Shown piece by piece: positions 1 to 64,000 of a DNA stretch of 64,000 nt (the stretch's first letter is position 1; each line of letters opens with the position of its first letter). This DNA is from Pirellula sp. (lineage in GTDB: Bacteria > Planctomycetota > Planctomycetia > Pirellulales > PNKZ01). The position numbers and the translations under genes were made by a program. The notes beneath the pieces are model-generated. The model ran no database searches. It was not told the DNA's origin and saw only the letters and a program-made list of their open reading frames with translations. Where the stretch lies: positions 124,001-188,000 of the forward strand of contig PNKZ01000004.1 in NCBI GenBank assembly GCA_013822735.1, given 5' to 3'.

Positions 1-250
1 CTTGAGATAAGAAAATTCGCCCCTGGTCGGATTTCGACCGTTCGCGACGCCGCAACGTCGGCTGCCGCGACTGCAACACCTCGACATCAACGCCGACGCT
101 TTCCAACAATTTCGCGGCCCGACATTCCAGCTGCTCCGCCAATCCCAGCAGGAGCGCAAGCGGCGTAATTTCAGGTCCGTCGGTAGGGTCGACCCAACAG
201 GCGGCTGCTTGCATGGCGCGTTCGGCGGCAGGCGTGTATTGAAAGCTCAT
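1..250 (-). CDS. Clp N-terminal-domain protein, truncated by the window edge
   Basis: The reading frame opens at an ATG on the minus strand (bases 250-248) and runs off the left edge after 83 codons without a stop. The opening residues (MSFQYTPAAERAMQAAA, then PLALLLGLAEQ and AAKLLESVGVDVEVL) follow the pattern of the Clp repeat (Clp_N), the adaptor and substrate-docking domain of ClpA/ClpC. The gene is divergent from the group that contains the full clpC at 1387. It may be a stand-alone Clp_N adaptor or a second ClpC-like ATPase; the missing C-terminus prevents a decision. The usual histidine and glycine landmarks (GHDYVGTEH) are replaced by DPTDGPEITP, so it is a divergent copy. Confidence 0.7.
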   Translation of the reverse strand, partial: MSFQYTPAAERAMQAAACWVDPTDGPEITPLALLLGLAEQLECRAAKLLESVGVDVEVLQSRQPTLRRRERSKSDQGRIFLSQ

Positions 251-556
251 AAGCCAAGTTTGCCATAGGCAGGCGCAGCGCAACAGGCGTCAGGCGCGAG
301 GAAAGACCAAGCGAGCGTCGAGCCGTGAGGCGGATGTTTCTGAGAATCTTCGCGATACGACTTACGACACGTCGGGCTCACGCCTCGACGCTCGCCTCAA
401 TTCTAATTAGCACCTAGCGCCCAACGTCTAGCGCCTGCACCTAACCCTTTACCGTGCTTTTATTTGCCTTGTCGGTCCGGCGGAGCAGAGCTAGAATTCG
501 GCCGCTACGGATAGCAATTCGGGATCGAAATCCCCAGAGAACGAAGGATCGCACCC
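251..556. other. Divergent intergenic region with a long inverted repeat
   Basis: No credible gene is seen here. It separates the leftward Clp_N gene from the rightward gene at 557, so it should hold both promoters, but I see no convincing -35/-10 pair. The main feature is the inverted repeat listed at 311-395. The bases around 410-440 contain short imperfect copies of a CTAGCGCC-like word. Confidence 0.5.
311..395. repeat. Inverted repeat, 19-bp arms
   Basis: The left arm at 311-329 (GCGAGCGTCGAGCCGTGAG) matches the reverse complement of the right arm at 377-395 at 18 of 19 positions, with a 47-base spacer. It lies between divergent genes, so it is not placed as a terminator. It may be a dispersed palindromic element or a binding site. 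Confidence 0.75.
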
Positions 557-1246
557 ATGAGCGGAACGAGCCAGACAGGACATCGCGCAAGTGCAGCCGG
601 ATTCTACGGTTGGGCTTGGCCCGGCGTACCGCAACTGTGGCGCGGCGGCGAATGGGCCGGGTTCGCGTGGGCCGCCGCCTTTGCATTGGCACTCAATCTT
701 CAAGTGCTCGTCGCTTTCTTATACACCGATCTCTTGCCGGCCATCGGAATCTGGACCGGCTGGCTCGCGATTGGCGGATTCTGGATCGCCGGACTCGTGG
801 TGGGCCGGCGTTGGACGAAGCGCCAGACGCGCACTGCCGATGCCTACCAAGCGGAACAATCGCTCTATAGCGATGCGTTTCACGACTATTTGCAGATGAA
901 CTGGGTGGCTGCCGAGGCGAAATGCGCGGAACTCATTCGGATGCGCCGCCAAGACGTTGATGCGCGACTCTTACTGGCCACGGTACTCCGACATGCCGGT
1001 CGCTCGGCGGAAGCCAAGGCACAGCTCGACGCGTTGGTCAAGCTGGAAGGGGCCGAAAAATGGGGCCTAGAAATCGCTTTAGAGCGGCGCTCCCTAGACG
1101 AACTGAATGAATTAGCGAACAATTCCGGCATCGCGAAGGACGACGGCGACGAACCGGCGACCCTTTCGATGACCGGCGGCGCCGCGAACAAGGATGCCGC
1201 AGGTGCTACAGCCGGGCTAAACCGCGCGACCCGAAACGCGGCTTAG
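557..1246 (+). CDS. Membrane protein with a TPR-like cytoplasmic tail, hypothetical
   Basis: This 229-residue protein is not recognised as a named family. Two hydrophobic segments at about residues 34-55 and 60-82 form a membrane hairpin after a short Gly/Trp-rich N-terminus containing FYGWAWPGVPQLWRGG. The part after residue 90 is soluble, and residues 105-160 look like one or two tetratricopeptide-type helical pairs (NWVAAEAKCAELIRM, DVDARLLLATVLRHAGR). The C-terminal 40 residues are Ala/Gly/Asp-rich and probably disordered. It lies 140 bases upstream of clpC on the same strand and may be co-transcribed. A membrane scaffold role would be a guess. Confidence 0.75.
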   Translation: MSGTSQTGHRASAAGFYGWAWPGVPQLWRGGEWAGFAWAAAFALALNLQVLVAFLYTDLLPAIGIWTGWLAIGGFWIAGLVVGRRWTKRQTRTADAYQAEQSLYSDAFHDYLQMNWVAAEAKCAELIRMRRQDVDARLLLATVLRHAGRSAEAKAQLDALVKLEGAEKWGLEIALERRSLDELNELANNSGIAKDDGDEPATLSMTGGAANKDAAGATAGLNRATRNAA

Positions 1247-1386
1247 TGCGTAGATGAAGGTAGTCGCTTGCCCAAAGCTTTGTTGGTGTAAGAGTAGTAG
1301 GCGGCAAAGTAGAGTTCGGTAGAGGTCGGGACGGGATCAAGTAGTAGAGCGAAGTTTTGCGTTAGTACGGCATACGGAGTTCGAAC

Positions 1387-3981
<2,595 letters not shown>

Positions 3982-4016
3982 GCGACGACCGATCGGTTCG
4001 TAAAAGTAAGCAATCC

Positions 4017-4054
4017 AGGCCGCTCTCGACTTCGCGTCGAGGGCGGCCTTTTGC
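4017..4054 (+). terminator. Rho-independent terminator of clpC
   Basis: A 14-bp stem (AGGCCGCTCTCGAC pairing with GTCGAGGGCGGCCT, one G-U pair) closes a short TTCGC loop and runs into CTTTTG. It lies 35 bases after the clpC stop codon. Confidence 0.85.
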
Positions 4055-4221
4055 TTGCGCTGCCGGCGACGTCGAACGCCTCGCGAGCTGCCGAAATTGA
4101 CAATCCCGCCGTCATCATGCAAGTCGACCTAGTCGATATTCGTCCAGCCGTGTAGACGTACGCAGGAAATGCGCGCTTTCCCGTTGGGGCGGAACTCCAT
4201 CGCCCGACTAGGCAACTGTTT

Positions 4222-5097
4222 ATGTCGACGACCACCCAAACTTCCCCCCTGCCCGACGACGCCCCGCCCGGCTTCGCAGGGTCCATCGTGGAATGGATTT
4301 CCGACTTCGGCGACGTCATCGTCGGCTACGTGGCCGCGCTCGGCGACTTTGCGATGTTCGTCTCGTCGACCAGCAGTTGGACGTTCACGCGCTTGCCGAA
4401 GCGCGAAACGCTGATGCCGAACTTCTACCAGATCGGCGTGCTCAGCTTGCCCGTTATCGCGCTGACCGGAACGTTTATCGGCATGGTCTTGGCCGTGCAG
4501 AGTTATGCGCAGTTTCGAGCATTGCACATCGAAACGCGGTTGGGCGGCGTCATCAATATGTCGCTCGTTCGCGAACTCGGGCCGGTACTCGCGGCGACGA
4601 TGCTCGCCGGCCGCGTCGGCGGCTCGATGGCGGCCGAACTCGGCACAATGCGCGTCACCGAACAGATCGATGCCCTATCCAGCATGGGGGCCAACCCCAT
4701 TCATTACCTTGTGGTGCCTCGCTTCCTCGGCTGCTTGGTGCTCATTCCCACGCTCACCATCATGGCCGACTTCATGGGCGTCGTCGGCGGCTGGTTTTAT
4801 AGCGTGCTGCTGCTCGACATCGACTCCCATCACTACTGGCAGCATTCGCAAGAGATGGTCGGAGCGTTCGACGTCTTTAGCGGTATCTTCAAAAGTTTGT
4901 TCTTCGGGGCGGCGATCGCGCTTATTAGCTGCCATCGCGGGTTTCACTGCGCTCCGGGCGCCGAAGGGGTCGGACGTGCGGCGACCAGTGCGTTCGTACA
5001 TTCGTTCGTGATGATTCTCGCCATCGATCTTTTGCTGGGCATTTTCCTCGATTCGCTCTATCTCGTTATCTGGCCCGAGGGAGCCTCCTACCTCTAA
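4222..5097 (+). CDS. mlaE: MlaE-type ABC transporter permease
   Basis: This 291-residue integral membrane protein belongs to the MlaE/YrbE permease family, which moves phospholipids between inner and outer membranes in Gram-negative cells. Family landmarks include the stretch around [18 protein letters not shown], the conserved [18 protein letters not shown] loop, [15 protein letters not shown] and the DxxMGVVGG-type region. Five or six hydrophobic segments fill residues 65-285. The first 40 residues are a Pro/Thr-rich cytoplasmic extension. The gene starts an operon with the ATPase (3-base gap) and the MCE protein. Its presence supports an outer membrane-like envelope. Confidence 0.93.
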
Positions 5098-5100
5098 ACC

Positions 5101-5940
5101 ATGGTCGACGCCGTACGCAACCCGACGGACGAATCCGATATTCTCGTGAATATCGAGAACGTCAGCGTGCGCTTCGGCAAAAACTGGGTACTGCGAAATA
5201 TCAACCTGAAGATTCCGCGCGGACAGACGCTCGTGCTGCTCGGCGAGAGCGGTTGCGGCAAAACAGTGCTGATGAAGACGATCATCGGCTTGGTGCGCCC
5301 CACCGAAGGGCGCATCCTGTACGACGGACGGGACCTCGCGACTCTGCCCGATCGAGAAATTACGGCATTGCGGACCCGTTTCGGTTTCGTCTTTCAGCAA
5401 GCGGCGCTGTTCGACAGCATGACGATCGAGCAGAACGTTGCGTTCCCGCTCCGGCAGCACACCAATAAAGGCCGCGCGGAGTTGAAGCGCATCGTGCTGC
5501 AGCGTCTCGCGGAAGTCGGCTTACCCGACAACGTAGGCTTGAAGAAACCGGCGGAGCTGTCCGGCGGCATGCGAAAGCGCGTCGGATTGGCGCGTGCGTT
5601 GGCGATGAGCCCGGAGATCATGCTCTACGACGAGCCGACGACCGGACTGGACCCGATCATGAGCGACGTCATCAACGAACTGATTCTCAGCGTTCGCCGA
5701 CAGAACCCGGTGACGAGCATCGTCGTCACGCACGACATGCATTCGGCCCGCAAGGTGGCCGATCGCGTAGTGATGCTCTATCCGCAGGGACGGTTGAAGA
5801 AGGGAGAATCGCAAATACTCTACGACGGCCCGCCCGGCGGCTTGGAACGTGCCGCCGACAAGCGAGTCGGGCAATTTGTCCGCGGGGAAGCGGGCGAGCG
5901 TCTCATGGAAATGCGTGAACGAGGACTACTGAGCGACTGA
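5101..5940 (+). CDS. mlaF: MlaF-type ABC transporter ATP-binding protein
   Basis: This 279-residue ATPase powers the adjacent permease. Visible motifs are the Walker A GESGCGKT at residues 48-55, the ABC signature LSGGMRKR starting at 153, the Walker B and D-loop LYDEPTTGLDP at about 171-181, and the switch histidine in VVTHDMHS. The methionine and basic residues after LSGG are typical of the MlaF group rather than drug exporters. It begins 3 bases after the permease stop and overlaps the next gene by one base, so the three are translationally coupled. The C-terminal 45 residues beyond the fold may contact the permease. Confidence 0.95.
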   Translation: MVDAVRNPTDESDILVNIENVSVRFGKNWVLRNINLKIPRGQTLVLLGESGCGKTVLMKTIIGLVRPTEGRILYDGRDLATLPDREITALRTRFGFVFQQAALFDSMTIEQNVAFPLRQHTNKGRAELKRIVLQRLAEVGLPDNVGLKKPAELSGGMRKRVGLARALAMSPEIMLYDEPTTGLDPIMSDVINELILSVRRQNPVTSIVVTHDMHSARKVADRVVMLYPQGRLKKGESQILYDGPPGGLERAADKRVGQFVRGEAGERLMEMRERGLLSD

Positions 5941-7007
5941 TGGACGAGCGTACCGTACAATTTCGAGTCGGCGTGATGGTCTTGGCCACGGTCTTGATCC
6001 TCGCCATTCTCTTACTCCTCTTCGGCGATCTGCCGTCGCTGGTGAAGGGTACGTACACCGTCAACTTCGCGTTTCCCCAAGCGCCCGGCGTGACGCAGGA
6101 CACGCCGATTCGCGTCAACGGCGTACTTATCGGTCGGGTGCGCGAAGTGCAACTCGACGAGAAGGTCGGCGTGATGATCACCGCGAAGATCGAGGACAAA
6201 TATGTACTCTATCGCGACCAAGTCGGCCGTATCGGCGGATCGCTGCTCGGCGACGCGGTGATTGAAATCGTCCCCGCGACGATGGTTCGGCCGCATGAGA
6301 AGGTAACCGACGGCGAAACCCTGCAAGGGCTCGTGGCCAAAGATCCGTTCCAAGCGATCACGAGTCTAGAATCCAACGTTTCCATCGCACTCGAATCAAT
6401 CGCCCGCACCAGCGATGAAATCGGCCAACTCGCGGGCCGGGTTAACCGCATCGTCGACGCGAATGAGCCGCAGATTCACCGCATCATCGACAACACCGAA
6501 GCGACGATTACTCAGCTGCGTACGGCCGTCGCCAACGCCGACTCGCTAATTAGCGATCCGGCGATGAAGGAAAACCTGAAGCGCACCATCAATGAACTAC
6601 CAAAGGTACTAAACGACGTCTCCGAAGCAATCACCGGGGTGCGCGCCACGATGCAAACGGCGGATCGCAACTTGGCGAACCTCGAAGGCATCACCAAGCC
6701 GCTCGGCGAGCGCGGTCCGCGGCTCATCGAAAACATCGACCGTGCCGCAACGCAGCTCGACGGCGTGCTCACGGAACTTTCCGGCTTCACGCGCTCGCTC
6801 ACCAACTCGAAGGGGACCGTGTCGAAATTACTCAACGATCCGGCTCTTTACGACGATGTCGCAGATACGGTGCACAATATTAATCAGCTCTCACGCGAGC
6901 TACGGCCGATTCTTGACGACCTCCGCACGTTTAGCGACAAGGCGGCCCGCCATCCGGAACAGTTCGGCGTCCGCGGCCTGATCCAGGGCAACTCCGGCAT
7001 TAAGTAG
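5940..7007 (+). CDS. mlaD: MCE-domain lipid-transport protein (MlaD-like)
   Basis: The 355-residue protein starts with a short basic stretch, a single transmembrane anchor at about residues 11-29, and one MCE/MlaD domain at about 38-115 (VNGVLIGRVREVQLDEKVGVMI, GRIGGSLLGDAVIEIVP). This domain forms the hexameric lipid tunnel of Mla systems. The remaining 230 residues are mostly helical (repeated IRNIDN-, TITQLR- and ANLEGI-type segments), as in longer MCE proteins that extend a periplasmic bridge. The start ATG shares one base with the stop of the ATPase gene. No periplasmic carrier (MlaC) or lipoprotein (MlaA) gene follows; the next gene is convergent. Confidence 0.93.
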   Translation: MDERTVQFRVGVMVLATVLILAILLLLFGDLPSLVKGTYTVNFAFPQAPGVTQDTPIRVNGVLIGRVREVQLDEKVGVMITAKIEDKYVLYRDQVGRIGGSLLGDAVIEIVPATMVRPHEKVTDGETLQGLVAKDPFQAITSLESNVSIALESIARTSDEIGQLAGRVNRIVDANEPQIHRIIDNTEATITQLRTAVANADSLISDPAMKENLKRTINELPKVLNDVSEAITGVRATMQTADRNLANLEGITKPLGERGPRLIENIDRAATQLDGVLTELSGFTRSLTNSKGTVSKLLNDPALYDDVADTVHNINQLSRELRPILDDLRTFSDKAARHPEQFGVRGLIQGNSGIK

Positions 7008-7028
7008 CGTTACGGCGCGATCGCCGTG

Positions 7029-9056
7029 CTACTTACTAAAGTCCCACACGCGCGGCGCTCCGCCGGTGGCGGATATCCCAATCGACTCGACGACGACGGC
7101 TTCATTCTGCGCCGGCAGATACACGCGAACATGTGCCAAGTTCCCGTCGACGGGAAGCGGAACTTCGACCGTTTTTGCACCTCCGGTCGGTATTTGAAAT
7201 TCCACGACCTGACCTTCGGCCGGAAACTCGGCCTGATCGGCCGTACGCCATTGCACCTTGCCCGGACCGCTTCCGGACGCAGTTTGCAACTTCAATACCG
7301 CGGCTCCCGTTAGCTTCAGTCCGGCGATGCCCAAGAAGCAACTCATTCCTTCGCCGGTCACGATCAACTTGCCGCCATGCAACTCGGCGCGGCAGCCGCG
7401 AGCCCGCCACCCGTTAACGGGCTCGGCGACCGTGGTCGTATTCGCGCCCGCCGGCGTCGTGGCAGGCTTGCGAGGTTTCGCCCCCGGCCTTTCTTTAGCC
7501 GCACCTTCACGGTAGTCGGGATTCGGTCGCGGCGCTAGCGCGCCGGTGTTGAGTAGAAATCCGTCGATCAGGGTGTCGAGTTCGCGTACCTTGTCGGGCA
7601 TGCTCTTTGCGAGGTTTTGCGACTCGGAGAGGTCTTGGTCGAGATTGTAGAGTTCGTGCATGTCCGGCTGTTCCGGGCCGGTCATGAACCAGCGAATCAA
7701 CTTCCACGGCCCCTGCCGCACCGTGACCCCGGGCGGCTTACTCGGGCCGCCGTGCGGGAAGTAGTTGAAATAGGGACGGTTGCCGAGGGATTGCTTCTGA
7801 CGCAGCACGCCGGCCAAGCTGACGCCGTCGATTTTTTGTTTCGGCTCAAGCGGTATGCCGACCAATTCCGCAATGGTCGGATAGATATCCACGGCACCGA
7901 CAATCTCTTGGCTCACTGCTCCAGCCGGTACCTGTCCAGGCCAGCGAATCATCAGCGGCACGCGAACGCCCCCTTCGTAGAGCGTTCCCTTACCGTCGCG
8001 AAGCGGCGTATTGTTCGTCGGCGGCAGGTTGCCGGCCCATTTGCGCCAGTCGGCGAGCGCAGCCGATTTCGCAGTCTCCGCGTTCGCCGTTTTTGCAGTG
8101 CCGGGAACATTGCTGTGAACGTTTCCGCCGTTGTCCGACATGAACAGCACGATCGTGTTCTGCGTCAGCCCGTCGGCTTCGAGCTTGTCCATGATTTTGC
8201 CGAAGCTTTCATCCACACTCTTGAGCATCGATGCCATGATCGGGTTCGACTGCAAGTCGCGCGGGTCTTTGCGATCGACGAATGACTTAGTCAGCGATTC
8301 TTTGTGTCCCCAAGGTCCATGAACGCCGAATTGCCAAACGTTCAAGAAAAACGGCTTCCCCTTCGCATCATCGATGAAGCGAACCGCTTCGTCGGCCACG
8401 CGATCGACGATATATTCGCCGGCCGGGCCGTCGGTGATCGTGCCGACGTGCCGTTGGTCCTTCGACTTCGATTCGGCGTTCGCTGCAACGTTGTACGGCG
8501 AAAAATAACTCGGCGGTCCCGGATCCGGGTGCGCATGCCAAGCGCTATCAAACCCCTGCGACTCGGGCCAGTACGAAGGCGTGGTGCCCAGATGCCATTT
8601 GCCGATGTGGCGTGTACGATAGCCGGCGTCGTGCAGTAGTTCCGCAAGCGTATATTGACGCGGCTCAAGATAGTTTTTGCTTATCGGCAACAACATCGGC
8701 ACGCCGGCGGCAGCGGTCTTCGGCAAGTATTCGAACCCCTCCGGCTGCGGCGGCTGATGACCGCTGGCCGTGGTCGTGCCGTGACGTGCCGAGTATTGCC
8801 CACTAAGAATGGTCGCCCGCGTCGGCGAGCAGAGCGGACAGGAATAGGCGCTGGTGAATCGCGTCGCCTGCGAGGCAAATCGATCGATGTTCGGCGTTTC
8901 GTAATACTTACTGCCGTAAGCGCCACAGTCGAGCCAACCCATGTCATCAACCAAGAACAATACGACGTTCGGCTTGGCCGCATCGGCTCCTTCGGCAGTG
9001 CTCAAAAGTGCCAAGCACAAAGCGGCCACGGCGAATAATGGACGTGCAAGTTTCAT
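7029..9056 (-). CDS. Secreted sulfatase, formylglycine type, with C-terminal extension
   Basis: From the ATG at 9056 the protein has 675 residues, opening with a signal peptide (MKLARPLFAVAALCLALLST, cleaved near AEGADA). The alkaline phosphatase/sulfatase fold starts with NVVLFLVDDMGWLDCG, whose aspartates bind calcium. The sulfatase motif C-S-P-T-R lies at residues 76-80; Cys76 would be converted to formylglycine by an FGE enzyme. FMSDNGGN supplies the second metal ligand. Beyond about residue 500 an extra 170-residue domain, rich in beta strands, resembles a carbohydrate-binding appendage. Planctomycetes use such enzymes on sulfated algal polysaccharides; the substrate here is unknown. An upstream TTG at 9110 would precede the signal peptide and is unlikely to be used. 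Confidence 0.93.
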   Translation of the reverse strand: MKLARPLFAVAALCLALLSTAEGADAAKPNVVLFLVDDMGWLDCGAYGSKYYETPNIDRFASQATRFTSAYSCPLCSPTRATILSGQYSARHGTTTASGHQPPQPEGFEYLPKTAAAGVPMLLPISKNYLEPRQYTLAELLHDAGYRTRHIGKWHLGTTPSYWPESQGFDSAWHAHPDPGPPSYFSPYNVAANAESKSKDQRHVGTITDGPAGEYIVDRVADEAVRFIDDAKGKPFFLNVWQFGVHGPWGHKESLTKSFVDRKDPRDLQSNPIMASMLKSVDESFGKIMDKLEADGLTQNTIVLFMSDNGGNVHSNVPGTAKTANAETAKSAALADWRKWAGNLPPTNNTPLRDGKGTLYEGGVRVPLMIRWPGQVPAGAVSQEIVGAVDIYPTIAELVGIPLEPKQKIDGVSLAGVLRQKQSLGNRPYFNYFPHGGPSKPPGVTVRQGPWKLIRWFMTGPEQPDMHELYNLDQDLSESQNLAKSMPDKVRELDTLIDGFLLNTGALAPRPNPDYREGAAKERPGAKPRKPATTPAGANTTTVAEPVNGWRARGCRAELHGGKLIVTGEGMSCFLGIAGLKLTGAAVLKLQTASGSGPGKVQWRTADQAEFPAEGQVVEFQIPTGGAKTVEVPLPVDGNLAHVRVYLPAQNEAVVVESIGISATGGAPRVWDFSK

Positions 9057-9172
9057 AGGGGCATGGCCTTTTCGTTGTCGTCGCACGGGAACGTGCTGGT
9101 TGACGCGCAAGTTACTTTCATTATTTGAGGCTGCGGGCGTAATCGCCAGACGGCGAGCCGACTTTAAGCAAC

Positions 9173-9210
9173 AAAAATGCCTCGTCGACGCTTTCGCGTC
9201 GGCGAGGCAT
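9173..9210 (-). terminator. Terminator of the Asn/Tyr/Gly-rich secreted protein gene
   Basis: A 15-bp stem with one mismatch (ATGCCTCGTCGACGC and GCGTCGGCGAGGCAT) and a 4-base TTTC loop is followed, read on the minus strand, by a run of five T. It lies about 50 bases beyond the stop codon at 9260. Confidence 0.85.
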
Positions 9211-9259
9211 TGCTCAGCATCAACTTGTCACAGTTGTCTATCTTGAGTAGTTGATTGAA

Positions 9260-9769
9260 CTAGCGAACCCCGGCACCAATCGCAGCACCGATGTTTGCAC
9301 CTCGGCTTCCGCCCAACGCACCGCCGATGGCCGCACCTACGTTCGCACCGCGGTTACCGTAGTAGCCGTTGCCGTACCCGTTGCCATAGCCATTGTAGTA
9401 ACCGTTGTTGTAGTAACGGTTTCCATACGCACCGCTGTTGTAGTAGCCGTTGTAGCCATTGCCGTACACGTTACCTCGGTAACCCGAGTAATACGGTTGG
9501 GCAAAGACGTTTTGACCGTTCCACATGTAAGCACCTTGCGCATTGGGGTAGACCCAATTGTTCTGGTGGTGAACGGCCCATTGGTTGTTCGGCGTGTAGT
9601 ACCACCACTGATTGTTGTGGTATTTCCAGCGCCAATCGTCGTTGGCTTGCGCCGCAGCAGCGGCGTTCGCAGCGCCCACGGCCGCATTCACGGCCACTTG
9701 CGCTTGCGCACGTTCGGCGAAACCGACGAACGAAGCTCCCAAGACGATAAGTGTTAGTAACGTACGCAT
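9260..9769 (-). CDS. Secreted Asn/Tyr/Gly-rich low-complexity protein, unknown function
   Basis: This 169-residue product has a clear signal peptide (MRTLLTLIVLGASFVGFAERAQA). After an Ala-rich segment comes a Trp-rich motif (DDWRWKYHNNQWWYYTP), then about 60 residues made almost only of Tyr, Asn and Gly in short repeats (YNNGYYNGYGNG). It ends with two copies of a GANxGAAIGxxxG motif (at GANVGAAIGGALGG and GANIGAAIGAGVR), a glycine-zipper-like pattern. A strong ribosome binding site (GGGAGG) sits 6 bases before the ATG, and it has its own terminator, suggesting high expression. It may be a cell-surface or matrix protein. No enzyme motif is visible. Confidence 0.85.
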   Translation of the reverse strand: MRTLLTLIVLGASFVGFAERAQAQVAVNAAVGAANAAAAAQANDDWRWKYHNNQWWYYTPNNQWAVHHQNNWVYPNAQGAYMWNGQNVFAQPYYSGYRGNVYGNGYNGYYNSGAYGNRYYNNGYYNGYGNGYGNGYYGNRGANVGAAIGGALGGSRGANIGAAIGAGVR

Positions 9770-10072
9770 ACATTCCTCCCTTCAACTTTGTTCTGGTCAA
9801 ATGCTTTGCGAACCGAAACTCGCATTGCTAACGTGAGAAATGCACGCAGCGTGCCGAACACTTTGAACTTGAGAGAATTCGTCGGGCAAACTTTGCTCAT
9901 GCCGTGTTCGACCGTGGATTCCGCGGAAACACGGGTTGCCACGGACAAAAGATTCAAAGATTGCGCGATGCGCAACCAGCCTGCCGTCGCAGAGAACTCA
10001 CTAACCTGCGACGTTGCGGCAGCCGTTTTGCGCTATCCGCGACCAAATTCGCCGACGTCGTAGCGTCCGACG
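9770..10072. other. Intergenic stretch upstream of the secreted-protein gene
   Basis: No gene is supported. It presumably contains the minus-strand promoter for the gene ending at 9769, whose ribosome binding site GGGAGG is at 9774-9779. A perfect 6-3-6 palindrome TTGCGC-GAT-GCGCAA lies at 9961-9975. No clear promoter boxes were seen. Confidence 0.4.
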
Positions 10073-12148
10073 TTACTTCAACACTTGGTGCATGCTGCCG
10101 AAATCATCCGTCCACACAATCGGCGCTCGCGAGGAAGTCCAAGGACGGAAACTCCTCCGGGCCTCTTCGTCGCCGAGAAAAGCACGGTTCTTGGTGAGGA
10201 TCAGCCAGTCGGATTGTTGCACGGCATGCTTTACGTCGTCGGTGCTGCCGACCGATCGGCACTCGAACCCCAGCTCCTCGGCAAGGCCGCGAGCCACGGG
10301 AGCAAGATCGACTTCGTTGTTCGAGATATGCAGCACCAGCAAGCCGTCGGGAGCGAGATGCTTGGCGTAGGTCTGAAAACATTCTCGCGTCAGCAAGTGC
10401 ATGGGAATGGCGTCGCCGCTGAAGGCATCGATTGTCAGGATGTCGAATTGTTGCGAACCGGAGCGGAGTTCGCGTTCGAGACACACGCGGGCATCGCCGA
10501 CGACGATATCCGTTTGTGCCGGGCAATCGCTTACGAATGAGAAGTGCTCACGTGCCAAGCGTACGACGTCGGGATTGATTTCATAGTAGCGAAAGTAATC
10601 GCCTGCCCGACCGTAGACGTTCATCACGCCGGCACCGAGCCCGACGATGCCGACACGTAGACCCCGCGTCGCCGACGGCTCGGCCTTACGCAGCGGATGA
10701 TGGGCGACGGCGACGCCGAAGCCGCTGTTTGGGCCATAGTAGGCCGTGGGCAAGCGACGAAGACTATCCGTCGTGCATTGCGTGCCGTGCACGATGCGGC
10801 CGTTGAGCATGGCTACTTGAGAGCCGAGAGCTTCGTTTTCACGATGAACAACGCGTAGTACGCCGTAGAAATTTCGGGTCGCCGTGATCTGGGTCGCGTC
10901 GGAGGCCAATGCTTGCTTGCCCAATGCGGTGCAGAGAAACACGCAACCGCAAGCCAAGCCGCACCAGGCCCAAAGGGGGCGGCAACGGTAGAGCGGGCTT
11001 GTCTCGTCGCGGTCGAGGCAAACCAGAAGCAAGATGCAGGCGGCCCCGAGTCCTAATTGGTATTCGATGAACCCGGTGAACACGCGCGGAGCGACCAGCG
11101 CCGTAAACACGCCCCCCAAGGCGCCGCCTACGGAGATCAGGAGATAGAAGTAAGTGAGCTGCGAAGCATGCGGCTTGCTGCGAACGAGTTCGCCATGGCA
11201 AGTCATGCAGACCGCGAAGAGTGCCAATCCGTAAACGATCAATTGAGTTTCGTGCGCGAACGCCGGGCCGTTATCGACCACGTACCAAGCGGCGGCCGCG
11301 GAAATCGCCAAGAGCGGACCAAATACGTCGCGACGGTACCAGCGCGGGGCGTCGAATGTGAGAATGAACGAAATCAAGTAAATGGCCAGCGGCACGATCC
11401 AGAGGAACGGCGTGACGGCAACCTGCTGACAAATCTGGCTCGTCGTGGCGAGCAACATTACGGAGGCGGTGCAAGCGAGCAACAGCCAGAGCACCTTTGT
11501 CCCGCGAGCAACGCCAGACGCAGCGGCCGGCACGGCTGCCCTTGCAGGCGACATTGCCGCGGCGCGGCCGTCGCGCACCATGCGGACGGCGTTCCAGCCG
11601 CACAGCATGGCAAAAGCAATGTAGCCGATCGACCAGCACGCTGCTTGCGTACCAAGTTTCAACGAGGGCTCGACAATCAACGGATAGCTCAGCAGCGCGA
11701 GCAACGAACCGACGTTCGACAATGCGTACAGCCGAAACGGCGAGCGCCCGGGAAACGACTGCGCGAACCAACTCTGCATGAGCGGGCCGGTCGTGGAAAG
11801 CAAGAAGTACGGGATGCCGATCACGTTGACGAGCAGCAATAAGATGTGCCACACCGGCGACTCTTCCCCCGACGGCTTCCAGGCCTCGCTCGGAACGATC
11901 GGCAGCGTGCAAACGGAAATCAGCAGCAGCGTGAGATGTACGTAGCCTTGCGCGCGTTGCGAAAGCCGCGTCGTGGCGAGGTGAGCGTAGCCGTAGCCGG
12001 CCAGGAGCAGAACCTGGAACAGCAACATGCAAGTCGTCCAAACGCCCGGACTGCCGCCGAACCACGGGAGGATAAACTTGCCGATCAGCGGCTGAATTTG
12101 AAACAGCAGAAAGGCGCTGAGAAATATAGTGAGTGCGAAGCGCAGCAT
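10073..12148 (-). CDS. Membrane protein with C-terminal spermidine-synthase-like domain
   Basis: From the ATG at 12148 the protein has about 691 residues. The first 430 residues hold ten or more hydrophobic helices (LRFALTIFLSAFLLFQIQPL, FQVLLLAGYGYAHL, IVPLAIYLISFILTF). The last 240 form a Rossmann methyltransferase-like fold of the spermidine synthase type: VGIVGLGAGVMNVYG (nucleotide loop), YYEINPDVVRLA, IVVGDARVCLE and FDILTIDAFSGDAIP. This is the known fused transporter-plus-spermidine-synthase-like family common in planctomycetes; its reaction is not established. An in-frame TTG at 12208 would add 20 residues, but the ATG directly before the first helix fits better. Confidence 0.85.
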   Translation of the reverse strand: MLRFALTIFLSAFLLFQIQPLIGKFILPWFGGSPGVWTTCMLLFQVLLLAGYGYAHLATTRLSQRAQGYVHLTLLLISVCTLPIVPSEAWKPSGEESPVWHILLLLVNVIGIPYFLLSTTGPLMQSWFAQSFPGRSPFRLYALSNVGSLLALLSYPLIVEPSLKLGTQAACWSIGYIAFAMLCGWNAVRMVRDGRAAAMSPARAAVPAAASGVARGTKVLWLLLACTASVMLLATTSQICQQVAVTPFLWIVPLAIYLISFILTFDAPRWYRRDVFGPLLAISAAAAWYVVDNGPAFAHETQLIVYGLALFAVCMTCHGELVRSKPHASQLTYFYLLISVGGALGGVFTALVAPRVFTGFIEYQLGLGAACILLLVCLDRDETSPLYRCRPLWAWCGLACGCVFLCTALGKQALASDATQITATRNFYGVLRVVHRENEALGSQVAMLNGRIVHGTQCTTDSLRRLPTAYYGPNSGFGVAVAHHPLRKAEPSATRGLRVGIVGLGAGVMNVYGRAGDYFRYYEINPDVVRLAREHFSFVSDCPAQTDIVVGDARVCLERELRSGSQQFDILTIDAFSGDAIPMHLLTRECFQTYAKHLAPDGLLVLHISNNEVDLAPVARGLAEELGFECRSVGSTDDVKHAVQQSDWLILTKNRAFLGDEEARRSFRPWTSSRAPIVWTDDFGSMHQVLK

Positions 12149-12482
12149 GACCACGGCTCGAAGGCTGAAGATGCGGAGACAGTCGGCCCTCGCGCGCGAA
12201 GCAATCAATGCGCGCCGAGCGGCCTCGAAAGCATAAGTTTCGATTGGCGTTCCACGCCGCGCGAGAAGGTGATTACGTCGGAATCCTTGGGGTAAAAAAG
12301 TTCTTGCGAATTTTTCACCCGCGCTCGAATCGCGATCTACGATTTAGATGACGACGAGATGCGTGCGACGTTCGGCTCTCCACGACCGTAAATCGCAATT
12401 CCTCGCTTCGTCGATCCTCCCTAGTCTGCAACACGCCACATCACCCGCTTGCATGTGTTGTTGGGAAGGCCTGCGTTCTCGG
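12149..12482. other. Intergenic region upstream of the pilus leader
   Basis: No open frame with coding character is seen. It separates the leftward transporter-like gene from the rightward Tad locus and should hold both promoters. No clear -35/-10 pair was identified. Confidence 0.4.
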
Positions 12483-12582
12483 TTTCCTCGATAAAGGCAC
12501 GACGATCGAAAGATCGCTCACGCAAAGCTTTGGAGCCTCGCGGCGCTCGCGCGTCTAGGGCAGTCCGGCCGCCGAAAGGAAG
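12483..12582 (+). promoter_or_regulatory. GEMM-I-like cyclic-di-GMP riboswitch aptamer in the pilus leader
   Basis: A stretch of about 100 bases fits the c-di-GMP-I (GEMM-I) aptamer layout. An outer helix TTCCT (12484-12488) pairs with AGGAA (12577-12581). Then comes AAAGGC followed by a hairpin CGATC-GAAA-GATCG with a GNRA tetraloop, the invariant-looking word ACGCAAAGC (12520-12528), and a second helix (GCCT-CGCG pairing with CGCG and AGGGC). It ends with GGCAGTCCGGCCGCC, which matches the usual GGYAGCYGGGUURCC at 11 of 15 positions. The canonical tetraloop receptor is not obvious, so this is a divergent member at best. It lies 228 bases before the flp start codon. Regulation of pili by cyclic-di-GMP is well known, which makes the location sensible. 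Confidence 0.62.
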
Positions 12583-12810
12583 ATGATCCCGCGGAAGCTC
12601 CCGGCATCCGCGGAATCGCCGACTTTTACCTCTTTACGAGATTCCACGAACGATGTGCGGTTTTCGGGTTCGTTCGCTTCGCATTCGGCAATTCTCGGCC
12701 TTCGCCTGAGTTCCTAACTCGGGTCGCATGCCGCATGCGAGGTGGCGTGGTTTCTCAAGTTTGCATCCGTTAGCGCTGTCGCGCGGGTGCGTACAAGAAG
12801 GGGGATTGTG

Positions 12811-12996
12811 ATGAATGCACTGATGCTGCGCGTTCGTAAGTTTATAGAGAGCGAGGACGGCCCCACGGCCGTCGAGTATGCCGTCATGCTCGCGCTGATC
12901 GTCGTCGTATGTTTGACGACGATCCAATCGCTGGGAACGAACGCGAACGCCACTTTTAGCAGCGTCTCTACCGCGCTGACCGGCGCGAGTAGTTAA
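12811..12996 (+). CDS. flp: Flp-type IVb pilin prepilin
   Basis: The 61-residue product is the major pilin of the Tad system. A basic leader (MNALMLRVRKFIESEDG) ends at Gly17. Mature residues PTAVEYAVMLAL carry Glu at +5 and Tyr at +6, the Flp hallmark, and lead into one hydrophobic helix. The prepilin peptidase encoded at 13390 should cleave after Gly17. An AGAAGGGGG ribosome binding site precedes the ATG. The frame stays open upstream to 12742, but the extra 23 residues do not look like leader sequence. A strong stem-loop follows at 13013, so flp may be made in excess of the downstream genes. Confidence 0.93.
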   Translation: MNALMLRVRKFIESEDGPTAVEYAVMLALIVVVCLTTIQSLGTNANATFSSVSTALTGASS

Positions 12997-13012
12997 TCGA
13001 TACCGCAGCTCT

Positions 13013-13059
13013 CGTTGCTGTCGGCACGATCGTCACGCACGATACGACCCGCAGCAACG
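13013..13059 (+). terminator. Stem-loop downstream of flp (attenuator or mRNA 3' stabiliser)
   Basis: The perfect 8-bp stem CGTTGCTG/CAGCAACG encloses a 31-base loop that itself holds ATCGT-CACGC-ACGAT. No T-run follows, so partial termination or 3'-end protection of the abundant flp message is more likely than full termination. Confidence 0.5.
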
Positions 13060-13207
13060 GGACTGCAGTTGCCTTTCGGCACGTCGTGAAGACGCACCCG
13101 GACAAATCTGCCCGACGCCGGCCTAAAAGTGACCTATGTTTTCCTTAGAGCTTCGCTGATCCGCAATCTTTGCGCACTACGGCGCAATCCAATACAGGTC
13201 GATCGTC

Positions 13208-13315
13208 ATGTATCCCATCATGCCGCTGGAAACCACGATGTCGGTCCAGTTGTTGGTCGCGTTCTTCGCGATGATTTCGGCGACGTTCACTTGGATGTTG
13301 TGCGGACGCGCCTAA
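13208..13315 (+). CDS. Possible 35-residue single-span membrane peptide in the Tad locus
   Basis: A short frame ATG (13208) to TAA (13313-13315) encodes a peptide beginning MYPIMPLETTMS, followed by a hydrophobic span (VQLLVAFFAMISATFTWML) and a CGRA end. It lies between flp and the prepilin peptidase gene. An AGGT lies about 10 bases before the ATG, a modest ribosome binding site. It has no resemblance to the pilin (no Gly/Glu cleavage motif). It could be a small accessory membrane protein of the pilus system, or a chance frame; the well-formed transmembrane span inside a conserved operon is the main support. Confidence 0.45.
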   Translation: MYPIMPLETTMSVQLLVAFFAMISATFTWMLCGRA

Positions 13316-13389
13316 GTAACGCGAGCCGCCGACCGCCACGACACACATCTCTCTTTCAACTCCTCGTATCGAAGACACCGGATAACGTC

Positions 13390-13956
13390 ATGTTCGACAC
13401 TGCTGAACTCTCCGCCTCGGCGTTGCGTCACTGGCCGATTTGGTTTGTCACCGCCACGCTCGTCGTCGCGGCCGTGATCGACGGCTACCAACTCAAGGTG
13501 CCGAATTGGATCACGTTCCCCATGATCGTGAGCGGCTGGATCTACAGCGTCACCTTCTACGGCTGGGAAGGCCTCGGCTGGAGCTTAGTGGGTACCATGG
13601 TCGGCCTGGCCTTATTGCTCCCGGCCTACGCGGTCGGCGGCATGGGTGCCGGCGACGTGAAACTCCTGGCCGGCGTCGGTGCTTGGATCTGGACACACGA
13701 CACGCTCTACAGCTTCTGCTGGTCGGCAATCTTCGGCGGCGTGATCGCGGTCGGGATGGTCGCCTACCGCAAAGCTTGGCACAAACACGGCGCGCAATTC
13801 GTCCATATTGTCAACGAAGTCGTGACGATACGCGACCCGAACAAGCTCTCGGCGATCGCCGCCGAGCGTAAGCCGCGGATGTTTCTCCTCCCGTACGGGA
13901 TCCCGATTGCGATCGGAACCATCTTTTACTTCGTGATGACGGGAATGTTGATATGA
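13390..13956 (+). CDS. tadV: Prepilin peptidase of the Tad system (TadV/CpaA, A24 family)
   Basis: The 188-residue polytopic protein is an aspartyl prepilin peptidase. Its two catalytic aspartates are visible: Asp31 in AVIDGYQLKVPNW and Asp89 in the GxGD-type motif GGMGAGDVK. Five or six membrane spans are present and the large methyltransferase domain of PilD is absent, as expected for TadV/CpaA. It should process Flp and the TadE pseudopilin. The start is the ATG at 13390; a longer frame beginning at 13129 overlaps the small ORF and has no coding character. Its last codon overlaps the tadE start (ATGA). Confidence 0.93.
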   Translation: MFDTAELSASALRHWPIWFVTATLVVAAVIDGYQLKVPNWITFPMIVSGWIYSVTFYGWEGLGWSLVGTMVGLALLLPAYAVGGMGAGDVKLLAGVGAWIWTHDTLYSFCWSAIFGGVIAVGMVAYRKAWHKHGAQFVHIVNEVVTIRDPNKLSAIAAERKPRMFLLPYGIPIAIGTIFYFVMTGMLI

Positions 13957-14462
13957 GCGCCATGAGCGACAGCAAGATAAGCATTGAAAACGCCGGCGAC
14001 GCCGGCACGCAGGAAAAGTTTTCCCAGATCGCCGATGGGAAAGTGGAGAAACTTTTCCGATCGTGCCGAAGAAAGAGACGAGGTGCCGCCGTCGTCGAGT
14101 TCGCCGTCGTTGCGCCCGTGTTCATCATGCTGGTCTTCGGCATGATCGAATACGGACGCATGGTGATGGTGCAACAGCTGATGGTGAACGCCTCTCGCGA
14201 GGGAGCCCGCGTGGCGGTTCTCGACGGCGCCACGACCTCGAGCGTGCAATCACAGGTGAACACCTTCCTCTCGAATGCGGCGATATCAGGTCAAACTGTA
14301 ACGGTTAACCCCAACCCTCCGAGTTCTGCCGGTTATGGCGCACCCGTTACCGTTACCGTCACAATTCCTTTTAGTTCAGTAAGTTGGCTTCCGTCGCCAA
14401 TGTATCTAGGCGGGAAGACATTAACGGCAACAACCGTTATGCGGCGTGAGACGGTCCAGTAG
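13953..14462 (+). CDS. tadE: TadE-like pseudopilin
   Basis: This 169-residue protein has a 44-residue hydrophilic, basic N-terminus ending RRKRRG, then AAVVEFAVVAPVFIMLVFG, the TadE signature. Cleavage after Gly44 leaves Glu at +5. The helix continues into IEYGRMVMVQQ and NASREGARVAVL, which are standard for TadE/TadF minor pilins. The rest is a Ser/Thr/Val-rich periplasmic domain. The leader is unusually long. Its start overlaps the stop of the peptidase gene, implying coupled translation. Confidence 0.92.
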   Translation: MSAMSDSKISIENAGDAGTQEKFSQIADGKVEKLFRSCRRKRRGAAVVEFAVVAPVFIMLVFGMIEYGRMVMVQQLMVNASREGARVAVLDGATTSSVQSQVNTFLSNAAISGQTVTVNPNPPSSAGYGAPVTVTVTIPFSSVSWLPSPMYLGGKTLTATTVMRRETVQ

Positions 14463-14533
14463 CGTTGTAACAGTAGCAAGAATTCTAGCACTTCTGTCGG
14501 CCTCACGAATCGCCCCAGCCCAAAGCAACGTCC

Positions 14534-15628
14534 ATGCGTCCTAAATCAATCCTACTGCTCTTGATGGCTCTCGGCTGCGGCCTAGTTGCGGCCGTGGGCA
14601 TCAACCAGATCATGGCTCGGCCGTCGAACGAGGCGGAAACGACTTCGATCGTGGTGGCCAAGCGGGAAGTGCTCAAGGGCGACTTGATCAAGCCGGACGA
14701 CATTCGCCTGCAAGAATGGCGTAAGGACGCGTTGCCCGAAGGGGCGATCGAGAAGATCGAAGACCTGCAGGACAAACGCGTTAAGGCCACGATCATACCC
14801 GGCGAGCCGATCTTGTTGGGGAAGCTCATCGACGGCAAGGGCGACAACATCGAAATCCCGGCGGGCATGAAAGCCGTGACCGTGAAAGTCGACAACGTGA
14901 GCGGCGGCGCCGGCCTCATCAAGCCGGGAGACAACGTCGACGTGCTCGTTCATGTGGAAGCCAATCAACAACGCGGCATCATGGCCGCGAGCACGAATTG
15001 CCTATTGCAAAACGTTAAGGTGATCGCCGTCGACGACACCGTCGATCGTCCCGCGCCGGGCGAACCTTCAATTGCCGCTAAGACTGTTTCGCTGCTCGTC
15101 GGCCCGAAAGACGCCATGCGAATTACGCTGGCGACTGAGATCGGCAACATCCGCTTGGTGATGCGCAGCTCGAAAGACCAAACCGTCAACGACGATTCGC
15201 TCGCTCAAGAGAAGGTCAGCATCGCCGACGTGCTCGGCGGCGAATCGCAGGGCTCGTCGCCGACCGAAAAGCCGAGCGCCGGCCTAATGGCGAGCGTGGG
15301 CATCACCCCGCTGCCGCCCGCCGGACCGACGATGGGAGACGAGTTTGCCAAGGGCGTTAACAGCTTCGCCGACCTGCTTCGGGAAATGAAGACGGTACGC
15401 GATAACGGACTTCCGGAAGAAAAGAAGACTTGGAAGGTCGTGCTGCTGAAAGGTCCGGAAGCCGAGGAAGTCGAGTTCAACGGCGACTCGCGCCTTGGAC
15501 AAGTAGTAGGAGGCACGGGAGCAGGAGCCGGTCCGGCACCTACGCCCGCGATCGATTCGAAACTCGTACCGCCGACTCCGGAGCCTCCCGCGGGAGCTGC
15601 GGAGCCCGCGGAGCCGCAGACGTTTTAG
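14534..15628 (+). CDS. cpaB: Flp pilus assembly protein RcpC/CpaB
   Basis: The 364-residue product has an N-terminal membrane anchor (MRPKSILLLLMALGCGLVAA) and a periplasmic SAF-type domain at about residues 40-110 (VVAKREVLKGDLIKPDDI, KRVKATIIPGEPIL). A second domain, common in RcpC/CpaB, includes MKAVTVKVDNVSGGAGLIKPGDNVDVLV. The C-terminal 130 residues are more variable and end in a Pro/Ala-rich tail. RcpC is thought to help the secretin gate or peptidoglycan contact in Tad pili. It lies 71 bases after tadE and 99 bases before the secretin gene. Confidence 0.93.
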   Translation: MRPKSILLLLMALGCGLVAAVGINQIMARPSNEAETTSIVVAKREVLKGDLIKPDDIRLQEWRKDALPEGAIEKIEDLQDKRVKATIIPGEPILLGKLIDGKGDNIEIPAGMKAVTVKVDNVSGGAGLIKPGDNVDVLVHVEANQQRGIMAASTNCLLQNVKVIAVDDTVDRPAPGEPSIAAKTVSLLVGPKDAMRITLATEIGNIRLVMRSSKDQTVNDDSLAQEKVSIADVLGGESQGSSPTEKPSAGLMASVGITPLPPAGPTMGDEFAKGVNSFADLLREMKTVRDNGLPEEKKTWKVVLLKGPEAEEVEFNGDSRLGQVVGGTGAGAGPAPTPAIDSKLVPPTPEPPAGAAEPAEPQTF

Positions 15629-15727
15629 TTCGTAACGGTTGTTGAAGTGGAACGCGACTCTGGGATGAGTCGCGTTCAGGCAGGGATGCCGCCTCACGCA
15701 TTTTTGATTGAGCAAGGACGTTCAAGG

Positions 15728-17710
15728 ATGACAGCGAACAAAACTCGTGGACCTCGCCATTGGCTCCGCGCTTCGCTTTGCTTCGGCGGTAGCCTGCTCT
15801 GCGCGGCATCGCTGCTTGCGCAAGAGCCGGTCGCGGTCGTTCCGACGTCGCCCACGGGCGCCCCGATTCAGCCGACGCTGCCGTCGCAGTCGTTCTCACA
15901 GCTGGATCCGCAGCCGGTGACGCATCAGGTTTCGTCGGCCTCCGATCGAATCCAGATGATCGTGAACACGAGCCGGATTCTCACGCAAGAATCCAAGATA
16001 CCCCAGGCTCAAGTGAACAATCCGGAAGTGGTCGGATTGACCGCGCTTTCGCCGAACCAAGTACAGATTTACGGCCGTCGTGCCGGCGTGACGCAAGTCA
16101 ACATCTGGGACGAAAAGGGCAACATTCGCACGATCGACGTGATGGTCCACGGCGATGCTCAGGAACTCGCGCGACTTCTGCATGATACGTTCCCCAAAGC
16201 GGCGCTGCGCATCCGACCGATTTCCACCGGCGTGATCATCTCCGGCTACGTCGACGACCCGAACCAGCAAAGCCGGATCGTCGAGATCTCGCAGAACTAC
16301 TACCCGAACGTTATCAACTACATCACGGTCGGCGGCGTACAACAGGTCTTGCTGCAAGTCCGCGTGATGGAAGTTTCGCGTACGAAGCTCCGTAACCTCG
16401 GCGTCGACTTAGCGGCCATTCTTGAGAACGGCAGCGCTTTCGGCTCCGGTGCCGCAGGCATTCTCACGACGGGAGCATTGTCTGCCGGCAACACCATCGC
16501 CACGAGCGGGCGGGCGACGATTCCGATTCGCATCGCCAACAACGGCGACAACTTCTACGCCTTTATCGAGGCCCTCAAGCAGAACAATCTGGCCAAAATC
16601 TTGGCCGACCCGAACTTGGTGACCGAAAGCGGACGCCCGGCCTTTATGAATGCGGGCGGCGAGTTTCCGATTCTCGTTCCGCAGAGCTTGGGAACGATTT
16701 CCATCGAATATCGCCGCTTCGGCACACAGATCGACTTCGTCCCCATCGTGATGGGAAACAACACGATTCGCCTCGAGGTTCGCCCGCGCATCAGCGAAAT
16801 CGACGAGTCGCGCAGCGTCACGATCAACGGACAACAAGTCCCCGGCTTAAACGTTCGCGAAGCGGACGTCGCCGTAACGCTTCGCGCCGGCCAAACGCTG
16901 GCCATCGCCGGGCTCGTGCAAACGCGCGTCAGCAGCACGACGCGCGGCATTCCGGTCATTATGGATACTCCGGTCATCGGATCGCTCTTCCGCCGCACCA
17001 GCGATCAGATCAACGAGATCGAGTTGCTCATCATGGTGACGCCGCAGATTGTCGACGGCATCGACCCGCAACAAATCTGCGACCTCGTGGGGGGTCCGGG
17101 TAGCCAAACCACCAATCCCGACGACACCCAGCTCTTCACGCGAGGACATATCGAAGTTGATCCGGACGATTGCTTCCGTCCGCCGCACTTCCAACAGCCG
17201 TACCCCGCCCAACCGCGTGCACCTAGCGCCGGCGAAGATATGCCGGTTCCGGGCGCCCCGACGGGCGAACTGTTGCAAGCTCCGCTGGATGACGAGCCGG
17301 TACCTTCGCCGCCGAAGCCGATTCCGCCGCAACCCGTCAAAAGCAGTGCGACCGCTCCCGCCGTGAAAATCGCCCCGAGCGCAGGTCCGAATGTTACGCC
17401 GATCACCGCTCCTACCGCTGCTCCTTCGACAGCACCGGTGGTCCGGCCCCTGCCGCTCCCCGCGGCGCAACCGTCGGTCGAGGTGCAATCGCCGGTCGAA
17501 GCACCGAAGCCCGTAGCGCGCACGCCGGCGGCCTCGATTTCGCAACTTCGCGAGGTCAGTCCGCTCGACGAGACGATCATCGTTCGGGGCGACACTCGCG
17601 CCTCGACCGCCGCTGCAGCTGCGAAGTCGGCTGCTTCGGCCCCTGCCGCGCCGTCAAATTCGGGAGAACCGGGCTTAATCGGACCGGTTGGCTACGATAC
17701 TAGCAAATAA
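15728..17710 (+). CDS. rcpA: Tad outer-membrane secretin RcpA/CpaC
   Basis: This protein of about 660 residues forms the outer membrane channel for Flp pili. It starts at the ATG at 15728 with AAGGACG upstream and a signal peptide (LRASLCFGGSLLCAASLLA). An N-terminal pilus-associated domain has ILTQESKIPQAQVNNPEVVG and VTQVNIWDEKG, followed by a BON/N-domain (LIRPISTGVIISGYVDD-like). The secretin core has VLLQVRVMEVSRTKLRNLGVD, ADPNLVTESGRPAFMNAGGEFP and ETPVIGSLFRR-like residues. The last 190 residues are Pro/Ala-rich and outside the family core; they are presumably disordered. An in-frame GTG at 15647 is less likely as start. Confidence 0.94.
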   Translation: MTANKTRGPRHWLRASLCFGGSLLCAASLLAQEPVAVVPTSPTGAPIQPTLPSQSFSQLDPQPVTHQVSSASDRIQMIVNTSRILTQESKIPQAQVNNPEVVGLTALSPNQVQIYGRRAGVTQVNIWDEKGNIRTIDVMVHGDAQELARLLHDTFPKAALRIRPISTGVIISGYVDDPNQQSRIVEISQNYYPNVINYITVGGVQQVLLQVRVMEVSRTKLRNLGVDLAAILENGSAFGSGAAGILTTGALSAGNTIATSGRATIPIRIANNGDNFYAFIEALKQNNLAKILADPNLVTESGRPAFMNAGGEFPILVPQSLGTISIEYRRFGTQIDFVPIVMGNNTIRLEVRPRISEIDESRSVTINGQQVPGLNVREADVAVTLRAGQTLAIAGLVQTRVSSTTRGIPVIMDTPVIGSLFRRTSDQINEIELLIMVTPQIVDGIDPQQICDLVGGPGSQTTNPDDTQLFTRGHIEVDPDDCFRPPHFQQPYPAQPRAPSAGEDMPVPGAPTGELLQAPLDDEPVPSPPKPIPPQPVKSSATAPAVKIAPSAGPNVTPITAPTAAPSTAPVVRPLPLPAAQPSVEVQSPVEAPKPVARTPAASISQLREVSPLDETIIVRGDTRASTAAAAAKSAASAPAAPSNSGEPGLIGPVGYDTSK

Positions 17711-17869
17711 CGAAGGAATCGCCCTCCATCTCGTAACCTCGTTCTATATTTGCACGGAACTTTTAGAACACCTTACGAGACCAGGGCTTCAGGACGCACG
17801 TCACGAACAGCTACGCCATCGGGTTGTCGCTCGTAGTATTCGAAGACGTTCGTTCCGGCATTTCCGACC

Positions 17870-19096
17870 ATGAGCAACGTACTACGACTGGCAATCGTCG
17901 ATCCGAACGATTCCACGCGGAACGCGCTCAAGACCATGCTCTTGGGCATGGACACCGTTTGGCTGGAAGCGGAATGCTCGCGATACGAATATTTCGCCGA
18001 CGTGATCTCGCAGACGCATCCGGATATCGGCGTCGTCGCTCTCGATAGCAATACAGCCAAGGGCCTGGAACTCGTCGAAAAGCTCGGCCAAGCGTCGCCG
18101 GATTGTGCGATCATCGTCATCGCATCAACGACCGACGGCCAAGTGATTCTCCAGGCTATGCGGGCCGGAGCGAAAGAGTTCCTCTCGATACCGCTGAAGC
18201 TGCAAGACGTGCTCGACGCTCTCGGCCGTATCAGCGAGCGCAAGTTCGGCAAAGGCGAAAGCAAGGCCCGCGGCAGTACGGTAATCGCCGTGGCCGGAGC
18301 GACCGGCGGCGTCGGCACGACGAGCCTCTCGGTGAACCTGGGATGTGCGTTGGCGAAAGACCCGAAGAAGTCGGCCGCGTTGATCGACCTCGATCTCTGC
18401 CTGGGCGACGCCGACGTCTTCCTCGACTCCATCCCCGACTACACGTTGGTCGACGTCTCCCAAAACGTCTCCCGGCTCGACTTCTCGCTGCTCAAGCGTT
18501 CGCTTACAAAGCACTCTTCGGGGCTGTATCTCCTTCCCCGCCCAGTGCAAATGGAAGACATGGCGCTCATCACGCCCGACGATCTCCAGCGCGTGATCGG
18601 TCTGATGAAAGCGACGTTCTCCCACTTGGTAATCGACCTTTCGAAGGGCTACACCGCCAACGACATGGTCGCCCTGCAAATGGCCAACCATATCCTGTTG
18701 GTCACGCAGCTCGATTTGCCCTGTCTCCGCAACGTCGTCCGTCTACTGACGTCGTTTAAGGAAAACAAGGAACTCTCCGAAAAGATCAAGATCGTGATCA
18801 ACCGCGCCGGGCTTGATACCGGCGCCATCACGCTCAAGAAGGCGCAAGAAACGATCGGCCGCGAGATCTTTTGGCAGATTCCGAACGACTATCGCACGAT
18901 GGTCGAAGTGCGCAACAACGGCGTGCCGCTCATCGAACAGGCCCCCAAGGCGGCGGTGACGCAGTCGATCCTCGGCCTCGCCGAAGCACTCACCGGCATA
19001 AAGAAAGAGGGCGCGGACGCCGAAGCCGCACCCGCCGCGGATGCGAAAGCCGCCAAGAGCGGGCTATTCAGCTTCTGGCCCGCCAAGGGCAAGTAA
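17870..19096 (+). CDS. tadZ: Tad pilus localisation protein TadZ/CpaE
   Basis: The 408-residue protein has a receiver-like N-terminus (about 1-120) and a MinD/ParA-type ATPase domain. The receiver-like half has VVALDSN at the phosphoacceptor position. The ATPase half begins AVAGATGGVGTTSLSVNLG, in which the lysine of the usual GKT/GKS loop is replaced (GGVGTTS at 146-152), then ALIDLDLCLGDADVFLD and LLVTQLDLPCLRNVVRLL. Loss of the classical Walker lysine is a known variation in TadZ/CpaE proteins. It directs the pilus machine to its cellular site. The gene follows the secretin by 159 bases. Confidence 0.92.
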   Translation: MSNVLRLAIVDPNDSTRNALKTMLLGMDTVWLEAECSRYEYFADVISQTHPDIGVVALDSNTAKGLELVEKLGQASPDCAIIVIASTTDGQVILQAMRAGAKEFLSIPLKLQDVLDALGRISERKFGKGESKARGSTVIAVAGATGGVGTTSLSVNLGCALAKDPKKSAALIDLDLCLGDADVFLDSIPDYTLVDVSQNVSRLDFSLLKRSLTKHSSGLYLLPRPVQMEDMALITPDDLQRVIGLMKATFSHLVIDLSKGYTANDMVALQMANHILLVTQLDLPCLRNVVRLLTSFKENKELSEKIKIVINRAGLDTGAITLKKAQETIGREIFWQIPNDYRTMVEVRNNGVPLIEQAPKAAVTQSILGLAEALTGIKKEGADAEAAPAADAKAAKSGLFSFWPAKGK

Positions 19097-19317
19097 GCGT
19101 CGTCGAGAGTTCGCCTTATTCGCGGCCCCGCACTCGGCAGCCATAGTGCGTGCCCGCGGCCGAGAGTAATCGTTGCGACCTCCCCGCGTCGCAAAAATTC
19201 TTCAACGTTGCCGATTCTCGGCAAGCTGTAACTGTGAGCTAGAGTTTTCCAGGGACCGAGAGTCCCCGTGAAATTCCGTTCAGGCTCCCTAGTCCGATTT
19301 CCCCAGCGTGATGCTCC

Positions 19318-20643
19318 ATGGCCAAGATTATCCAATCTTCGAATCGACCCGGCGACAAAGCTCCCGAGAGCGAGTTTGAAAATCTCAAGCGCCGGATCCA
19401 CGGCAAGCTCGTCGACAAGCTCGACCTGACGAAAGTCAGCGAGATGGACAACGACGTGCTGCGCCGCGAGATCCGCATGGTGATCGAACACTTAAGCGAC
19501 GCCGAAGGCACGCTGCTCAACCGTGCCGAGCGCGAGCGCCTCGTCGAAGAAGTGCTCGATGAAACGTTCGGCTTCGGTCCGCTGGAGTTGCTGCTCAAAG
19601 ACCCGCTGATCAGCGACATCCTGATCAACGGCCCGAAGCAGATTTACGTCGAAAAGAAAGGCAAAATGGAGAAGTCGCCGGTCACGTTCCGCGACAACGC
19701 CCACTTGCTGCAGATCATCGATCGCATCGTGTCGAAGGTCGGTCGGCGCGTCGATGAAGTCAGCCCCATGGTCGACGCGCGCTTGCCCGACGGCTCGCGC
19801 GTCAACGCCATTATTCCGCCGCTCGCCCTCGACGGCGCCGCCGTCTCCATTCGCCGTTTCGGCTCGAACCCGCTGAAGCTCGAAGATCTGCTCAACTACA
19901 AAGCCTTCACGCCCGAAATGGTGATGCTGCTCGAAGGGGCCATCAAGGCGCGCTTGAACGTCATCATTTCCGGCGGTACCGGTTCCGGCAAAACTACGCT
20001 GCTCAATACGCTCTCCAGCTTCATTCCGGGTCACGAGCGCGTCGTCACCATTGAAGACGCGGCCGAACTCCAGTTGCAGCAAGATCACGTCGTACGACTC
20101 GAAACTCGGCCGTCGAACATCGAAGGCAAGGGAGCCGTCAGCGCGACCGACCTCGTTAAGAACGCCCTGCGTATGCGTCCCGAACGCATCATCATCGGCG
20201 AATGCCGCGGACCCGAAACGCTCGACATGCTTCAAGCCATGAACACGGGCCACGAAGGTTCGATGACCACGTTGCATGCGAATACGCCGCGCGACGCCAT
20301 TGCGCGCGTCGAAACCATGATCACGATGGCCGGCTTCGATCTGCCGCTCAAGGCCATGCGTCAACAGCTTGCCAGCGCCGTCGACCTCATTATTCAAGCC
20401 AGCCGTCTACAAGGCGGCGTGCGCCGTATCACGTACATCACCGAAGTGGTCGGCATGGAACAAGATACCGTCGTCCTCCAAGACATCTACAAGTATGAAG
20501 GACAGGGAATCGATGCCGAAGGCAAGGCCTACGGCAACTTCATCGCCACCGGTATCCGACCCACGTTTATGGACAAGCTCGAACGAGCCGGCGTTCGCCT
20601 TCCGGCCAGCGCCTTCCGTCAACGCGTCATGATGCAAGCCTAA
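19318..20643 (+). CDS. tadA: Tad secretion ATPase TadA/CpaF
   Basis: This 441-residue hexameric ATPase of the type II/IV secretion superfamily drives Flp pilus extension. The N-terminal domain covers 1-150 ([32 protein letters not shown]). The catalytic core has [13 protein letters not shown], the Walker A GGTGSGKT at residues 219-226, the Asp box [12 protein letters not shown], the Walker B-like [14 protein letters not shown] and the His box [16 protein letters not shown]. Length and motif order match TadA/CpaF. The gene follows tadZ after 221 bases and precedes tadB by 43. Confidence 0.97.
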
Positions 20644-20686
20644 CGCACTAAGTAACGTCGCACATTCGTCTCCACGAGCGATAGCT

Positions 20687-21661
20687 ATGAGCCCGATCCT
20701 AATCTCCGTCGCCGTCTTCGTCGCGGTCGCCGCCCTCATCGGCGGGCTGGCCCTGATGTTCCGCGGCGGCAACGAGTCGAAGGTGGAAGATCGCCTGAGC
20801 ATGCTCACGGCCGTCAGCCATTCCAAATCGGATAGCCCCGGCGCTTCGGTCATCGCCGCGCCGCTCGATGCCGTTCCTTCGTTCGGCGAACTTGTCTTCG
20901 CGCGGTATGAAAAGTTCGGGCTCTTGTTCGAACAAGCCGATACGAACCTTACTCCGTCGCGATTCTTCCTCATCTCCGGCGGCATCGGGCTCGGCGGAGC
21001 TCTCACCTGCGCCGTTGCCTTCGGCGCAAGCGGCAGCAGCGGCCTAGCCTTCGCTCCGTTGGCATTCGTAGCCACCGCCCCGTTTCCGCTGCTGTGGATC
21101 CTTTTGCGCCGTTCGCGCCGCCTAAAGGCGTTCGGCGCTCAGCTGCCCGACGCTCTCGAACTCCTCGCCCGCGCTCTCCGGTCGGGGCATAGCCTCGCGG
21201 CCGGCTTCGATCTCGTGCGTCAGGAAATGAAGCCCCCGATCAGCGTCGAATTCGGTCGTGTCTTCGAGGAAAACAACCTCGGCATCCCGATCGTCGACGC
21301 GATGAATAATATGACCGACCGCATTCCGAACCTCGATTTGAAGTTCTTCGCCACGGCCATCATTTTGCAACGGCAAACCGGCGGCGACTTGGCGGAAATC
21401 CTCGACAAGATCGGCGCGCTCATCCGCGATCGGTTTCGCATCTGGGGACAAATCCAAGCCCTTACCGGCGAAGGTCGTCTTTCGGGCATCGTACTCTTGG
21501 CGTTGCCGGTCGTACTATTCGGCGCGGTGTACAAGCTCAATCCGGAATACGTGATGGTGCTCTTCAAAGACCCGCTCGGCAAGAAGATGCTCGCCGGCGC
21601 CGTATTCATGCAGCTGCTCGGCGCGTACATGATCCGCAAAATCGTGAACATCAAGGTCTAA
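20687..21661 (+). CDS. tadB: Tad inner-membrane platform protein TadB
   Basis: The 324-residue protein has a hydrophobic N-terminus, two central spans (about 85-130), and a GspF-type cytoplasmic helical domain at about 150-270 with LPDALELLARALRSGHSLAAGF, followed by FFATAIILQRQTGGDLAEILD. Two further spans close the protein. This is the standard T2SSF arrangement of TadB, which partners TadC as the inner membrane base on which TadA acts. The stop is 4 bases before the tadC start. Confidence 0.95.
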   Translation: MSPILISVAVFVAVAALIGGLALMFRGGNESKVEDRLSMLTAVSHSKSDSPGASVIAAPLDAVPSFGELVFARYEKFGLLFEQADTNLTPSRFFLISGGIGLGGALTCAVAFGASGSSGLAFAPLAFVATAPFPLLWILLRRSRRLKAFGAQLPDALELLARALRSGHSLAAGFDLVRQEMKPPISVEFGRVFEENNLGIPIVDAMNNMTDRIPNLDLKFFATAIILQRQTGGDLAEILDKIGALIRDRFRIWGQIQALTGEGRLSGIVLLALPVVLFGAVYKLNPEYVMVLFKDPLGKKMLAGAVFMQLLGAYMIRKIVNIKV

Positions 21662-21665
21662 GGTC

Positions 21666-22652
21666 ATGAACTTCTCCATCATGCTGTTCAGCTTCATCGG
21701 CATGGAGCAAATCGTGCCGATCGCCGTCTTCGGCGCGTTCGCCATCGGCTGCTGGGCCGTATTGAACATGGTCGCCGTCGAAAAGCCGCGCGCCGTCGAA
21801 AGACTTGAGGAGTTCAAGAATCCGACCCGTCGCAAACGTAAAGACGAAGACGATTCGGCGATGAAGAAGCAGGATGCCATGTCGCGCATGTTGGCGATGG
21901 CGTCTCCGACGCTGGCGGCGCCGTTGCAGCCGACGAACGAGAAAGACGCCGGCAAGCTCAAGCAAAAACTCAGCGAAGCCGGCTTCCGCAGCGAAGCGGC
22001 CCCTTCGATGTTCTTGAGCATCAAGGTCGGCATGCTGCTCGCCGGCCTCTTCTTCAGCGGCGCCGGCGTGGCGTTGTTTGCGGAAATGACGCAGAAGAAC
22101 ATCATGATCGCCGTGGCCGTCGCCGGCGTCATGTTCTACATTCCCGAAATCGTCCTCCACTTCATCGGCAAGGCCCGCAAAGAGCAGATCTTCCTCGGCC
22201 TGCCCGACGCGCTCGATCTCATGGTCGTGTGCGTGGAAGCCGGCCTCGGCTTAGACCAGGCCTTGCGCAAAGTCGCCGAAGAAATGAAGCGCTCGTACAA
22301 AGTGATCTCCGACGAGTTCACGCTCGCCAACTTCCACCTGCAGGTCGGCAAGGTGCGCGCCGACGTGCTCCACGACCTCGGCGACCGCTGCGGCGTCGAC
22401 GACCTTCGGCAGCTCGCGGCCATTCTCATTCAGGCCGATAAATTCGGCTCGAGCGTTGCGCAAGCGCTCCGCGTGCAAAGTGAATCCATGCGTACGCGCC
22501 GGCGCCAACTCGCCGAAGAAAAGGCGGCCAAGACCGCGGTGAAGCTCATCTTCCCGCTCGTGATCTTCATCTTCCCCGGTATCTTCGTCATCCTCGTCGG
22601 GCCCGCGGCCATCACGATGATTCGTCAGATGTTCCCCGCGATGCAAGGTTAA
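21666..22652 (+). CDS. tadC: Tad inner-membrane platform protein TadC
   Basis: This 328-residue GspF-domain protein is the second platform subunit. An N-terminal span (residues 14-36) is followed by a charged cytoplasmic segment, two spans at about 118-160 and the T2SSF domain with GLPDALDLMVVCVEAGLGLDQAL, then LIQADKFGSSVAQALRVQSESM. A final span ends in MIRQMFPAMQG. The motifs match TadC. It is the last gene of the locus, followed by a stem-loop at 22670. Confidence 0.95.
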   Translation: MNFSIMLFSFIGMEQIVPIAVFGAFAIGCWAVLNMVAVEKPRAVERLEEFKNPTRRKRKDEDDSAMKKQDAMSRMLAMASPTLAAPLQPTNEKDAGKLKQKLSEAGFRSEAAPSMFLSIKVGMLLAGLFFSGAGVALFAEMTQKNIMIAVAVAGVMFYIPEIVLHFIGKARKEQIFLGLPDALDLMVVCVEAGLGLDQALRKVAEEMKRSYKVISDEFTLANFHLQVGKVRADVLHDLGDRCGVDDLRQLAAILIQADKFGSSVAQALRVQSESMRTRRRQLAEEKAAKTAVKLIFPLVIFIFPGIFVILVGPAAITMIRQMFPAMQG

Positions 22653-22669
22653 CGCAGCTTGTAGACTCC

Positions 22670-22708
22670 GCGTCGCGGCGTCGTCTCGTCACGCGACGAA
22701 GTCGCCGC
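22670..22708 (+). terminator. Possible terminator at the end of the Tad operon
   Basis: GCGGCGTCGTC pairs with the downstream GACGAAGTCGCCGC with a small bulge around a 9-base loop. Only a weak T-rich segment follows (CTTGCTTTTC about 20 bases later), so efficiency is uncertain. Confidence 0.4.
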
Positions 22709-23138
22709 AATCCCCTGCCTTGCTTTTCAGCGAGACCTGCCTAAAAGCGGGCTAGCCACGGGTATGTCAGCAGTAAATTGCAGAAATAAGCCCCAGCAAA
22801 GAAATTTGATTTCCTTGGGGACGGGCGGCGGATTAATCCGCATTTTTCGGCATTAACTCATGTCGACCGCCGGCTAAGCCGGCCCGCATTCGCCCCTCAT
22901 CCGTCGCTCACATCGCGCTGCCGGCATCCCGGTTGCTAAAGAGCGGCCCACGGCAAGGGAGCGTTCTCGCATTACGCGTGAATCGATTCAGCGTTCCCTT
23001 GCGTCGTTCGATCCGCGGGCATTCTCCAAAGGCGGCGATGCGGGTCGGTGGGCAGGCGGATTTTCTGCGCTCCTCCCGATTCGAAGCACACTGAACGTGC
23101 GCCCCGGCAAACCTCATTGTTTTTCAGGGAGACAGCGT
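22709..23138. other. Leader region upstream of the ammonium channel gene
   Basis: No coding frame is supported. It contains a hairpin-forming CCCC...GGGG element at 22791-22820, a perfect 14-base palindrome GCGGATTAATCCGC at 22828-22841 followed by ATTTTT, and a GCCGGC-TAA-GCCGGC repeat near 22870-22885. I looked for a sigma-54 (-24/-12) promoter, common for nitrogen genes, and did not find a convincing one. Confidence 0.45.
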
Positions 23139-24581
23139 ATGAAGAGACGATTGAAGGTGGCGTTCTGCCAAACAGCCCTTTGTATGGGCTTGGTGTACGC
23201 ATGCATGTTCTTGGTCGGGCCCAGCGCCTCGGCCCAAACTCCGACGGCGGAAGAAAACGCAGCCGCAATTGCCAAGCTCACCGTCGGTCTCGACACCGTG
23301 TGGGTCATGGTTTGCGGCATGATGGTGTTCTTCATGAACCTCGGATTCGGCTGCGTCGAATCGGGTTTCGCTCGTGCAAAGAACACGGTCAACATTCTCT
23401 CGAAGAACTTCGTCGTGTTCGCAGTCACGTCGATCTTCTACTGGCTCATCGGTTGGGGCCTCATGTTTGGTGGCGGTGAAGGGGACGACTACATCGGTAA
23501 GACCGGCCTCTGGATGGTCACCGGTGCGGACAACAGCCCGGCAATTGCCGACTATGCCGGCGACTACGGTTCCATTTCTTGGGCCGGCGTTCCGCTTTGG
23601 GCGAAGTTCTTCTTCCAGCTCGTGTTCGCCGGAACTGCCGCCACCATCGTGTCGGGCGCCGTTGCCGAACGTATCAAGTACCTCTCGTTTATCGTGTTCA
23701 GCGCTTTGATGGCCGTGGTCATGTACCCGGTCACCGGTCACTGGATATGGGGCGGCGGCTGGCTCGCCGATGCCGGATTCTGGGACTTCGCCGGTTGTGC
23801 CGTGGTGCACTCCGTCGGCGGTTGGGCCGCTATGACGGGCGCCTACATTCTTGGCCCCCGCATCGGCAAGTACGGACCGGACGGCAAGGTCAACGCCATC
23901 CCCGGCCACAACATGACCGCCGCCTTCATCGGCTGTTTGGTTCTCTGGCTCGGCTGGTTCGGCTTCAACCCGGGCAGCACCATGGGTGTCGGCGACGGCA
24001 GCTTGCTCGCTAGAATCGCCGTCAATACGAATGCCGCCGGTGCGATGGCAACCATTACGGCCACGGCAACGGCCTGGATCGTCTTGAAGAAGCCCGACCT
24101 CGGTATGACGATCAACGGCTGCTTGGCCGGTCTCGTCGCCATTACGGCTCCTTGTGCTTGGGTTACGATGAACGACTCGTTGATCATCGGCGCCGTCGCC
24201 GGCGTGTTCGTCGTCTTTTCGGTCATGTTCTTTGACAAGATCAAGTGCGACGATCCGGTCGGTGCGACCAGCGTCCACTTGGGTTGCGGTACGCTCGGCT
24301 GCTTGGCCATCGGCTTGTTCGCCGAAGCGCCTGCCGAGGGAGCCTTGGCTCCTGCGGCCGGCTTGTTCTACGGCGGCGGCATGACGCAATTGATCGCTCA
24401 GATCAAGGGCGTCGCCGCGGTCGGTGTTTACACCGTCGTGGTCTCGGCCATCTGCTGGCTCGTGATCAAGTACACGATCGGCCTCCGCGTTACGGCGGAA
24501 GAAGAAATCGAAGGCCTCGACATCGGCGAACACGGTCACCAAGCCTACCACGGCTTTGTGATGAACGCCGAAGCTCACTAA
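23139..24581 (+). CDS. amt: Ammonium channel Amt
   Basis: The product has 480 residues, opening with a signal-like hydrophobic segment (TALCMGLVYACMFLVG) ending near SASAQT, then the Amt/Mep/Rh core of about eleven spans. Family motifs include FMNLGFGCVESGFARAKN, the first channel histidine in DFAGCAVVHSVGGWAAM, WLGWFGFNPGS, and the second histidine in DPVGATSVHLGCGTLGCL. Amt proteins pass ammonium or ammonia across the inner membrane and are normally gated by a PII protein; no glnB/glnK lies alongside here. A GGGAGA ribosome binding site precedes the ATG. Confidence 0.96.
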   Translation: MKRRLKVAFCQTALCMGLVYACMFLVGPSASAQTPTAEENAAAIAKLTVGLDTVWVMVCGMMVFFMNLGFGCVESGFARAKNTVNILSKNFVVFAVTSIFYWLIGWGLMFGGGEGDDYIGKTGLWMVTGADNSPAIADYAGDYGSISWAGVPLWAKFFFQLVFAGTAATIVSGAVAERIKYLSFIVFSALMAVVMYPVTGHWIWGGGWLADAGFWDFAGCAVVHSVGGWAAMTGAYILGPRIGKYGPDGKVNAIPGHNMTAAFIGCLVLWLGWFGFNPGSTMGVGDGSLLARIAVNTNAAGAMATITATATAWIVLKKPDLGMTINGCLAGLVAITAPCAWVTMNDSLIIGAVAGVFVVFSVMFFDKIKCDDPVGATSVHLGCGTLGCLAIGLFAEAPAEGALAPAAGLFYGGGMTQLIAQIKGVAAVGVYTVVVSAICWLVIKYTIGLRVTAEEEIEGLDIGEHGHQAYHGFVMNAEAH

Positions 24582-24597
24582 GGCTACAAGTTGCCCC

Positions 24598-24622
24598 GCA
24601 GTCGCCGCACTACGGCGACTGC
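24598..24622 (+). terminator. Stem-loop directly after amt
   Basis: A perfect 10-bp stem GCAGTCGCCG/CGGCGACTGC around CACTA lies 16 bases after the stop codon. It lacks a T-run, so it may be a first, weak terminator or an RNA stabiliser ahead of the stronger one at 24700. Confidence 0.45.
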
Positions 24623-24699
24623 GGCGGCGACTTCCTTCTACAACGATCGCGCCGTGTGCGCAATCGTCTCCCGTCTCCGGCTCCGCCTGCCGGTAGAGT

Positions 24700-24746
24700 C
24701 CGGTGCCCGGCGAAGACTTCGGTCTTCGTCGGCACCGGGTTTTTTA
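24700..24746 (+). terminator. Strong rho-independent terminator downstream of amt
   Basis: A stem of about 18 bp with one mismatch (CCGGTGCCCGGCGAAGAC and GTCTTCGTCGGCACCGG), with a TTCG tetraloop, is followed by GTTTTTT. It is positioned to stop transcription from amt. Confidence 0.9.
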
Positions 24747-24760
24747 TGCGCACATCCCAA

Positions 24761-24803
24761 CCTCCCCTCGCCCCTTGCGGGAGAGGGGCCGTGGCTGAGG
24801 GGT
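24761..24803. repeat. Dispersed CCCCTC/GAGGGG palindromic repeat, copy 1
   Basis: The reverse complement of this 42-base stretch matches 58171-58212 with about five differences (shared core CGGCCCCTCTCCCGC and AGGGGCGAGGGGAG). It lies between the convergent amt and sulfatase genes. Confidence 0.75.
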
Positions 24804-24806
24804 GCT

Positions 24807-26324
24807 CTACTCCGGAATCGCATCCCCGCGCCGCACGACCTTCCCTTCCCAAACCGCTTCATCCGTTTTGGGATCGTACGTCAACACGCGCGACTTGCTC
24901 CCGGGCACCGGCGCCACGTCAATCTTCGGCAACCACTTGCGATGCTCGGCCAATTCGGTCGCGAACTTCGCATCGCCGGCGAGATTCATCCACTCGTTCG
25001 GATCGCTCCGGTGATCGTAAAGCTCTTCCATGCCGTCGGCGTAGTGAATGTAGCGCCAGGCGAGCGAGCGAACGGTGTGGTTCCCCTGGTTATGCGTCGT
25101 GATTGCGGGACGCGCACGAACGGTCGCCGCATCGCGCAATTGCGGGCCTAAGCTCAAGCCCTCGAGATCCGTGCGCGGCGTGAGTCCGGCGAGTTCGACG
25201 AGCGTCGGATACATGTCGAGCAATTCCGCCGGCTGCACACACTTCTGCCCGGCCCTTACGCCGGGACCCGCGAAAATCAGCGGCACGCGCGTCGAACGTT
25301 CCCACAGCGTGTTCTTGCCGGTAATGGCTTTCTCGCCGAGGTGCCAGCCGTGGTCTCCCCACAGCACGACGATCGTATCGTCCTCGTGCCCCGTCGCCTT
25401 CAGCGCATCGAGCACCCTGCCCACTTGCGCATCCGTGAAACTGACGCAGGCCAAATACGAGCGCACTAAATTGCGCCACTGGTTCACTTCGCGCACCCAC
25501 TTCAGGCGCGGTTCCGGCAGATCCCAATGCAAATACCACGAGAAGCGAGGCGTATCCTCCCGATCTCCATCGAGCACGGGCGGAAGTACGGAATCGTCGT
25601 CGGGATAAAGATCAAACCACTTCTGCGTCGCGTAACACGGCACGTGCGGCAAGAAGAAACCGGCCGCCAAAAAAAACGGCTCGTCCTTCGGCATCGCTTC
25701 GAGCTTCTCGATCGCCCAACTCGCGACTTGATAATCTCCCTTGTCTTCGTCGTTGTGCGGAAACACGCCCCAATCCATCAACGGATTGTTGCCCATCGGC
25801 GTCGGAGGAATCAACTTCGCCGCCGGCTTTACGCCGACGCCTCCCGCGTCGCCCCACACGTCAAACTCTTGCGCCTTGAGTTTCGGCCCACCCGCGCCGC
25901 CGTGATAGATCTTACCGACGGTATACGTCTTGTAGCCGTGCTTCTTGAAATGCTGCGGCAGCGCGACGCGCTCGGCCAAGGCGTCGACCGTGCGAAACCA
26001 GGGAGACAATCCGTAGACGCCGCTCGTCGAGGGCCGCAAGCCGAGCATCAGGCTCGTGCGCGACGGATTGCAAAGCGTCATCTGACAGTGCGCATTGGTA
26101 AACACCGTGCCGCGGGCCGCAAGCTTATCGATGTTCGGCGTCTTCACGAGCGGATGGCCGCCGAGGCAGCCGATCCAATCGTTCTGGTCGTCGATTGCCA
26201 AAAACAATACGTTCGGTCGCTTCGACGCCGCAGGAGCGGCTTCTTCCTTCGCGGCCGCGTGGCTCACCCACGCACACGCCGGCAACCATGCAGCGACAAA
26301 GAGTATCCACGTTCGCATCGCCAT
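24807..26324 (-). CDS. Secreted sulfatase, iduronate-2-sulfatase-like
   Basis: From the ATG at 26324 (AAGGAG 7 bases upstream) the protein has 505 residues. Its signal peptide is RTWILFVAAWLPACAWVSHA. The metal-binding start NVLFLAIDDQNDWIGCLGGHP is typical of iduronate-2-sulfatase-like members. The sulfatase motif C-N-P-S-R lies at 85-89, with Cys85 as the formylglycine precursor. VVLWGDHGWHLGEK gives the second metal site. The ending (TYDPKTDEAVWEGKVVRRG) is short and lacks the extra domain of the sulfatase at 7029. The natural substrate is not evident. It lies 70 bases downstream of the fused TrhO-RluA gene on the same strand. Confidence 0.93.
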   Translation of the reverse strand: MAMRTWILFVAAWLPACAWVSHAAAKEEAAPAASKRPNVLFLAIDDQNDWIGCLGGHPLVKTPNIDKLAARGTVFTNAHCQMTLCNPSRTSLMLGLRPSTSGVYGLSPWFRTVDALAERVALPQHFKKHGYKTYTVGKIYHGGAGGPKLKAQEFDVWGDAGGVGVKPAAKLIPPTPMGNNPLMDWGVFPHNDEDKGDYQVASWAIEKLEAMPKDEPFFLAAGFFLPHVPCYATQKWFDLYPDDDSVLPPVLDGDREDTPRFSWYLHWDLPEPRLKWVREVNQWRNLVRSYLACVSFTDAQVGRVLDALKATGHEDDTIVVLWGDHGWHLGEKAITGKNTLWERSTRVPLIFAGPGVRAGQKCVQPAELLDMYPTLVELAGLTPRTDLEGLSLGPQLRDAATVRARPAITTHNQGNHTVRSLAWRYIHYADGMEELYDHRSDPNEWMNLAGDAKFATELAEHRKWLPKIDVAPVPGSKSRVLTYDPKTDEAVWEGKVVRRGDAIPE

Positions 26325-26394
26325 CTTCGGGCTCCTTCGGTAGTCGAAAACTCTTCGCGCGTTCCGTGGTCGGCTTGCGCGAAGGCTCACTACG

Positions 26395-28203
26395 TTAGGC
26401 GCGCGACCTATCGCGACTCAAGGACCATTCAGGCCGGCGCGCAAAAAAAGTGACCCGTTCGCCGCTTAGCGGATGCTTAAACGAAAGCTGATATGCCAGC
26501 AAATTCAGCGGTGGATCGTCGACGTCGTTCGTCTGGACCGACCCCAGCGCACGGTCGGGCAAGTACGCCTGCTCACCGCAAATCGGCAGGCCTAAGTGCC
26601 ACAAATGCACCCGAATCTGATTCGTCCGCCCGGTCAACGGTCGCACTTCCAAGAGCGTCGTGCCGTCGTCGAACCGGTCGAGCACCGCGAACTTCGTGTG
26701 GGCCGACGCTCCGTTCTGCTCATCAATGCACCGCGAGCCCAACTCTCCCGCCTCGGTGCTGATGGGCGCCGTGCATTCGAACAGCTCTTCCGACGGGCTC
26801 CCCTGCACGCGCGCCAGATAGACCTTCTCGACATTGCCGCGCGCAAACTCCGGCTGCACGATGCCGGCGAAGTGTCGGGTACGGGCAAACACCACGACGC
26901 CTGCGGTGTTCGCATCGAGCCGATGCGCAGGCCTGGGCCGCTGCGGTGCGTAAACCGCATGCAGAAACGCCTGCAGCGTGTTGCGGTGAAACCGACCGCT
27001 TGGATGCAACGGCAACGGCGCAGGCTTGTCGACGACCACGATCGCTTCGTCTTCGTAGATGATCCGCACGTCGGCATTCACATCCGGCTCGATGGCCGCG
27101 GGCTCCAAGTTGAGAAACCGCTCCCCTGCCCTGACGACGCGTGATTCTTCGACCGGTCGACGATCGGCATCGAGCAATCGTCCCGACCGGCACGCCTCGC
27201 GCCATTCCGCTTCCGAGATACGGGGAAAGATCTCCGCGAGAAACTCGGTAAGGACGCGCCCTTCGGCCGCCGCCGGAATATTCAGCGGCCGATAGTTATC
27301 GCAAGCCGTGCTCCCCGGCAACGGATCGGTCGCCCGCCGGAGCGCCTCGTGACGTTCCACGAGTGTTTGCGCCCGTTGTGCTTCGGTCGACTGCATGCAG
27401 TATGGGCAGGCCGAACCTTTCACATAGCGCGGATCGAGTTGGTCCTCCGCCGTCAGCGGCGTGAGACAGGCGAAACATTGATCGCTTTCGGTTTCGCTCA
27501 AACCGGCGTCGAGCCCAACGCGTTGATCGAAGACGAAGCATTCGCCGTCGTAGTGCGCCGCGCCGCAATCCTCGAAGTATTTAAGGATGCCTCCTTCGAG
27601 TTGATAGATCTGCTCGAAACCTTCCCGCTCCATGTACGGCCCGGCCTTTTCGCAGCGGATGCCGCCGGTGCAAAACATCACCACCGGTTGCCGCTTCCAT
27701 TCTTCAGGCAACTGCGCGACAGCCCTCGGAAACTCGCGAAAGTGATCGATGCCGAGCGTGCGAGCGTTCTGAAACGTGCCGAGCTTGATCTCGTAGTCGT
27801 TGCGCGTATCGAGCAGCGTGACGGGGCGCCCTTCGTCGAGCCAGCGCTTGAGTTCGCGCGGGGCCAACTTCGGCGAGGTCCGCCGCGACGGGTCGATCCC
27901 CTCAACGCCGAAGGCGATAATCTCGCGCTTGATCCGGACCAGCATCCGGTTGAACGGCTGCCGCGCGCTCTCGCTTTCTTTGACCTCGAGCCCTGCCAAG
28001 CCCGGCAGCGAACGCAGCTCCGCCAAGAGCGTATCAACGCTCTCGCGAACGCCGGCGACAAAGAGATTTACCCCTTCGGTGCTGATGAGAATGGTGCCGC
28101 GCAGGCCCAACGGCTTGCAAAGATCGAGCAACCGCTTGCGCAGCGGCTTCAAATCCTCGAGCGGGGCAAACTTGTAGGCGGCGACATTGACGATCGGCGG
28201 CAT
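26395..28203 (-). CDS. Fusion of TrhO-type tRNA uridine hydroxylase (rhodanese) and RluA-type pseudouridine synthase
   Basis: The 602-residue protein joins two RNA-modifying enzymes. Residues 1-280 match TrhO (UPF0176): an acylphosphatase-like start ([18 protein letters not shown]), a rhodanese domain with [17 protein letters not shown], the active loop [15 protein letters not shown] with Cys178, and a Cys-rich tail ([18 protein letters not shown]). Residues 305-365 look like an S4-type RNA-binding segment ([19 protein letters not shown]). Residues 370-600 are an RluA-type synthase with [10 protein letters not shown], the catalytic Asp near residue 427 in [14 protein letters not shown] (usual form HRLDxxTSG), and [14 protein letters not shown]. 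TrhO makes 5-hydroxyuridine at tRNA position 34. The synthase target cannot be told. There is no stop or frameshift between the halves. Confidence 0.92.
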
Positions 28204-28409
28204 GCCTGACTCAAACTCCCGGAAACGCGGGAGCGGCGCAATTCCGAGCGCTAAACACTTCCGACAACTTCTCCGGCCCCACTCTACGGCGAACGGCGTG
28301 AGCCTTCAATCGGGCCCCCATATCCGCGGCGGATTGCCCAAAATCGCCCGATTGCTATCCTTACGGGTAGTTCGCAACCGCGCCCCATTCCTATTTTTGT
28401 GAGTTTGTC

Positions 28410-28703
28410 ATGGCTCTGAAGAAAGCCCGCGCCCGCCATATTCTCGTCGCCACGGAAAAGGCCTGTAACGACCTGAAAACGGAAATTGAAAGCGGCGCCG
28501 CGAAGTTCGCCGATCTGGCGAAGAAGCATTCGAGCTGCCCGTCGGGTCAAGAAGGGGGCGACCTCGGCGAATTTCGCCCCGGCCAGATGGTGCCGGAGTT
28601 CGATAAGGTCGTGTTCTCCGCCCCGGTCAACACAGTGCAAGGCCCGGTGAAGACGCAGTTCGGCTACCACCTGATCGAGGTAACGTCGCGTACCGGCGAC
28701 TAA
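28410..28703 (+). CDS. Small cytoplasmic parvulin-type peptidyl-prolyl isomerase
   Basis: This 97-residue single-domain rotamase, of the size of E. coli PpiC, has no signal peptide. The start [14 protein letters not shown] supplies the first conserved histidine. [24 protein letters not shown] and [28 protein letters not shown] contain the GGDLG, F and terminal His landmarks. It would catalyse cis/trans isomerisation of proline bonds in the cytoplasm. It stands alone, 107 bases before the next gene on the same strand. Confidence 0.95.
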
Positions 28704-28828
28704 CTTTTTCCGTCGGCCTGTAACACTTTGCCGGCGCGGGCGCTGTAGCCGGTCGGGATCGTCGGCGGCCGGTTATCCCGCCACGTGCGGCGACTCCGTT
28801 TCCTGCAAACTTGTTTGAGGTGTTCGGA

Positions 28829-30478
28829 GTGAACAACCTGACGCAGAGCGCCCCGGCGGATGCCTCGGCACCGCCCCAGGGACCGAAGTGGCGACGCTTG
28901 GCGCTGCTGCTCGGCGGGGGCGCTATTGCGCTCACGGGCATTCGCTTAACCCCGGCCGAAACGTTCGGCGGCAATGCGAATCGATTCCTGGCGACGGAAA
29001 TCTGCTCGCTGCTCGTCGGCCTCATTTTTTGCATCTGGCTGATTCGCGACTCCGGGCTGTCGCGAAAATTGCGGTACGGATTCGCCGGGGCTTTGTTGAT
29101 CTTCGCGGCGGCAGGGGCCGGCGTTTATCAAGTCGAGCGGCCGATCTTCGACGGCGACATGCGACAAAGCTTCCCGAAACGTCGCTGGTTCACGTCGCTT
29201 ACGGGCGGCAGGATTGTCGACGTGGCTCCCGAGGCCCGCACCGCTTCCGCCGCTCTGGACTTGAGCCCGCAGGAATTCGATTCCCCGTCGTTCTTCGGGC
29301 CGACGCACAACGGGCACTTCCGCTTGCCCGCCGGCAAGAAACTTGCCCGCGATTGGGCCGCCAAGCCGCCCAAGGAACTCTGGCGCGTCCCCGTCGGCCC
29401 GGCTTGGTCGAGTTTCGCCGTCGTCGGGCATTACGGCTTCACGCAACAACAGACCTCGGACGAGGCCTTTGAGCAAGTCGCCTGCTTCGATCTCAATACC
29501 GGCAAACACGAATGGGTGCATAGCGACGCGCCGGGGCACTATTGGCAACTCGGCGGCTATGGGCCGCGGGCCACGCCGACGTTTCACCAAGGAAAACTTT
29601 TTACCCTCGGGTCGAACGGACTCCTTTCCAGCTTCGACGCCGCGACCGGCAAAGTTTTGTGGTCGCACGAAGTGCTGAAGGAAAACCAAGCCGAGGCCCC
29701 GATGTGGGGCAAGAGTTCGTCTCCCACAGTCGTCGACACGAAGACGCACGGCGACGTCGTGGTGGTGAGCGTCGGCGGCAAGAATGCCGACTCACTCATC
29801 GCCTACCGTGCCGACAACGGCCAAGTCGCGTGGCACGCGGGCGACGAACCTTCCGGCTATGCAACGCCCGTGGTCGCGACGCTCGGCGGCGTGCGGCAGG
29901 TGTTGATCGTCAATTTCCAAAGCGTCACGGCCCACGACCCCGAAACCGGCGCACAACTTTGGAAGTACGACGGCTGGGACAAGGGGCAACCCAAGGTGCC
30001 GCAGCCGATCGTGGTCGACGACCGTCACGTGTTCGTCTCCGCCGGCTACGGCGTCGGCTGTCGACTGTTGGAAGTCACCAAAGACGGCGGCGAGTGGAAG
30101 GTCGACGAGAAATACAAGTCGACGAAGTTCAAACCGAAGTTCATGAACCCGGTGCTTCACGGCGACTACATTTACGGCCTCGACGACGGCGAGTTCCTGA
30201 TGTGTATCGCCTGGAAAGACGGCGCCGTCAAATGGCGGTCGAAGCGCGGCATGAACTACGGCCACGGACAGATCCTGCTCGTCGACGATCTCCTCATCGT
30301 GCAATGCGAAGAGGGAGACGTCGCGATGGTGGAAGCGAAGCCGGACGGGTTCAACGAACTCGGCCGGATCACGGCCCTGCCGACCGGCGTCAGCTGGAAT
30401 CAGCCGGTGCTTTGGGGAACGAAGCTCCTTGTGCGCAACGACGAGGAAGCCGCTTGCTACGAGCTGGCGACGGAGTAG
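28829..30478 (+). CDS. Membrane-anchored PQQ-type beta-propeller protein
   Basis: Counted from the GTG at 28829 (GAGG 9 bases upstream) the protein has 549 residues; a TTG at 28811 would add six. Three or four hydrophobic segments lie in the first 105 residues (LALLLGGGAIALTGI, LLVGLIFCIWLIR, FAGALLIFAAAGAGVYQV). The rest is an outer-wall-aggregation/PQQ-like propeller with recurring blades such as LFTLGSNGLLSSFDAATGKVLW, LIAYRADNGQVAWHAG and AHDPETGAQLWKYDG. Planctomycetes have many such proteins, of unknown job. No PQQ dehydrogenase active-site residues are evident. Confidence 0.85.
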   Translation: MNNLTQSAPADASAPPQGPKWRRLALLLGGGAIALTGIRLTPAETFGGNANRFLATEICSLLVGLIFCIWLIRDSGLSRKLRYGFAGALLIFAAAGAGVYQVERPIFDGDMRQSFPKRRWFTSLTGGRIVDVAPEARTASAALDLSPQEFDSPSFFGPTHNGHFRLPAGKKLARDWAAKPPKELWRVPVGPAWSSFAVVGHYGFTQQQTSDEAFEQVACFDLNTGKHEWVHSDAPGHYWQLGGYGPRATPTFHQGKLFTLGSNGLLSSFDAATGKVLWSHEVLKENQAEAPMWGKSSSPTVVDTKTHGDVVVVSVGGKNADSLIAYRADNGQVAWHAGDEPSGYATPVVATLGGVRQVLIVNFQSVTAHDPETGAQLWKYDGWDKGQPKVPQPIVVDDRHVFVSAGYGVGCRLLEVTKDGGEWKVDEKYKSTKFKPKFMNPVLHGDYIYGLDDGEFLMCIAWKDGAVKWRSKRGMNYGHGQILLVDDLLIVQCEEGDVAMVEAKPDGFNELGRITALPTGVSWNQPVLWGTKLLVRNDEEAACYELATE

Positions 30479-30489
30479 CAGTGGTCTGA

Positions 30490-30565
30490 GCGAGCGGCGG
30501 GGTTTATCCGCGCAGTCTGCAAGTCGTCAGAAATCCGGACGGCGGGGATAAACCCCGCCGCTCGC
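30490..30565. repeat. Palindromic element family A, copy 1
   Basis: The arms 30490-30509 (GCGAGCGGCGGGGTTTATCC) and 30546-30565 form a perfect 20-bp inverted repeat with a 36-base centre containing CAGTCTG and CGGACGGCGG. It fills the gap between the convergent propeller gene and clpB and could terminate transcription in both directions. Confidence 0.9.
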
Positions 30566-30574
30566 CTTCCACCT

Positions 30575-33238
<2,664 letters not shown>

Positions 33239-33246
33239 ATGGTTAT

Positions 33247-33273
33247 CAGTGGTGAGTGATGAGTGGCGAGTGA
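33247..33273 (-). repeat. Leader repeat upstream of clpB, shared with pfkB
   Basis: On the coding strand this reads CTCGCCACTCATCACTCACC and ends about 10 bases before the clpB start codon. Nearly the same 20 bases, in the same orientation, lie 16 bases before the kinase gene at 43330. Confidence 0.7.
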
Positions 33274-33296
33274 TGCGAATCAAAGAGACGGGCGAG

Positions 33297-33316
33297 CCGC
33301 CTGCGCCAGCAGGCGG
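33297..33316. repeat. Short hairpin between dnaK and clpB
   Basis: CCGCCTGC-GCCA-GCAGGCGG is a perfect 8-bp stem with a 4-base loop, located between the dnaK terminator and the clpB leader repeat. Confidence 0.6.
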
Positions 33317-33344
33317 GTAGTGTTTCTAATCGCAATCAGCGGAC

Positions 33345-33388
33345 AAAAAAAACGGGGAGCGAAGGTCCCAACGAACCCTCGCTCCCCG
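33345..33388 (-). terminator. Terminator of dnaK
   Basis: On the minus strand, CGGGGAGCGAGGG pairs with CCTTCGCTCCCCG with one mismatch around a 10-base loop, and a run of eight T follows. It lies 82 bases beyond the dnaK stop codon. Confidence 0.9.
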
Positions 33389-33469
33389 TGTAACAGCGGA
33401 CCCGATGTCACCCGGGCTATCGTCTATCGCTCGACCTCGCAGTTTTGCTTTAACTGGGGCGAGGTCAAA

Positions 33470-35404
33470 CTACTTCTTCACTTCAAACTCGGCGTCGATC
33501 ACGTCGTCGTCGCCCCCTTGCTTCGCCGAGGCTCCGGCGTCGCCGCCTGCTCCCGGCTGGGCGCCCGCGGCTCCGGCGGCGTTGCCCGCTTCGTAGAGCA
33601 CCTTGTTCATCGCGTTCGAGGCATGCTCGAGCTCGGTGATGGCGCTCTTGATCGCGTCGACGTTATCCCCCTTCGCCGCTTCGCGGGCCTTGGCAATGGC
33701 AGCCTCGAGCGGTTGCTTGTCGGAATCCTTCAGCTTATCGGCGTGCTCCTTCATGAGCTTTTCCATTTGGAAGCACATCGAATCGGCCTGATTGCGCGCT
33801 TCGGCGACTTCGCGCTTGCGCTTGTCTTCCGCGGCGTGCAGTTCGGCGTCTTTCTTCATCCGTTCGATTTCGGCTTCGTTCAGGCCGCTCGACTGAGCGA
33901 TCGTGATCTTGTGCTCCTTTTGCGTGCCGAGGTCCTTGGCCGACACGTTGAGGATGCCGTTGGCGTCGATGTCGAACTTCACTTCGATTTGCGGCATGCC
34001 GCGCGGAGCGGGAGCGATGCCTTCCAAGTTGAACGTCCCGAGCAACCGGTTGTCGGCCGCCATTTCGCGTTCGCCTTGAGAGACTTTGATCGTCACGGCC
34101 GTTTGGTTGTCGTCGGCCGTGCTGAACGTTTGCTTCTTCTCCGTCGGAATCGTGGTGTTGCGTTCGACGAGCTTCGTCATGATGCCGCCGAGGGTTTCGA
34201 TGCCCAGCGAGAGCGGAGTTACGTCGAGCAGCAGCACGTCGGACACTTCGCCGGCGAGCACGCCCCCTTGAATGGCCGCGCCGATGGCGACCACTTCATC
34301 CGGGTTGACGCCCTTGTGCGGCTCCTTGCCGTTGAAGAGCTTCTTGACCATCTCCTGCACCTTCGGGATGCGCGTCGAACCGCCGACCAAGACGACTTCG
34401 TCGATATCCGACGGCGACATCTTGGCGTCTTTCAACGCCTTCTCGACCGGAATCCGGCAGCGCTCGATTAGGTTGTCGACCAATTGTTCGAACTTGCTCC
34501 GCGTGATGCTGAGCTGCAAATGCTTCGGGCCCGACGCATCGGCCGTGATAAACGGCAGGTTGATGTCGACGTTGTTTTGCGAGCTCAATTCCTTCTTGGC
34601 CTTTTCGCACGCCTCTTGGAGGCGCTGGAGGGCCATCGGGTCTTTACGCAGGTCGATCCCTTGATCGCGTTTGAATTCGTCCGCAACGTAGTTGATGAGC
34701 ACTTGATCGAAGTCGTCGCCGCCGAGGTGCGTGTCGCCGTTGGTGCTCACGACCTCGAACGTCGAATGTCCTTCGTCTTCGGAAACGTCGAGCACGCTCA
34801 CGTCGAACGTACCGCCGCCGAGATCGAACACGACGATCTTTTCGTTCTTCTTCTTTTCCAGGCCGTAGGCCATGGCCGCGGCGGTGGGTTCGTTGATGAT
34901 ACGAGCCACTTCCAGGCCGGCGATCTGACCGGCGTCTTTCGTCGCTTGGCGCTGGGCGTCGTTGAAGTAGGCGGGCACCGTGATGACCGCTTTGTTCACC
35001 TTATGGCCGAGGTACGCTTCGGCGGCTTCCTTGAGCTTGCGCAGCACCATGGCCGAAATTTCCGGCGGGGTGTACTGCTTCTCGCCGACTTGCACCTTCA
35101 CGTAGTCGTTGGCGCCGCCGACGACCTTGTACGGAACGATCTTCTCTTCCGAGGCGACTTCGCTGTGGCGGCGACCCATGAAGCGCTTGATCGAGTAGAT
35201 CGTGCGCAGCGGGTTCGTGACGGCCTGACGGCGAGCCGGCTCACCGACCGGGATATCTCCCTTGTCGGTGAAGGCGACGACGCTCGGGGTGAGCCGGTTG
35301 CCGTCGGCGTTGGCAATGACCTTCGGCTCATTTCCTTCCATAACGGCGACGACGGAATTGGTGGTACCGAGATCGATACCGATAATCTTTTCACCCTTGG
35401 CCAT
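33470..35404 (-). CDS. dnaK: Molecular chaperone DnaK (Hsp70)
   Basis: This 644-residue chaperone matches the usual length. The ATPase domain opens with [18 protein letters not shown] and contains [34 protein letters not shown] and [13 protein letters not shown]. The substrate-binding domain follows from about residue 390 ([17 protein letters not shown]), and the Gly/Ala-rich tail ends [13 protein letters not shown], close to the EEVD-like acidic end of bacterial DnaK. A GAGGAG ribosome binding site precedes the ATG. No CIRCE (TTAGCACTC-N9-GAGTGCTAA) element was found in the upstream 400 bases. GrpE and DnaJ genes are not in the window. Confidence 0.98.
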
Positions 35405-35974
35405 GTGATGGTGCTCCTCTTCGTATCTATTTGGGCGACGGAATTGTCGTGTGAAATGTTGGTTGATTTTGGCGGTCGAAACCGCTGGGGCCTAGTTAAA
35501 GCAAAGTGCGTGCCGAGGGGCTCTCAAGTGGCCCCTGAGCATCGCGAAGAGTGCCGAAATCGCCGGGTTTGGGCGATTTTGCCGCGAATCTAAGCGTCGC
35601 GATTGGACACGGGAAGATTTGGGGGAAACTGCCGTTTTGACAGCGGACGTAGCTCGCGGTGGCCGTTGTCATTTTGGCAGTTACCGGATTCCGAATGCTC
35701 CCCTTAAAGCCCAGGGACCGCCGTCCCTGGAGCATTATCGAACGAGGTGCCCCCCAGGGACGGCCGTCCCTGGGCTTTACCGGCAACCTGGGCTTTACCG
35801 GCGATGACAACGATTGCAGAAGCCGTTACGGCACATCGGTTTAGCAGCGCCGGCTACTTGACAGCCGGCAGCGCTGCCCATTACAAGAAAGGCTTTTCGT
35901 AAGTCGCGTGCGCGTAGGGCGTTGGGAAGATTTCCCGCTCACCGTACCGTACTATTCCCGCGTCTGGGCAGGGC
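35405..35974. other. Divergent region between dnaK and pheA
   Basis: This 570-base non-coding stretch should hold the dnaK and pheA promoters. The only standout features are the nested palindrome at 35705-35779 and the adjoining tandem copy of CTGGGCTTTACCGGC at about 35770-35803. No CIRCE site and no clear sigma-32-type promoter were seen. Confidence 0.45.
35705..35779. repeat. Nested palindromic repeat
   Basis: The left arm 35705-35730 and right arm 35754-35779 form a 26-bp inverted repeat with one mismatch. Each arm is itself nearly palindromic (CCAGGGAC-GGC-GTCCCTGG). The right end continues into a direct repeat of CTGGGCTTTACCGGC. The structure resembles a small non-autonomous mobile or REP-like element. 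Confidence 0.8.
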
Positions 35975-37144
35975 ATGGGCACCGATACCGACGGCAAACG
36001 CTCGAAGGCTTCGCCAAAACCGGGGACGGCCGCGCTCACGCCCGCTGCGCTACGACGTGAGACCGAACGGGTCGATCGTGAATTGATTCGCCTGCTGAAC
36101 GAACGTGCCCAACTAGGGTCGGAAGCGATGCGGGCCGAAGCGGGGCAACATCCGCTCGCCGAAACGAGCGGTTCAGAATCGGCCGAGGCCGCCCCGCCGG
36201 TCGACGGCCCCGGCCTGGAAGCTTTGCTGCAGAAGGTGGCCGAGTGGAACGAAGGCCCGCTGGCCGACGCCGCACTGGCGTCGATTTATCGCGAGCTCGC
36301 TTCGGGCTGGCGGGCCTTGTCGCGCAAGGTCTCGGTCGCGTTTCTCGGACCGGCTTACACCTATAGCCACATGGCGACGCTGTACGGTTTCGGCGAATCG
36401 GTCGAGGCGGTACCGGTCGGCAGCATTTCGGCAGTGTTCGAAGAAGTGAACGGCGGGCAATCGAATTTCGGCGTCGTGCCGGTCGAGAACTCGACTGACG
36501 GCCGGATCGCCGACACGCTCGACATGTTCACGCGGCTGCGGGTGCGCATCTGCGGCGAGATCCCGCTACGGATCCATCACAGCTTGCTCGGCAGCGGACC
36601 GCGCTCCGGCATCACGGAAGTGCAAAGCAAGCCGCAGGCCATTTCGCAATGCCGCAATTGGCTCGCGCGCCATTTGCCGACGGCGCGGCTCGTGGAAGTC
36701 GCCAGCAGTGTGACCGCCGCACAAACGGCTCGGCAGCGACCGGAAGTCGCGGCCATCGCAGGCGTGCAAGCGGCCGCACATTACGGGCTCGACGTGCTCG
36801 CGGAAAACATCGAAGACAACGCCTCGAACGTCACGCGGTTCTTCATTATCGGCGAAGAATCGGCGGCCCGCACGGGCAACGACAAGACTTCGGTGATGTT
36901 CGAAGTGCCGCACAAGCCGGGCGCTTTGGCCGATGCGATGAACATTTTCAAACGCGCGAAGCTCAACCTGACCTGGATCGAGTCGTTCCCGATCGCTCGA
37001 CCGGAAGGGGGCTACATGTTCTTCATCGAACTCGACGGCCACGAGGTCGACACGCGCGTGGCTCGAGCCATCAAGGCCTTGGCGAAGAAATCGATCCGGC
37101 TGGAAGTGCTCGGCTCGTACCCACGGGCCGAACCGGTCGGCTAA
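35975..37144 (+). CDS. pheA: Bifunctional chorismate mutase/prephenate dehydratase
   Basis: The 389-residue enzyme carries out the last two dedicated steps of phenylalanine synthesis before transamination. Residues 20-110 are an AroQ-type chorismate mutase helix bundle (LRRETERVDRELIRLLNERAQ). Residues 118-300 are prephenate dehydratase (VAFLGPAYTYSHMATLYGFG, FGVVPVENSTDGRIADTLD, NVTRFFIIGEE). An ACT domain at about 304-385 (VMFEVPHKPGALADAMNIF, LTWIESFPIARPEGGYMFF) normally binds phenylalanine for feedback inhibition. A Gly/Ser/Glu-rich stretch separates mutase helices 1 and 2. It is monocistronic or loosely followed by tpiA (88-base gap). Confidence 0.95.
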   Translation: MGTDTDGKRSKASPKPGTAALTPAALRRETERVDRELIRLLNERAQLGSEAMRAEAGQHPLAETSGSESAEAAPPVDGPGLEALLQKVAEWNEGPLADAALASIYRELASGWRALSRKVSVAFLGPAYTYSHMATLYGFGESVEAVPVGSISAVFEEVNGGQSNFGVVPVENSTDGRIADTLDMFTRLRVRICGEIPLRIHHSLLGSGPRSGITEVQSKPQAISQCRNWLARHLPTARLVEVASSVTAAQTARQRPEVAAIAGVQAAAHYGLDVLAENIEDNASNVTRFFIIGEESAARTGNDKTSVMFEVPHKPGALADAMNIFKRAKLNLTWIESFPIARPEGGYMFFIELDGHEVDTRVARAIKALAKKSIRLEVLGSYPRAEPVG

Positions 37145-37232
37145 TGCCTCAAGTGTGCGCTCGCCCCCATACAACGCCCGCCCAAACCCGTCATCCAAAA
37201 CTACTAACGACACGTTTCACGAGAACCTTTCG

Positions 37233-37991
37233 ATGCGAACTCCGCTGATCGCCGGCAACTGGAAGATGAACCTCACGCGCGCAGACTCGGTCGCCCTGGC
37301 AAAAGCCTTGGCCGAAGGGGTCGGCAGCGCCACGCATTATGAAGCGGCCGTGTTTCCGCCGGCGCTGTATGTGGACGCCGTTCGCGAAGTGCTCCAGGGG
37401 AGCAAGGTAAAGTGGGGTACGCAGAACCTGTATCCCGAAGCTCCCGGCGCTTTCACGGGGGAAATCTGTGCCCCGATGTTGGTCGACCTGGGGTGCACTT
37501 ATGTGATTTTGGGGCACAGCGAGCGCCGCACACTGATGGGCGAAACCGACGCCCAAGTGAACAAGAAGACGCTGGCGGCCCTGGCCGCGGGCATTACGCC
37601 GATTGTTTGCGTCGGCGAATTGTTGGCCGAACGGCAGGCCAATCAGACGGCCGACGTGATTCGCAAGCAGTTTGAAGGGTCGCTGGCGGGGCTCACGGAA
37701 GCCCAAATCAAGCAGTGCGTCATCGCCTACGAACCGGTTTGGGCCATCGGCACCGGATTGACCGCTTCGCCGCAGCAAGCGGAAGAAGTGCACGCCGACC
37801 TTCGCAAACTGCTGGCCGAACGTTACAATCAGCCCCTTTCCCAAGAGGTACGGATCCTCTACGGGGGTAGCGTGAAGCCCAGTAACGCCGCCGAATTGAT
37901 GTCGCAACCAAACGTGGACGGAGCCCTGGTGGGCGGCGCCAGCCTGAAGGCTGCCGACTTCTTGGGTATCGCAGCCGGAGTGAAAAGCTAA
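37233..37991 (+). CDS. tpiA: Triosephosphate isomerase
   Basis: The 252-residue TIM-barrel enzyme interconverts dihydroxyacetone phosphate and glyceraldehyde-3-phosphate. The start [13 protein letters not shown] places catalytic Lys at residue 11; the electrophile His95 is in [10 protein letters not shown]; the base Glu167 is in [11 protein letters not shown]. The phosphate loop [11 protein letters not shown] and the end [17 protein letters not shown] are also intact. The ATG at 37233 gives the standard N-terminus; an in-frame upstream start at 37155 is implausible. Its stop codon overlaps the secG start by one base, so tpiA-secG form a coupled pair, an arrangement known in many bacteria. Confidence 0.97.
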
Positions 37992-38458
37992 TGTCTTGGT
38001 TTGACGTAATGACCTTCTTGGTCAAGACGCTCCTCTTCTTGGTAGCGCTATTTATGATCTTGCTCGTGCTGATTCAGCGCGGCAAAGGTGGCGGCTTGTC
38101 CGGCGCGCTAGGAGGCATGGGAGGCCAAAGCGCATTCGGCACGAAGGCGGGAGACGTGTTCACGCGCGTCACGATCGTCGTCGCGGCCGTCTGGATTCTG
38201 CTGTGCGCCGCCGCGGTGAAGATGTTTAAGACGCCGGCCGATATCGCCGACCGCGTGTCGGGCGTCGGCGCGGCGCCTTCGGCTGCTTCGTCGCCGGCTC
38301 CGGCTTCGACGCAACCGGCGCCGCAAGCGACGATGCCGAGTGCGGCTTCGCCCCCGATCGGAACGCCCCCTGCAGCAACTCCGCCGGCTTCGACGACTCC
38401 GGCCACGCCTGCCGCGAGCCCGACGGCCGCCGCATCGCCGACGGGAACCGGCTCGTAG
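37991..38458 (+). CDS. secG: Preprotein translocase subunit SecG with long C-terminal tail
   Basis: The first 75 residues match SecG: a span at about 9-30 ([20 protein letters not shown]), the loop [22 protein letters not shown] and a second span at 55-75. SecG assists SecYE in pushing proteins across the inner membrane. The remaining 75 residues form a low-complexity Ala/Pro/Thr/Ser tail ([20 protein letters not shown]) that is not part of the standard 70-110 residue protein. The tail would face the periplasm or cytoplasm depending on topology. The gene overlaps tpiA by one base and ends at a terminator. Confidence 0.93.
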
Positions 38459-38494
38459 CGTTGCCGTTTGACGTGATCCTCATTCCCATCGTTC

Positions 38495-38534
38495 GGCACG
38501 GCGCGTTGCTCGGCGACGCGTCGTGCGGTCGTTT
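38495..38534 (+). terminator. Terminator after secG
   Basis: CACGGCGCGT pairs with ACGCGTCGTG with one mismatch around a 9-base loop, followed by CGGTCGTTTT. It lies 36 bases beyond the secG stop codon. Confidence 0.6.
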
Positions 38535-38577
38535 TATAAACTCCCGATAACAACACCTAGCGCAAGAGGTTCCGCAC

Positions 38578-39462
38578 ATGCTGCTGAGCATGACCGGTTA
38601 CGGCGAAGCCCATCGGCGCGAGGCGGACCTTTCGGTCGGCGTCGAAGTGCGCACGATCAACAACCGCTACTTCAAGCTGAACGTGAAGTGCGGCGAAGGT
38701 TACAACGTGCTCGAGAGCGAGATCGAGCAGACCGTGCGCGACCAGATTCGCCGCGGCACGGTGCAGATCGCATTGAAGATCGATCGCCTCACCGCGGCCG
38801 ACGATTACGTGATCAACCGCAGCGTGCTGGCCGGCTATCGCGAGCAGCTGCAATCGCTCTACGACGAATGGCACGTCGTCGAACAGGTGCCGCTGGAGAC
38901 CTTGCTCGAACTGCCGGGAGTGGTGACCGAGAACCCGAACCGCACGACCGACGTGATGGCGCAGTGGCCGACGATCCGCGAGACGCTCGTGGCCGCGATG
39001 CAGAACCTCGCCAAGATGCGCGCGGACGAAGGGCGCAACATGGCCGCGGACTTGCGTCAGAACTGCGCCGCGATTGCCGCGGAACTTACGAAGGTCGAAG
39101 CCCGCGCGCCGCAGACGGCCGAACATTATCGCAAGCGGCTCACGGAGCGCGTGCAAGCGGCGTTGTCGGAACATCAGATCACGCTCAACGCATCGGACCT
39201 GTTGAAGGAAGTGGCCGTCTATAGCGACCGCGCCGACATCAGCGAAGAGATCGTGCGGCTGAGAAGCCATCTCGACCAGTTTGAGAAGTTCGTGCAAGCC
39301 GACGAAAGCGCAGGCCGGAAGCTGGAGTTTCTCACGCAGGAAATGTTCCGCGAGATCAACACGATCGGCTCGAAGGCGAACGACGTCGAGATCTCGCGCT
39401 ACGTGATCGAGATCAAGACGGCGGTCGAACGGATTCGCGAAATGATCCAAAACGTCGAGTAA
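38578..39462 (+). CDS. yicC: YicC/YloC family endoribonuclease
   Basis: The 294-residue protein begins MLLSMTGYGEAHRREAD, the YicC signature, and contains VRTINNRYFKLNVKCGEGY. The C-terminal DUF1732 block has DQFEKFVQADESAGRKLEFLTQEM and EINTIGSKANDVEISRYVIEIKT. Members are endoribonucleases taking part in RNA decay. It heads a cluster with gmk, rpoZ, coaC and coaB, an order often conserved in bacteria. The alternative ATG at 38590 would give MTGYG directly. Confidence 0.95.
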   Translation: MLLSMTGYGEAHRREADLSVGVEVRTINNRYFKLNVKCGEGYNVLESEIEQTVRDQIRRGTVQIALKIDRLTAADDYVINRSVLAGYREQLQSLYDEWHVVEQVPLETLLELPGVVTENPNRTTDVMAQWPTIRETLVAAMQNLAKMRADEGRNMAADLRQNCAAIAAELTKVEARAPQTAEHYRKRLTERVQAALSEHQITLNASDLLKEVAVYSDRADISEEIVRLRSHLDQFEKFVQADESAGRKLEFLTQEMFREINTIGSKANDVEISRYVIEIKTAVERIREMIQNVE

Positions 39463-39512
39463 GCGTCGCCTAGCTGACGTAGATCAAGATACCCACGGGC
39501 AAACCAACGCAA

Positions 39513-40109
39513 ATGTCGCAAAGCGCGGGCCACACGCCGCCGCAGGCCGGTAAGCTGATCGTGATCTCAGGCCCTTCGGGCGCCGGGAAAACGACGCTGC
39601 TGAAGCGGATGTACGCGCAGTGCGAAGGTCCGCTGGTCGCTTCGGTTTCAGCGACCACGCGCCGCCCGCGCCCCGGAGAAGTCGACGGCACGGACTACCA
39701 TTTCCTCAGGCCGGAAGAATTCCGCCGGCGACGGGAAACGGGCGATTTCTTGGAATGTTTCGAGGTTTACGGTCGCGGCGACTGGTACGGCACGCTCCGC
39801 AGCGAGGTGGCCCCTCGTCTTGCCGCGGGGAAATGGGTAGTATTAGAGATTGATGTTCAGGGGACGCTTGCCGTCTTGGAGCACTACCCCGACGCGCTGA
39901 CGATCTTCGTGCAGCCCGAATCCATTGAAGAGTTAGACCGGCGACTGACGGCTCGGGGCACCGAAACCCGAGAGGCGATTGAACGGCGATTAGAAGTGGC
40001 GCGACGTGAGATGGTCGCAGCCGACCGTTATCGCTACCGCGTGACCAACGACGATCTAGACGCCGCCGTAGCCCGGCTTTGTGAAATACTTTCGAATTCC
40101 GATTCTTGA
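39513..40109 (+). CDS. gmk: Guanylate kinase
   Basis: This 198-residue enzyme phosphorylates GMP to GDP with ATP. The P-loop GPSGAGKT lies at residues 20-27. GMP-binding landmarks follow: SVSATTRRPRPGEVDGTDYHF, FLECFEVYGRGDWYGT and LEIDVQGTLAV. The lid region (RRLTARGTETREAIERRL) and the end with YRYRVTNDDLDAAV are as expected. The gap to rpoZ is 18 bases, so the two are co-transcribed. Confidence 0.97.
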   Translation: MSQSAGHTPPQAGKLIVISGPSGAGKTTLLKRMYAQCEGPLVASVSATTRRPRPGEVDGTDYHFLRPEEFRRRRETGDFLECFEVYGRGDWYGTLRSEVAPRLAAGKWVVLEIDVQGTLAVLEHYPDALTIFVQPESIEELDRRLTARGTETREAIERRLEVARREMVAADRYRYRVTNDDLDAAVARLCEILSNSDS

Positions 40110-40127
40110 GTCCTGGAGGATAGTTGC

Positions 40128-40391
40128 ATGATTGACGCACTTCGTGAAGAAGGCATCGTGAACAAGGTCGGCGGTCGCTTCAAGCTTTCGACGCTGATCC
40201 AGAAGCGACTCGTCGCGCTCAATGCCGGCGCTCGGCCGCTCGTCGAGGTGCACACGAACGACAAGATGCAAATCGTCATCGCGGAAATCATCAACGACAA
40301 GATTTCGCTCGATACGTCGGGCAACCTGCGCGTCACCGGCGCGAGCGACGCCGCGGGCGGACCTCCGGAACTCGACCTCAACGCGCTGTAA
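40128..40391 (+). CDS. rpoZ: RNA polymerase omega subunit
   Basis: This 87-residue protein has the omega pattern: [25 protein letters not shown], followed by the helix with [15 protein letters not shown]. Omega stabilises the beta-prime subunit and in many bacteria helps form the (p)ppGpp site. The position directly after gmk is classical and supports the call despite the short length. A GGAGG ribosome binding site (in CTGGAGGATAG) precedes the ATG. Confidence 0.9.
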
Positions 40392-40421
40392 ACCCGACTC
40401 TTTCCACCAACAGGCGGCAGC

Positions 40422-40967
40422 ATGACGGTTGCGGGGCGAGAGATCGTCGTCGGAGTCACCGGAGGCATTGCCGCCTTTAAGACCGCCGCGCTCGTCAGCA
40501 AGCTTGTGCAAGACGGCGCGGGGGTGAGCGTCGTGATGACCGACGCCGCCTGCCGCTTCATCGGTCCGCCGACGTTTGAAGCTCTCACCGGCCGGCCCGT
40601 CTATCGCACAGTGTTCGACAACGCCGAATTTCCGCTCGGCGCGCACATCGGCCTCGCGGAAAAGGCGCAGCTGCTTTGCATCGCGCCGGCCACCGCCGAC
40701 TTCCTCGCCAAGGCCGCACACGGCATGGCCGACGATCTGCTCAGCACGCTCTATCTCGCGTTCGGCGGACGCGTGCTCATGGCCCCCGCGATGAACACGC
40801 AAATGTGGGCCGCTCCCGCCGTGGCCCGCAACGTCGCGCAACTTCGCACCGATGGTGTGACCGTCGTCGATCCCGGCGAAGGCTGGCTCAGCTGCCGCAC
40901 GAAGGGAGCCGGCCGCATGGCGGAGCCGGAAGCGATCCGCGCCGCCATTGAGAAAGCGCTGGGCTAG
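40422..40967 (+). CDS. coaC: Phosphopantothenoylcysteine decarboxylase (CoaC, stand-alone)
   Basis: This 181-residue flavoprotein removes CO2 from phosphopantothenoylcysteine in coenzyme A synthesis. The flavin loop GVTGGIAAFKTAALV, catalytic His75 (GAHIGLAEKA), the substrate clamp APAMNTQMW at 121-129 and catalytic Cys158 (LSCRTKGAGRM) are all present. Most bacteria fuse this domain to the ligase CoaB (Dfp); here the ligase is a separate gene starting 9 bases later. The two products presumably still work as a complex. Confidence 0.94.
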   Translation: MTVAGREIVVGVTGGIAAFKTAALVSKLVQDGAGVSVVMTDAACRFIGPPTFEALTGRPVYRTVFDNAEFPLGAHIGLAEKAQLLCIAPATADFLAKAAHGMADDLLSTLYLAFGGRVLMAPAMNTQMWAAPAVARNVAQLRTDGVTVVDPGEGWLSCRTKGAGRMAEPEAIRAAIEKALG

Positions 40968-40976
40968 TCGCGCTTC

Positions 40977-41621
40977 ATGGCACGCATTCTCTTCACTTCC
41001 GGGCCGACGCGGCAATATCTCGACCCCGTACGTTACCTGACGAACGCCTCCAGCGGGCGAATGGGCCTCGCGCTGGTCGAAGCCGCGCTCGCCGCCGGCC
41101 ATGAAGCGGTCGTCGTCAGCGGACCGGTTGAAATCACCTACCCCACGGCGGCTCGCGTCATCCCGGTGCTCACGACCGACGAGATGCTCGCCGCGGCCCG
41201 TGACGAGTTTCCGCATTGCGACGGGCTGATCGGCGTCGCCGCTCCCTGCGATTACAAGCCGACTAAAGTCGAAGACCACAAGATCGCGAAAACCGGCGAA
41301 CCGCTGACGCTGCAACTCATCGAAACGCCCGACATCGTCGCGACGCTCGGTAACGAGCGATTGCAGCAAGGTTCGCCGCAATGGGTCGTCGGCTTCGCGC
41401 TTGAAACCGACGACCGACACTTCCGCGCCGTCACCAAGCTGCAAAAGAAAAGCTGCGACCTCATCGTGCTCAACGGGCCCGAGGCGATGAACTCGCTCAC
41501 GAACGACGTCGAAATCCTCGACCGCACGGGCGCGGTCGTCGCAAAGTTCCAAGGCTCGAAGGGGGACGTCGCCCAAGGAATCTTCGGCGAGATTCAAGCC
41601 CGGCTCATTCGCACGCGCTAG
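40977..41621 (+). CDS. coaB: Phosphopantothenate-cysteine ligase (CoaB, stand-alone)
   Basis: The 214-residue protein corresponds to the C-terminal half of Dfp. It joins cysteine to 4-phosphopantothenate. The start ARILFTSGPTRQYLDPVRYLTNASSGRMG is the nucleotide-binding signature. AAPCDYKPTKVEDHKIAK is a variant of the usual AVADYRP-KIKK block. WVVGFALETDD and CDLIVLNGPEAMNS complete the family motifs. It ends the yicC-gmk-rpoZ-coaC-coaB cluster, 6 bases from the stop of a convergent gene. Confidence 0.94.
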   Translation: MARILFTSGPTRQYLDPVRYLTNASSGRMGLALVEAALAAGHEAVVVSGPVEITYPTAARVIPVLTTDEMLAAARDEFPHCDGLIGVAAPCDYKPTKVEDHKIAKTGEPLTLQLIETPDIVATLGNERLQQGSPQWVVGFALETDDRHFRAVTKLQKKSCDLIVLNGPEAMNSLTNDVEILDRTGAVVAKFQGSKGDVAQGIFGEIQARLIRTR

Positions 41622-41627
41622 CTTCGC

Positions 41628-42965
41628 CTAATCCGGCCGGCCGTTGGGCAGCGGCACGTCGCGAAACGTAATCAGCACGTCGCGCTGCGAACGAACACGC
41701 GGATAGGCGAACTTGAGCTTCGTCGGCTTGCTCTCCGTTCCCTCGCCGACAAACGTCAGCTTCATCCGAGCGCCGTCGCTATCAAAGGAGTTTGTTTGCG
41801 CTTGTTTGCGGAACGGCACGCCCGCCTGATCGATAAGTTCGATTTCGTTCTCTTGAAAAAACGCTTCCTGCGGATCGCCGATCATCACTTCGCGGAGCAG
41901 CAGCAGCGAAAGCTCGCAGCGTTGTCCCGGCCCGTGATCCATCGATTCCACTCGGAGCTCCACGTCGTCTTGGTAATGCGGCGTCGCCGCCGTAAAATCG
42001 TCGACTTCCAAAGTCGCCATATCGCCCACGGCGATCAGCCCCCACTTGAGCGTGAGCGTGTCGAACTTCGTCGCCGCCGTCGCCGGGGGATGCAGGCGAA
42101 GCGTCATCGTCAGTTGTCGGGCTCCGCCGCCGGCGATGTTCCAGCCCGTGGTGCTTGGTTGTGTCGAGGCGACGTTCGTCCCGACGTTCGTGATCGCCGA
42201 CACCAGCTCCGCTTGCGAACGGTACGCGGTCAAACGAAACCGATCTTCCCAGATCATCTGCAAGTTCACTTGAAACGTGTGCGACTTGTCGCTGCGCGCC
42301 GCCTCGTAGTCGAGCTCTTCCGTGAAGGCCCGTCGCGCGGAAAGAATCTGCGCACGGATCGGTCCGGCGTAGGCCGTCGGATATTGCCCCGGCTTGCCGA
42401 CCGAGAGCACCATGCCCGGCTCGCGCGGATCGAAATGCGGCCGCAGCCGGTTGCCGGTGCGGCGGCAGATATCATCAATCGCCGGCCAAAATTCGCCGTC
42501 GCCGTAAGCCGCGTTAATCGACTTGTCGTCGAAGTTGCCGTATTGGTCGCCGAGCAACACGTGGTTGCCCGTTTGTCGCACTAGCGCCTCCACGGCTGCC
42601 GAAGCCGGCGCCGAGGGGGCCGTGTATTGAAACTTCCCGGCCTGCCACAACTCTTCCGCCGCGAGCCGACGCAAGAGTTCCTTAGCCCTGATGCGCACTT
42701 CCGGATTGTCGCTCTTCGCGGCCGTTTCGAGTTCGCCGCGTGCGGCGGAGCCGAGCTTCGCCAATTGTTCGTCGGCCAGCATCCGTTGCTGGTAATTGTC
42801 GGCGCCGAGGTCGCTCACCAAACGGGCGACGAGCGGCACCTGGCCCGGGGAAGCCGATTCCGCGGACGGTTCCGCGCCAAAGACCCCAGCGACGAACGCG
42901 TGGGAAAAGACGATCAGGCAGGCGCTCAGCGCCAACCCGATAAACTTGAGAACGCGGCCCTGCAT
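41628..42965 (-). CDS. Secreted HEAT-like protein, planctomycete hypothetical
   Basis: The 445-residue protein has a signal peptide or anchor (VLKFIGLALSACLIVFSHAFVA). Residues 45-105 form HEAT-like helices (VARLVSDLGADNYQQRMLADEQL, NPEVRIRAKELLRRLAAEE). After that comes a mainly beta-rich region of about 320 residues without a recognisable motif. It contains YGDGEFWPAIDDICRRTG, a segment seen in planctomycete hypothetical proteins that predict substrate-like binding domains. No enzyme residues are recognised. It is flanked by coaB (convergent) and a long divergent gap. Confidence 0.8.
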   Translation of the reverse strand: MQGRVLKFIGLALSACLIVFSHAFVAGVFGAEPSAESASPGQVPLVARLVSDLGADNYQQRMLADEQLAKLGSAARGELETAAKSDNPEVRIRAKELLRRLAAEELWQAGKFQYTAPSAPASAAVEALVRQTGNHVLLGDQYGNFDDKSINAAYGDGEFWPAIDDICRRTGNRLRPHFDPREPGMVLSVGKPGQYPTAYAGPIRAQILSARRAFTEELDYEAARSDKSHTFQVNLQMIWEDRFRLTAYRSQAELVSAITNVGTNVASTQPSTTGWNIAGGGARQLTMTLRLHPPATAATKFDTLTLKWGLIAVGDMATLEVDDFTAATPHYQDDVELRVESMDHGPGQRCELSLLLLREVMIGDPQEAFFQENEIELIDQAGVPFRKQAQTNSFDSDGARMKLTFVGEGTESKPTKLKFAYPRVRSQRDVLITFRDVPLPNGRPD

Positions 42966-43244
42966 CGGCAGTTCCTCCGTTGAGTTCGAGTTCCTTCTCG
43001 AACCGTGCGGCAGACCCGAGTCTCAAGGGTGCGCATCGGAGGAGCGTTCGGGACTAGCAAAACGTACCGAGGGTCGTTAGAACCGGGTTCGTTTTTCGCG
43101 GGCCTGCTCACGCTAGGTTGAAGAGGTTACGTAGCTCTGCTTATACCGTCAAGATCGGTTGGCGGAGTAATGCTAGCCGAAAGTTTCTATAACTTATCCG
43201 TTCGGTATTCCGCATGAATGCAAGCAGTCGCGCATAGTGCAAAC

Positions 43245-43265
43245 CCCCGGAGACAAGCTCCGGGG
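43245..43265. repeat. GC-rich hairpin
   Basis: CCCCGGAG-ACAAG-CTCCGGGG is a perfect 8-bp stem located between divergent genes. No T-run follows on either strand, so it is not a clear terminator. Confidence 0.7.
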
Positions 43266-43293
43266 CTAAATAAGGGAACGCTCGCTCGCCACC

Positions 43294-43313
43294 CGCCACT
43301 CATCACTCGCCAC
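43294..43313 (+). repeat. Leader repeat upstream of the PfkB kinase gene
   Basis: CGCCACTCATCACTCGCCAC ends 16 bases before the kinase start codon. It matches the coding-strand leader of clpB at 19 of 20 positions in the same orientation. Confidence 0.7.
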
Positions 43314-43329
43314 CTCCTACTCCCCTTCC

Positions 43330-44283
43330 ATGTCTCACGAATGTCTTAGCGTCGGCGTCCTCGTGGCCGACCACATGTGCGCCCCGCTCGATCGCATGCC
43401 TAAGCAGGGTGAACTTCTCGTCACCGACCAACTCCTGCTGACGATCGGCGGCTGCGCGTCGAACGCGGCCATGGACTTGGCCCGAGTCGGCGTCGACGTC
43501 GGCGTCATCGGGTGCGTGGGGGCCGACGCCTTCGGCCAGTTCATCATCGACACGCTCCGGCATGCCGGAGCCGACACGCAGTTGGTCCGCCGCCTCGACG
43601 ACGTCGGCACGTCGGCCACGCTCATCGTCAACATCAAGGGAGAAGATCGCCGCTTCATCCACACGCTCGGCGCCAACGCGAAGCTTACGGCCGCCGACAT
43701 TCCTTGGGACGAAGTACGCCGCTCCAAGATTCTGTACGTCGGCGGCTATCTGCTCATGCCGGCGCTCGAACAAATGGAACTGGCCGAACTATTCAACGCC
43801 GCGCGCAAAGCAGGAGTGACGACCGTTCTCGACGTTGTCCTTCCGGGCCCCGGCGATTATTGGCATCGACTGGAAAAGCTCCTACCGCATACCGATGTTT
43901 TCCTGCCGAACACGGACGAATCGGCCGTGCTCACCGGCTTGGATGATCCCAAGGCGCAGGCCGAGCGTTTCTTCGCGGCAGGGGCCGATACCGTCGTCAT
44001 CACCTGCGGCGGCGAAGGCACCTATCTGCGATCGCGTGATCAGAAACTGTTTGCCGAAGTGTTTCGTTTTCCGTTCGTCGGCGGTACGGGAGCGGGCGAT
44101 GCGTTCGACGCCGGCTACATCACCGGACTACTGCAAGGGCTCGGACCGGAAGAGTGCTTGGCCTGGGGAAGCGCGCTAGGCGGCAGCTGTGTCCGGTCGA
44201 TCAGCGCTACCGACGGCGTCTTCACGCGCGAGGAAACGGAAGCCTATCTCCACGAACATCCGCTCAAAGTCAGCCGCTGGTGA
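43330..44283 (+). CDS. PfkB-family carbohydrate kinase
   Basis: This 317-residue ribokinase-fold enzyme phosphorylates a sugar or nucleoside with ATP. The N-terminal substrate site includes LLLTIGGCASNAAMDLARVG. The second PfkB signature is VGGTGAGDAFDAGYITGLLQG, with the catalytic Asp at residue 257. VFLPNTDESAVLTG gives the conserved N-x-x-E block. The substrate cannot be assigned. It lacks an obvious ribosome binding site and has the repeat leader described at 43294. It is followed by palindromic element A, copy 2. Confidence 0.93.
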   Translation: MSHECLSVGVLVADHMCAPLDRMPKQGELLVTDQLLLTIGGCASNAAMDLARVGVDVGVIGCVGADAFGQFIIDTLRHAGADTQLVRRLDDVGTSATLIVNIKGEDRRFIHTLGANAKLTAADIPWDEVRRSKILYVGGYLLMPALEQMELAELFNAARKAGVTTVLDVVLPGPGDYWHRLEKLLPHTDVFLPNTDESAVLTGLDDPKAQAERFFAAGADTVVITCGGEGTYLRSRDQKLFAEVFRFPFVGGTGAGDAFDAGYITGLLQGLGPEECLAWGSALGGSCVRSISATDGVFTREETEAYLHEHPLKVSRW

Positions 44284-44290
44284 TGCCTCA

Positions 44291-44361
44291 GCGAGCGGCA
44301 GGGTTTATCCCTGCCGTCTGTTGCTCAAGTCAGACGGCGGGAATATACTCCGCCGCTCGCT
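44291..44361. repeat. Palindromic element family A, copy 2
   Basis: The left arm GCGAGCGGCAGGGTTTATCC (44291-44310) and the degenerate right arm ending CCGCCGCTCGC at about 44361 enclose the inner inverted pair CTGCCGTCTG/CAGACGGCGG. It lies between the convergent kinase and DUF456 genes. Confidence 0.85.
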
Positions 44362-44376
44362 GATCCGAGATATTCA

Positions 44377-44913
44377 TCAGTGCAGCACCGCGGAGCACAT
44401 CGCCACGGCCGCCATCATCGAGGCGACGCAAATCTTCACGAGCGAGCCGACGAGCCGTCCCCACATCGCCGCGTTGCCCACCTTCAAAGCCTGATCGACT
44501 TCGCGCCCCTTCCATAGCTCGCCGAGAATGGCGCCCCCTAACGCTCCCACGCAGGCGCCGATCACGGTGCCGACGATGGGAATCGGAATTAGCCCGGTGA
44601 AGAAGAAGGCGCCGATCACGGAGCCGACGATCGCCAAGAGCGCGCTACGTCGACTCCCCCCGAGCTTCTTCACGCCGGCGGCCGCCGACAACGTCTCTAG
44701 CACTTCCCCCAGAATCGCTAGCGCCAGCAATACGGCGAGCGTCTCTAAGCTGATATCCCAGCGGCTCCCGTCGGGCGAGAGCCAAGCGTAGAGTCCCGCC
44801 GACACCAGAATCAACCATGTGCCGGGCAATGATGCCACGGTGAGCATCCAGCCGACGACGACCGCCGTCGCCAAGGCGGCGAACAGCAGGATTTGCACGA
44901 GCGAATCGGTCAT
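44377..44913 (-). CDS. DUF456 family membrane protein
   Basis: The 178-residue protein has about four hydrophobic segments. The family pattern is visible: an N-terminal span, the SLPGTWLILVSAGLYAWL stretch, ILGEVLETLSAAAGVKKLGGS, and the glycine-rich segment IPIPIVGTVIGACVGALGGAILGE. DUF456 proteins have no established function. The gene stands alone, with family A element beyond its stop codon. Confidence 0.88.
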   Translation of the reverse strand: MTDSLVQILLFAALATAVVVGWMLTVASLPGTWLILVSAGLYAWLSPDGSRWDISLETLAVLLALAILGEVLETLSAAAGVKKLGGSRRSALLAIVGSVIGAFFFTGLIPIPIVGTVIGACVGALGGAILGELWKGREVDQALKVGNAAMWGRLVGSLVKICVASMMAAVAMCSAVLH

Positions 44914-45100
44914 GGGATTCTCAGCAAGCGTAGTGACGACGCGACAGTCGCAATTCTTCGTACAACCGCTTCTCTAGGCAAGGCGTCGCCCGTTCGCAAT
45001 CGATTCCGGCGCGTGCGGCGCGTTGCAACCCTTCAAACTCCGCGCCTCGGCGGGTTAGACTAGACGAGAGCATAGCACCAGCGCGCCCGTCGTGGCGAGC

Positions 45101-47668
45101 ATGATCGCCCGGAGTCGTTCCGAGTTGGCCAAGTCGAAAAAAGCCCGTCGCATCGAACGCGAGCCGCAGCTCGAGGTCGCGCCGCCGCGCGCCGAAGCGT
45201 GGCGACGGCTCGCCGAACGCTTGCATCTGCGGTCGCTCGGCGTGCTCCTGCTCCTCGGCGTCGTCGGCTATTACACCTATCGCGAAAGCCTCTACGGCCG
45301 ATTCTTCTTCGACGACATTTTGGCCATCGAACAGAACCCGCACGTCTTTATCCTGGTCGAGCCGTCGACGCGCTGGCGGTGGTCGACCTGGAAGTATGCG
45401 GCCTCCGCGGAGCAAGACACACCGTTCGCGGGCCGACCGGTCGTCGCCTTGTCGTTCGCGCTCAACCATTGGTGGGCGACGGTGATGAGTCCCGCGGGCA
45501 TAGCCGACTTCCACGGCCTGCTCCCGCTCCATTACCCCTACTTTCACTATGTAAACCTTGGGCTGCATGTGCTCAGTGCCGCCCTACTCTATGCACTGAT
45601 CCGCCGTACGCTGTCGGCGCCCGTCTTCGGCGACCGCTTTCAAACGACTGCCTTCTCCTGGGCCGCGCTCGGCGCACTCGTGTGGCTCGTCCACCCGCTA
45701 AACACGGAAACCGTCGTCTACGTCACGCAGCGCACCGAGCAACTGATGTCGGTATTCCTCCTGCTCACGCTCTATAGCAGCAGCCGAGGTTCGGACGCCG
45801 GCGAGCGCAGGCAGCGCGTGGCTTGGCAGTCGCTGGCCGTCGTCTGCTGCGCGCTCGGCATGGCCTCGAAGGAAAACATGATCGCAGCGCCGTTGTTGGT
45901 CGCGGCCTACGATCGTGCGTTTCGGTATTCATCCTGGCGCGATATGTTCCGCGAGCGAGGCTGGTTCTATGGTTGCCTAGCCGCCACTTGGTCGATTCTG
46001 TCGGCGATTATGCTCGCAGCGCCGCGCGGCAGTTCGGTCGGCTTCGATCACCGGCAATTTCCCTGGTACGACTATCTCATCACGCAATGCTGGTGCCTCG
46101 GACGCTACGTTTTCTTATCGCTCGTCCCGCTCGGCAACAAGCTCTGCGTCGACTACGGCCGCACGCCGGTACTCGATCCGGAGCACGTCGTGCCGGGGGC
46201 GCTCATGATCGCCGCCGCGCTGGCGACGACCGTTTGGGGCTGGCTACGTCGCCCTTGGGTCGGCTTCGTCGGGACGTGGTTCTTTTTCATCCTTGCCCCC
46301 ACGTCGAGTTTCGTGCCGATCGTCACCGAAATCGGCGCCGAACGGCGCATGTATCTGCCGCTCGTCGCCGTATTGGTTGCCGCCGCCGCGCTTGCCGCGG
46401 CAGCGTGGTCGGCGCTTCGTGCAAGCCCCGCTTCCGCCGAGCGCTCCACGCCGCGGCGACGGTTCACCTGGCAAACCGCCACGTTGTTTCTAATTGGGGT
46501 CGGCGCCGTCGTTGGACTGGCGCGCACCAGCCACGAGCGCAACAAAGTTTTTCTTGACGATCTGACGCTTTACCGCCACATCGTCGACGTGTTTCCGAAC
46601 AACGAACGCGGCGTGAGCAACTACGGCAAAATCCTGCTCGATCGCGGTGCGTTTGACGAAGGTCTCAAACTGTTCAATCGTGCCGTCATGCTCGATCCGC
46701 AATTTTCCGACGCCTTTTCCAACCGTTCGGTCGCCCGTTTCAGGCAGCGTCAAGGAAAGCGTCTCGACTTGGCGATTTCCGACTCGACCGAAGCCATTTG
46801 CTGGAACCGCTTCGACGTGAACGCCTTGAACAATCGAGGGCAGGCCTTCTACGACGCCGGGCTGTTCGATTTGGCCCGGGCCGACTTTTCGCGCGTCATT
46901 GAAATTATGCGGGGCCGCACCGACGCCTACATCAGCAGGGCCAACGTCGATATGGCGATCGCCCCGAAAGACCCGGTGCTGATGGCTTCGGCGCTCGACG
47001 ACATCGCCGCCGCGTTGCGCTATAATCCGTACTCGTTTCGGGCGTACATGCTGCAGGGAACGATTCTCAATAATCTCGATCGGCCGGCCGAAGCCGTCGC
47101 GGCGTTGGAAAGCTGTTTCACCAATTTCCGCCGCGAAGCGACGACGCTTGCACACAGCGCGGAAACAGCCCCGGCGTTAGCGGCCGCCGAGCGCGTGCTC
47201 GCGGAGGTCGACGAGCGGCGCGTCCCCTTGGCGCCGGCGATCACCGCCGCCCTCGAGCGGTTTCCCTACCGCAGTCGGCTCGCGCAGATTCTCAACGAGC
47301 GTGCCCGCGCTTATCGCTTGCTCGGCGAACAGCGCAAAGATGCCCGCGCGATTCACATGGCGCTCGACGATCTTTGTCGGGCGATCGTGTTCGATCCGCT
47401 TAACATTGCCCTCCACTTGGAACGGGCCGAACTCTACGGCAACATGAAACGCTACGGCGAAGCGTTCTTCGATTATCAGCAAGCGCTGAAGATGGAACCC
47501 GACAATCGGGAAGCCCTCCTGGCGCGCGGGCAATTGGCCGTTCGCCTACGCGACTACGCCACTGCGTGGCAAGATGCCAAACGACTACGCGACCTGGGAA
47601 CGCCGCTCGACGATGCGACGCTCGCCAACCTCCGACAACTCTCCGGCGGCGATTACCCGACGCCGTGA
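45101..47668 (+). CDS. Polytopic membrane protein with C-terminal TPR array (TMTC-like)
   Basis: From the ATG at 45101 the protein has 855 residues (a GTG at 45092 would add three). A basic N-terminus precedes ten or so membrane spans up to about residue 480, with acidic pair FFFDDILAIEQNP after the first span and WLVHPLNTETVVYVTQRTEQLMS, both typical of the TMTC-type GT-C glycosyltransferase-like family. Residues 490-840 are TPR units (FPNNERGVSNYGKILLDRGAFDEGLKLF, ALNNRGQAFYDAGLFDLARADF, RYGEAFFDYQQALKMEPDNREALLARGQLA). Eukaryotic TMTC proteins O-mannosylate cadherins; the bacterial role is unknown. It may glycosylate exported proteins. Confidence 0.85.
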   Translation: MIARSRSELAKSKKARRIEREPQLEVAPPRAEAWRRLAERLHLRSLGVLLLLGVVGYYTYRESLYGRFFFDDILAIEQNPHVFILVEPSTRWRWSTWKYAASAEQDTPFAGRPVVALSFALNHWWATVMSPAGIADFHGLLPLHYPYFHYVNLGLHVLSAALLYALIRRTLSAPVFGDRFQTTAFSWAALGALVWLVHPLNTETVVYVTQRTEQLMSVFLLLTLYSSSRGSDAGERRQRVAWQSLAVVCCALGMASKENMIAAPLLVAAYDRAFRYSSWRDMFRERGWFYGCLAATWSILSAIMLAAPRGSSVGFDHRQFPWYDYLITQCWCLGRYVFLSLVPLGNKLCVDYGRTPVLDPEHVVPGALMIAAALATTVWGWLRRPWVGFVGTWFFFILAPTSSFVPIVTEIGAERRMYLPLVAVLVAAAALAAAAWSALRASPASAERSTPRRRFTWQTATLFLIGVGAVVGLARTSHERNKVFLDDLTLYRHIVDVFPNNERGVSNYGKILLDRGAFDEGLKLFNRAVMLDPQFSDAFSNRSVARFRQRQGKRLDLAISDSTEAICWNRFDVNALNNRGQAFYDAGLFDLARADFSRVIEIMRGRTDAYISRANVDMAIAPKDPVLMASALDDIAAALRYNPYSFRAYMLQGTILNNLDRPAEAVAALESCFTNFRREATTLAHSAETAPALAAAERVLAEVDERRVPLAPAITAALERFPYRSRLAQILNERARAYRLLGEQRKDARAIHMALDDLCRAIVFDPLNIALHLERAELYGNMKRYGEAFFDYQQALKMEPDNREALLARGQLAVRLRDYATAWQDAKRLRDLGTPLDDATLANLRQLSGGDYPTP

Positions 47669-47744
47669 TTTCCCGGGGCCATTGCCCTTTCGGAATGATC
47701 GCCGCCGGTGGCAACCGCCGCGCCAATTCGGTATGCTACGCGGC

Positions 47745-48344
47745 ATGAACGCCCCTTCGCCCGACACTGCCGCGCCACTTCCGCGCAGCCCTGACTTGAT
47801 GACGCCCGTCGACACCGGACTGCTGGTAATCGACGTACAAGGGAAACTCATCACGCTGGTGCCCGAGCACAAGCGAATCATCTGGAACATTCGCCGCTTG
47901 CTCGACGGCGCCGCCGCGCTCAAGGTCGCCGCCGCCGGCACCGAACAGTATCCGCAAGGCCTGGGGCCGACGGTGCCGGAACTCGCCGCGAAGCTCGGCG
48001 CACTGCCCGCGAAGACGGCGTTCAGTTGCGGCGAATGCGGCGACATCTTTCGCGAATGGTCCGAGCGCGGCATCCGGAAGATTTTGCTCTGCGGTATCGA
48101 AGCGCACGTCTGCGTACAGCAAACGGCGCTCGACCTCCTCGCGCACGGCTTTCGCGTATTCCTGGCGGTCGACGCAATCGGCTCGCGGTTTGAAATCGAT
48201 TATCAGACGGCCCTGCGTCGCCTCGAAAGCTCCGGCGCCACAGTCACCACTACGGAAGCGGCCCTTTTCGAATGGTGCGGCCGAGCCGGAACGCCGGAGT
48301 TTAAGCAGATCAGTGCGCTGGTGCGCGAAACGGCGCCGCAGTAG
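47745..48344 (+). CDS. Isochorismatase-family cysteine hydrolase
   Basis: This 199-residue alpha/beta hydrolase of the isochorismatase superfamily has its triad in place: Asp30 (LLVIDVQGKL), Lys90 (ALPAKTAFSC) and Cys123 (KILLCGIEAHVCVQQTALDL). The cis-peptide region GIEAHVC is typical. Members hydrolyse nicotinamide, ureidoacrylate, biuret-like or isochorismate substrates; the specific one is not evident. The ATG at 47745 is preferred to the upstream ATG at 47733. The coding frame begins 77 bases after the membrane protein stop. Confidence 0.92.
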   Translation: MNAPSPDTAAPLPRSPDLMTPVDTGLLVIDVQGKLITLVPEHKRIIWNIRRLLDGAAALKVAAAGTEQYPQGLGPTVPELAAKLGALPAKTAFSCGECGDIFREWSERGIRKILLCGIEAHVCVQQTALDLLAHGFRVFLAVDAIGSRFEIDYQTALRRLESSGATVTTTEAALFEWCGRAGTPEFKQISALVRETAPQ

Positions 48345-48407
48345 ACGACTCATTCACTAACACACGCGCGGTGACGAGCACCGCGGCTAAATGACGGGAA
48401 TATCGAC

Positions 48408-49595
48408 ATGTCCGACCAACTTCCTCCTCCGCTGAATCCTCCCGTTCGCTTGTTGATGGGTCCCGGCCCGAGCGAGATCCATCCGCGCGTGCTGCGGGCG
48501 CTCGCGGCGAACACCGTCGGGCACTTGGACCCGTATTACCTAGCGTTGATGAACGACATGCAGGGAATGCTGCGAACCTTGTTTCGCACGCAGAACCCGA
48601 TGACCATGGCAATCAGCGCCACGGGCTCGGCCGGTATGGAAAGCACGGTCGTCAACCTCATCGAGCCGGGCGATTCGATGATCGTCTGCGTCAACGGCGT
48701 GTTTGGCGAGCGGATGACCGACGTCGCGGGTCGGGCCGGCGCCGCGGTGACGCGCGTCGATCGTCCTTGGGGCGAGATCTTTGAACCGTCGCACTTGAAA
48801 GAGGCGCTGGCCAAGGCGAAGCCGAAAGTCGTCGGCATCGTAATGGCGGAGACTTCGACCGGCGCGTTGCAACCGCTGGAAGAGATTTCGAACATCGTGC
48901 ACGACGCGGGGGCGTTGCTCTTGGTCGACGCCGTCACGGCGCTCGGGGGCGTGCCGGTCGAAGTCGACAAGCTGCGCATCGACGCCATTTACAGCGGCTC
49001 GCAGAAATGCTTGAGCTGTCCCCCCGGTTTGTCGCCGGCATCGTTTAGCCCCGCGGCCGTCGAAACGATTCTCAATCGCAAAACGAAGGTCCAAAGCTGG
49101 TACCTCGACGTCGGCATGCTCGCCAAGTATTGGGGGCAAGAACGCGTGTATCATCACACGGCGCCGATCAACATGACCTACGGGCTCTACGAAGCGCTAC
49201 GGATCATCTTGGAAGAAGGGCAAGAGCCGGCCTTCGCGCGGCACGCGCTCAACCACAAAGCGCTCAAGGCCGGCTTGGCCGCGATCGGCATCAAGTACGC
49301 CTCGAACGAAGCCCACACCTTACCGATGCTCAACGCCGTGCACATCCCGGCGGGCGTCGACGACATGAAGGTGCGCGGCGGATTGTTAAATAGGTTCGGC
49401 ATCGAAATCGGCGGCGGCCTCGGGGCATACAAGGGGAAGGTCTGGCGCGTCGGCCTCATGGGGCACGGGTCGCGACAGGTCAACGTCTTGAGCTTCCTCG
49501 CAGCGCTGGAGCAACTGCTCGCCGAGCAGGCCTACGGCTTCGAACACGGAGCAGCAATTGCCGCAGCCAACGCCGTTTACCTGACGCACAAGTAG
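48408..49595 (+). CDS. Class V aminotransferase, alanine-glyoxylate/serine-pyruvate type
   Basis: This 395-residue PLP enzyme has the small-domain start PVRLLMGPGPSEIHPRVLRAL, the cofactor-phosphate and ring contacts (MAISATGSAGMESTVVNL, VMAETSTGALQPL, LLVDAVTALGG) and the PLP lysine, Lys200, in YSGSQKCLSCPPGLSP. The motif SGSQK-CLSCPPG is diagnostic for alanine-glyoxylate and serine-glyoxylate/pyruvate aminotransferases. It would move an amino group between alanine or serine and glyoxylate or pyruvate. It lies 63 bases after the hydrolase gene in the same direction. Confidence 0.93.
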   Translation: MSDQLPPPLNPPVRLLMGPGPSEIHPRVLRALAANTVGHLDPYYLALMNDMQGMLRTLFRTQNPMTMAISATGSAGMESTVVNLIEPGDSMIVCVNGVFGERMTDVAGRAGAAVTRVDRPWGEIFEPSHLKEALAKAKPKVVGIVMAETSTGALQPLEEISNIVHDAGALLLVDAVTALGGVPVEVDKLRIDAIYSGSQKCLSCPPGLSPASFSPAAVETILNRKTKVQSWYLDVGMLAKYWGQERVYHHTAPINMTYGLYEALRIILEEGQEPAFARHALNHKALKAGLAAIGIKYASNEAHTLPMLNAVHIPAGVDDMKVRGGLLNRFGIEIGGGLGAYKGKVWRVGLMGHGSRQVNVLSFLAALEQLLAEQAYGFEHGAAIAAANAVYLTHK

Positions 49596-49643
49596 CTTCA
49601 CCGTAGACACTTGCGGCGATTCCAACCGCCATACGCGAATCGC

Positions 49644-49672
49644 TTGCCGCACCCCGCCGGCATTGCTATGCT
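49644..49672 (+). promoter_or_regulatory. Sigma-70-like promoter of csrA
   Basis: TTGCCG (49644-49649) and TATGCT (49667-49672) are separated by 17 bases, a near-consensus pair. It lies about 105 bases before the csrA start codon. Confidence 0.6.
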
Positions 49673-49776
49673 GGCACCCGTTCGGTCGCCGTAGCGATAT
49701 TCGCCGGCGACTGCGAAGCTTCGAGGTCTTGAGGCCTCGCAGGCAACAGCGTTCGCTCGGCAACAGGGAGGTGGCC

Positions 49777-49995
49777 ATGCTCGTTCTTACGCGCCGCGTC
49801 GGCGAAAGCATTCGAATCGGCAACGACATCGTCGTCACGCTCGTGCAGATGGGCCCCGGCAAGGTCCGCATCGGCATCCAAGCCCCGGACTCGACGACGA
49901 TCCTCCGGGAGGAGCTCGTCCGGAGTTCCACCCCGTTGCCGCTTCCGCTGCCGAATCTTCCCGGCTCGTTTTCAGAAAGGGAGATAAGGGGATAG
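49777..49995 (+). CDS. csrA: Carbon storage regulator CsrA
   Basis: The 72-residue RNA-binding protein starts MLVLTRRVGESIRIGNDIVVTL and has the beta-strand pattern of CsrA with KVRIGIQAPDSTTILREE. The usual RNA-contact Arg in LTRR and the VHREE-like Glu/Arg end (here ILREE) are recognisable. CsrA dimers bind GGA-containing mRNA leaders and adjust translation or decay. The last 20 residues (STPLPLPLPNLPGSFSEREI) are an extra Pro/Leu-rich tail. A strong AGGGAGGT ribosome binding site precedes the ATG. Confidence 0.94.
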   Translation: MLVLTRRVGESIRIGNDIVVTLVQMGPGKVRIGIQAPDSTTILREELVRSSTPLPLPLPNLPGSFSEREIRG

Positions 49996-50110
49996 GAGGA
50001 GATCCGGGGGATGAAAAACGGGGAGGATAAAGTCCCATCCCATTCAAATGCCTCTTCATCTCCTACATCCGCTTCTCATCCCCACATCCCTTTTTCTTCT
50101 GAGTTTTTTC
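49975..50110. repeat. Purine-rich/pyrimidine-rich inverted region between csrA and the DUF1501 gene
   Basis: From 49975 to about 50040 the plus strand is almost all purine (GGAG, GGGATGA and similar words). From about 50055 to 50105 it is almost all pyrimidine, with words such as ATCTCCTAC and CTCATCCCC that can pair with the first half. It lies at a convergent junction and may act as a bidirectional 3' end. Confidence 0.5.
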
Positions 50111-50124
50111 AGAAGTCACGCGGC

Positions 50125-51618
50125 TCACGCCAAGAGCGGCTTTACCACTTCGCCGTGCACGTCGGTGAGGCGGAAGTAGCGTCCTTGGAATTTGTAGGTG
50201 AGCCGGGTGTGGTCGATGCCGAGCAGGTGCAAGATCGTGGCTTGAAAGTCGTGGACGTGCACTTTGTTTTCCACCGCATTAAAGCCGAACTCGTCGGACG
50301 CGCCGTAGCTCTGGCCCGGCTTGATGCCGCCGCCGGCCATCCACGCTGTGAACGTGTACGGATGATGGTCGCGCCCCCACTGCTTCGTGTTGTCGATGCT
50401 TCCCTGGAGGAACGGCGTCCGTCCGAATTCGCCGCCCCAGATCACCAGCGTATCGTCCAGCAATCCGCGCTGTTTGAGATCTTTCACAAGCGCCGCCGAC
50501 GGAGCATCGACGTCGGTGCACTGAATCTTCAATTGCGTATTGAGATTCCTGTGCTGATCCCAGCCGGCGTGCATGAGTTGCACGTAGCGCACGCCGCGCT
50601 CCGCCAAACGTCGGGCCATGAGGCAATTGTACGCGTAGGAGCCTTGGCGATGGACGTCCGGCCCGTACATCGCGAGCACGTGCTCCGGCTCGTCGGAGAA
50701 ATCGGTCAACTCCGGAACGCTGGCTTGCATGCGGTAGGCCATTTCGTACTGCGCGATCCGTGTGGCAATTTCCGGATCGCCGTACTCGGCAAGCTGCAAT
50801 TGGTTAAGCCGCCCCAGTTCGTCGAGCATGCCGCGGCGCACTTGCTTACTCATCCCCGCCGGGTTCGAAAGATACAGCACCGGATCGCCGTTGCCGCGAA
50901 ACTTCACCCCTTGATACTTCGTCGGAAGAAATCCGCTGCCCCAATAGAAGTCGTAGAAGATTTGTCCGCACGAAGTTTCTTTATCCACCGACGTCATGAC
51001 GACGAACGACGGTAGGTCTTCCGTATCGCTGCCGAGGCCGTAACTGAGCCAGGCGCCGAGGCTCGGGCGGCCCGCTTGCTCGGCGCCGGTGAGAAAAAAC
51101 GTAATCGCCGGAGCGTGGTTCACGGCCGTCGTGTGGAGCGACTTCACAAAGCAGAGATCGTCGGCAATTTCGGCCGTGCGCGGGAGGAAGTCGGAGACCC
51201 AGGCGCCGCTCTTGCCGTGTTGGGCAAACTTCGTGATTTCCCCCAAACAAGGGCGGGCCGTTTGCGTGCCGGTCATCGTGCTGAACCGCCGACCGCCGAC
51301 GACCGCGTCGGGAATTTGCACGCCGTGCATCTTTCTCAGCATCGGCTTGTAGTCGAAGAGATCGACGTGCGACGGCGCGCCGTTCTGAAATAGATAAATG
51401 ACCCGCTTCGCCTTCGCCGCCGCATGCGGCACCCCGGCAAGCCCGCCGAAGCGCTGCAGAACGCTCGTCTTGGCGCCCGCATCCGCTGCAAGCCCGGAGC
51501 CGCTTAAGAGCGACGCCAGCGCAGCACCGCCGATGCCGACGGCCGAACGTCCGAAGAATTGGCGGCGCGTCTGTTCGGCGCGCCATTGCGCGTCGGGATT
51601 CTGTGAGGCGGGGTTCAT
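50125..51618 (-). CDS. DUF1501 family protein with Tat signal
   Basis: This 497-residue protein begins with a twin-arginine signal (TRRQFFGRSAVGIGGAALASLLSGSGLAA; Arg18-Arg19). The body has the DUF1501 landmarks AKRVIYLFQNGAPSHVDLFDYKP, GAWVSDFLPRTAEIADDLCFVKS, GWDQHRNL and IWGGEFGRTPFLQG, ending RDHHPYTFTAWMAGGGIKPG. The fold resembles alkaline phosphatase superfamily members, but no substrate is known. In planctomycetes it typically pairs with a DUF1549/DUF1553 protein. Its ATG overlaps the upstream gene's TGA in an ATGA, giving coupled translation. Likely exported folded to the periplasm. Confidence 0.93.
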   Translation of the reverse strand: MNPASQNPDAQWRAEQTRRQFFGRSAVGIGGAALASLLSGSGLAADAGAKTSVLQRFGGLAGVPHAAAKAKRVIYLFQNGAPSHVDLFDYKPMLRKMHGVQIPDAVVGGRRFSTMTGTQTARPCLGEITKFAQHGKSGAWVSDFLPRTAEIADDLCFVKSLHTTAVNHAPAITFFLTGAEQAGRPSLGAWLSYGLGSDTEDLPSFVVMTSVDKETSCGQIFYDFYWGSGFLPTKYQGVKFRGNGDPVLYLSNPAGMSKQVRRGMLDELGRLNQLQLAEYGDPEIATRIAQYEMAYRMQASVPELTDFSDEPEHVLAMYGPDVHRQGSYAYNCLMARRLAERGVRYVQLMHAGWDQHRNLNTQLKIQCTDVDAPSAALVKDLKQRGLLDDTLVIWGGEFGRTPFLQGSIDNTKQWGRDHHPYTFTAWMAGGGIKPGQSYGASDEFGFNAVENKVHVHDFQATILHLLGIDHTRLTYKFQGRYFRLTDVHGEVVKPLLA

Positions 51619-54128
51619 TGTTTGGTCAGCGCTTCATCGAGATTGAAAATCATCAGGCACACGGCCGTCAGGGCGGCGTGGTCGACGGCGTCGAGCGATT
51701 CGTCGCGCGGCGATTCGCCGACCTTCAGCAATGCAGCGGCCGCGGCCGTATCGGCGGAGTACATCGTTTGCATTTTCTGGAGCGACGACGCCAGCACGCC
51801 GGCCTCCGCGGTCGAAGGCGTCCGCAGCAACACCTTGCGGAAGGCCCAAGCCAAGCGAGTATCTGCCGGCCCCCCGCGCTTCAACGTCTGCTGGGCCAGC
51901 GCACGGGACGCTTCTACGTAGGCCGGGTCATTGAGCGTCGTCAGGGCGTGCAACGGCGTGTTGGTACGAGGAGTTTTGACGCTGCAGACCTGCCGCGCCG
52001 CCACGTCAAAGAACGACGTCGGGCCGACGATCCTTCGCCAGAACACATACAGACTGCGACGGTAGAGCGCCTCGCCATGGTCTTGCACGTACGACTTTTT
52101 GCCGAACGTCGCTTCTTCCCACACGCCGGCAGGTTGATACGGCTTCACCGAGGGGCCGCCGAGCTTTTCGACCAGCAGGCCCGACGCCGCCAAAGCTTGA
52201 TCGCGAATCATCCACGACGGCAAGCGAAACCGGGGACCGCGCGCAAGCAGGCGGTTCTCCGGGTCGTGCTCAATCAATGCCGGCGTCACTTTCGACGACT
52301 GCCGATAGGCGGAGCTGAGCGCGATCTGACGATGCAAGCGTTTTACGTCCCAACCATTGCGCACGAAATCCACTGCAAGCCAATCGAGCAATTCAGGATG
52401 CGACGGCCGCTGCCCTTGCACGCCGAAGTCGTCGGCCGTCTTCACAAGGCCGGTGCCGAAGAACGACTGCCAGAAGCGATTGACCGTCACGCGCGCCGTG
52501 AGCGGATGGCGCGCATCGACCAACCAGCGAGCCAGCCCGAGACGATTTGCGAGCGCCTCCTTAGGCACGTCTTTGGGAGCGGGGGCAAAGCTCACGGGAA
52601 GCAACGCCGACACCTTCTCCCCCGGCTTGTCGTAGGCCCCTTTATCGAGCATGAACGTCTCACGCGGCGTCGCAAGCGTATCCATCACCATCACGCGCGG
52701 TAATCGACTCGCCATCCGATCGCGCTCGTCGACCGCCGCTTTGTGCTTCGCGAGCAGCTTGGCGTAGTCGGGCTTGAGGTCTTTATAGAAGTTCACCATC
52801 TCGCGCAGTGCGTCGGCGCCGCGCTTGACGGGCTCTTGAATCAGAGCAGCTTGCACGTTGCCGGATAGTTGCGCGGCGGCGGGGGATTTCCCGGCGGGAA
52901 GTTTTGCGTCGCGCGGAAACAATTCAAGTTCCAGCTTGTCGACGGCCGCCGCGGCTTCGCGAACCTTCGTTTCCGCTGCGGCAAGTGCAGTTTGCTCGGC
53001 AGGCGTTGTGAAATCGATCACCGGCGGTATTCCGCCCGTTCGCCCGCCGCCGGCCGCGCCGCCGGTTTCGCTGGTGTTATTGAAGTATGCAAACAGCTCG
53101 TAATAACTGCGTTGCGTGAACGGATCAAACTTATGGTCGTGGCAGCGGGCACAGCCGATCGTGAGCCCCAGCCACACGGTGCCGGTCGTCTCCGTGCGGT
53201 CCATCACGTTCTCGACGCGCGTCTCTTCCGGAATACGCCCCCCTTCGCCGTTGAACATGTGGTTGCGATTGAACCCGGTCGCCAGTTTTTGCTCCAGCGT
53301 AGCGCTCGGAAGCAGATCGCCGGCGAGTTGTTCGATGGTGAACCGGTCGTACGGCATATTGGCGTTGATCGCCTTGACGACCCAATCGCGCCACGGCCAC
53401 ATCGTTCGTTCGGGATCACCTTGATAGCCGTTGGTGTCGGCGTAGCGCGCCGCGTCGAGCCAGTCCCAAGCCCAACGTTCGCCGTAGCGCGGCGAGGCGA
53501 GCAAGCGATCCACCGCGCGTTCGTATGCGTCAGGAGCGTTGTCGAGGAGAAACGCATCGACCTCGTCCGGCGTCGGCGGTAGCCCAACTAAGTCGAGCGA
53601 CACACGACGCAGGAGCGTCTCTTTCGAAGCCTCGGGCGACGGGCGCAGCCCCTCCTTTTCGAGGCGCGCGAGCAAGAACGCATCGATCTCATTGCGCGGC
53701 CAGGCGGCGAGTTTCACCGGCGGAATCGGCGACGCTTGCGGCGGTTCGAAGGCCCAATGCTTGCCCCACGGCGCTCCTTCGTCGATCCAGCGGCGGACGA
53801 GTTCGATCTGTGCGGCGGTCACCTTACGATTCGAATCGGGGGGCGGCATCTGCTCGTCGGCGTCCGTCGTCGTCAGCCGTCGCAGGAGTTCGCTTGCCGC
53901 ACTTTTGCCGGGGACGAACGCGCCGTGCTTGATCGCCGCTTCACGATCGTCGAGCCGGAGATCGGCTTCTCGATGTTTCGGATCAGGGCCGTGGCAGTGG
54001 AAGCAGTTGTCGGAAAGGATCGGCAGAATATCGCGACTAAAGCGGATCGGTTCCGCAGCCGACGCGGTTGCCGGCGATTGCAGACCGAAGGCAAGCGCCA
54101 ACGTAAACAAGAGTCGCGAACGAGGCAC
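51615..54128 (-). CDS. PSD1-type protein: planctomycete cytochrome C-like, DUF1549 and DUF1553 domains
   Basis: A GTG at 54128 with GGAG 7 bases upstream gives 837 residues; a GTG at 54134 is an alternative. After a signal peptide ([20 protein letters not shown]) comes [29 protein letters not shown], whose CFHCH at 42-46 is a heme-attachment CxxCH. DUF1549 lies at about 145-320 ([52 protein letters not shown], a second CxxCH). DUF1553 lies at about 560-800 ([47 protein letters not shown]). This family is abundant in planctomycetes; its role is unknown. It overlaps DUF1501. Confidence 0.93.
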
Positions 54129-54353
54129 GCGCACGCTCCAAACGAGAGGGAATTACCGGCGGGAAACTGCAAACTCCGGGCGGGATCATCAAGTATATGC
54201 CGCCTCGGAGCAACGACCAAATCGTGCGGCTACGCCCAGGATTCGCGGGCTCGCATCTTTGCAGGTCGATATGAATCGGCGACGATAGGCACGGGGTTCG
54301 CTCACTAGCGCTCACGCCGACGAAGACGGTCTGCCGGAGCCGGGATCAAGCCG

Positions 54354-55115
54354 ATGATGAATCGCCTGCACACGCTGGGAAACGACGTCCGCCGACGCTT
54401 CGAACAATTGCGCCGCGCTCGGCCTGCGATCGTTCCGATGGTCGCCGCCGCGTCCGCGCTCCTATTCCTCGTCTACATCTTCATCGCGTTAGCAGATGAG
54501 ATCACGGAAGGGGAAACGCAACGGATCGATGAACAGATTCTGCTCTGGTTTCGCCAGGTCAACGATCATGCCTTGCCGATCGGTCCGACGTGGCTGACCG
54601 ACGGTATGCTCGATGCCACGGCGCTCGGCAGTCCGTTGGTCGTGGGAATTATCGTCGCCACGGCCGCCGGCTTCCTGTTTATGGAAGGGCAGCGACGTGT
54701 GGCGTTGCTGATGGTGCTGACGACTATCGGGGGCGGCACGGCTTCGCTCTGCTTGAAATGGCTGTTCGCAAGACCGCGGCCGGAAATTGTGCCGCACTTA
54801 CGCCACGTCACAAGCAGCAGTTTCCCCAGCGGCCACGCCATGCTTTCCGCGGTCGTTTATCTCACGATCGGCGTGATGTTCATGAAGGCCGTGCGGAGCC
54901 GGCGGGCCAAGGCCTACTGCCTGACCGTCGCGGTGCTGCTCACGCTCCTAGTCGGAGCGACGCGCGTCTTCCTCGGGGTGCACTATCCGAGCGACGTGCT
55001 GGGAGGCTGGATCGCCGGCGTTTCTTGGGCGTCGCTTTGTTGGATCATCGGCGTCTTTATCCCGACGCGGCCGATCCCGGAAAGAAGCGACGTGCCGACC
55101 GCCCCCGCGGCGTAA
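54354..55115 (+). CDS. PAP2-family membrane phosphatase
   Basis: The 253-residue protein has about six hydrophobic segments. The three PAP2 motifs are visible in order: KWLFARPRP, SSSFPSGHA and RVFLGVHYPSDVLGG. Their histidines and arginines form the phosphate site. Such enzymes remove phosphate from phosphatidic acid, phosphatidylglycerol phosphate or undecaprenyl pyrophosphate. The last would fit cell-wall or glycan-carrier recycling, but cannot be proved from sequence. The N-terminus is basic (LGNDVRRRFEQLRRARP). Beyond the stop lies palindromic element A, copy 3. Confidence 0.93.
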   Translation: MMNRLHTLGNDVRRRFEQLRRARPAIVPMVAAASALLFLVYIFIALADEITEGETQRIDEQILLWFRQVNDHALPIGPTWLTDGMLDATALGSPLVVGIIVATAAGFLFMEGQRRVALLMVLTTIGGGTASLCLKWLFARPRPEIVPHLRHVTSSSFPSGHAMLSAVVYLTIGVMFMKAVRSRRAKAYCLTVAVLLTLLVGATRVFLGVHYPSDVLGGWIAGVSWASLCWIIGVFIPTRPIPERSDVPTAPAA

Positions 55116-55218
55116 TGCGCGACGCTTGTCGCATTGTGTAGCTCGGGAGCCGGAACACAGAGCGTAAATGGAGGGCCGCTCGGAAAAGGTCCGCGCCAAT
55201 CCAGAGATTGGCGCGGGA

Positions 55219-55298
55219 GCGAGCGGCAGGGTTTATCCCTGCCGTCTGAGAAACTCCATGGTGCGAATGCAGACGGCGGGGATAAACCCGCCGTCCGC
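55219..55298. repeat. Palindromic element family A, copy 3
   Basis: The left end GCGAGCGGCAGGGTTTATCC (from 55219) and the right end GGGATAAACCCGCCGTCCGC (to about 55298) are inverted, with inner GCCGTCTG/CAGACGGC. It lies between the convergent PAP2 and pseudopilin genes. Confidence 0.85.
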
Positions 55299-55308
55299 GG
55301 CAGCGCGA

Positions 55309-56124
55309 CTATTGCATGTCGCGATTCATATAGGTCGTCAGGTCGTCGAGCAAGTCGCCGTCGGAAGCGACGACCCCTTTGAACACGGCCTTCGAGCCGC
55401 CGACTTCGAATAGCGCGAGGTTACGGTTGTAAACCAGTGAACTGTCGACGTTGGCGTACGACGGAGCTTCTTGCGTGAGCTTGCCGACAATGTCGTTCAT
55501 CGGGCCGAGGCCCAATACCAGAAGCTTGCGAGAATTGGCCGCCAGCGGTTTACCGGCCGCATCGTAGAAAGTGCCGGACGTGCCGAACTTCGTATTTTCG
55601 CGATAGAAGTGATTGATGATGTTCACGCCTGCCGGGCTCGACCCGTTGACGATCACGGCCGGAAGGCTGCCGGAACCGCCGCTGGAGAGAGTGCGGCGAA
55701 CGGTAAACATGTCTCCGGGGCGCTTTGTCGACGCCGTGTCGACGTCGTACATCGTCGCCACGCCGATCGCAATTAAACCGGAGACGTCGGCGGTCGTGAG
55801 CGTGCTTGCCATGAACTTACCAGTCGATCCGCCGGCGAAGGTCGTGTGCAGACCTTTGGTCTTGTTCGCCACATCGACCGTGCTCCAGACGTTCGTGCCG
55901 TCGGTAAGCGAGTCCCAGCCGTCGGGAAAGGATGTCGTCTTCATCGCTTTCCAGGTTTGGATGTAACGACTCGAGTCGCTCACGGACGCCGCCGCTGCGG
56001 CATGGTTGGCGTTGTTGGTAAGGCCGTCGAGCTTCGGGACGATAATCATCGCGAGCACGGCGAGAATCGCCACAACGACAATCAATTCGATGAGGGTAAG
56101 ACCGCGGGAACGAGTGATCTTCAT
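55309..56124 (-). CDS. Lone type II secretion-like pseudopilin
   Basis: This 271-residue protein starts with a short leader and N-methylation helix: MKITRSRGLTLIELIVVVAILAVLAMIIVP. Cleavage after Gly8 would leave Leu at +1 and Glu at +5, the type II (not Flp) prepilin pattern. The remainder is a large globular domain with Gly/Ser/Thr-rich strands (GVNIINHFYRENTKFG). GspG-type proteins are about 140 residues, so this is longer than usual. The Tad peptidase TadV may not process it; a PilD-like enzyme is not in the window. It has no secretion neighbours. Confidence 0.88.
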   Translation of the reverse strand: MKITRSRGLTLIELIVVVAILAVLAMIIVPKLDGLTNNANHAAAAASVSDSSRYIQTWKAMKTTSFPDGWDSLTDGTNVWSTVDVANKTKGLHTTFAGGSTGKFMASTLTTADVSGLIAIGVATMYDVDTASTKRPGDMFTVRRTLSSGGSGSLPAVIVNGSSPAGVNIINHFYRENTKFGTSGTFYDAAGKPLAANSRKLLVLGLGPMNDIVGKLTQEAPSYANVDSSLVYNRNLALFEVGGSKAVFKGVVASDGDLLDDLTTYMNRDMQ

Positions 56125-56576
56125 GAAGGCTGGTCCTTACTAACTGGCTGTCGGAACGGGGCGGACCAACTTGGTCGGGGCCGCATTCGCGAGCTGGCTG
56201 GGGTGAACTGCGGCGAGCGTAACGCGAAGGCCGCAAACGGAACACAGATGCTACTGAGAATGATTCTCAATTGCAAGATGCCCCACAGGGAATTTCCAGA
56301 ACCTACATTTCTCGGCTACTTTTTCATTCCAAAAGCGAGGAATGCCCGTCGACCACGAGAGCTTATTGTCGCTTGATTACCGCGTGAATCGCCGCGGCAA
56401 GACCGTGCAGGATTGCGCGCGGAGCGACTGGCTTCGCAAACTGCCGGCTAGAGATTGTGCCTCCGCTGGACTTTCGCCCGACTGAATAACGGGAGCTCGC
56501 GGCGCGGGCGACGCGCCTCAGAGGGTGACGTACGCAATGTTCCTTCGTTGTCCCTCACCTTTATCGAGAACTCCCC
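56125..56576. other. Divergent region between the pseudopilin and a small secreted protein
   Basis: This 452-base stretch holds no supported gene. A 7-1-7 palindrome (Fur-box-like) lies at 56255-56269. A TTG-started reading frame begins right after the region. No clear promoter boxes were assigned. Confidence 0.4.
56255..56269. promoter_or_regulatory. Fur-box-like 7-1-7 palindrome
   Basis: TGAGAATGATTCTCA is a perfect 7-1-7 inverted repeat that matches the core of the Fur consensus (TGATAATNATTATCA) at 13 of 15 positions. It lies 130 bases upstream of the pseudopilin start and about 310 bases upstream of the gene at 56577. Neither gene is an obvious iron gene. Confidence 0.4.
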
Positions 56577-56978
56577 TTGAATCGCACTGCCGTCCTTGTA
56601 GCGACGGTATTCGCCGTTTCGATCGCTTTCGCCGTTTCTCCCCGAACGGTCGAATCAATGGGTGGGACGATGCGCGCAATCGAGAAGCTGCTCGCTGACG
56701 ATTGGACGGGAGGACCGTGCCTGGGAACGCTCACGTTTCGGGGCGACGGCACGTTCGAGCGACAACATTACAGGCCCGGGAACAATGCGCTCCGCGGGAC
56801 GTGGAAGTTGCGCTGGGACGCCTTGCCGCCGACGCTGGTGATGCATTGCACGAAGTCGGACGATCCGGACCGCGTCGGTCAGACGTCGGAAGTCAAGCTC
56901 GTTCAACTGGACGACGAGAGTCTCGCCTACCAGAATCCGGGTTCCAGTCCGACCGTTTACAAACGCGCGAAAAAGTAG
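56577..56978 (+). CDS. Small secreted protein, lipocalin-like, hypothetical
   Basis: The 133-residue product is not a named family I recognise. It has a signal-like start (NRTAVLVATVFAVSIAFAVS) and a beta-rich body: GTLTFRGDGTFERQHYRPG, ALRGTWKLRWDALPPTLVMHC and SEVKLVQLDDESLAY. This pattern (strands with G-T-W) resembles small lipocalin-type proteins frequent in planctomycetes. The start codon is TTG at 56577; no ATG is available in frame before the signal peptide. GAGAA lies about 10 bases upstream. Confidence 0.65.
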   Translation: MNRTAVLVATVFAVSIAFAVSPRTVESMGGTMRAIEKLLADDWTGGPCLGTLTFRGDGTFERQHYRPGNNALRGTWKLRWDALPPTLVMHCTKSDDPDRVGQTSEVKLVQLDDESLAYQNPGSSPTVYKRAKK

Positions 56979-57207
56979 GGGCGTGAATCCGTGATGCTTC
57001 CCGGCGTCGACGGGCCCGTTTGCTCCAGAGCGTGGATTGCGCTGCGCTTGGGGACAGTTCGTCTACTTTGCCGAATATCGCCACTGTTCCGAGCCTTAAG
57101 GAGACTGAATTCGACAAATCGAGAGGATATCCCGCGTTCGCCTCCTTTTAAGTTAATCGAGAGCTACCGTTACTACGCCACAAGAAGAATCTTCCCATTC
57201 CAAGGGT

Positions 57208-57501
57208 ATGTACGTGACGATGAGCGACCTGCCGGAGTTTAGCGAAGCGGATCTGCGCAGCTTTGAAGCTGCCGGGATTTCGCACGAGCGAGCGGTCGAA
57301 CTTGTGTCCACGTACGGCAGAGAGATGTCGTTTCGGTTCGCGGTTTCGATCATCGACAAGTTTGTCGCGAGCATGGAAGCGTTGGTCGTACCGGATGAAA
57401 CCGACTTCGGTAAAGGGGTCGCGAAAGGGCTGCAGCAGGCGGTTCGCTCGGCGGAAGACATCGGCAGCACCATTCGGCAAATGCCGGCGAAGACGGAGTG
57501 A
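57208..57501 (+). CDS. Hypothetical protein, 97 residues
   Basis: The gene product is not recognised. It is a soluble, mostly helical protein with FSEADLRSFEAAGISHERAVELVSTYG near the start and a central KFVASMEALVV stretch. A second in-frame ATG at 57220 would begin MSDLPEF. There is a short AAGGGT just before the first ATG but no strong ribosome binding site. It lies before the repeat-rich convergent region. Composition and codon use look coding-like. Confidence 0.55.
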   Translation: MYVTMSDLPEFSEADLRSFEAAGISHERAVELVSTYGREMSFRFAVSIIDKFVASMEALVVPDETDFGKGVAKGLQQAVRSAEDIGSTIRQMPAKTE

Positions 57502-57700
57502 GGCCGGCCAAAAACTGCCTTGCAATTTACGCTTGGGTGCGCTCTCCGTTGGAAGCCCATGCGGGCCGGCCAAATCTGCTCTGGAAATGGGGCCGGCGAG
57601 CTTGAGATAATGCGGCGTGATTTTCCTCAACACGCCGCATTGCGAGCTCGTCGTCATGCCGAATATTGCCGGATTCATTCGCACGAGAAATAGAGAGTAT

Positions 57701-57773
57701 CCCCCTCATCCGCCCTTCGGGCACTGCTCGACCGAGCTCACCGCCGGCCTTCTCCCGCCGGGGGAGAACGAAG
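57701..57773. repeat. Dispersed CCCCTC/GAGGGG repeat, degenerate copy 2
   Basis: The stretch begins CCCCCTCATCCGCCC and includes GGCCTTCTCCCGCCGGGGGAG. It matches the layout of copy 1 (24761) and copy 3 (58171), with extra bases in the middle. Confidence 0.55.
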
Positions 57774-57818
57774 CCCAAGCGGGTCGTGCTCACGGCATCT
57801 TCCATCGACGTAAGTGCT

Positions 57819-58081
57819 GCGCACTAAATCGACCGAATGCGCACAACGGCACCCTCGGAGTGCGCGTCGAAGCGCTTACCAACAAGGGGGCGCACTACAC
57901 TTTCCCCTTAGTGCGCACGGGGCATTGCACGCTGCGAGGACTTACGTCGATTGACGACACGACGATCGGTGACATTTGCCGCAAACGGCGCACGAGGTCG
58001 GCGGACAAGCCGATGGGAGTGCGCAATGGAATGCGCGGCCGCGCACATCGCAAAACACGAACGGAACGCGGCGCGCACTAA
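57819..58081. repeat. Cluster of GCGCAC/GTGCGC words
   Basis: About nine copies of GCGCAC or its complement are present. The 9-mer GCGCACTAA occurs at 57819-57827 and 58073-58081, and inverted at 57908-57916. A perfect 8-bp stem GCGCACTA/TAGTGCGC lies at 57890-57916. Confidence 0.6.
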
Positions 58082-58170
58082 AAAGAGGGTTCGGCGCAGG
58101 ATCCTGCGCGATTCGCGCATCATGCGCGCAAGACTAAGGCGCTACGAGGTTCTTTGACAATTCGAAACGT

Positions 58171-58220
58171 CCCCTCACCCCCGGCCCCTCTCCCGCCAGG
58201 GGCGAGGGGAGAGAAATGAG
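58171..58220. repeat. Dispersed CCCCTC/GAGGGG palindromic repeat, copy 3
   Basis: CCCCTCACCCCCGGCCCC, then TCTCCCGCCAGGGGCGAGGGGAG, in the opposite orientation to copy 1 at 24761. It lies about 10 bases past the stop codon of the TIGR03067 gene, at a convergent junction. Confidence 0.8.
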
Positions 58221-58229
58221 GCGGCCATG

Positions 58230-58709
58230 CTACGGCGAATCGACCTTGCGTTTGTAGCTCAGTGTTTGGCAGTCGCTCGCCGGCGATTCGAAGTCGGCGG
58301 GGCGAGGGCCGTTGTTGTCGCGGAAGCGGGTACGGAACTTGTCGCCGTCGAGCTCGTAGATGGCGTAGATCATGTTGGCGCCGCCGTCGCCGGTGAGCGT
58401 GACGTCGAAGATCTTCGGAGTCTGCTTGTCGTCGATAACGTAGGTACCGGAGATTTCCAAGACCTTGCCGCCGTCTTTCAGCACGACAAATTGAAACGAG
58501 GTTTCACCGAAGGTCACCTCCACCGATTGGCCGTCGCCTTGCAAAACGTCGGACGTGCGATCGGACGATTCAAGCACCCAGGTGCCGATGATCGCTTCGG
58601 AGTCCGGCTTCGCTTCGTTCTTTTTTTCGGTGTTCACTTCGGCCGCGACGAGCAAGTTGCCGCCGGTCGTTAATGCCAAGACCGCGGTGCAGAGCCAGAA
58701 GAAACGCAT
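58230..58709 (-). CDS. TIGR03067 lipocalin-like secreted protein
   Basis: The 159-residue protein has a signal peptide (MRFFWLCTAVLALTTGGNLLVAA) and the beta-rich TIGR03067 pattern: AIIGTWVLESSDRTSD, FQFVVLKDGGKVLEISGTYVI, KIFDVTLTGDGGANMIYAIYELDGDKFRT and RDNNGPRPADFES. The P-K-I-F-D and I-Y-E-L-D-G-D strands match the family that is expanded in planctomycetes. Its ligand and role are not known. AGGAG lies 7 bases before the ATG. It is convergent with the region described at 57502. Confidence 0.9.
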   Translation of the reverse strand: MRFFWLCTAVLALTTGGNLLVAAEVNTEKKNEAKPDSEAIIGTWVLESSDRTSDVLQGDGQSVEVTFGETSFQFVVLKDGGKVLEISGTYVIDDKQTPKIFDVTLTGDGGANMIYAIYELDGDKFRTRFRDNNGPRPADFESPASDCQTLSYKRKVDSP

Positions 58710-58859
58710 GGTCGAGCTCCTGCGAAGTTTACGCCTCGGGGAAATTCGACGCCGGCAAAAGAGGGCGCGCGACGTCGCATTTCATCATAGCGGCCCGCGG
58801 CAGACGCACCAAGCAAAGTTTGCCTCGGAAGTCGGACCCGGTCGATCAAGGAGAGATCG

Positions 58860-61800
58860 TTACCAGTAGATCTGAGCGCTGGCCGAGCCCATGTGGAAGG
58901 CCCGATCGTCGTTGAACATTGCGTCGTAGTTGCCGGCAAGGCTGAAACGATCGGTGACGGCCCAACTCGCACCGGCGCCTAACACGGCCCAGCTTCGCCC
59001 GAGGTTGACGCCTTGGGTTTGGAAGGCGGTGCCGCCGGCTCCGAGGAATGTCGAGCTGACGACTGGATTTGTGCCATAGAAGTCGTAGAGCCACATGGCG
59101 CGAAGTTCCGGGCGGACCGTGCCGTAGTCGCCGGCGAGCCGAGTGCCGAGGATGCTTTTGAGTGAGTCTACATTGTACGAGTCCATGACGAGGTTGATGG
59201 AATTGGCGCCGGTCTCGGTGAACGCGTCGTGGGCGAGGTGGACATATTGCAAACCGATGAACGGTTCGAAATCGAAGATCCAGCCGACTTCCTTCATACC
59301 CGCTTCCACGTATTGGGTGGTTTGCCAGCCGCCGTAGTCGCCACTGGCCACGCGATTGATTCCGGCGAAGTTGATGTCGCGGCGTCCGGTATAGCTGTCG
59401 AAGCCGTAGGAGCTGATCGCCAGCATGTACTCGTCGTCGTTCTCAGCGCGGAAGAACGTGCCGAAGGTAAAGTTGTTGTCGGTGACCGACTGCACCGGCG
59501 ATCCTTGCTTGATCTGCATGTAGTTGTAGCCGGCGAACGTACCGAGACGGATGCCGGTGTAAAGGTCGCGGAAGATCGAAGTGAGCGAGCCCCCCGCGCC
59601 ATAGCTGCCGTTGTTGGCGATGCCGTTGTTCCAGGTACCGTAGCCGACGCTGAAGCCGTTCCAGGGGCGACGCGGACGATCTTCAAAGCGAATGACCGGC
59701 GTGAGCGAGACGCCGTCTTCGCCGCGCATGCTCACGAGCCGCATATTCAGTCCGTCGTCGGAACCGCCGTGCACGAGCGGGGCGGTGCCGCCCACGGCCG
59801 GTTGGCCCAGCGTGTCGCTGCCGGTGAGGCGGCGCAGGCTCATGATCATGGAGGTGGCATTTTGAACGCCGACGGCTCCCATCGTGGCGTAGACGCTGCC
59901 GTCGAGTTGATCGAAGGCGGGACCGAGCTGCGCAGTGGAAAGCGACGACAGGTTATCGAGCACCGTGTTGTAGTCGCCGGTAGCGCCGGGGCTGGTGGCG
60001 ATGATGTAGTTAGCGACGGCTTGCTGATTGGGCGTGGTGGCAGCACCCGCGAAGCCGGAGATATCGCGATTCAACGTGAAGCCGACGCTGTTGCCGCCGT
60101 AAACCAGAGTGGCGTTGAAGAAGTCCAGGTCGTCGGAGATGGAACTGTAATTGCCGGAGCGTGCGCCCGTGGATTGCAAGAACGTATACGTCGTACCCGA
60201 GGTGTAGGTCGAGCTGCCGTTGCCGACGACTTGCACCGCGCCGCCGACGTTGGCCGTGCCGGTGACGGCGATTCGGTCGTTGCTGACGCCGGGAGTGGTC
60301 GGGTTGGTCGCCGGAATGATTTCAATTTGGGTCGTCGAGGTACCGGTCGACGAGTAGTTGCCGCCGACGCTCGTCGTGCCGATGCCGGCGCTGCCCGGAG
60401 CGAGCAAACCGTTGTTGGTGAGGTTGCCCGTCGTGAGCACGGTGTTACCGCTCAGCGCGGCGCCGGATGCGACATTGACGTTAGCGCTGGCGTTGGTGCC
60501 GTTGACGATGAATGCGCCTTGATCGATGTTGGTCGTACCGGTGTAGGTTTGGTTGCCCATCGTCACAATGCCGGAGCCGGTTTTCTGTACGACGCCGTTG
60601 CCGGTAATCGTGCCGGTGAAGGTGCCGTTGGCATTTTGGTTGATGAGCAAACTGCCGGGCGCCGCGACGTTCGTGGTGCCGGTGAGCACGGCCGTGGTGC
60701 CTTCGAGCGTGCCGTTGTTGACGTTGGTCGTTCCCGCATACGCATTGGCGTAAACGATCTTGCCGGTGCCGGCGAGTTCGATGGTGCCCGTGCCGGTGAC
60801 GTTGCCGATGAATGTGCCGTTGGCCGATTGCGTAAAGCGGAGAATGCCGCTGTTGGCGATGGTGCTATTCAGACTGTCGGTGGTGCCGTTGAGAATACCG
60901 CCGGCGGCGATCGCGGTGCCGGTCGAAAGTCCGCTGTTGATCGTGGTGCCGCCGATGAAGTTGACGACGTTGCCGCCGCCGTTGGTGACGTTGATCTGAC
61001 CGTTCGAAAAGATGTTGCCCGAGATGGTGATGCTGCCGGCCGAAGCATCGAAGTTGGCATTGCCGCCGATGCCGACGTAAAGCCCGCCGCCGTTACCGTT
61101 GCCTGCGGCGCCGTTGGACGACGACCCTGTTCCAGCGGTGCCGCCCGTCGCGCTATTCGTGTTGTTGATGTTTGTGGTGTTGAAAATGGTGAGGGTCGAG
61201 CCGTTGCCGACAAATACGGCACCGCCGAGTGCGAGACCGCCGCCGCCGCCGACTCCTGGCGCACCGCCCGCGCCGCCGCCGTTGCCGGTACCACCGGTTG
61301 TTCCCGTGCTGCCCGCACCGCCGCCGCCGCCGCCGTAGCCGCTGTCGCCGCCATTGCCCGTGGCACCCGCCGCGCCGCCGCCGCTGCCGGTACCGTTGCT
61401 GCCGCCGCCGCCACCGCCGGTGTTCGCCGGATTGCCGTTGCCGTTGAAGCCGCCGCCGGCACCGCCGTTGGCACTCACGCCGTCGCCCGTACCGCCGGCA
61501 CCGCCGATGGCTTGGTTATTCGTGAAGGTGACGTTTTGAATCGACGCGTTGGCGCCCGGATCGATGTACAAACCACCGCCGCCGCCGAGACCGCCGCCGC
61601 CGCCGCCGTTACCGTTGCCGCCGGCATTGCCTTGCGCGCGGCCGTCGGTCACCGTGAGGTCGGTAAAGTTCACGGTGCCGGTGGCGACCCAGAAGATTTG
61701 GTTGTTGTTGCCGTCGACGGTGAAGCCGTTGCCGTCGACCGTGATCGGCGTGCCCGGTCGAAATTCGGGCAGCGATCCGCTCAGCGAAACGTTGGTTTGA

Positions 61801-62069
61801 ATATCGATGGTGTTGGGAACGGCGTTGGCCTGAAGAATCGCCCAGCTAAGCGTATTGGCCGTACCGCCCGTACCGTCGTCGGCTGCAACATTGACGACAT
61901 ACTGCGCCGAAGCTTCGGCGGGGGAGAACATGGCGTAACCCAATGCGGCGACCAACAAACAGCAAGCGCGGCGCAATTGCGGACACCGTGCGTTGCGCGG
62001 GTGTGCCTTCCGATCGTCGCCGGATCGCGAACTCTCGTTCGGGCAGTTCGCTTCTTGATTTACCGCCAT
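58860..62069 (-). CDS. Autotransporter-type outer membrane protein
   Basis: From the ATG at 62069 the protein has 1069 residues. An unusually long N-region precedes a signal peptide (RRACCLLVAALGYAMFSPAEASA). The passenger (about 60-800) includes a very Gly/Asn-rich stretch and passenger-type repeats such as TGTTNIDQGAFIVNG and GSGIVTMGNQTYTGTTN. The last 265 residues form an autotransporter beta-barrel (WNGFSVGYGTWNNGIANN, EPFIGLQYVHLAHDAFTETG, YGTVRPELRAMWLYDFYG), ending SASAQIYW with a terminal aromatic residue, the Bam-recognition pattern. It is a type V secretion protein. Such proteins are less expected in planctomycetes. Confidence 0.88.
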   Translation of the reverse strand: MAVNQEANCPNESSRSGDDRKAHPRNARCPQLRRACCLLVAALGYAMFSPAEASAQYVVNVAADDGTGGTANTLSWAILQANAVPNTIDIQTNVSLSGSLPEFRPGTPITVDGNGFTVDGNNNQIFWVATGTVNFTDLTVTDGRAQGNAGGNGNGGGGGGLGGGGGLYIDPGANASIQNVTFTNNQAIGGAGGTGDGVSANGGAGGGFNGNGNPANTGGGGGGSNGTGSGGGAAGATGNGGDSGYGGGGGGAGSTGTTGGTGNGGGAGGAPGVGGGGGLALGGAVFVGNGSTLTIFNTTNINNTNSATGGTAGTGSSSNGAAGNGNGGGLYVGIGGNANFDASAGSITISGNIFSNGQINVTNGGGNVVNFIGGTTINSGLSTGTAIAAGGILNGTTDSLNSTIANSGILRFTQSANGTFIGNVTGTGTIELAGTGKIVYANAYAGTTNVNNGTLEGTTAVLTGTTNVAAPGSLLINQNANGTFTGTITGNGVVQKTGSGIVTMGNQTYTGTTNIDQGAFIVNGTNASANVNVASGAALSGNTVLTTGNLTNNGLLAPGSAGIGTTSVGGNYSSTGTSTTQIEIIPATNPTTPGVSNDRIAVTGTANVGGAVQVVGNGSSTYTSGTTYTFLQSTGARSGNYSSISDDLDFFNATLVYGGNSVGFTLNRDISGFAGAATTPNQQAVANYIIATSPGATGDYNTVLDNLSSLSTAQLGPAFDQLDGSVYATMGAVGVQNATSMIMSLRRLTGSDTLGQPAVGGTAPLVHGGSDDGLNMRLVSMRGEDGVSLTPVIRFEDRPRRPWNGFSVGYGTWNNGIANNGSYGAGGSLTSIFRDLYTGIRLGTFAGYNYMQIKQGSPVQSVTDNNFTFGTFFRAENDDEYMLAISSYGFDSYTGRRDINFAGINRVASGDYGGWQTTQYVEAGMKEVGWIFDFEPFIGLQYVHLAHDAFTETGANSINLVMDSYNVDSLKSILGTRLAGDYGTVRPELRAMWLYDFYGTNPVVSSTFLGAGGTAFQTQGVNLGRSWAVLGAGASWAVTDRFSLAGNYDAMFNDDRAFHMGSASAQIYW

Positions 62070-62469
62070 CTGCTGGCCCCCATAACTACTCGATTCCCGG
62101 ATGTCCGCGCTTCGACGTCGGTGGTCGAAAGCAACGTCCTCGCAGTAGGCCGTCGGCAAGTGTGCCTAATACGACCCCTATGCTTGGAATATCCCTTACA
62201 AGTAGTTCGGCCCTCACAACCCGAACCTTAATCCAGAATCACCCAATTTGACGCCGACCCGCCGCCGGCACTGCATCTTCGTCGAATTTGCAAGCTGTGA
62301 CCCAACAACGTGCTTCATACTGCGAACTTTGCGGCGACATTTCCGATAAAGCGAACTTTTCCGATTTCGATGAAAGTTCCGGTAGGGACGGTTCGATAAT
62401 ACGGGGCAACGGATCATGCCGGCGATTTCCCCCCACGCCGTCACGCTCTGCCGAATGAGGAATTTCACG
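62070..62469. other. Divergent region between two envelope genes
   Basis: These 400 bases hold no supported gene. They must carry the promoters of the autotransporter (leftward) and of the secreted protein at 62470 (rightward). I see no convincing -35/-10 pair and no strong palindrome. Confidence 0.4.
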
Positions 62470-64000
62470 ATGAACGCCCCCCACGTTCGCAACGTCGTTT
62501 GCTTTTCGCTCGCTATGAGCATCTCCCTTTGGTCGCATGAAGTATCGGCCCAGTCCGGCGGCTGGTCGCCGGATCGCGGAGCCACGGCTTCGTCGTCGGC
62601 TTCGAGCGCAGCCGCGTCGACCGCACCGATGCACGCTGATGCCGTGCGTCGGGCCGCGTGGAACGACGTAACGCCGAGTTGGCAACGTCGTACCAACTCC
62701 ACCGCTACGCCGCGGTCGGCGGAGTTTACGGCCCGCACTCAGCGTATTCCCGCGACCGCGAGCGGCGGCTCCCGCGTCGTGTCGCACGATCAGGATTCCC
62801 GCGCCTATTTCACAACCTCCCAAGGTGCGCGGCCGCAGGGCGTGCCAACCCGGCCCGATCATCAGTTCCTCGCCGAATACAACATTCGCCTTGCCGAAGG
62901 AGAGAAGGTCGTCGGCCAACCGCAAATCACCGAACGAGGTCCCGTCGGCGGAACGCAACCGAAGCTTGCTGCTCCCCGCGGCACGCCAGGGGAAGTCATC
63001 CCCGTGCCGGACACAAACCTGGGCGGCGGCAGTTCCCGAATGCAAGATCCCTCGTCGCGCATGCTCGGCAGCGACATCCAAGAAGGCGAAACGATCTATC
63101 AAGACGGCGACGGCTTCCATCAAGACGGCCAGTCGATGCACGACGGAGAAATCCATCTCGATCCGGGAATGGAATTCGAAAACGGCGGTTCGATGGGGTG
63201 CTCGTCATGCGTCGGCGGCGGTTGTGCCGACGGCGTTTGCCAACCCGATCCCTGGGCCGATCCGAGTCGTTGTGGCGAGTGCGGCCTTTACGGCGGCCAC
63301 CGCATCGGTTGCGGACAAGTTGCACGCTGCTTGCACAATTGCCTCGGCTTCCTGTTTAGCGAAGCTTCGGTTTTCGCCGGCACGCAGGCATTTAAAGGTC
63401 CGCTCGATCTCGGCGTGAACGGCAACTTCGGCTTCAACGAAGGCTTCAATCTTGCCGGCGCGTTAATTCCGTTTCCGCGCTGCGGACTCGGTTATCAAGT
63501 CGGTGCTCGTTGGACGCAAAGCGATCTCTCCGGAACGGTGTTCAATTCGTCGGCTCGCGAGCAAGTGTTCGTCACGGCCGGCGTTTTCCATCGGGCGTAT
63601 CGCGGCTGTGGCCTCCAAGGGGGCGTGGTCTACGACTGGCTCACCGACAACTTCTACACCAAGCAAAGCCTGGCCGTGCTTCGTACGGAAGTCAGCTTTC
63701 TCAACGGCCGAGGCCATGAGTTCGGCTTCATGGGTACCTTCGGCGTGAAGAACGATTCGCTGACCGCCACGATCTTCAACATCAACGTCGTCAATGCACC
63801 GCTCGTGCCGACGGATATGTACAGCATGTTCTACCGCTACACGACGAAATACGGCGGCCAAGGCCGGCTTTGGGGCGGCTTTACCGACCAAAGCCTCGCG
63901 ATCTTCGGTACCGATTTCCGCGTACCGTTGTCGAACCGTAGCGACCTTGTCGGCGGCTTCAACTACATCCTGCCCGACAACGGCCAGAACAACGGCGGCA
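62470..64000 (+). CDS. Secreted Cys-rich, barrel-like envelope protein, truncated at the right edge
   Basis: The frame opens at the ATG at 62470 and runs off the window after 510 codons with no stop. A signal peptide (VVCFSLAMSISLWSHEVSAQ) is followed by about 200 disordered Ser/Thr/Gly/Pro-rich residues. A Cys-rich block at about 240-280 (GCSSCVGGGCADGVC, RCGECGLYGGH, ARCLHNCLG) precedes a beta-rich domain from about 295 (FKGPLDLGVNGNFGFNEGFNLAG, GLGYQVGARWTQSDLSG, FGTDFRVPLSNRSDL). The last part resembles planctomycete outer-surface families (DUF6666-like), with low certainty. It is divergent from the autotransporter and may share its regulation. Confidence 0.75.
   Translation, partial: MNAPHVRNVVCFSLAMSISLWSHEVSAQSGGWSPDRGATASSSASSAAASTAPMHADAVRRAAWNDVTPSWQRRTNSTATPRSAEFTARTQRIPATASGGSRVVSHDQDSRAYFTTSQGARPQGVPTRPDHQFLAEYNIRLAEGEKVVGQPQITERGPVGGTQPKLAAPRGTPGEVIPVPDTNLGGGSSRMQDPSSRMLGSDIQEGETIYQDGDGFHQDGQSMHDGEIHLDPGMEFENGGSMGCSSCVGGGCADGVCQPDPWADPSRCGECGLYGGHRIGCGQVARCLHNCLGFLFSEASVFAGTQAFKGPLDLGVNGNFGFNEGFNLAGALIPFPRCGLGYQVGARWTQSDLSGTVFNSSAREQVFVTAGVFHRAYRGCGLQGGVVYDWLTDNFYTKQSLAVLRTEVSFLNGRGHEFGFMGTFGVKNDSLTATIFNINVVNAPLVPTDMYSMFYRYTTKYGGQGRLWGGFTDQSLAIFGTDFRVPLSNRSDLVGGFNYILPDNGQNNGG

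Follow-up and report, generated by a model that had tools for sequence, protein, structure and literature searches.

The window, a stretch of 64,000 nucleotides from the genome of Pirellula sp. (Planctomycetota), harbors on its minus strand a single gene in which a tRNA U34 hydroxylase of the TrhO type is joined to an RluA-type pseudouridine synthase. It is near certain that this fusion exists in the window genome and in its relatives. It is proposed that the product is a bifunctional enzyme of the anticodon arm, in which the first half would form 5-hydroxyuridine at position 34 (ho5U34) and the second half would introduce pseudouridine into the same tRNAs; we give this reading, whose two activities, common substrate and target position are predicted, about an even chance of being correct.

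Table 1. Features of the fused gene; positions are those of the window.
Feature	Position	Strand	Basis
Fused gene, 602 codons and stop	26395..28203	-	Open frame
TrhO half, residues 1-272	27388..28203	-	NCBIfam TrhO and PRK05320 above cut-off; structure matches 4f67 and 9j5o
UPF0176_N acylphosphatase-like domain, residues 5-95	27919..28191	-	Pfam PF17773
Rhodanese domain, residues 115-209	27577..27861	-	Pfam PF00581
Active-site loop CTGGIRCE, residues 178-185	27649..27672	-	Invariant in 33/33 fused proteins
Four-Cys segment, residues 243-269 (C243, C246, C266, C269)	27397..27477	-	33/33; possibly zinc-ribbon-like
Linker, residues 270-303; predicted helix 273-292, invariant LPG 295-297	27295..27396	-	AlphaFold2 model, alignment
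S4-like region, residues ~304-376	27076..27294	-	TIGR00005/RluD model alignment; RluD 2ist match
Pseudouridine synthase catalytic half, residues 377-594	26422..27075	-	Pfam PF00849; RluA 2i82 Z 25.6
Catalytic motif HRLDANTAG with Asp430, residues 427-435	26899..26925	-	33/33 for H427, R428, L429, D430, T433, G435

Composition and conservation of the fused protein

The ORF listing and its translation gave one open frame of 602 amino acids, from ATG to stop with no internal stop codon, along which Pfam placed UPF0176_N (E 9.8e-26), Rhodanese (E 1.5e-9) and PseudoU_synth_2 (residues 388-534, E 4.5e-28, 98.8 bits against a cut-off of 26.8), in that order. The preliminary description had read this region as a natural fusion in one uninterrupted frame, with a complete TrhO half carrying Cys178 and a complete synthase half carrying the Asp of HRLDANTAG. 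The frame was confirmed, Cys178 was correctly placed, the catalytic residue is Asp430, and the two-domain protein is conserved, 33 fused homologues having kept the active-site motifs of each half; the four-Cys segment and the S4-like region ahead of the synthase are features beyond that description.

Conservation was evaluated on 33 distinct fused proteins, the partial fused frame L060 of genome G303 having been dropped beforehand. Invariant in all 33 were the C178-E185 loop, the four cysteines C243, C246, C266 and C269, the LPG of the linker, H427-R428-L429-D430, K460, Y462 and R526. As the fused frame is present in 33 distinct genomes, a frame or assembly artefact was ruled out, and the invariance of Cys178 and Asp430 excludes chance or a frame artefact. 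The same description had named separate production of the two halves as the case that would speak against a fusion. Met270, the sole methionine in the linker of the window protein, is a methionine in 1 of the 33 homologues, and hence no conserved internal ATG was seen in the linker.

The dN/dS ratios of seven close pairs (NG86) ranged from 0.035 to 0.174 in the TrhO half, from 0.047 to 0.201 in the synthase half and from 0.062 to 0.268 in the linker and S4-like region, ratios that are rough because some synonymous distances are near saturation. Both halves are under purifying selection. It was considered whether the synthase half could be catalytically dead and serve TrhO as an RNA-binding extension. 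No measured activity turned up for it among the titles and abstract openings found in searches of open-licence papers, and nothing direct speaks for a dead enzyme; the invariance of the HRLD residues, K460, Y462, R526 and others, together with the low dN/dS, makes this reading highly improbable.

The first half matched the NCBIfam TrhO model with 246.1 bits (cut-off 170) and the sulfurtransferase model PRK05320 with 334.5 bits (cut-off 331). Rhodanese_C (PF12368) scored 15.8 bits, short of the 26.9 required; nonetheless, the four cysteines are invariant. E. coli TrhO forms ho5U34 on tRNA and its CXGGXR loop is required for activity (PMC6599085); this loop is present as CTGGIRCE in all the fused proteins. 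Position 90 is R or K and position 92 is K in 33/33, residues that may correspond to K112 and R114 in the positively charged tRNA strand of E. coli TrhO. An AlphaFold2 model was built from the 33 aligned fused proteins (mean pLDDT 87.7, pTM 0.59), and owing to this pTM it leaves the mutual orientation of the two halves unset. Its first half aligned with two experimental structures of TrhO, namely 4f67 (Z 27.6) and 9j5o (Z 26.2), the latter described as TrhO with tRNA Ala.

The second half of the model matched RluA (2i82), and residues 304-600 aligned with full-length RluD (2ist) with Z 22.3 and an rmsd of 7.5. The alignments to the TIGR00005 and RluD models begin at residue 314. Pfam found no S4 domain in the fused protein, and the same search did detect S4 in both L002, another RluA-type protein of the window genome, and E. 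coli RluD; the match to 2ist supports an S4-like nature of the region ~304-376. The synthase half alone reached 193.8 bits against the TIGR00005 RluA subfamily model (cut-off 192.7) and the whole protein 191.0 bits. It fell below the cut-off of all four equivalog models: RluA (NF007543; 86.5 against 286 bits), RluC (83.8 against 378), RluD (82.2 against 351) and TruC (73.6 against 328). In the trees, the fused synthases and those of genomes G429, G540 and G537 formed one clade of 36 rows (support 100/98), separate from E. coli RluA, RluC, RluD and TruC. On the basis of these sequences, the synthase half is a clade of its own, an orphan within the RluA superfamily.

The main rival to a tRNA target is a role of the synthase half on 23S rRNA, comparable to that of RluC or RluD, the fusion merely joining two translation-related enzymes with different RNAs. 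The S4-like region precedes the catalytic domain and resembles that of the rRNA enzyme RluD, and the scores to the RluC and RluD models come close to that for RluA. At the threshold used, the window genome contains a single TrhO and, besides the fused gene, six RluA-type genes, none of them conspicuously RluC-like (the highest score being 135.6 against a cut-off of 378 bits). This last point is weak since none of the six reaches any of the four equivalog cut-offs: L005, which clusters with E. coli RluA (100/99), scores 213 of the 286 bits required by the RluA model, and L002 scores 233 of the 351 bits required by that of RluD. Against an rRNA target stand the formation of ho5U34 on tRNA by E. 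coli TrhO (PMC6599085), the description of 9j5o as TrhO with tRNA Ala, and the company of CmoB, in G537 also of TrhP, that standalone synthases of this clade keep. An rRNA target is rather doubtful, though it is the strongest of the rivals.

Distribution and evolution of the fusion

The fusion is concentrated in two phyla, Planctomycetota and Verrucomicrobiota. One match across both halves was found in at least 10 of 294 genomes of Planctomycetota, the phylum of the window, in at least 17 of 288 Verrucomicrobiota genomes and in at least 83 of 189 genomes of a single verrucomicrobial order, the last two genome sets overlapping. In two of the 83, roughly the first 70 residues are missing, and the count leaves out one further genome with the fusion split over two contigs. 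Among 299 Pseudomonadota genomes there was at least one, the search centre itself, a 'Proteobacteria' MAG. These numbers are lower bounds because few candidates were scored per genome (at most six in the verrucomicrobial order and at most four in the other sets). A pattern scan of a species collection identified 15 relatives, of which seven were full-length fusions, among them those of Lacipirellula limnantheis and of two isolates of Verrucomicrobium. With regard to a plasmid or phage origin, matches occurred in 186 plasmid records, but in no record did a single place reach 80% coverage of the query, and a pattern scan of viral contigs yielded no relatives.

Analysis of 27 fused loci, with flanks of up to ~5 kb (slightly longer in the window), revealed no widespread neighbour family, and therefore no other partner is suggested. 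The commonest family, by eye an ABC ATPase, occurred at 4 of the 27 loci, the fused gene and frames overlapping it being excluded. In the window, a frame on the minus strand (24807-26390), sulfatase-like by eye, begins 4 bases past the stop of the fused gene if read from its GTG start, and is not a recurring neighbour.

The two halves also exist apart. In G429, TrhO and synthase are encoded by adjoining genes with an overlap of at most 17 bases, which becomes a short gap when a later ATG is taken as the start; this is the only adjacent-gene pair among 13 wider TrhO neighbourhoods. A sequencing frameshift is an unlikely origin of this pair, as ~57 residues separate the aligned parts, against ~21 in the window protein. 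G537 and G540 carry the synthase as a standalone protein with HRLD kept, and the fusion is lacking in 13 close TrhO rows (L099-L109, L016 and L017, of which L017 stops at a contig edge and may be cut), which makes TrhO independent of the synthase. In the synthase tree the standalone synthases were placed beside row L093 (97/81), and in the TrhO tree the 13 unfused rows fell with 25 fused rows in one group of 38 (98/95). This placement suggests possible later losses of the fusion; AU tests did not exclude a topology uniting the fused proteins (p 0.108 for the synthase and 0.268 for TrhO), and for this reason later losses are not claimed.

The persistence of close unfused TrhO genes and of two standalone synthases implies that neither half physically needs the other. 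This would fit both halves being functional on unrelated sets of tRNAs, with the tether serving co-expression or stability only. The frequency of the both-half match in the verrucomicrobial order and the invariant linker LPG argue against such an arrangement, and it is considered unlikely.

Candidate tRNA substrates and the wobble-uridine pathway

In the preferred bifunctional reading, the rhodanese loop with Cys178 would use O2 to form 5-hydroxyuridine at U34 of tRNAs with U34 followed by purine 35, as expected from family membership. The synthase half, through Asp430, would isomerise another uridine in these tRNAs, with the anticodon arm as its most likely location, and the tRNA might be held for both steps by the S4-like region together with the TrhO half. 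By our reasoning, C5 of uracil takes part in both reactions, and the halves should therefore not modify the same nucleotide; action of both on one nucleotide was set aside on these chemical grounds.

The preliminary description had suggested that the synthase part may act on the same tRNA or stem-loop, giving a coupled modification enzyme. The idea of a shared tRNA is indirectly supported because the G429 genes adjoin and overlap and because the two genomes with a standalone synthase carry CmoB and, in one case, TrhP; the resemblance of the S4-like region to the rRNA enzyme RluD weighs against it, and thus it stands in part. CmoB (TIGR00452) exceeded its cut-off in 2 of 45 genomes in one set and in 3 of 59 in another, G537 and G540 being found in both. 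Matches below the cut-off (at most 46 bits) occurred in 42 more of the 45 genomes and in 13 of 14 controls besides E. coli, and are read as other methyltransferases. In none of the 51 fused genomes (33 in the first set and 18 more in the second) did CmoB exceed the cut-off.

G537, which belongs to the verrucomicrobial order, showed no TrhO match at E 1e-8 and encodes a full-length TrhP (G537:C10:28483-29724; 510 bits, 56% identity to E. coli), the sole full one in 24 genomes, the other TrhP matches being partial with at most 144 bits. The TrhO of G540 is divergent (35% identity) and unfused. The co-occurrence of a standalone synthase with CmoB suggests that the synthase belongs with wobble-uridine oxidation. 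The pattern in G537 and G540 is probably one evolutionary event, and as the two are sister rows it amounts to about one independent observation. The third CmoB genome, G978, is one of the 32 genomes with an unfused TrhO in the 59-genome set; its TrhO is divergent, it has no match to the fused-type synthase at E 1e-38, and it counts against a strict link between synthase and CmoB.

TrmR is a U34 methyltransferase. The methyltransferase family PF01596 had no match in the window genome and was above cut-off in 18 of the 45 genomes, most strongly (186 bits) in the unfused genome G557, counts that do not settle the presence of TrmR because the family is too broad. As a tentative extension, possible but doubtful, the synthase half may represent a new specificity for tRNAs with an oxidised wobble uridine. 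It would place a second anticodon-arm mark on the tRNAs of TrhO (or of TrhP and CmoB), one polypeptide setting a two-site wobble code where no CmoB was found, with ho5U34 perhaps the final base.

The tRNA survey of the window genome gave 79 distinct tRNA sequences from 153 predictions on overlapping stretches. With two dense tRNA arrays excluded, U32 was present in four of the six U34-purine35 tRNAs (Val, Thr, Pro and Ala, and absent in Ser and Leu) and in one of the seven other U34 tRNAs; these counts are compatible with position 32 as the target and are too small to decide. Position 32 may already be served, since L005, the expected Psi32 enzyme, groups with E. coli RluA. The two arrays (L214 1-3401, G000:C1:44600-48000; L215 1-1551, G000:C3:11600-13150) contain extra copies of many isotypes, with sequences mostly unlike those of the copies outside the arrays; that they stem from a mobile element is a guess.

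Relation to known enzymes

The first half resembles TrhO (YceA), the oxygen-dependent tRNA U34 hydroxylase, in its UPF0176_N and rhodanese domains, its CXGGXR loop and its NCBIfam TrhO score. The fused protein differs in the added C-terminal pseudouridine synthase and in the absence of CmoB above cut-off from the 51 fused genomes examined. The second half shares the catalytic fold and the HRLD motif with RluA, RluC, RluD and TruC and is set apart from them by its separate clade and by fitting none of their equivalog models. No TrhO-pseudouridine synthase fusion enzyme was indicated in the titles and abstract openings found in searches of open-licence papers, in agreement with the preliminary description, whose author knew of no characterised enzyme of this form.

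Two fusions of related kind have been described. TrcP of Vibrio cholerae joins an RluA-type synthase domain to a second RNA-modifying domain, a cytidine deaminase, both acting on one nucleotide at tRNA position 32 (PMC9553926), whereas the partner in the fused protein is TrhO and its N-terminal half does not have the cytidine deaminase fold. Gene fusions of yceA and trmR, which likewise join TrhO to another tRNA-modifying enzyme, occur in Phytophthora and Phaeodactylum (PMC6599085); the partner there is TrmR and here a pseudouridine synthase. TrcP is a precedent for an RluA-type domain in a two-step tRNA enzyme and yceA-trmR for a TrhO fusion. The window protein is a new architecture from known parts, a pairing that TrcP and yceA-trmR do not have and that InterPro or UniProt may list.

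The fusion physically connects two chemistries of RNA modification and provides, for an orphan synthase subfamily frequent in one verrucomicrobial order, a target that can be tested. It also raises the question of the final base at U34 in TrhO genomes without CmoB above cut-off, the window genome being in addition without a PF01596 match. Other extended TrhO frames were observed. In G760, ~357 in-frame residues with no Pfam match at E 0.1 precede TrhO (L112:1471-3405, minus strand). In G580, a TrhO of 529 amino acids in total runs in frame into a PAP2 phosphatase-like domain (L143:2482-4071, minus strand), possibly a different TrhO fusion.
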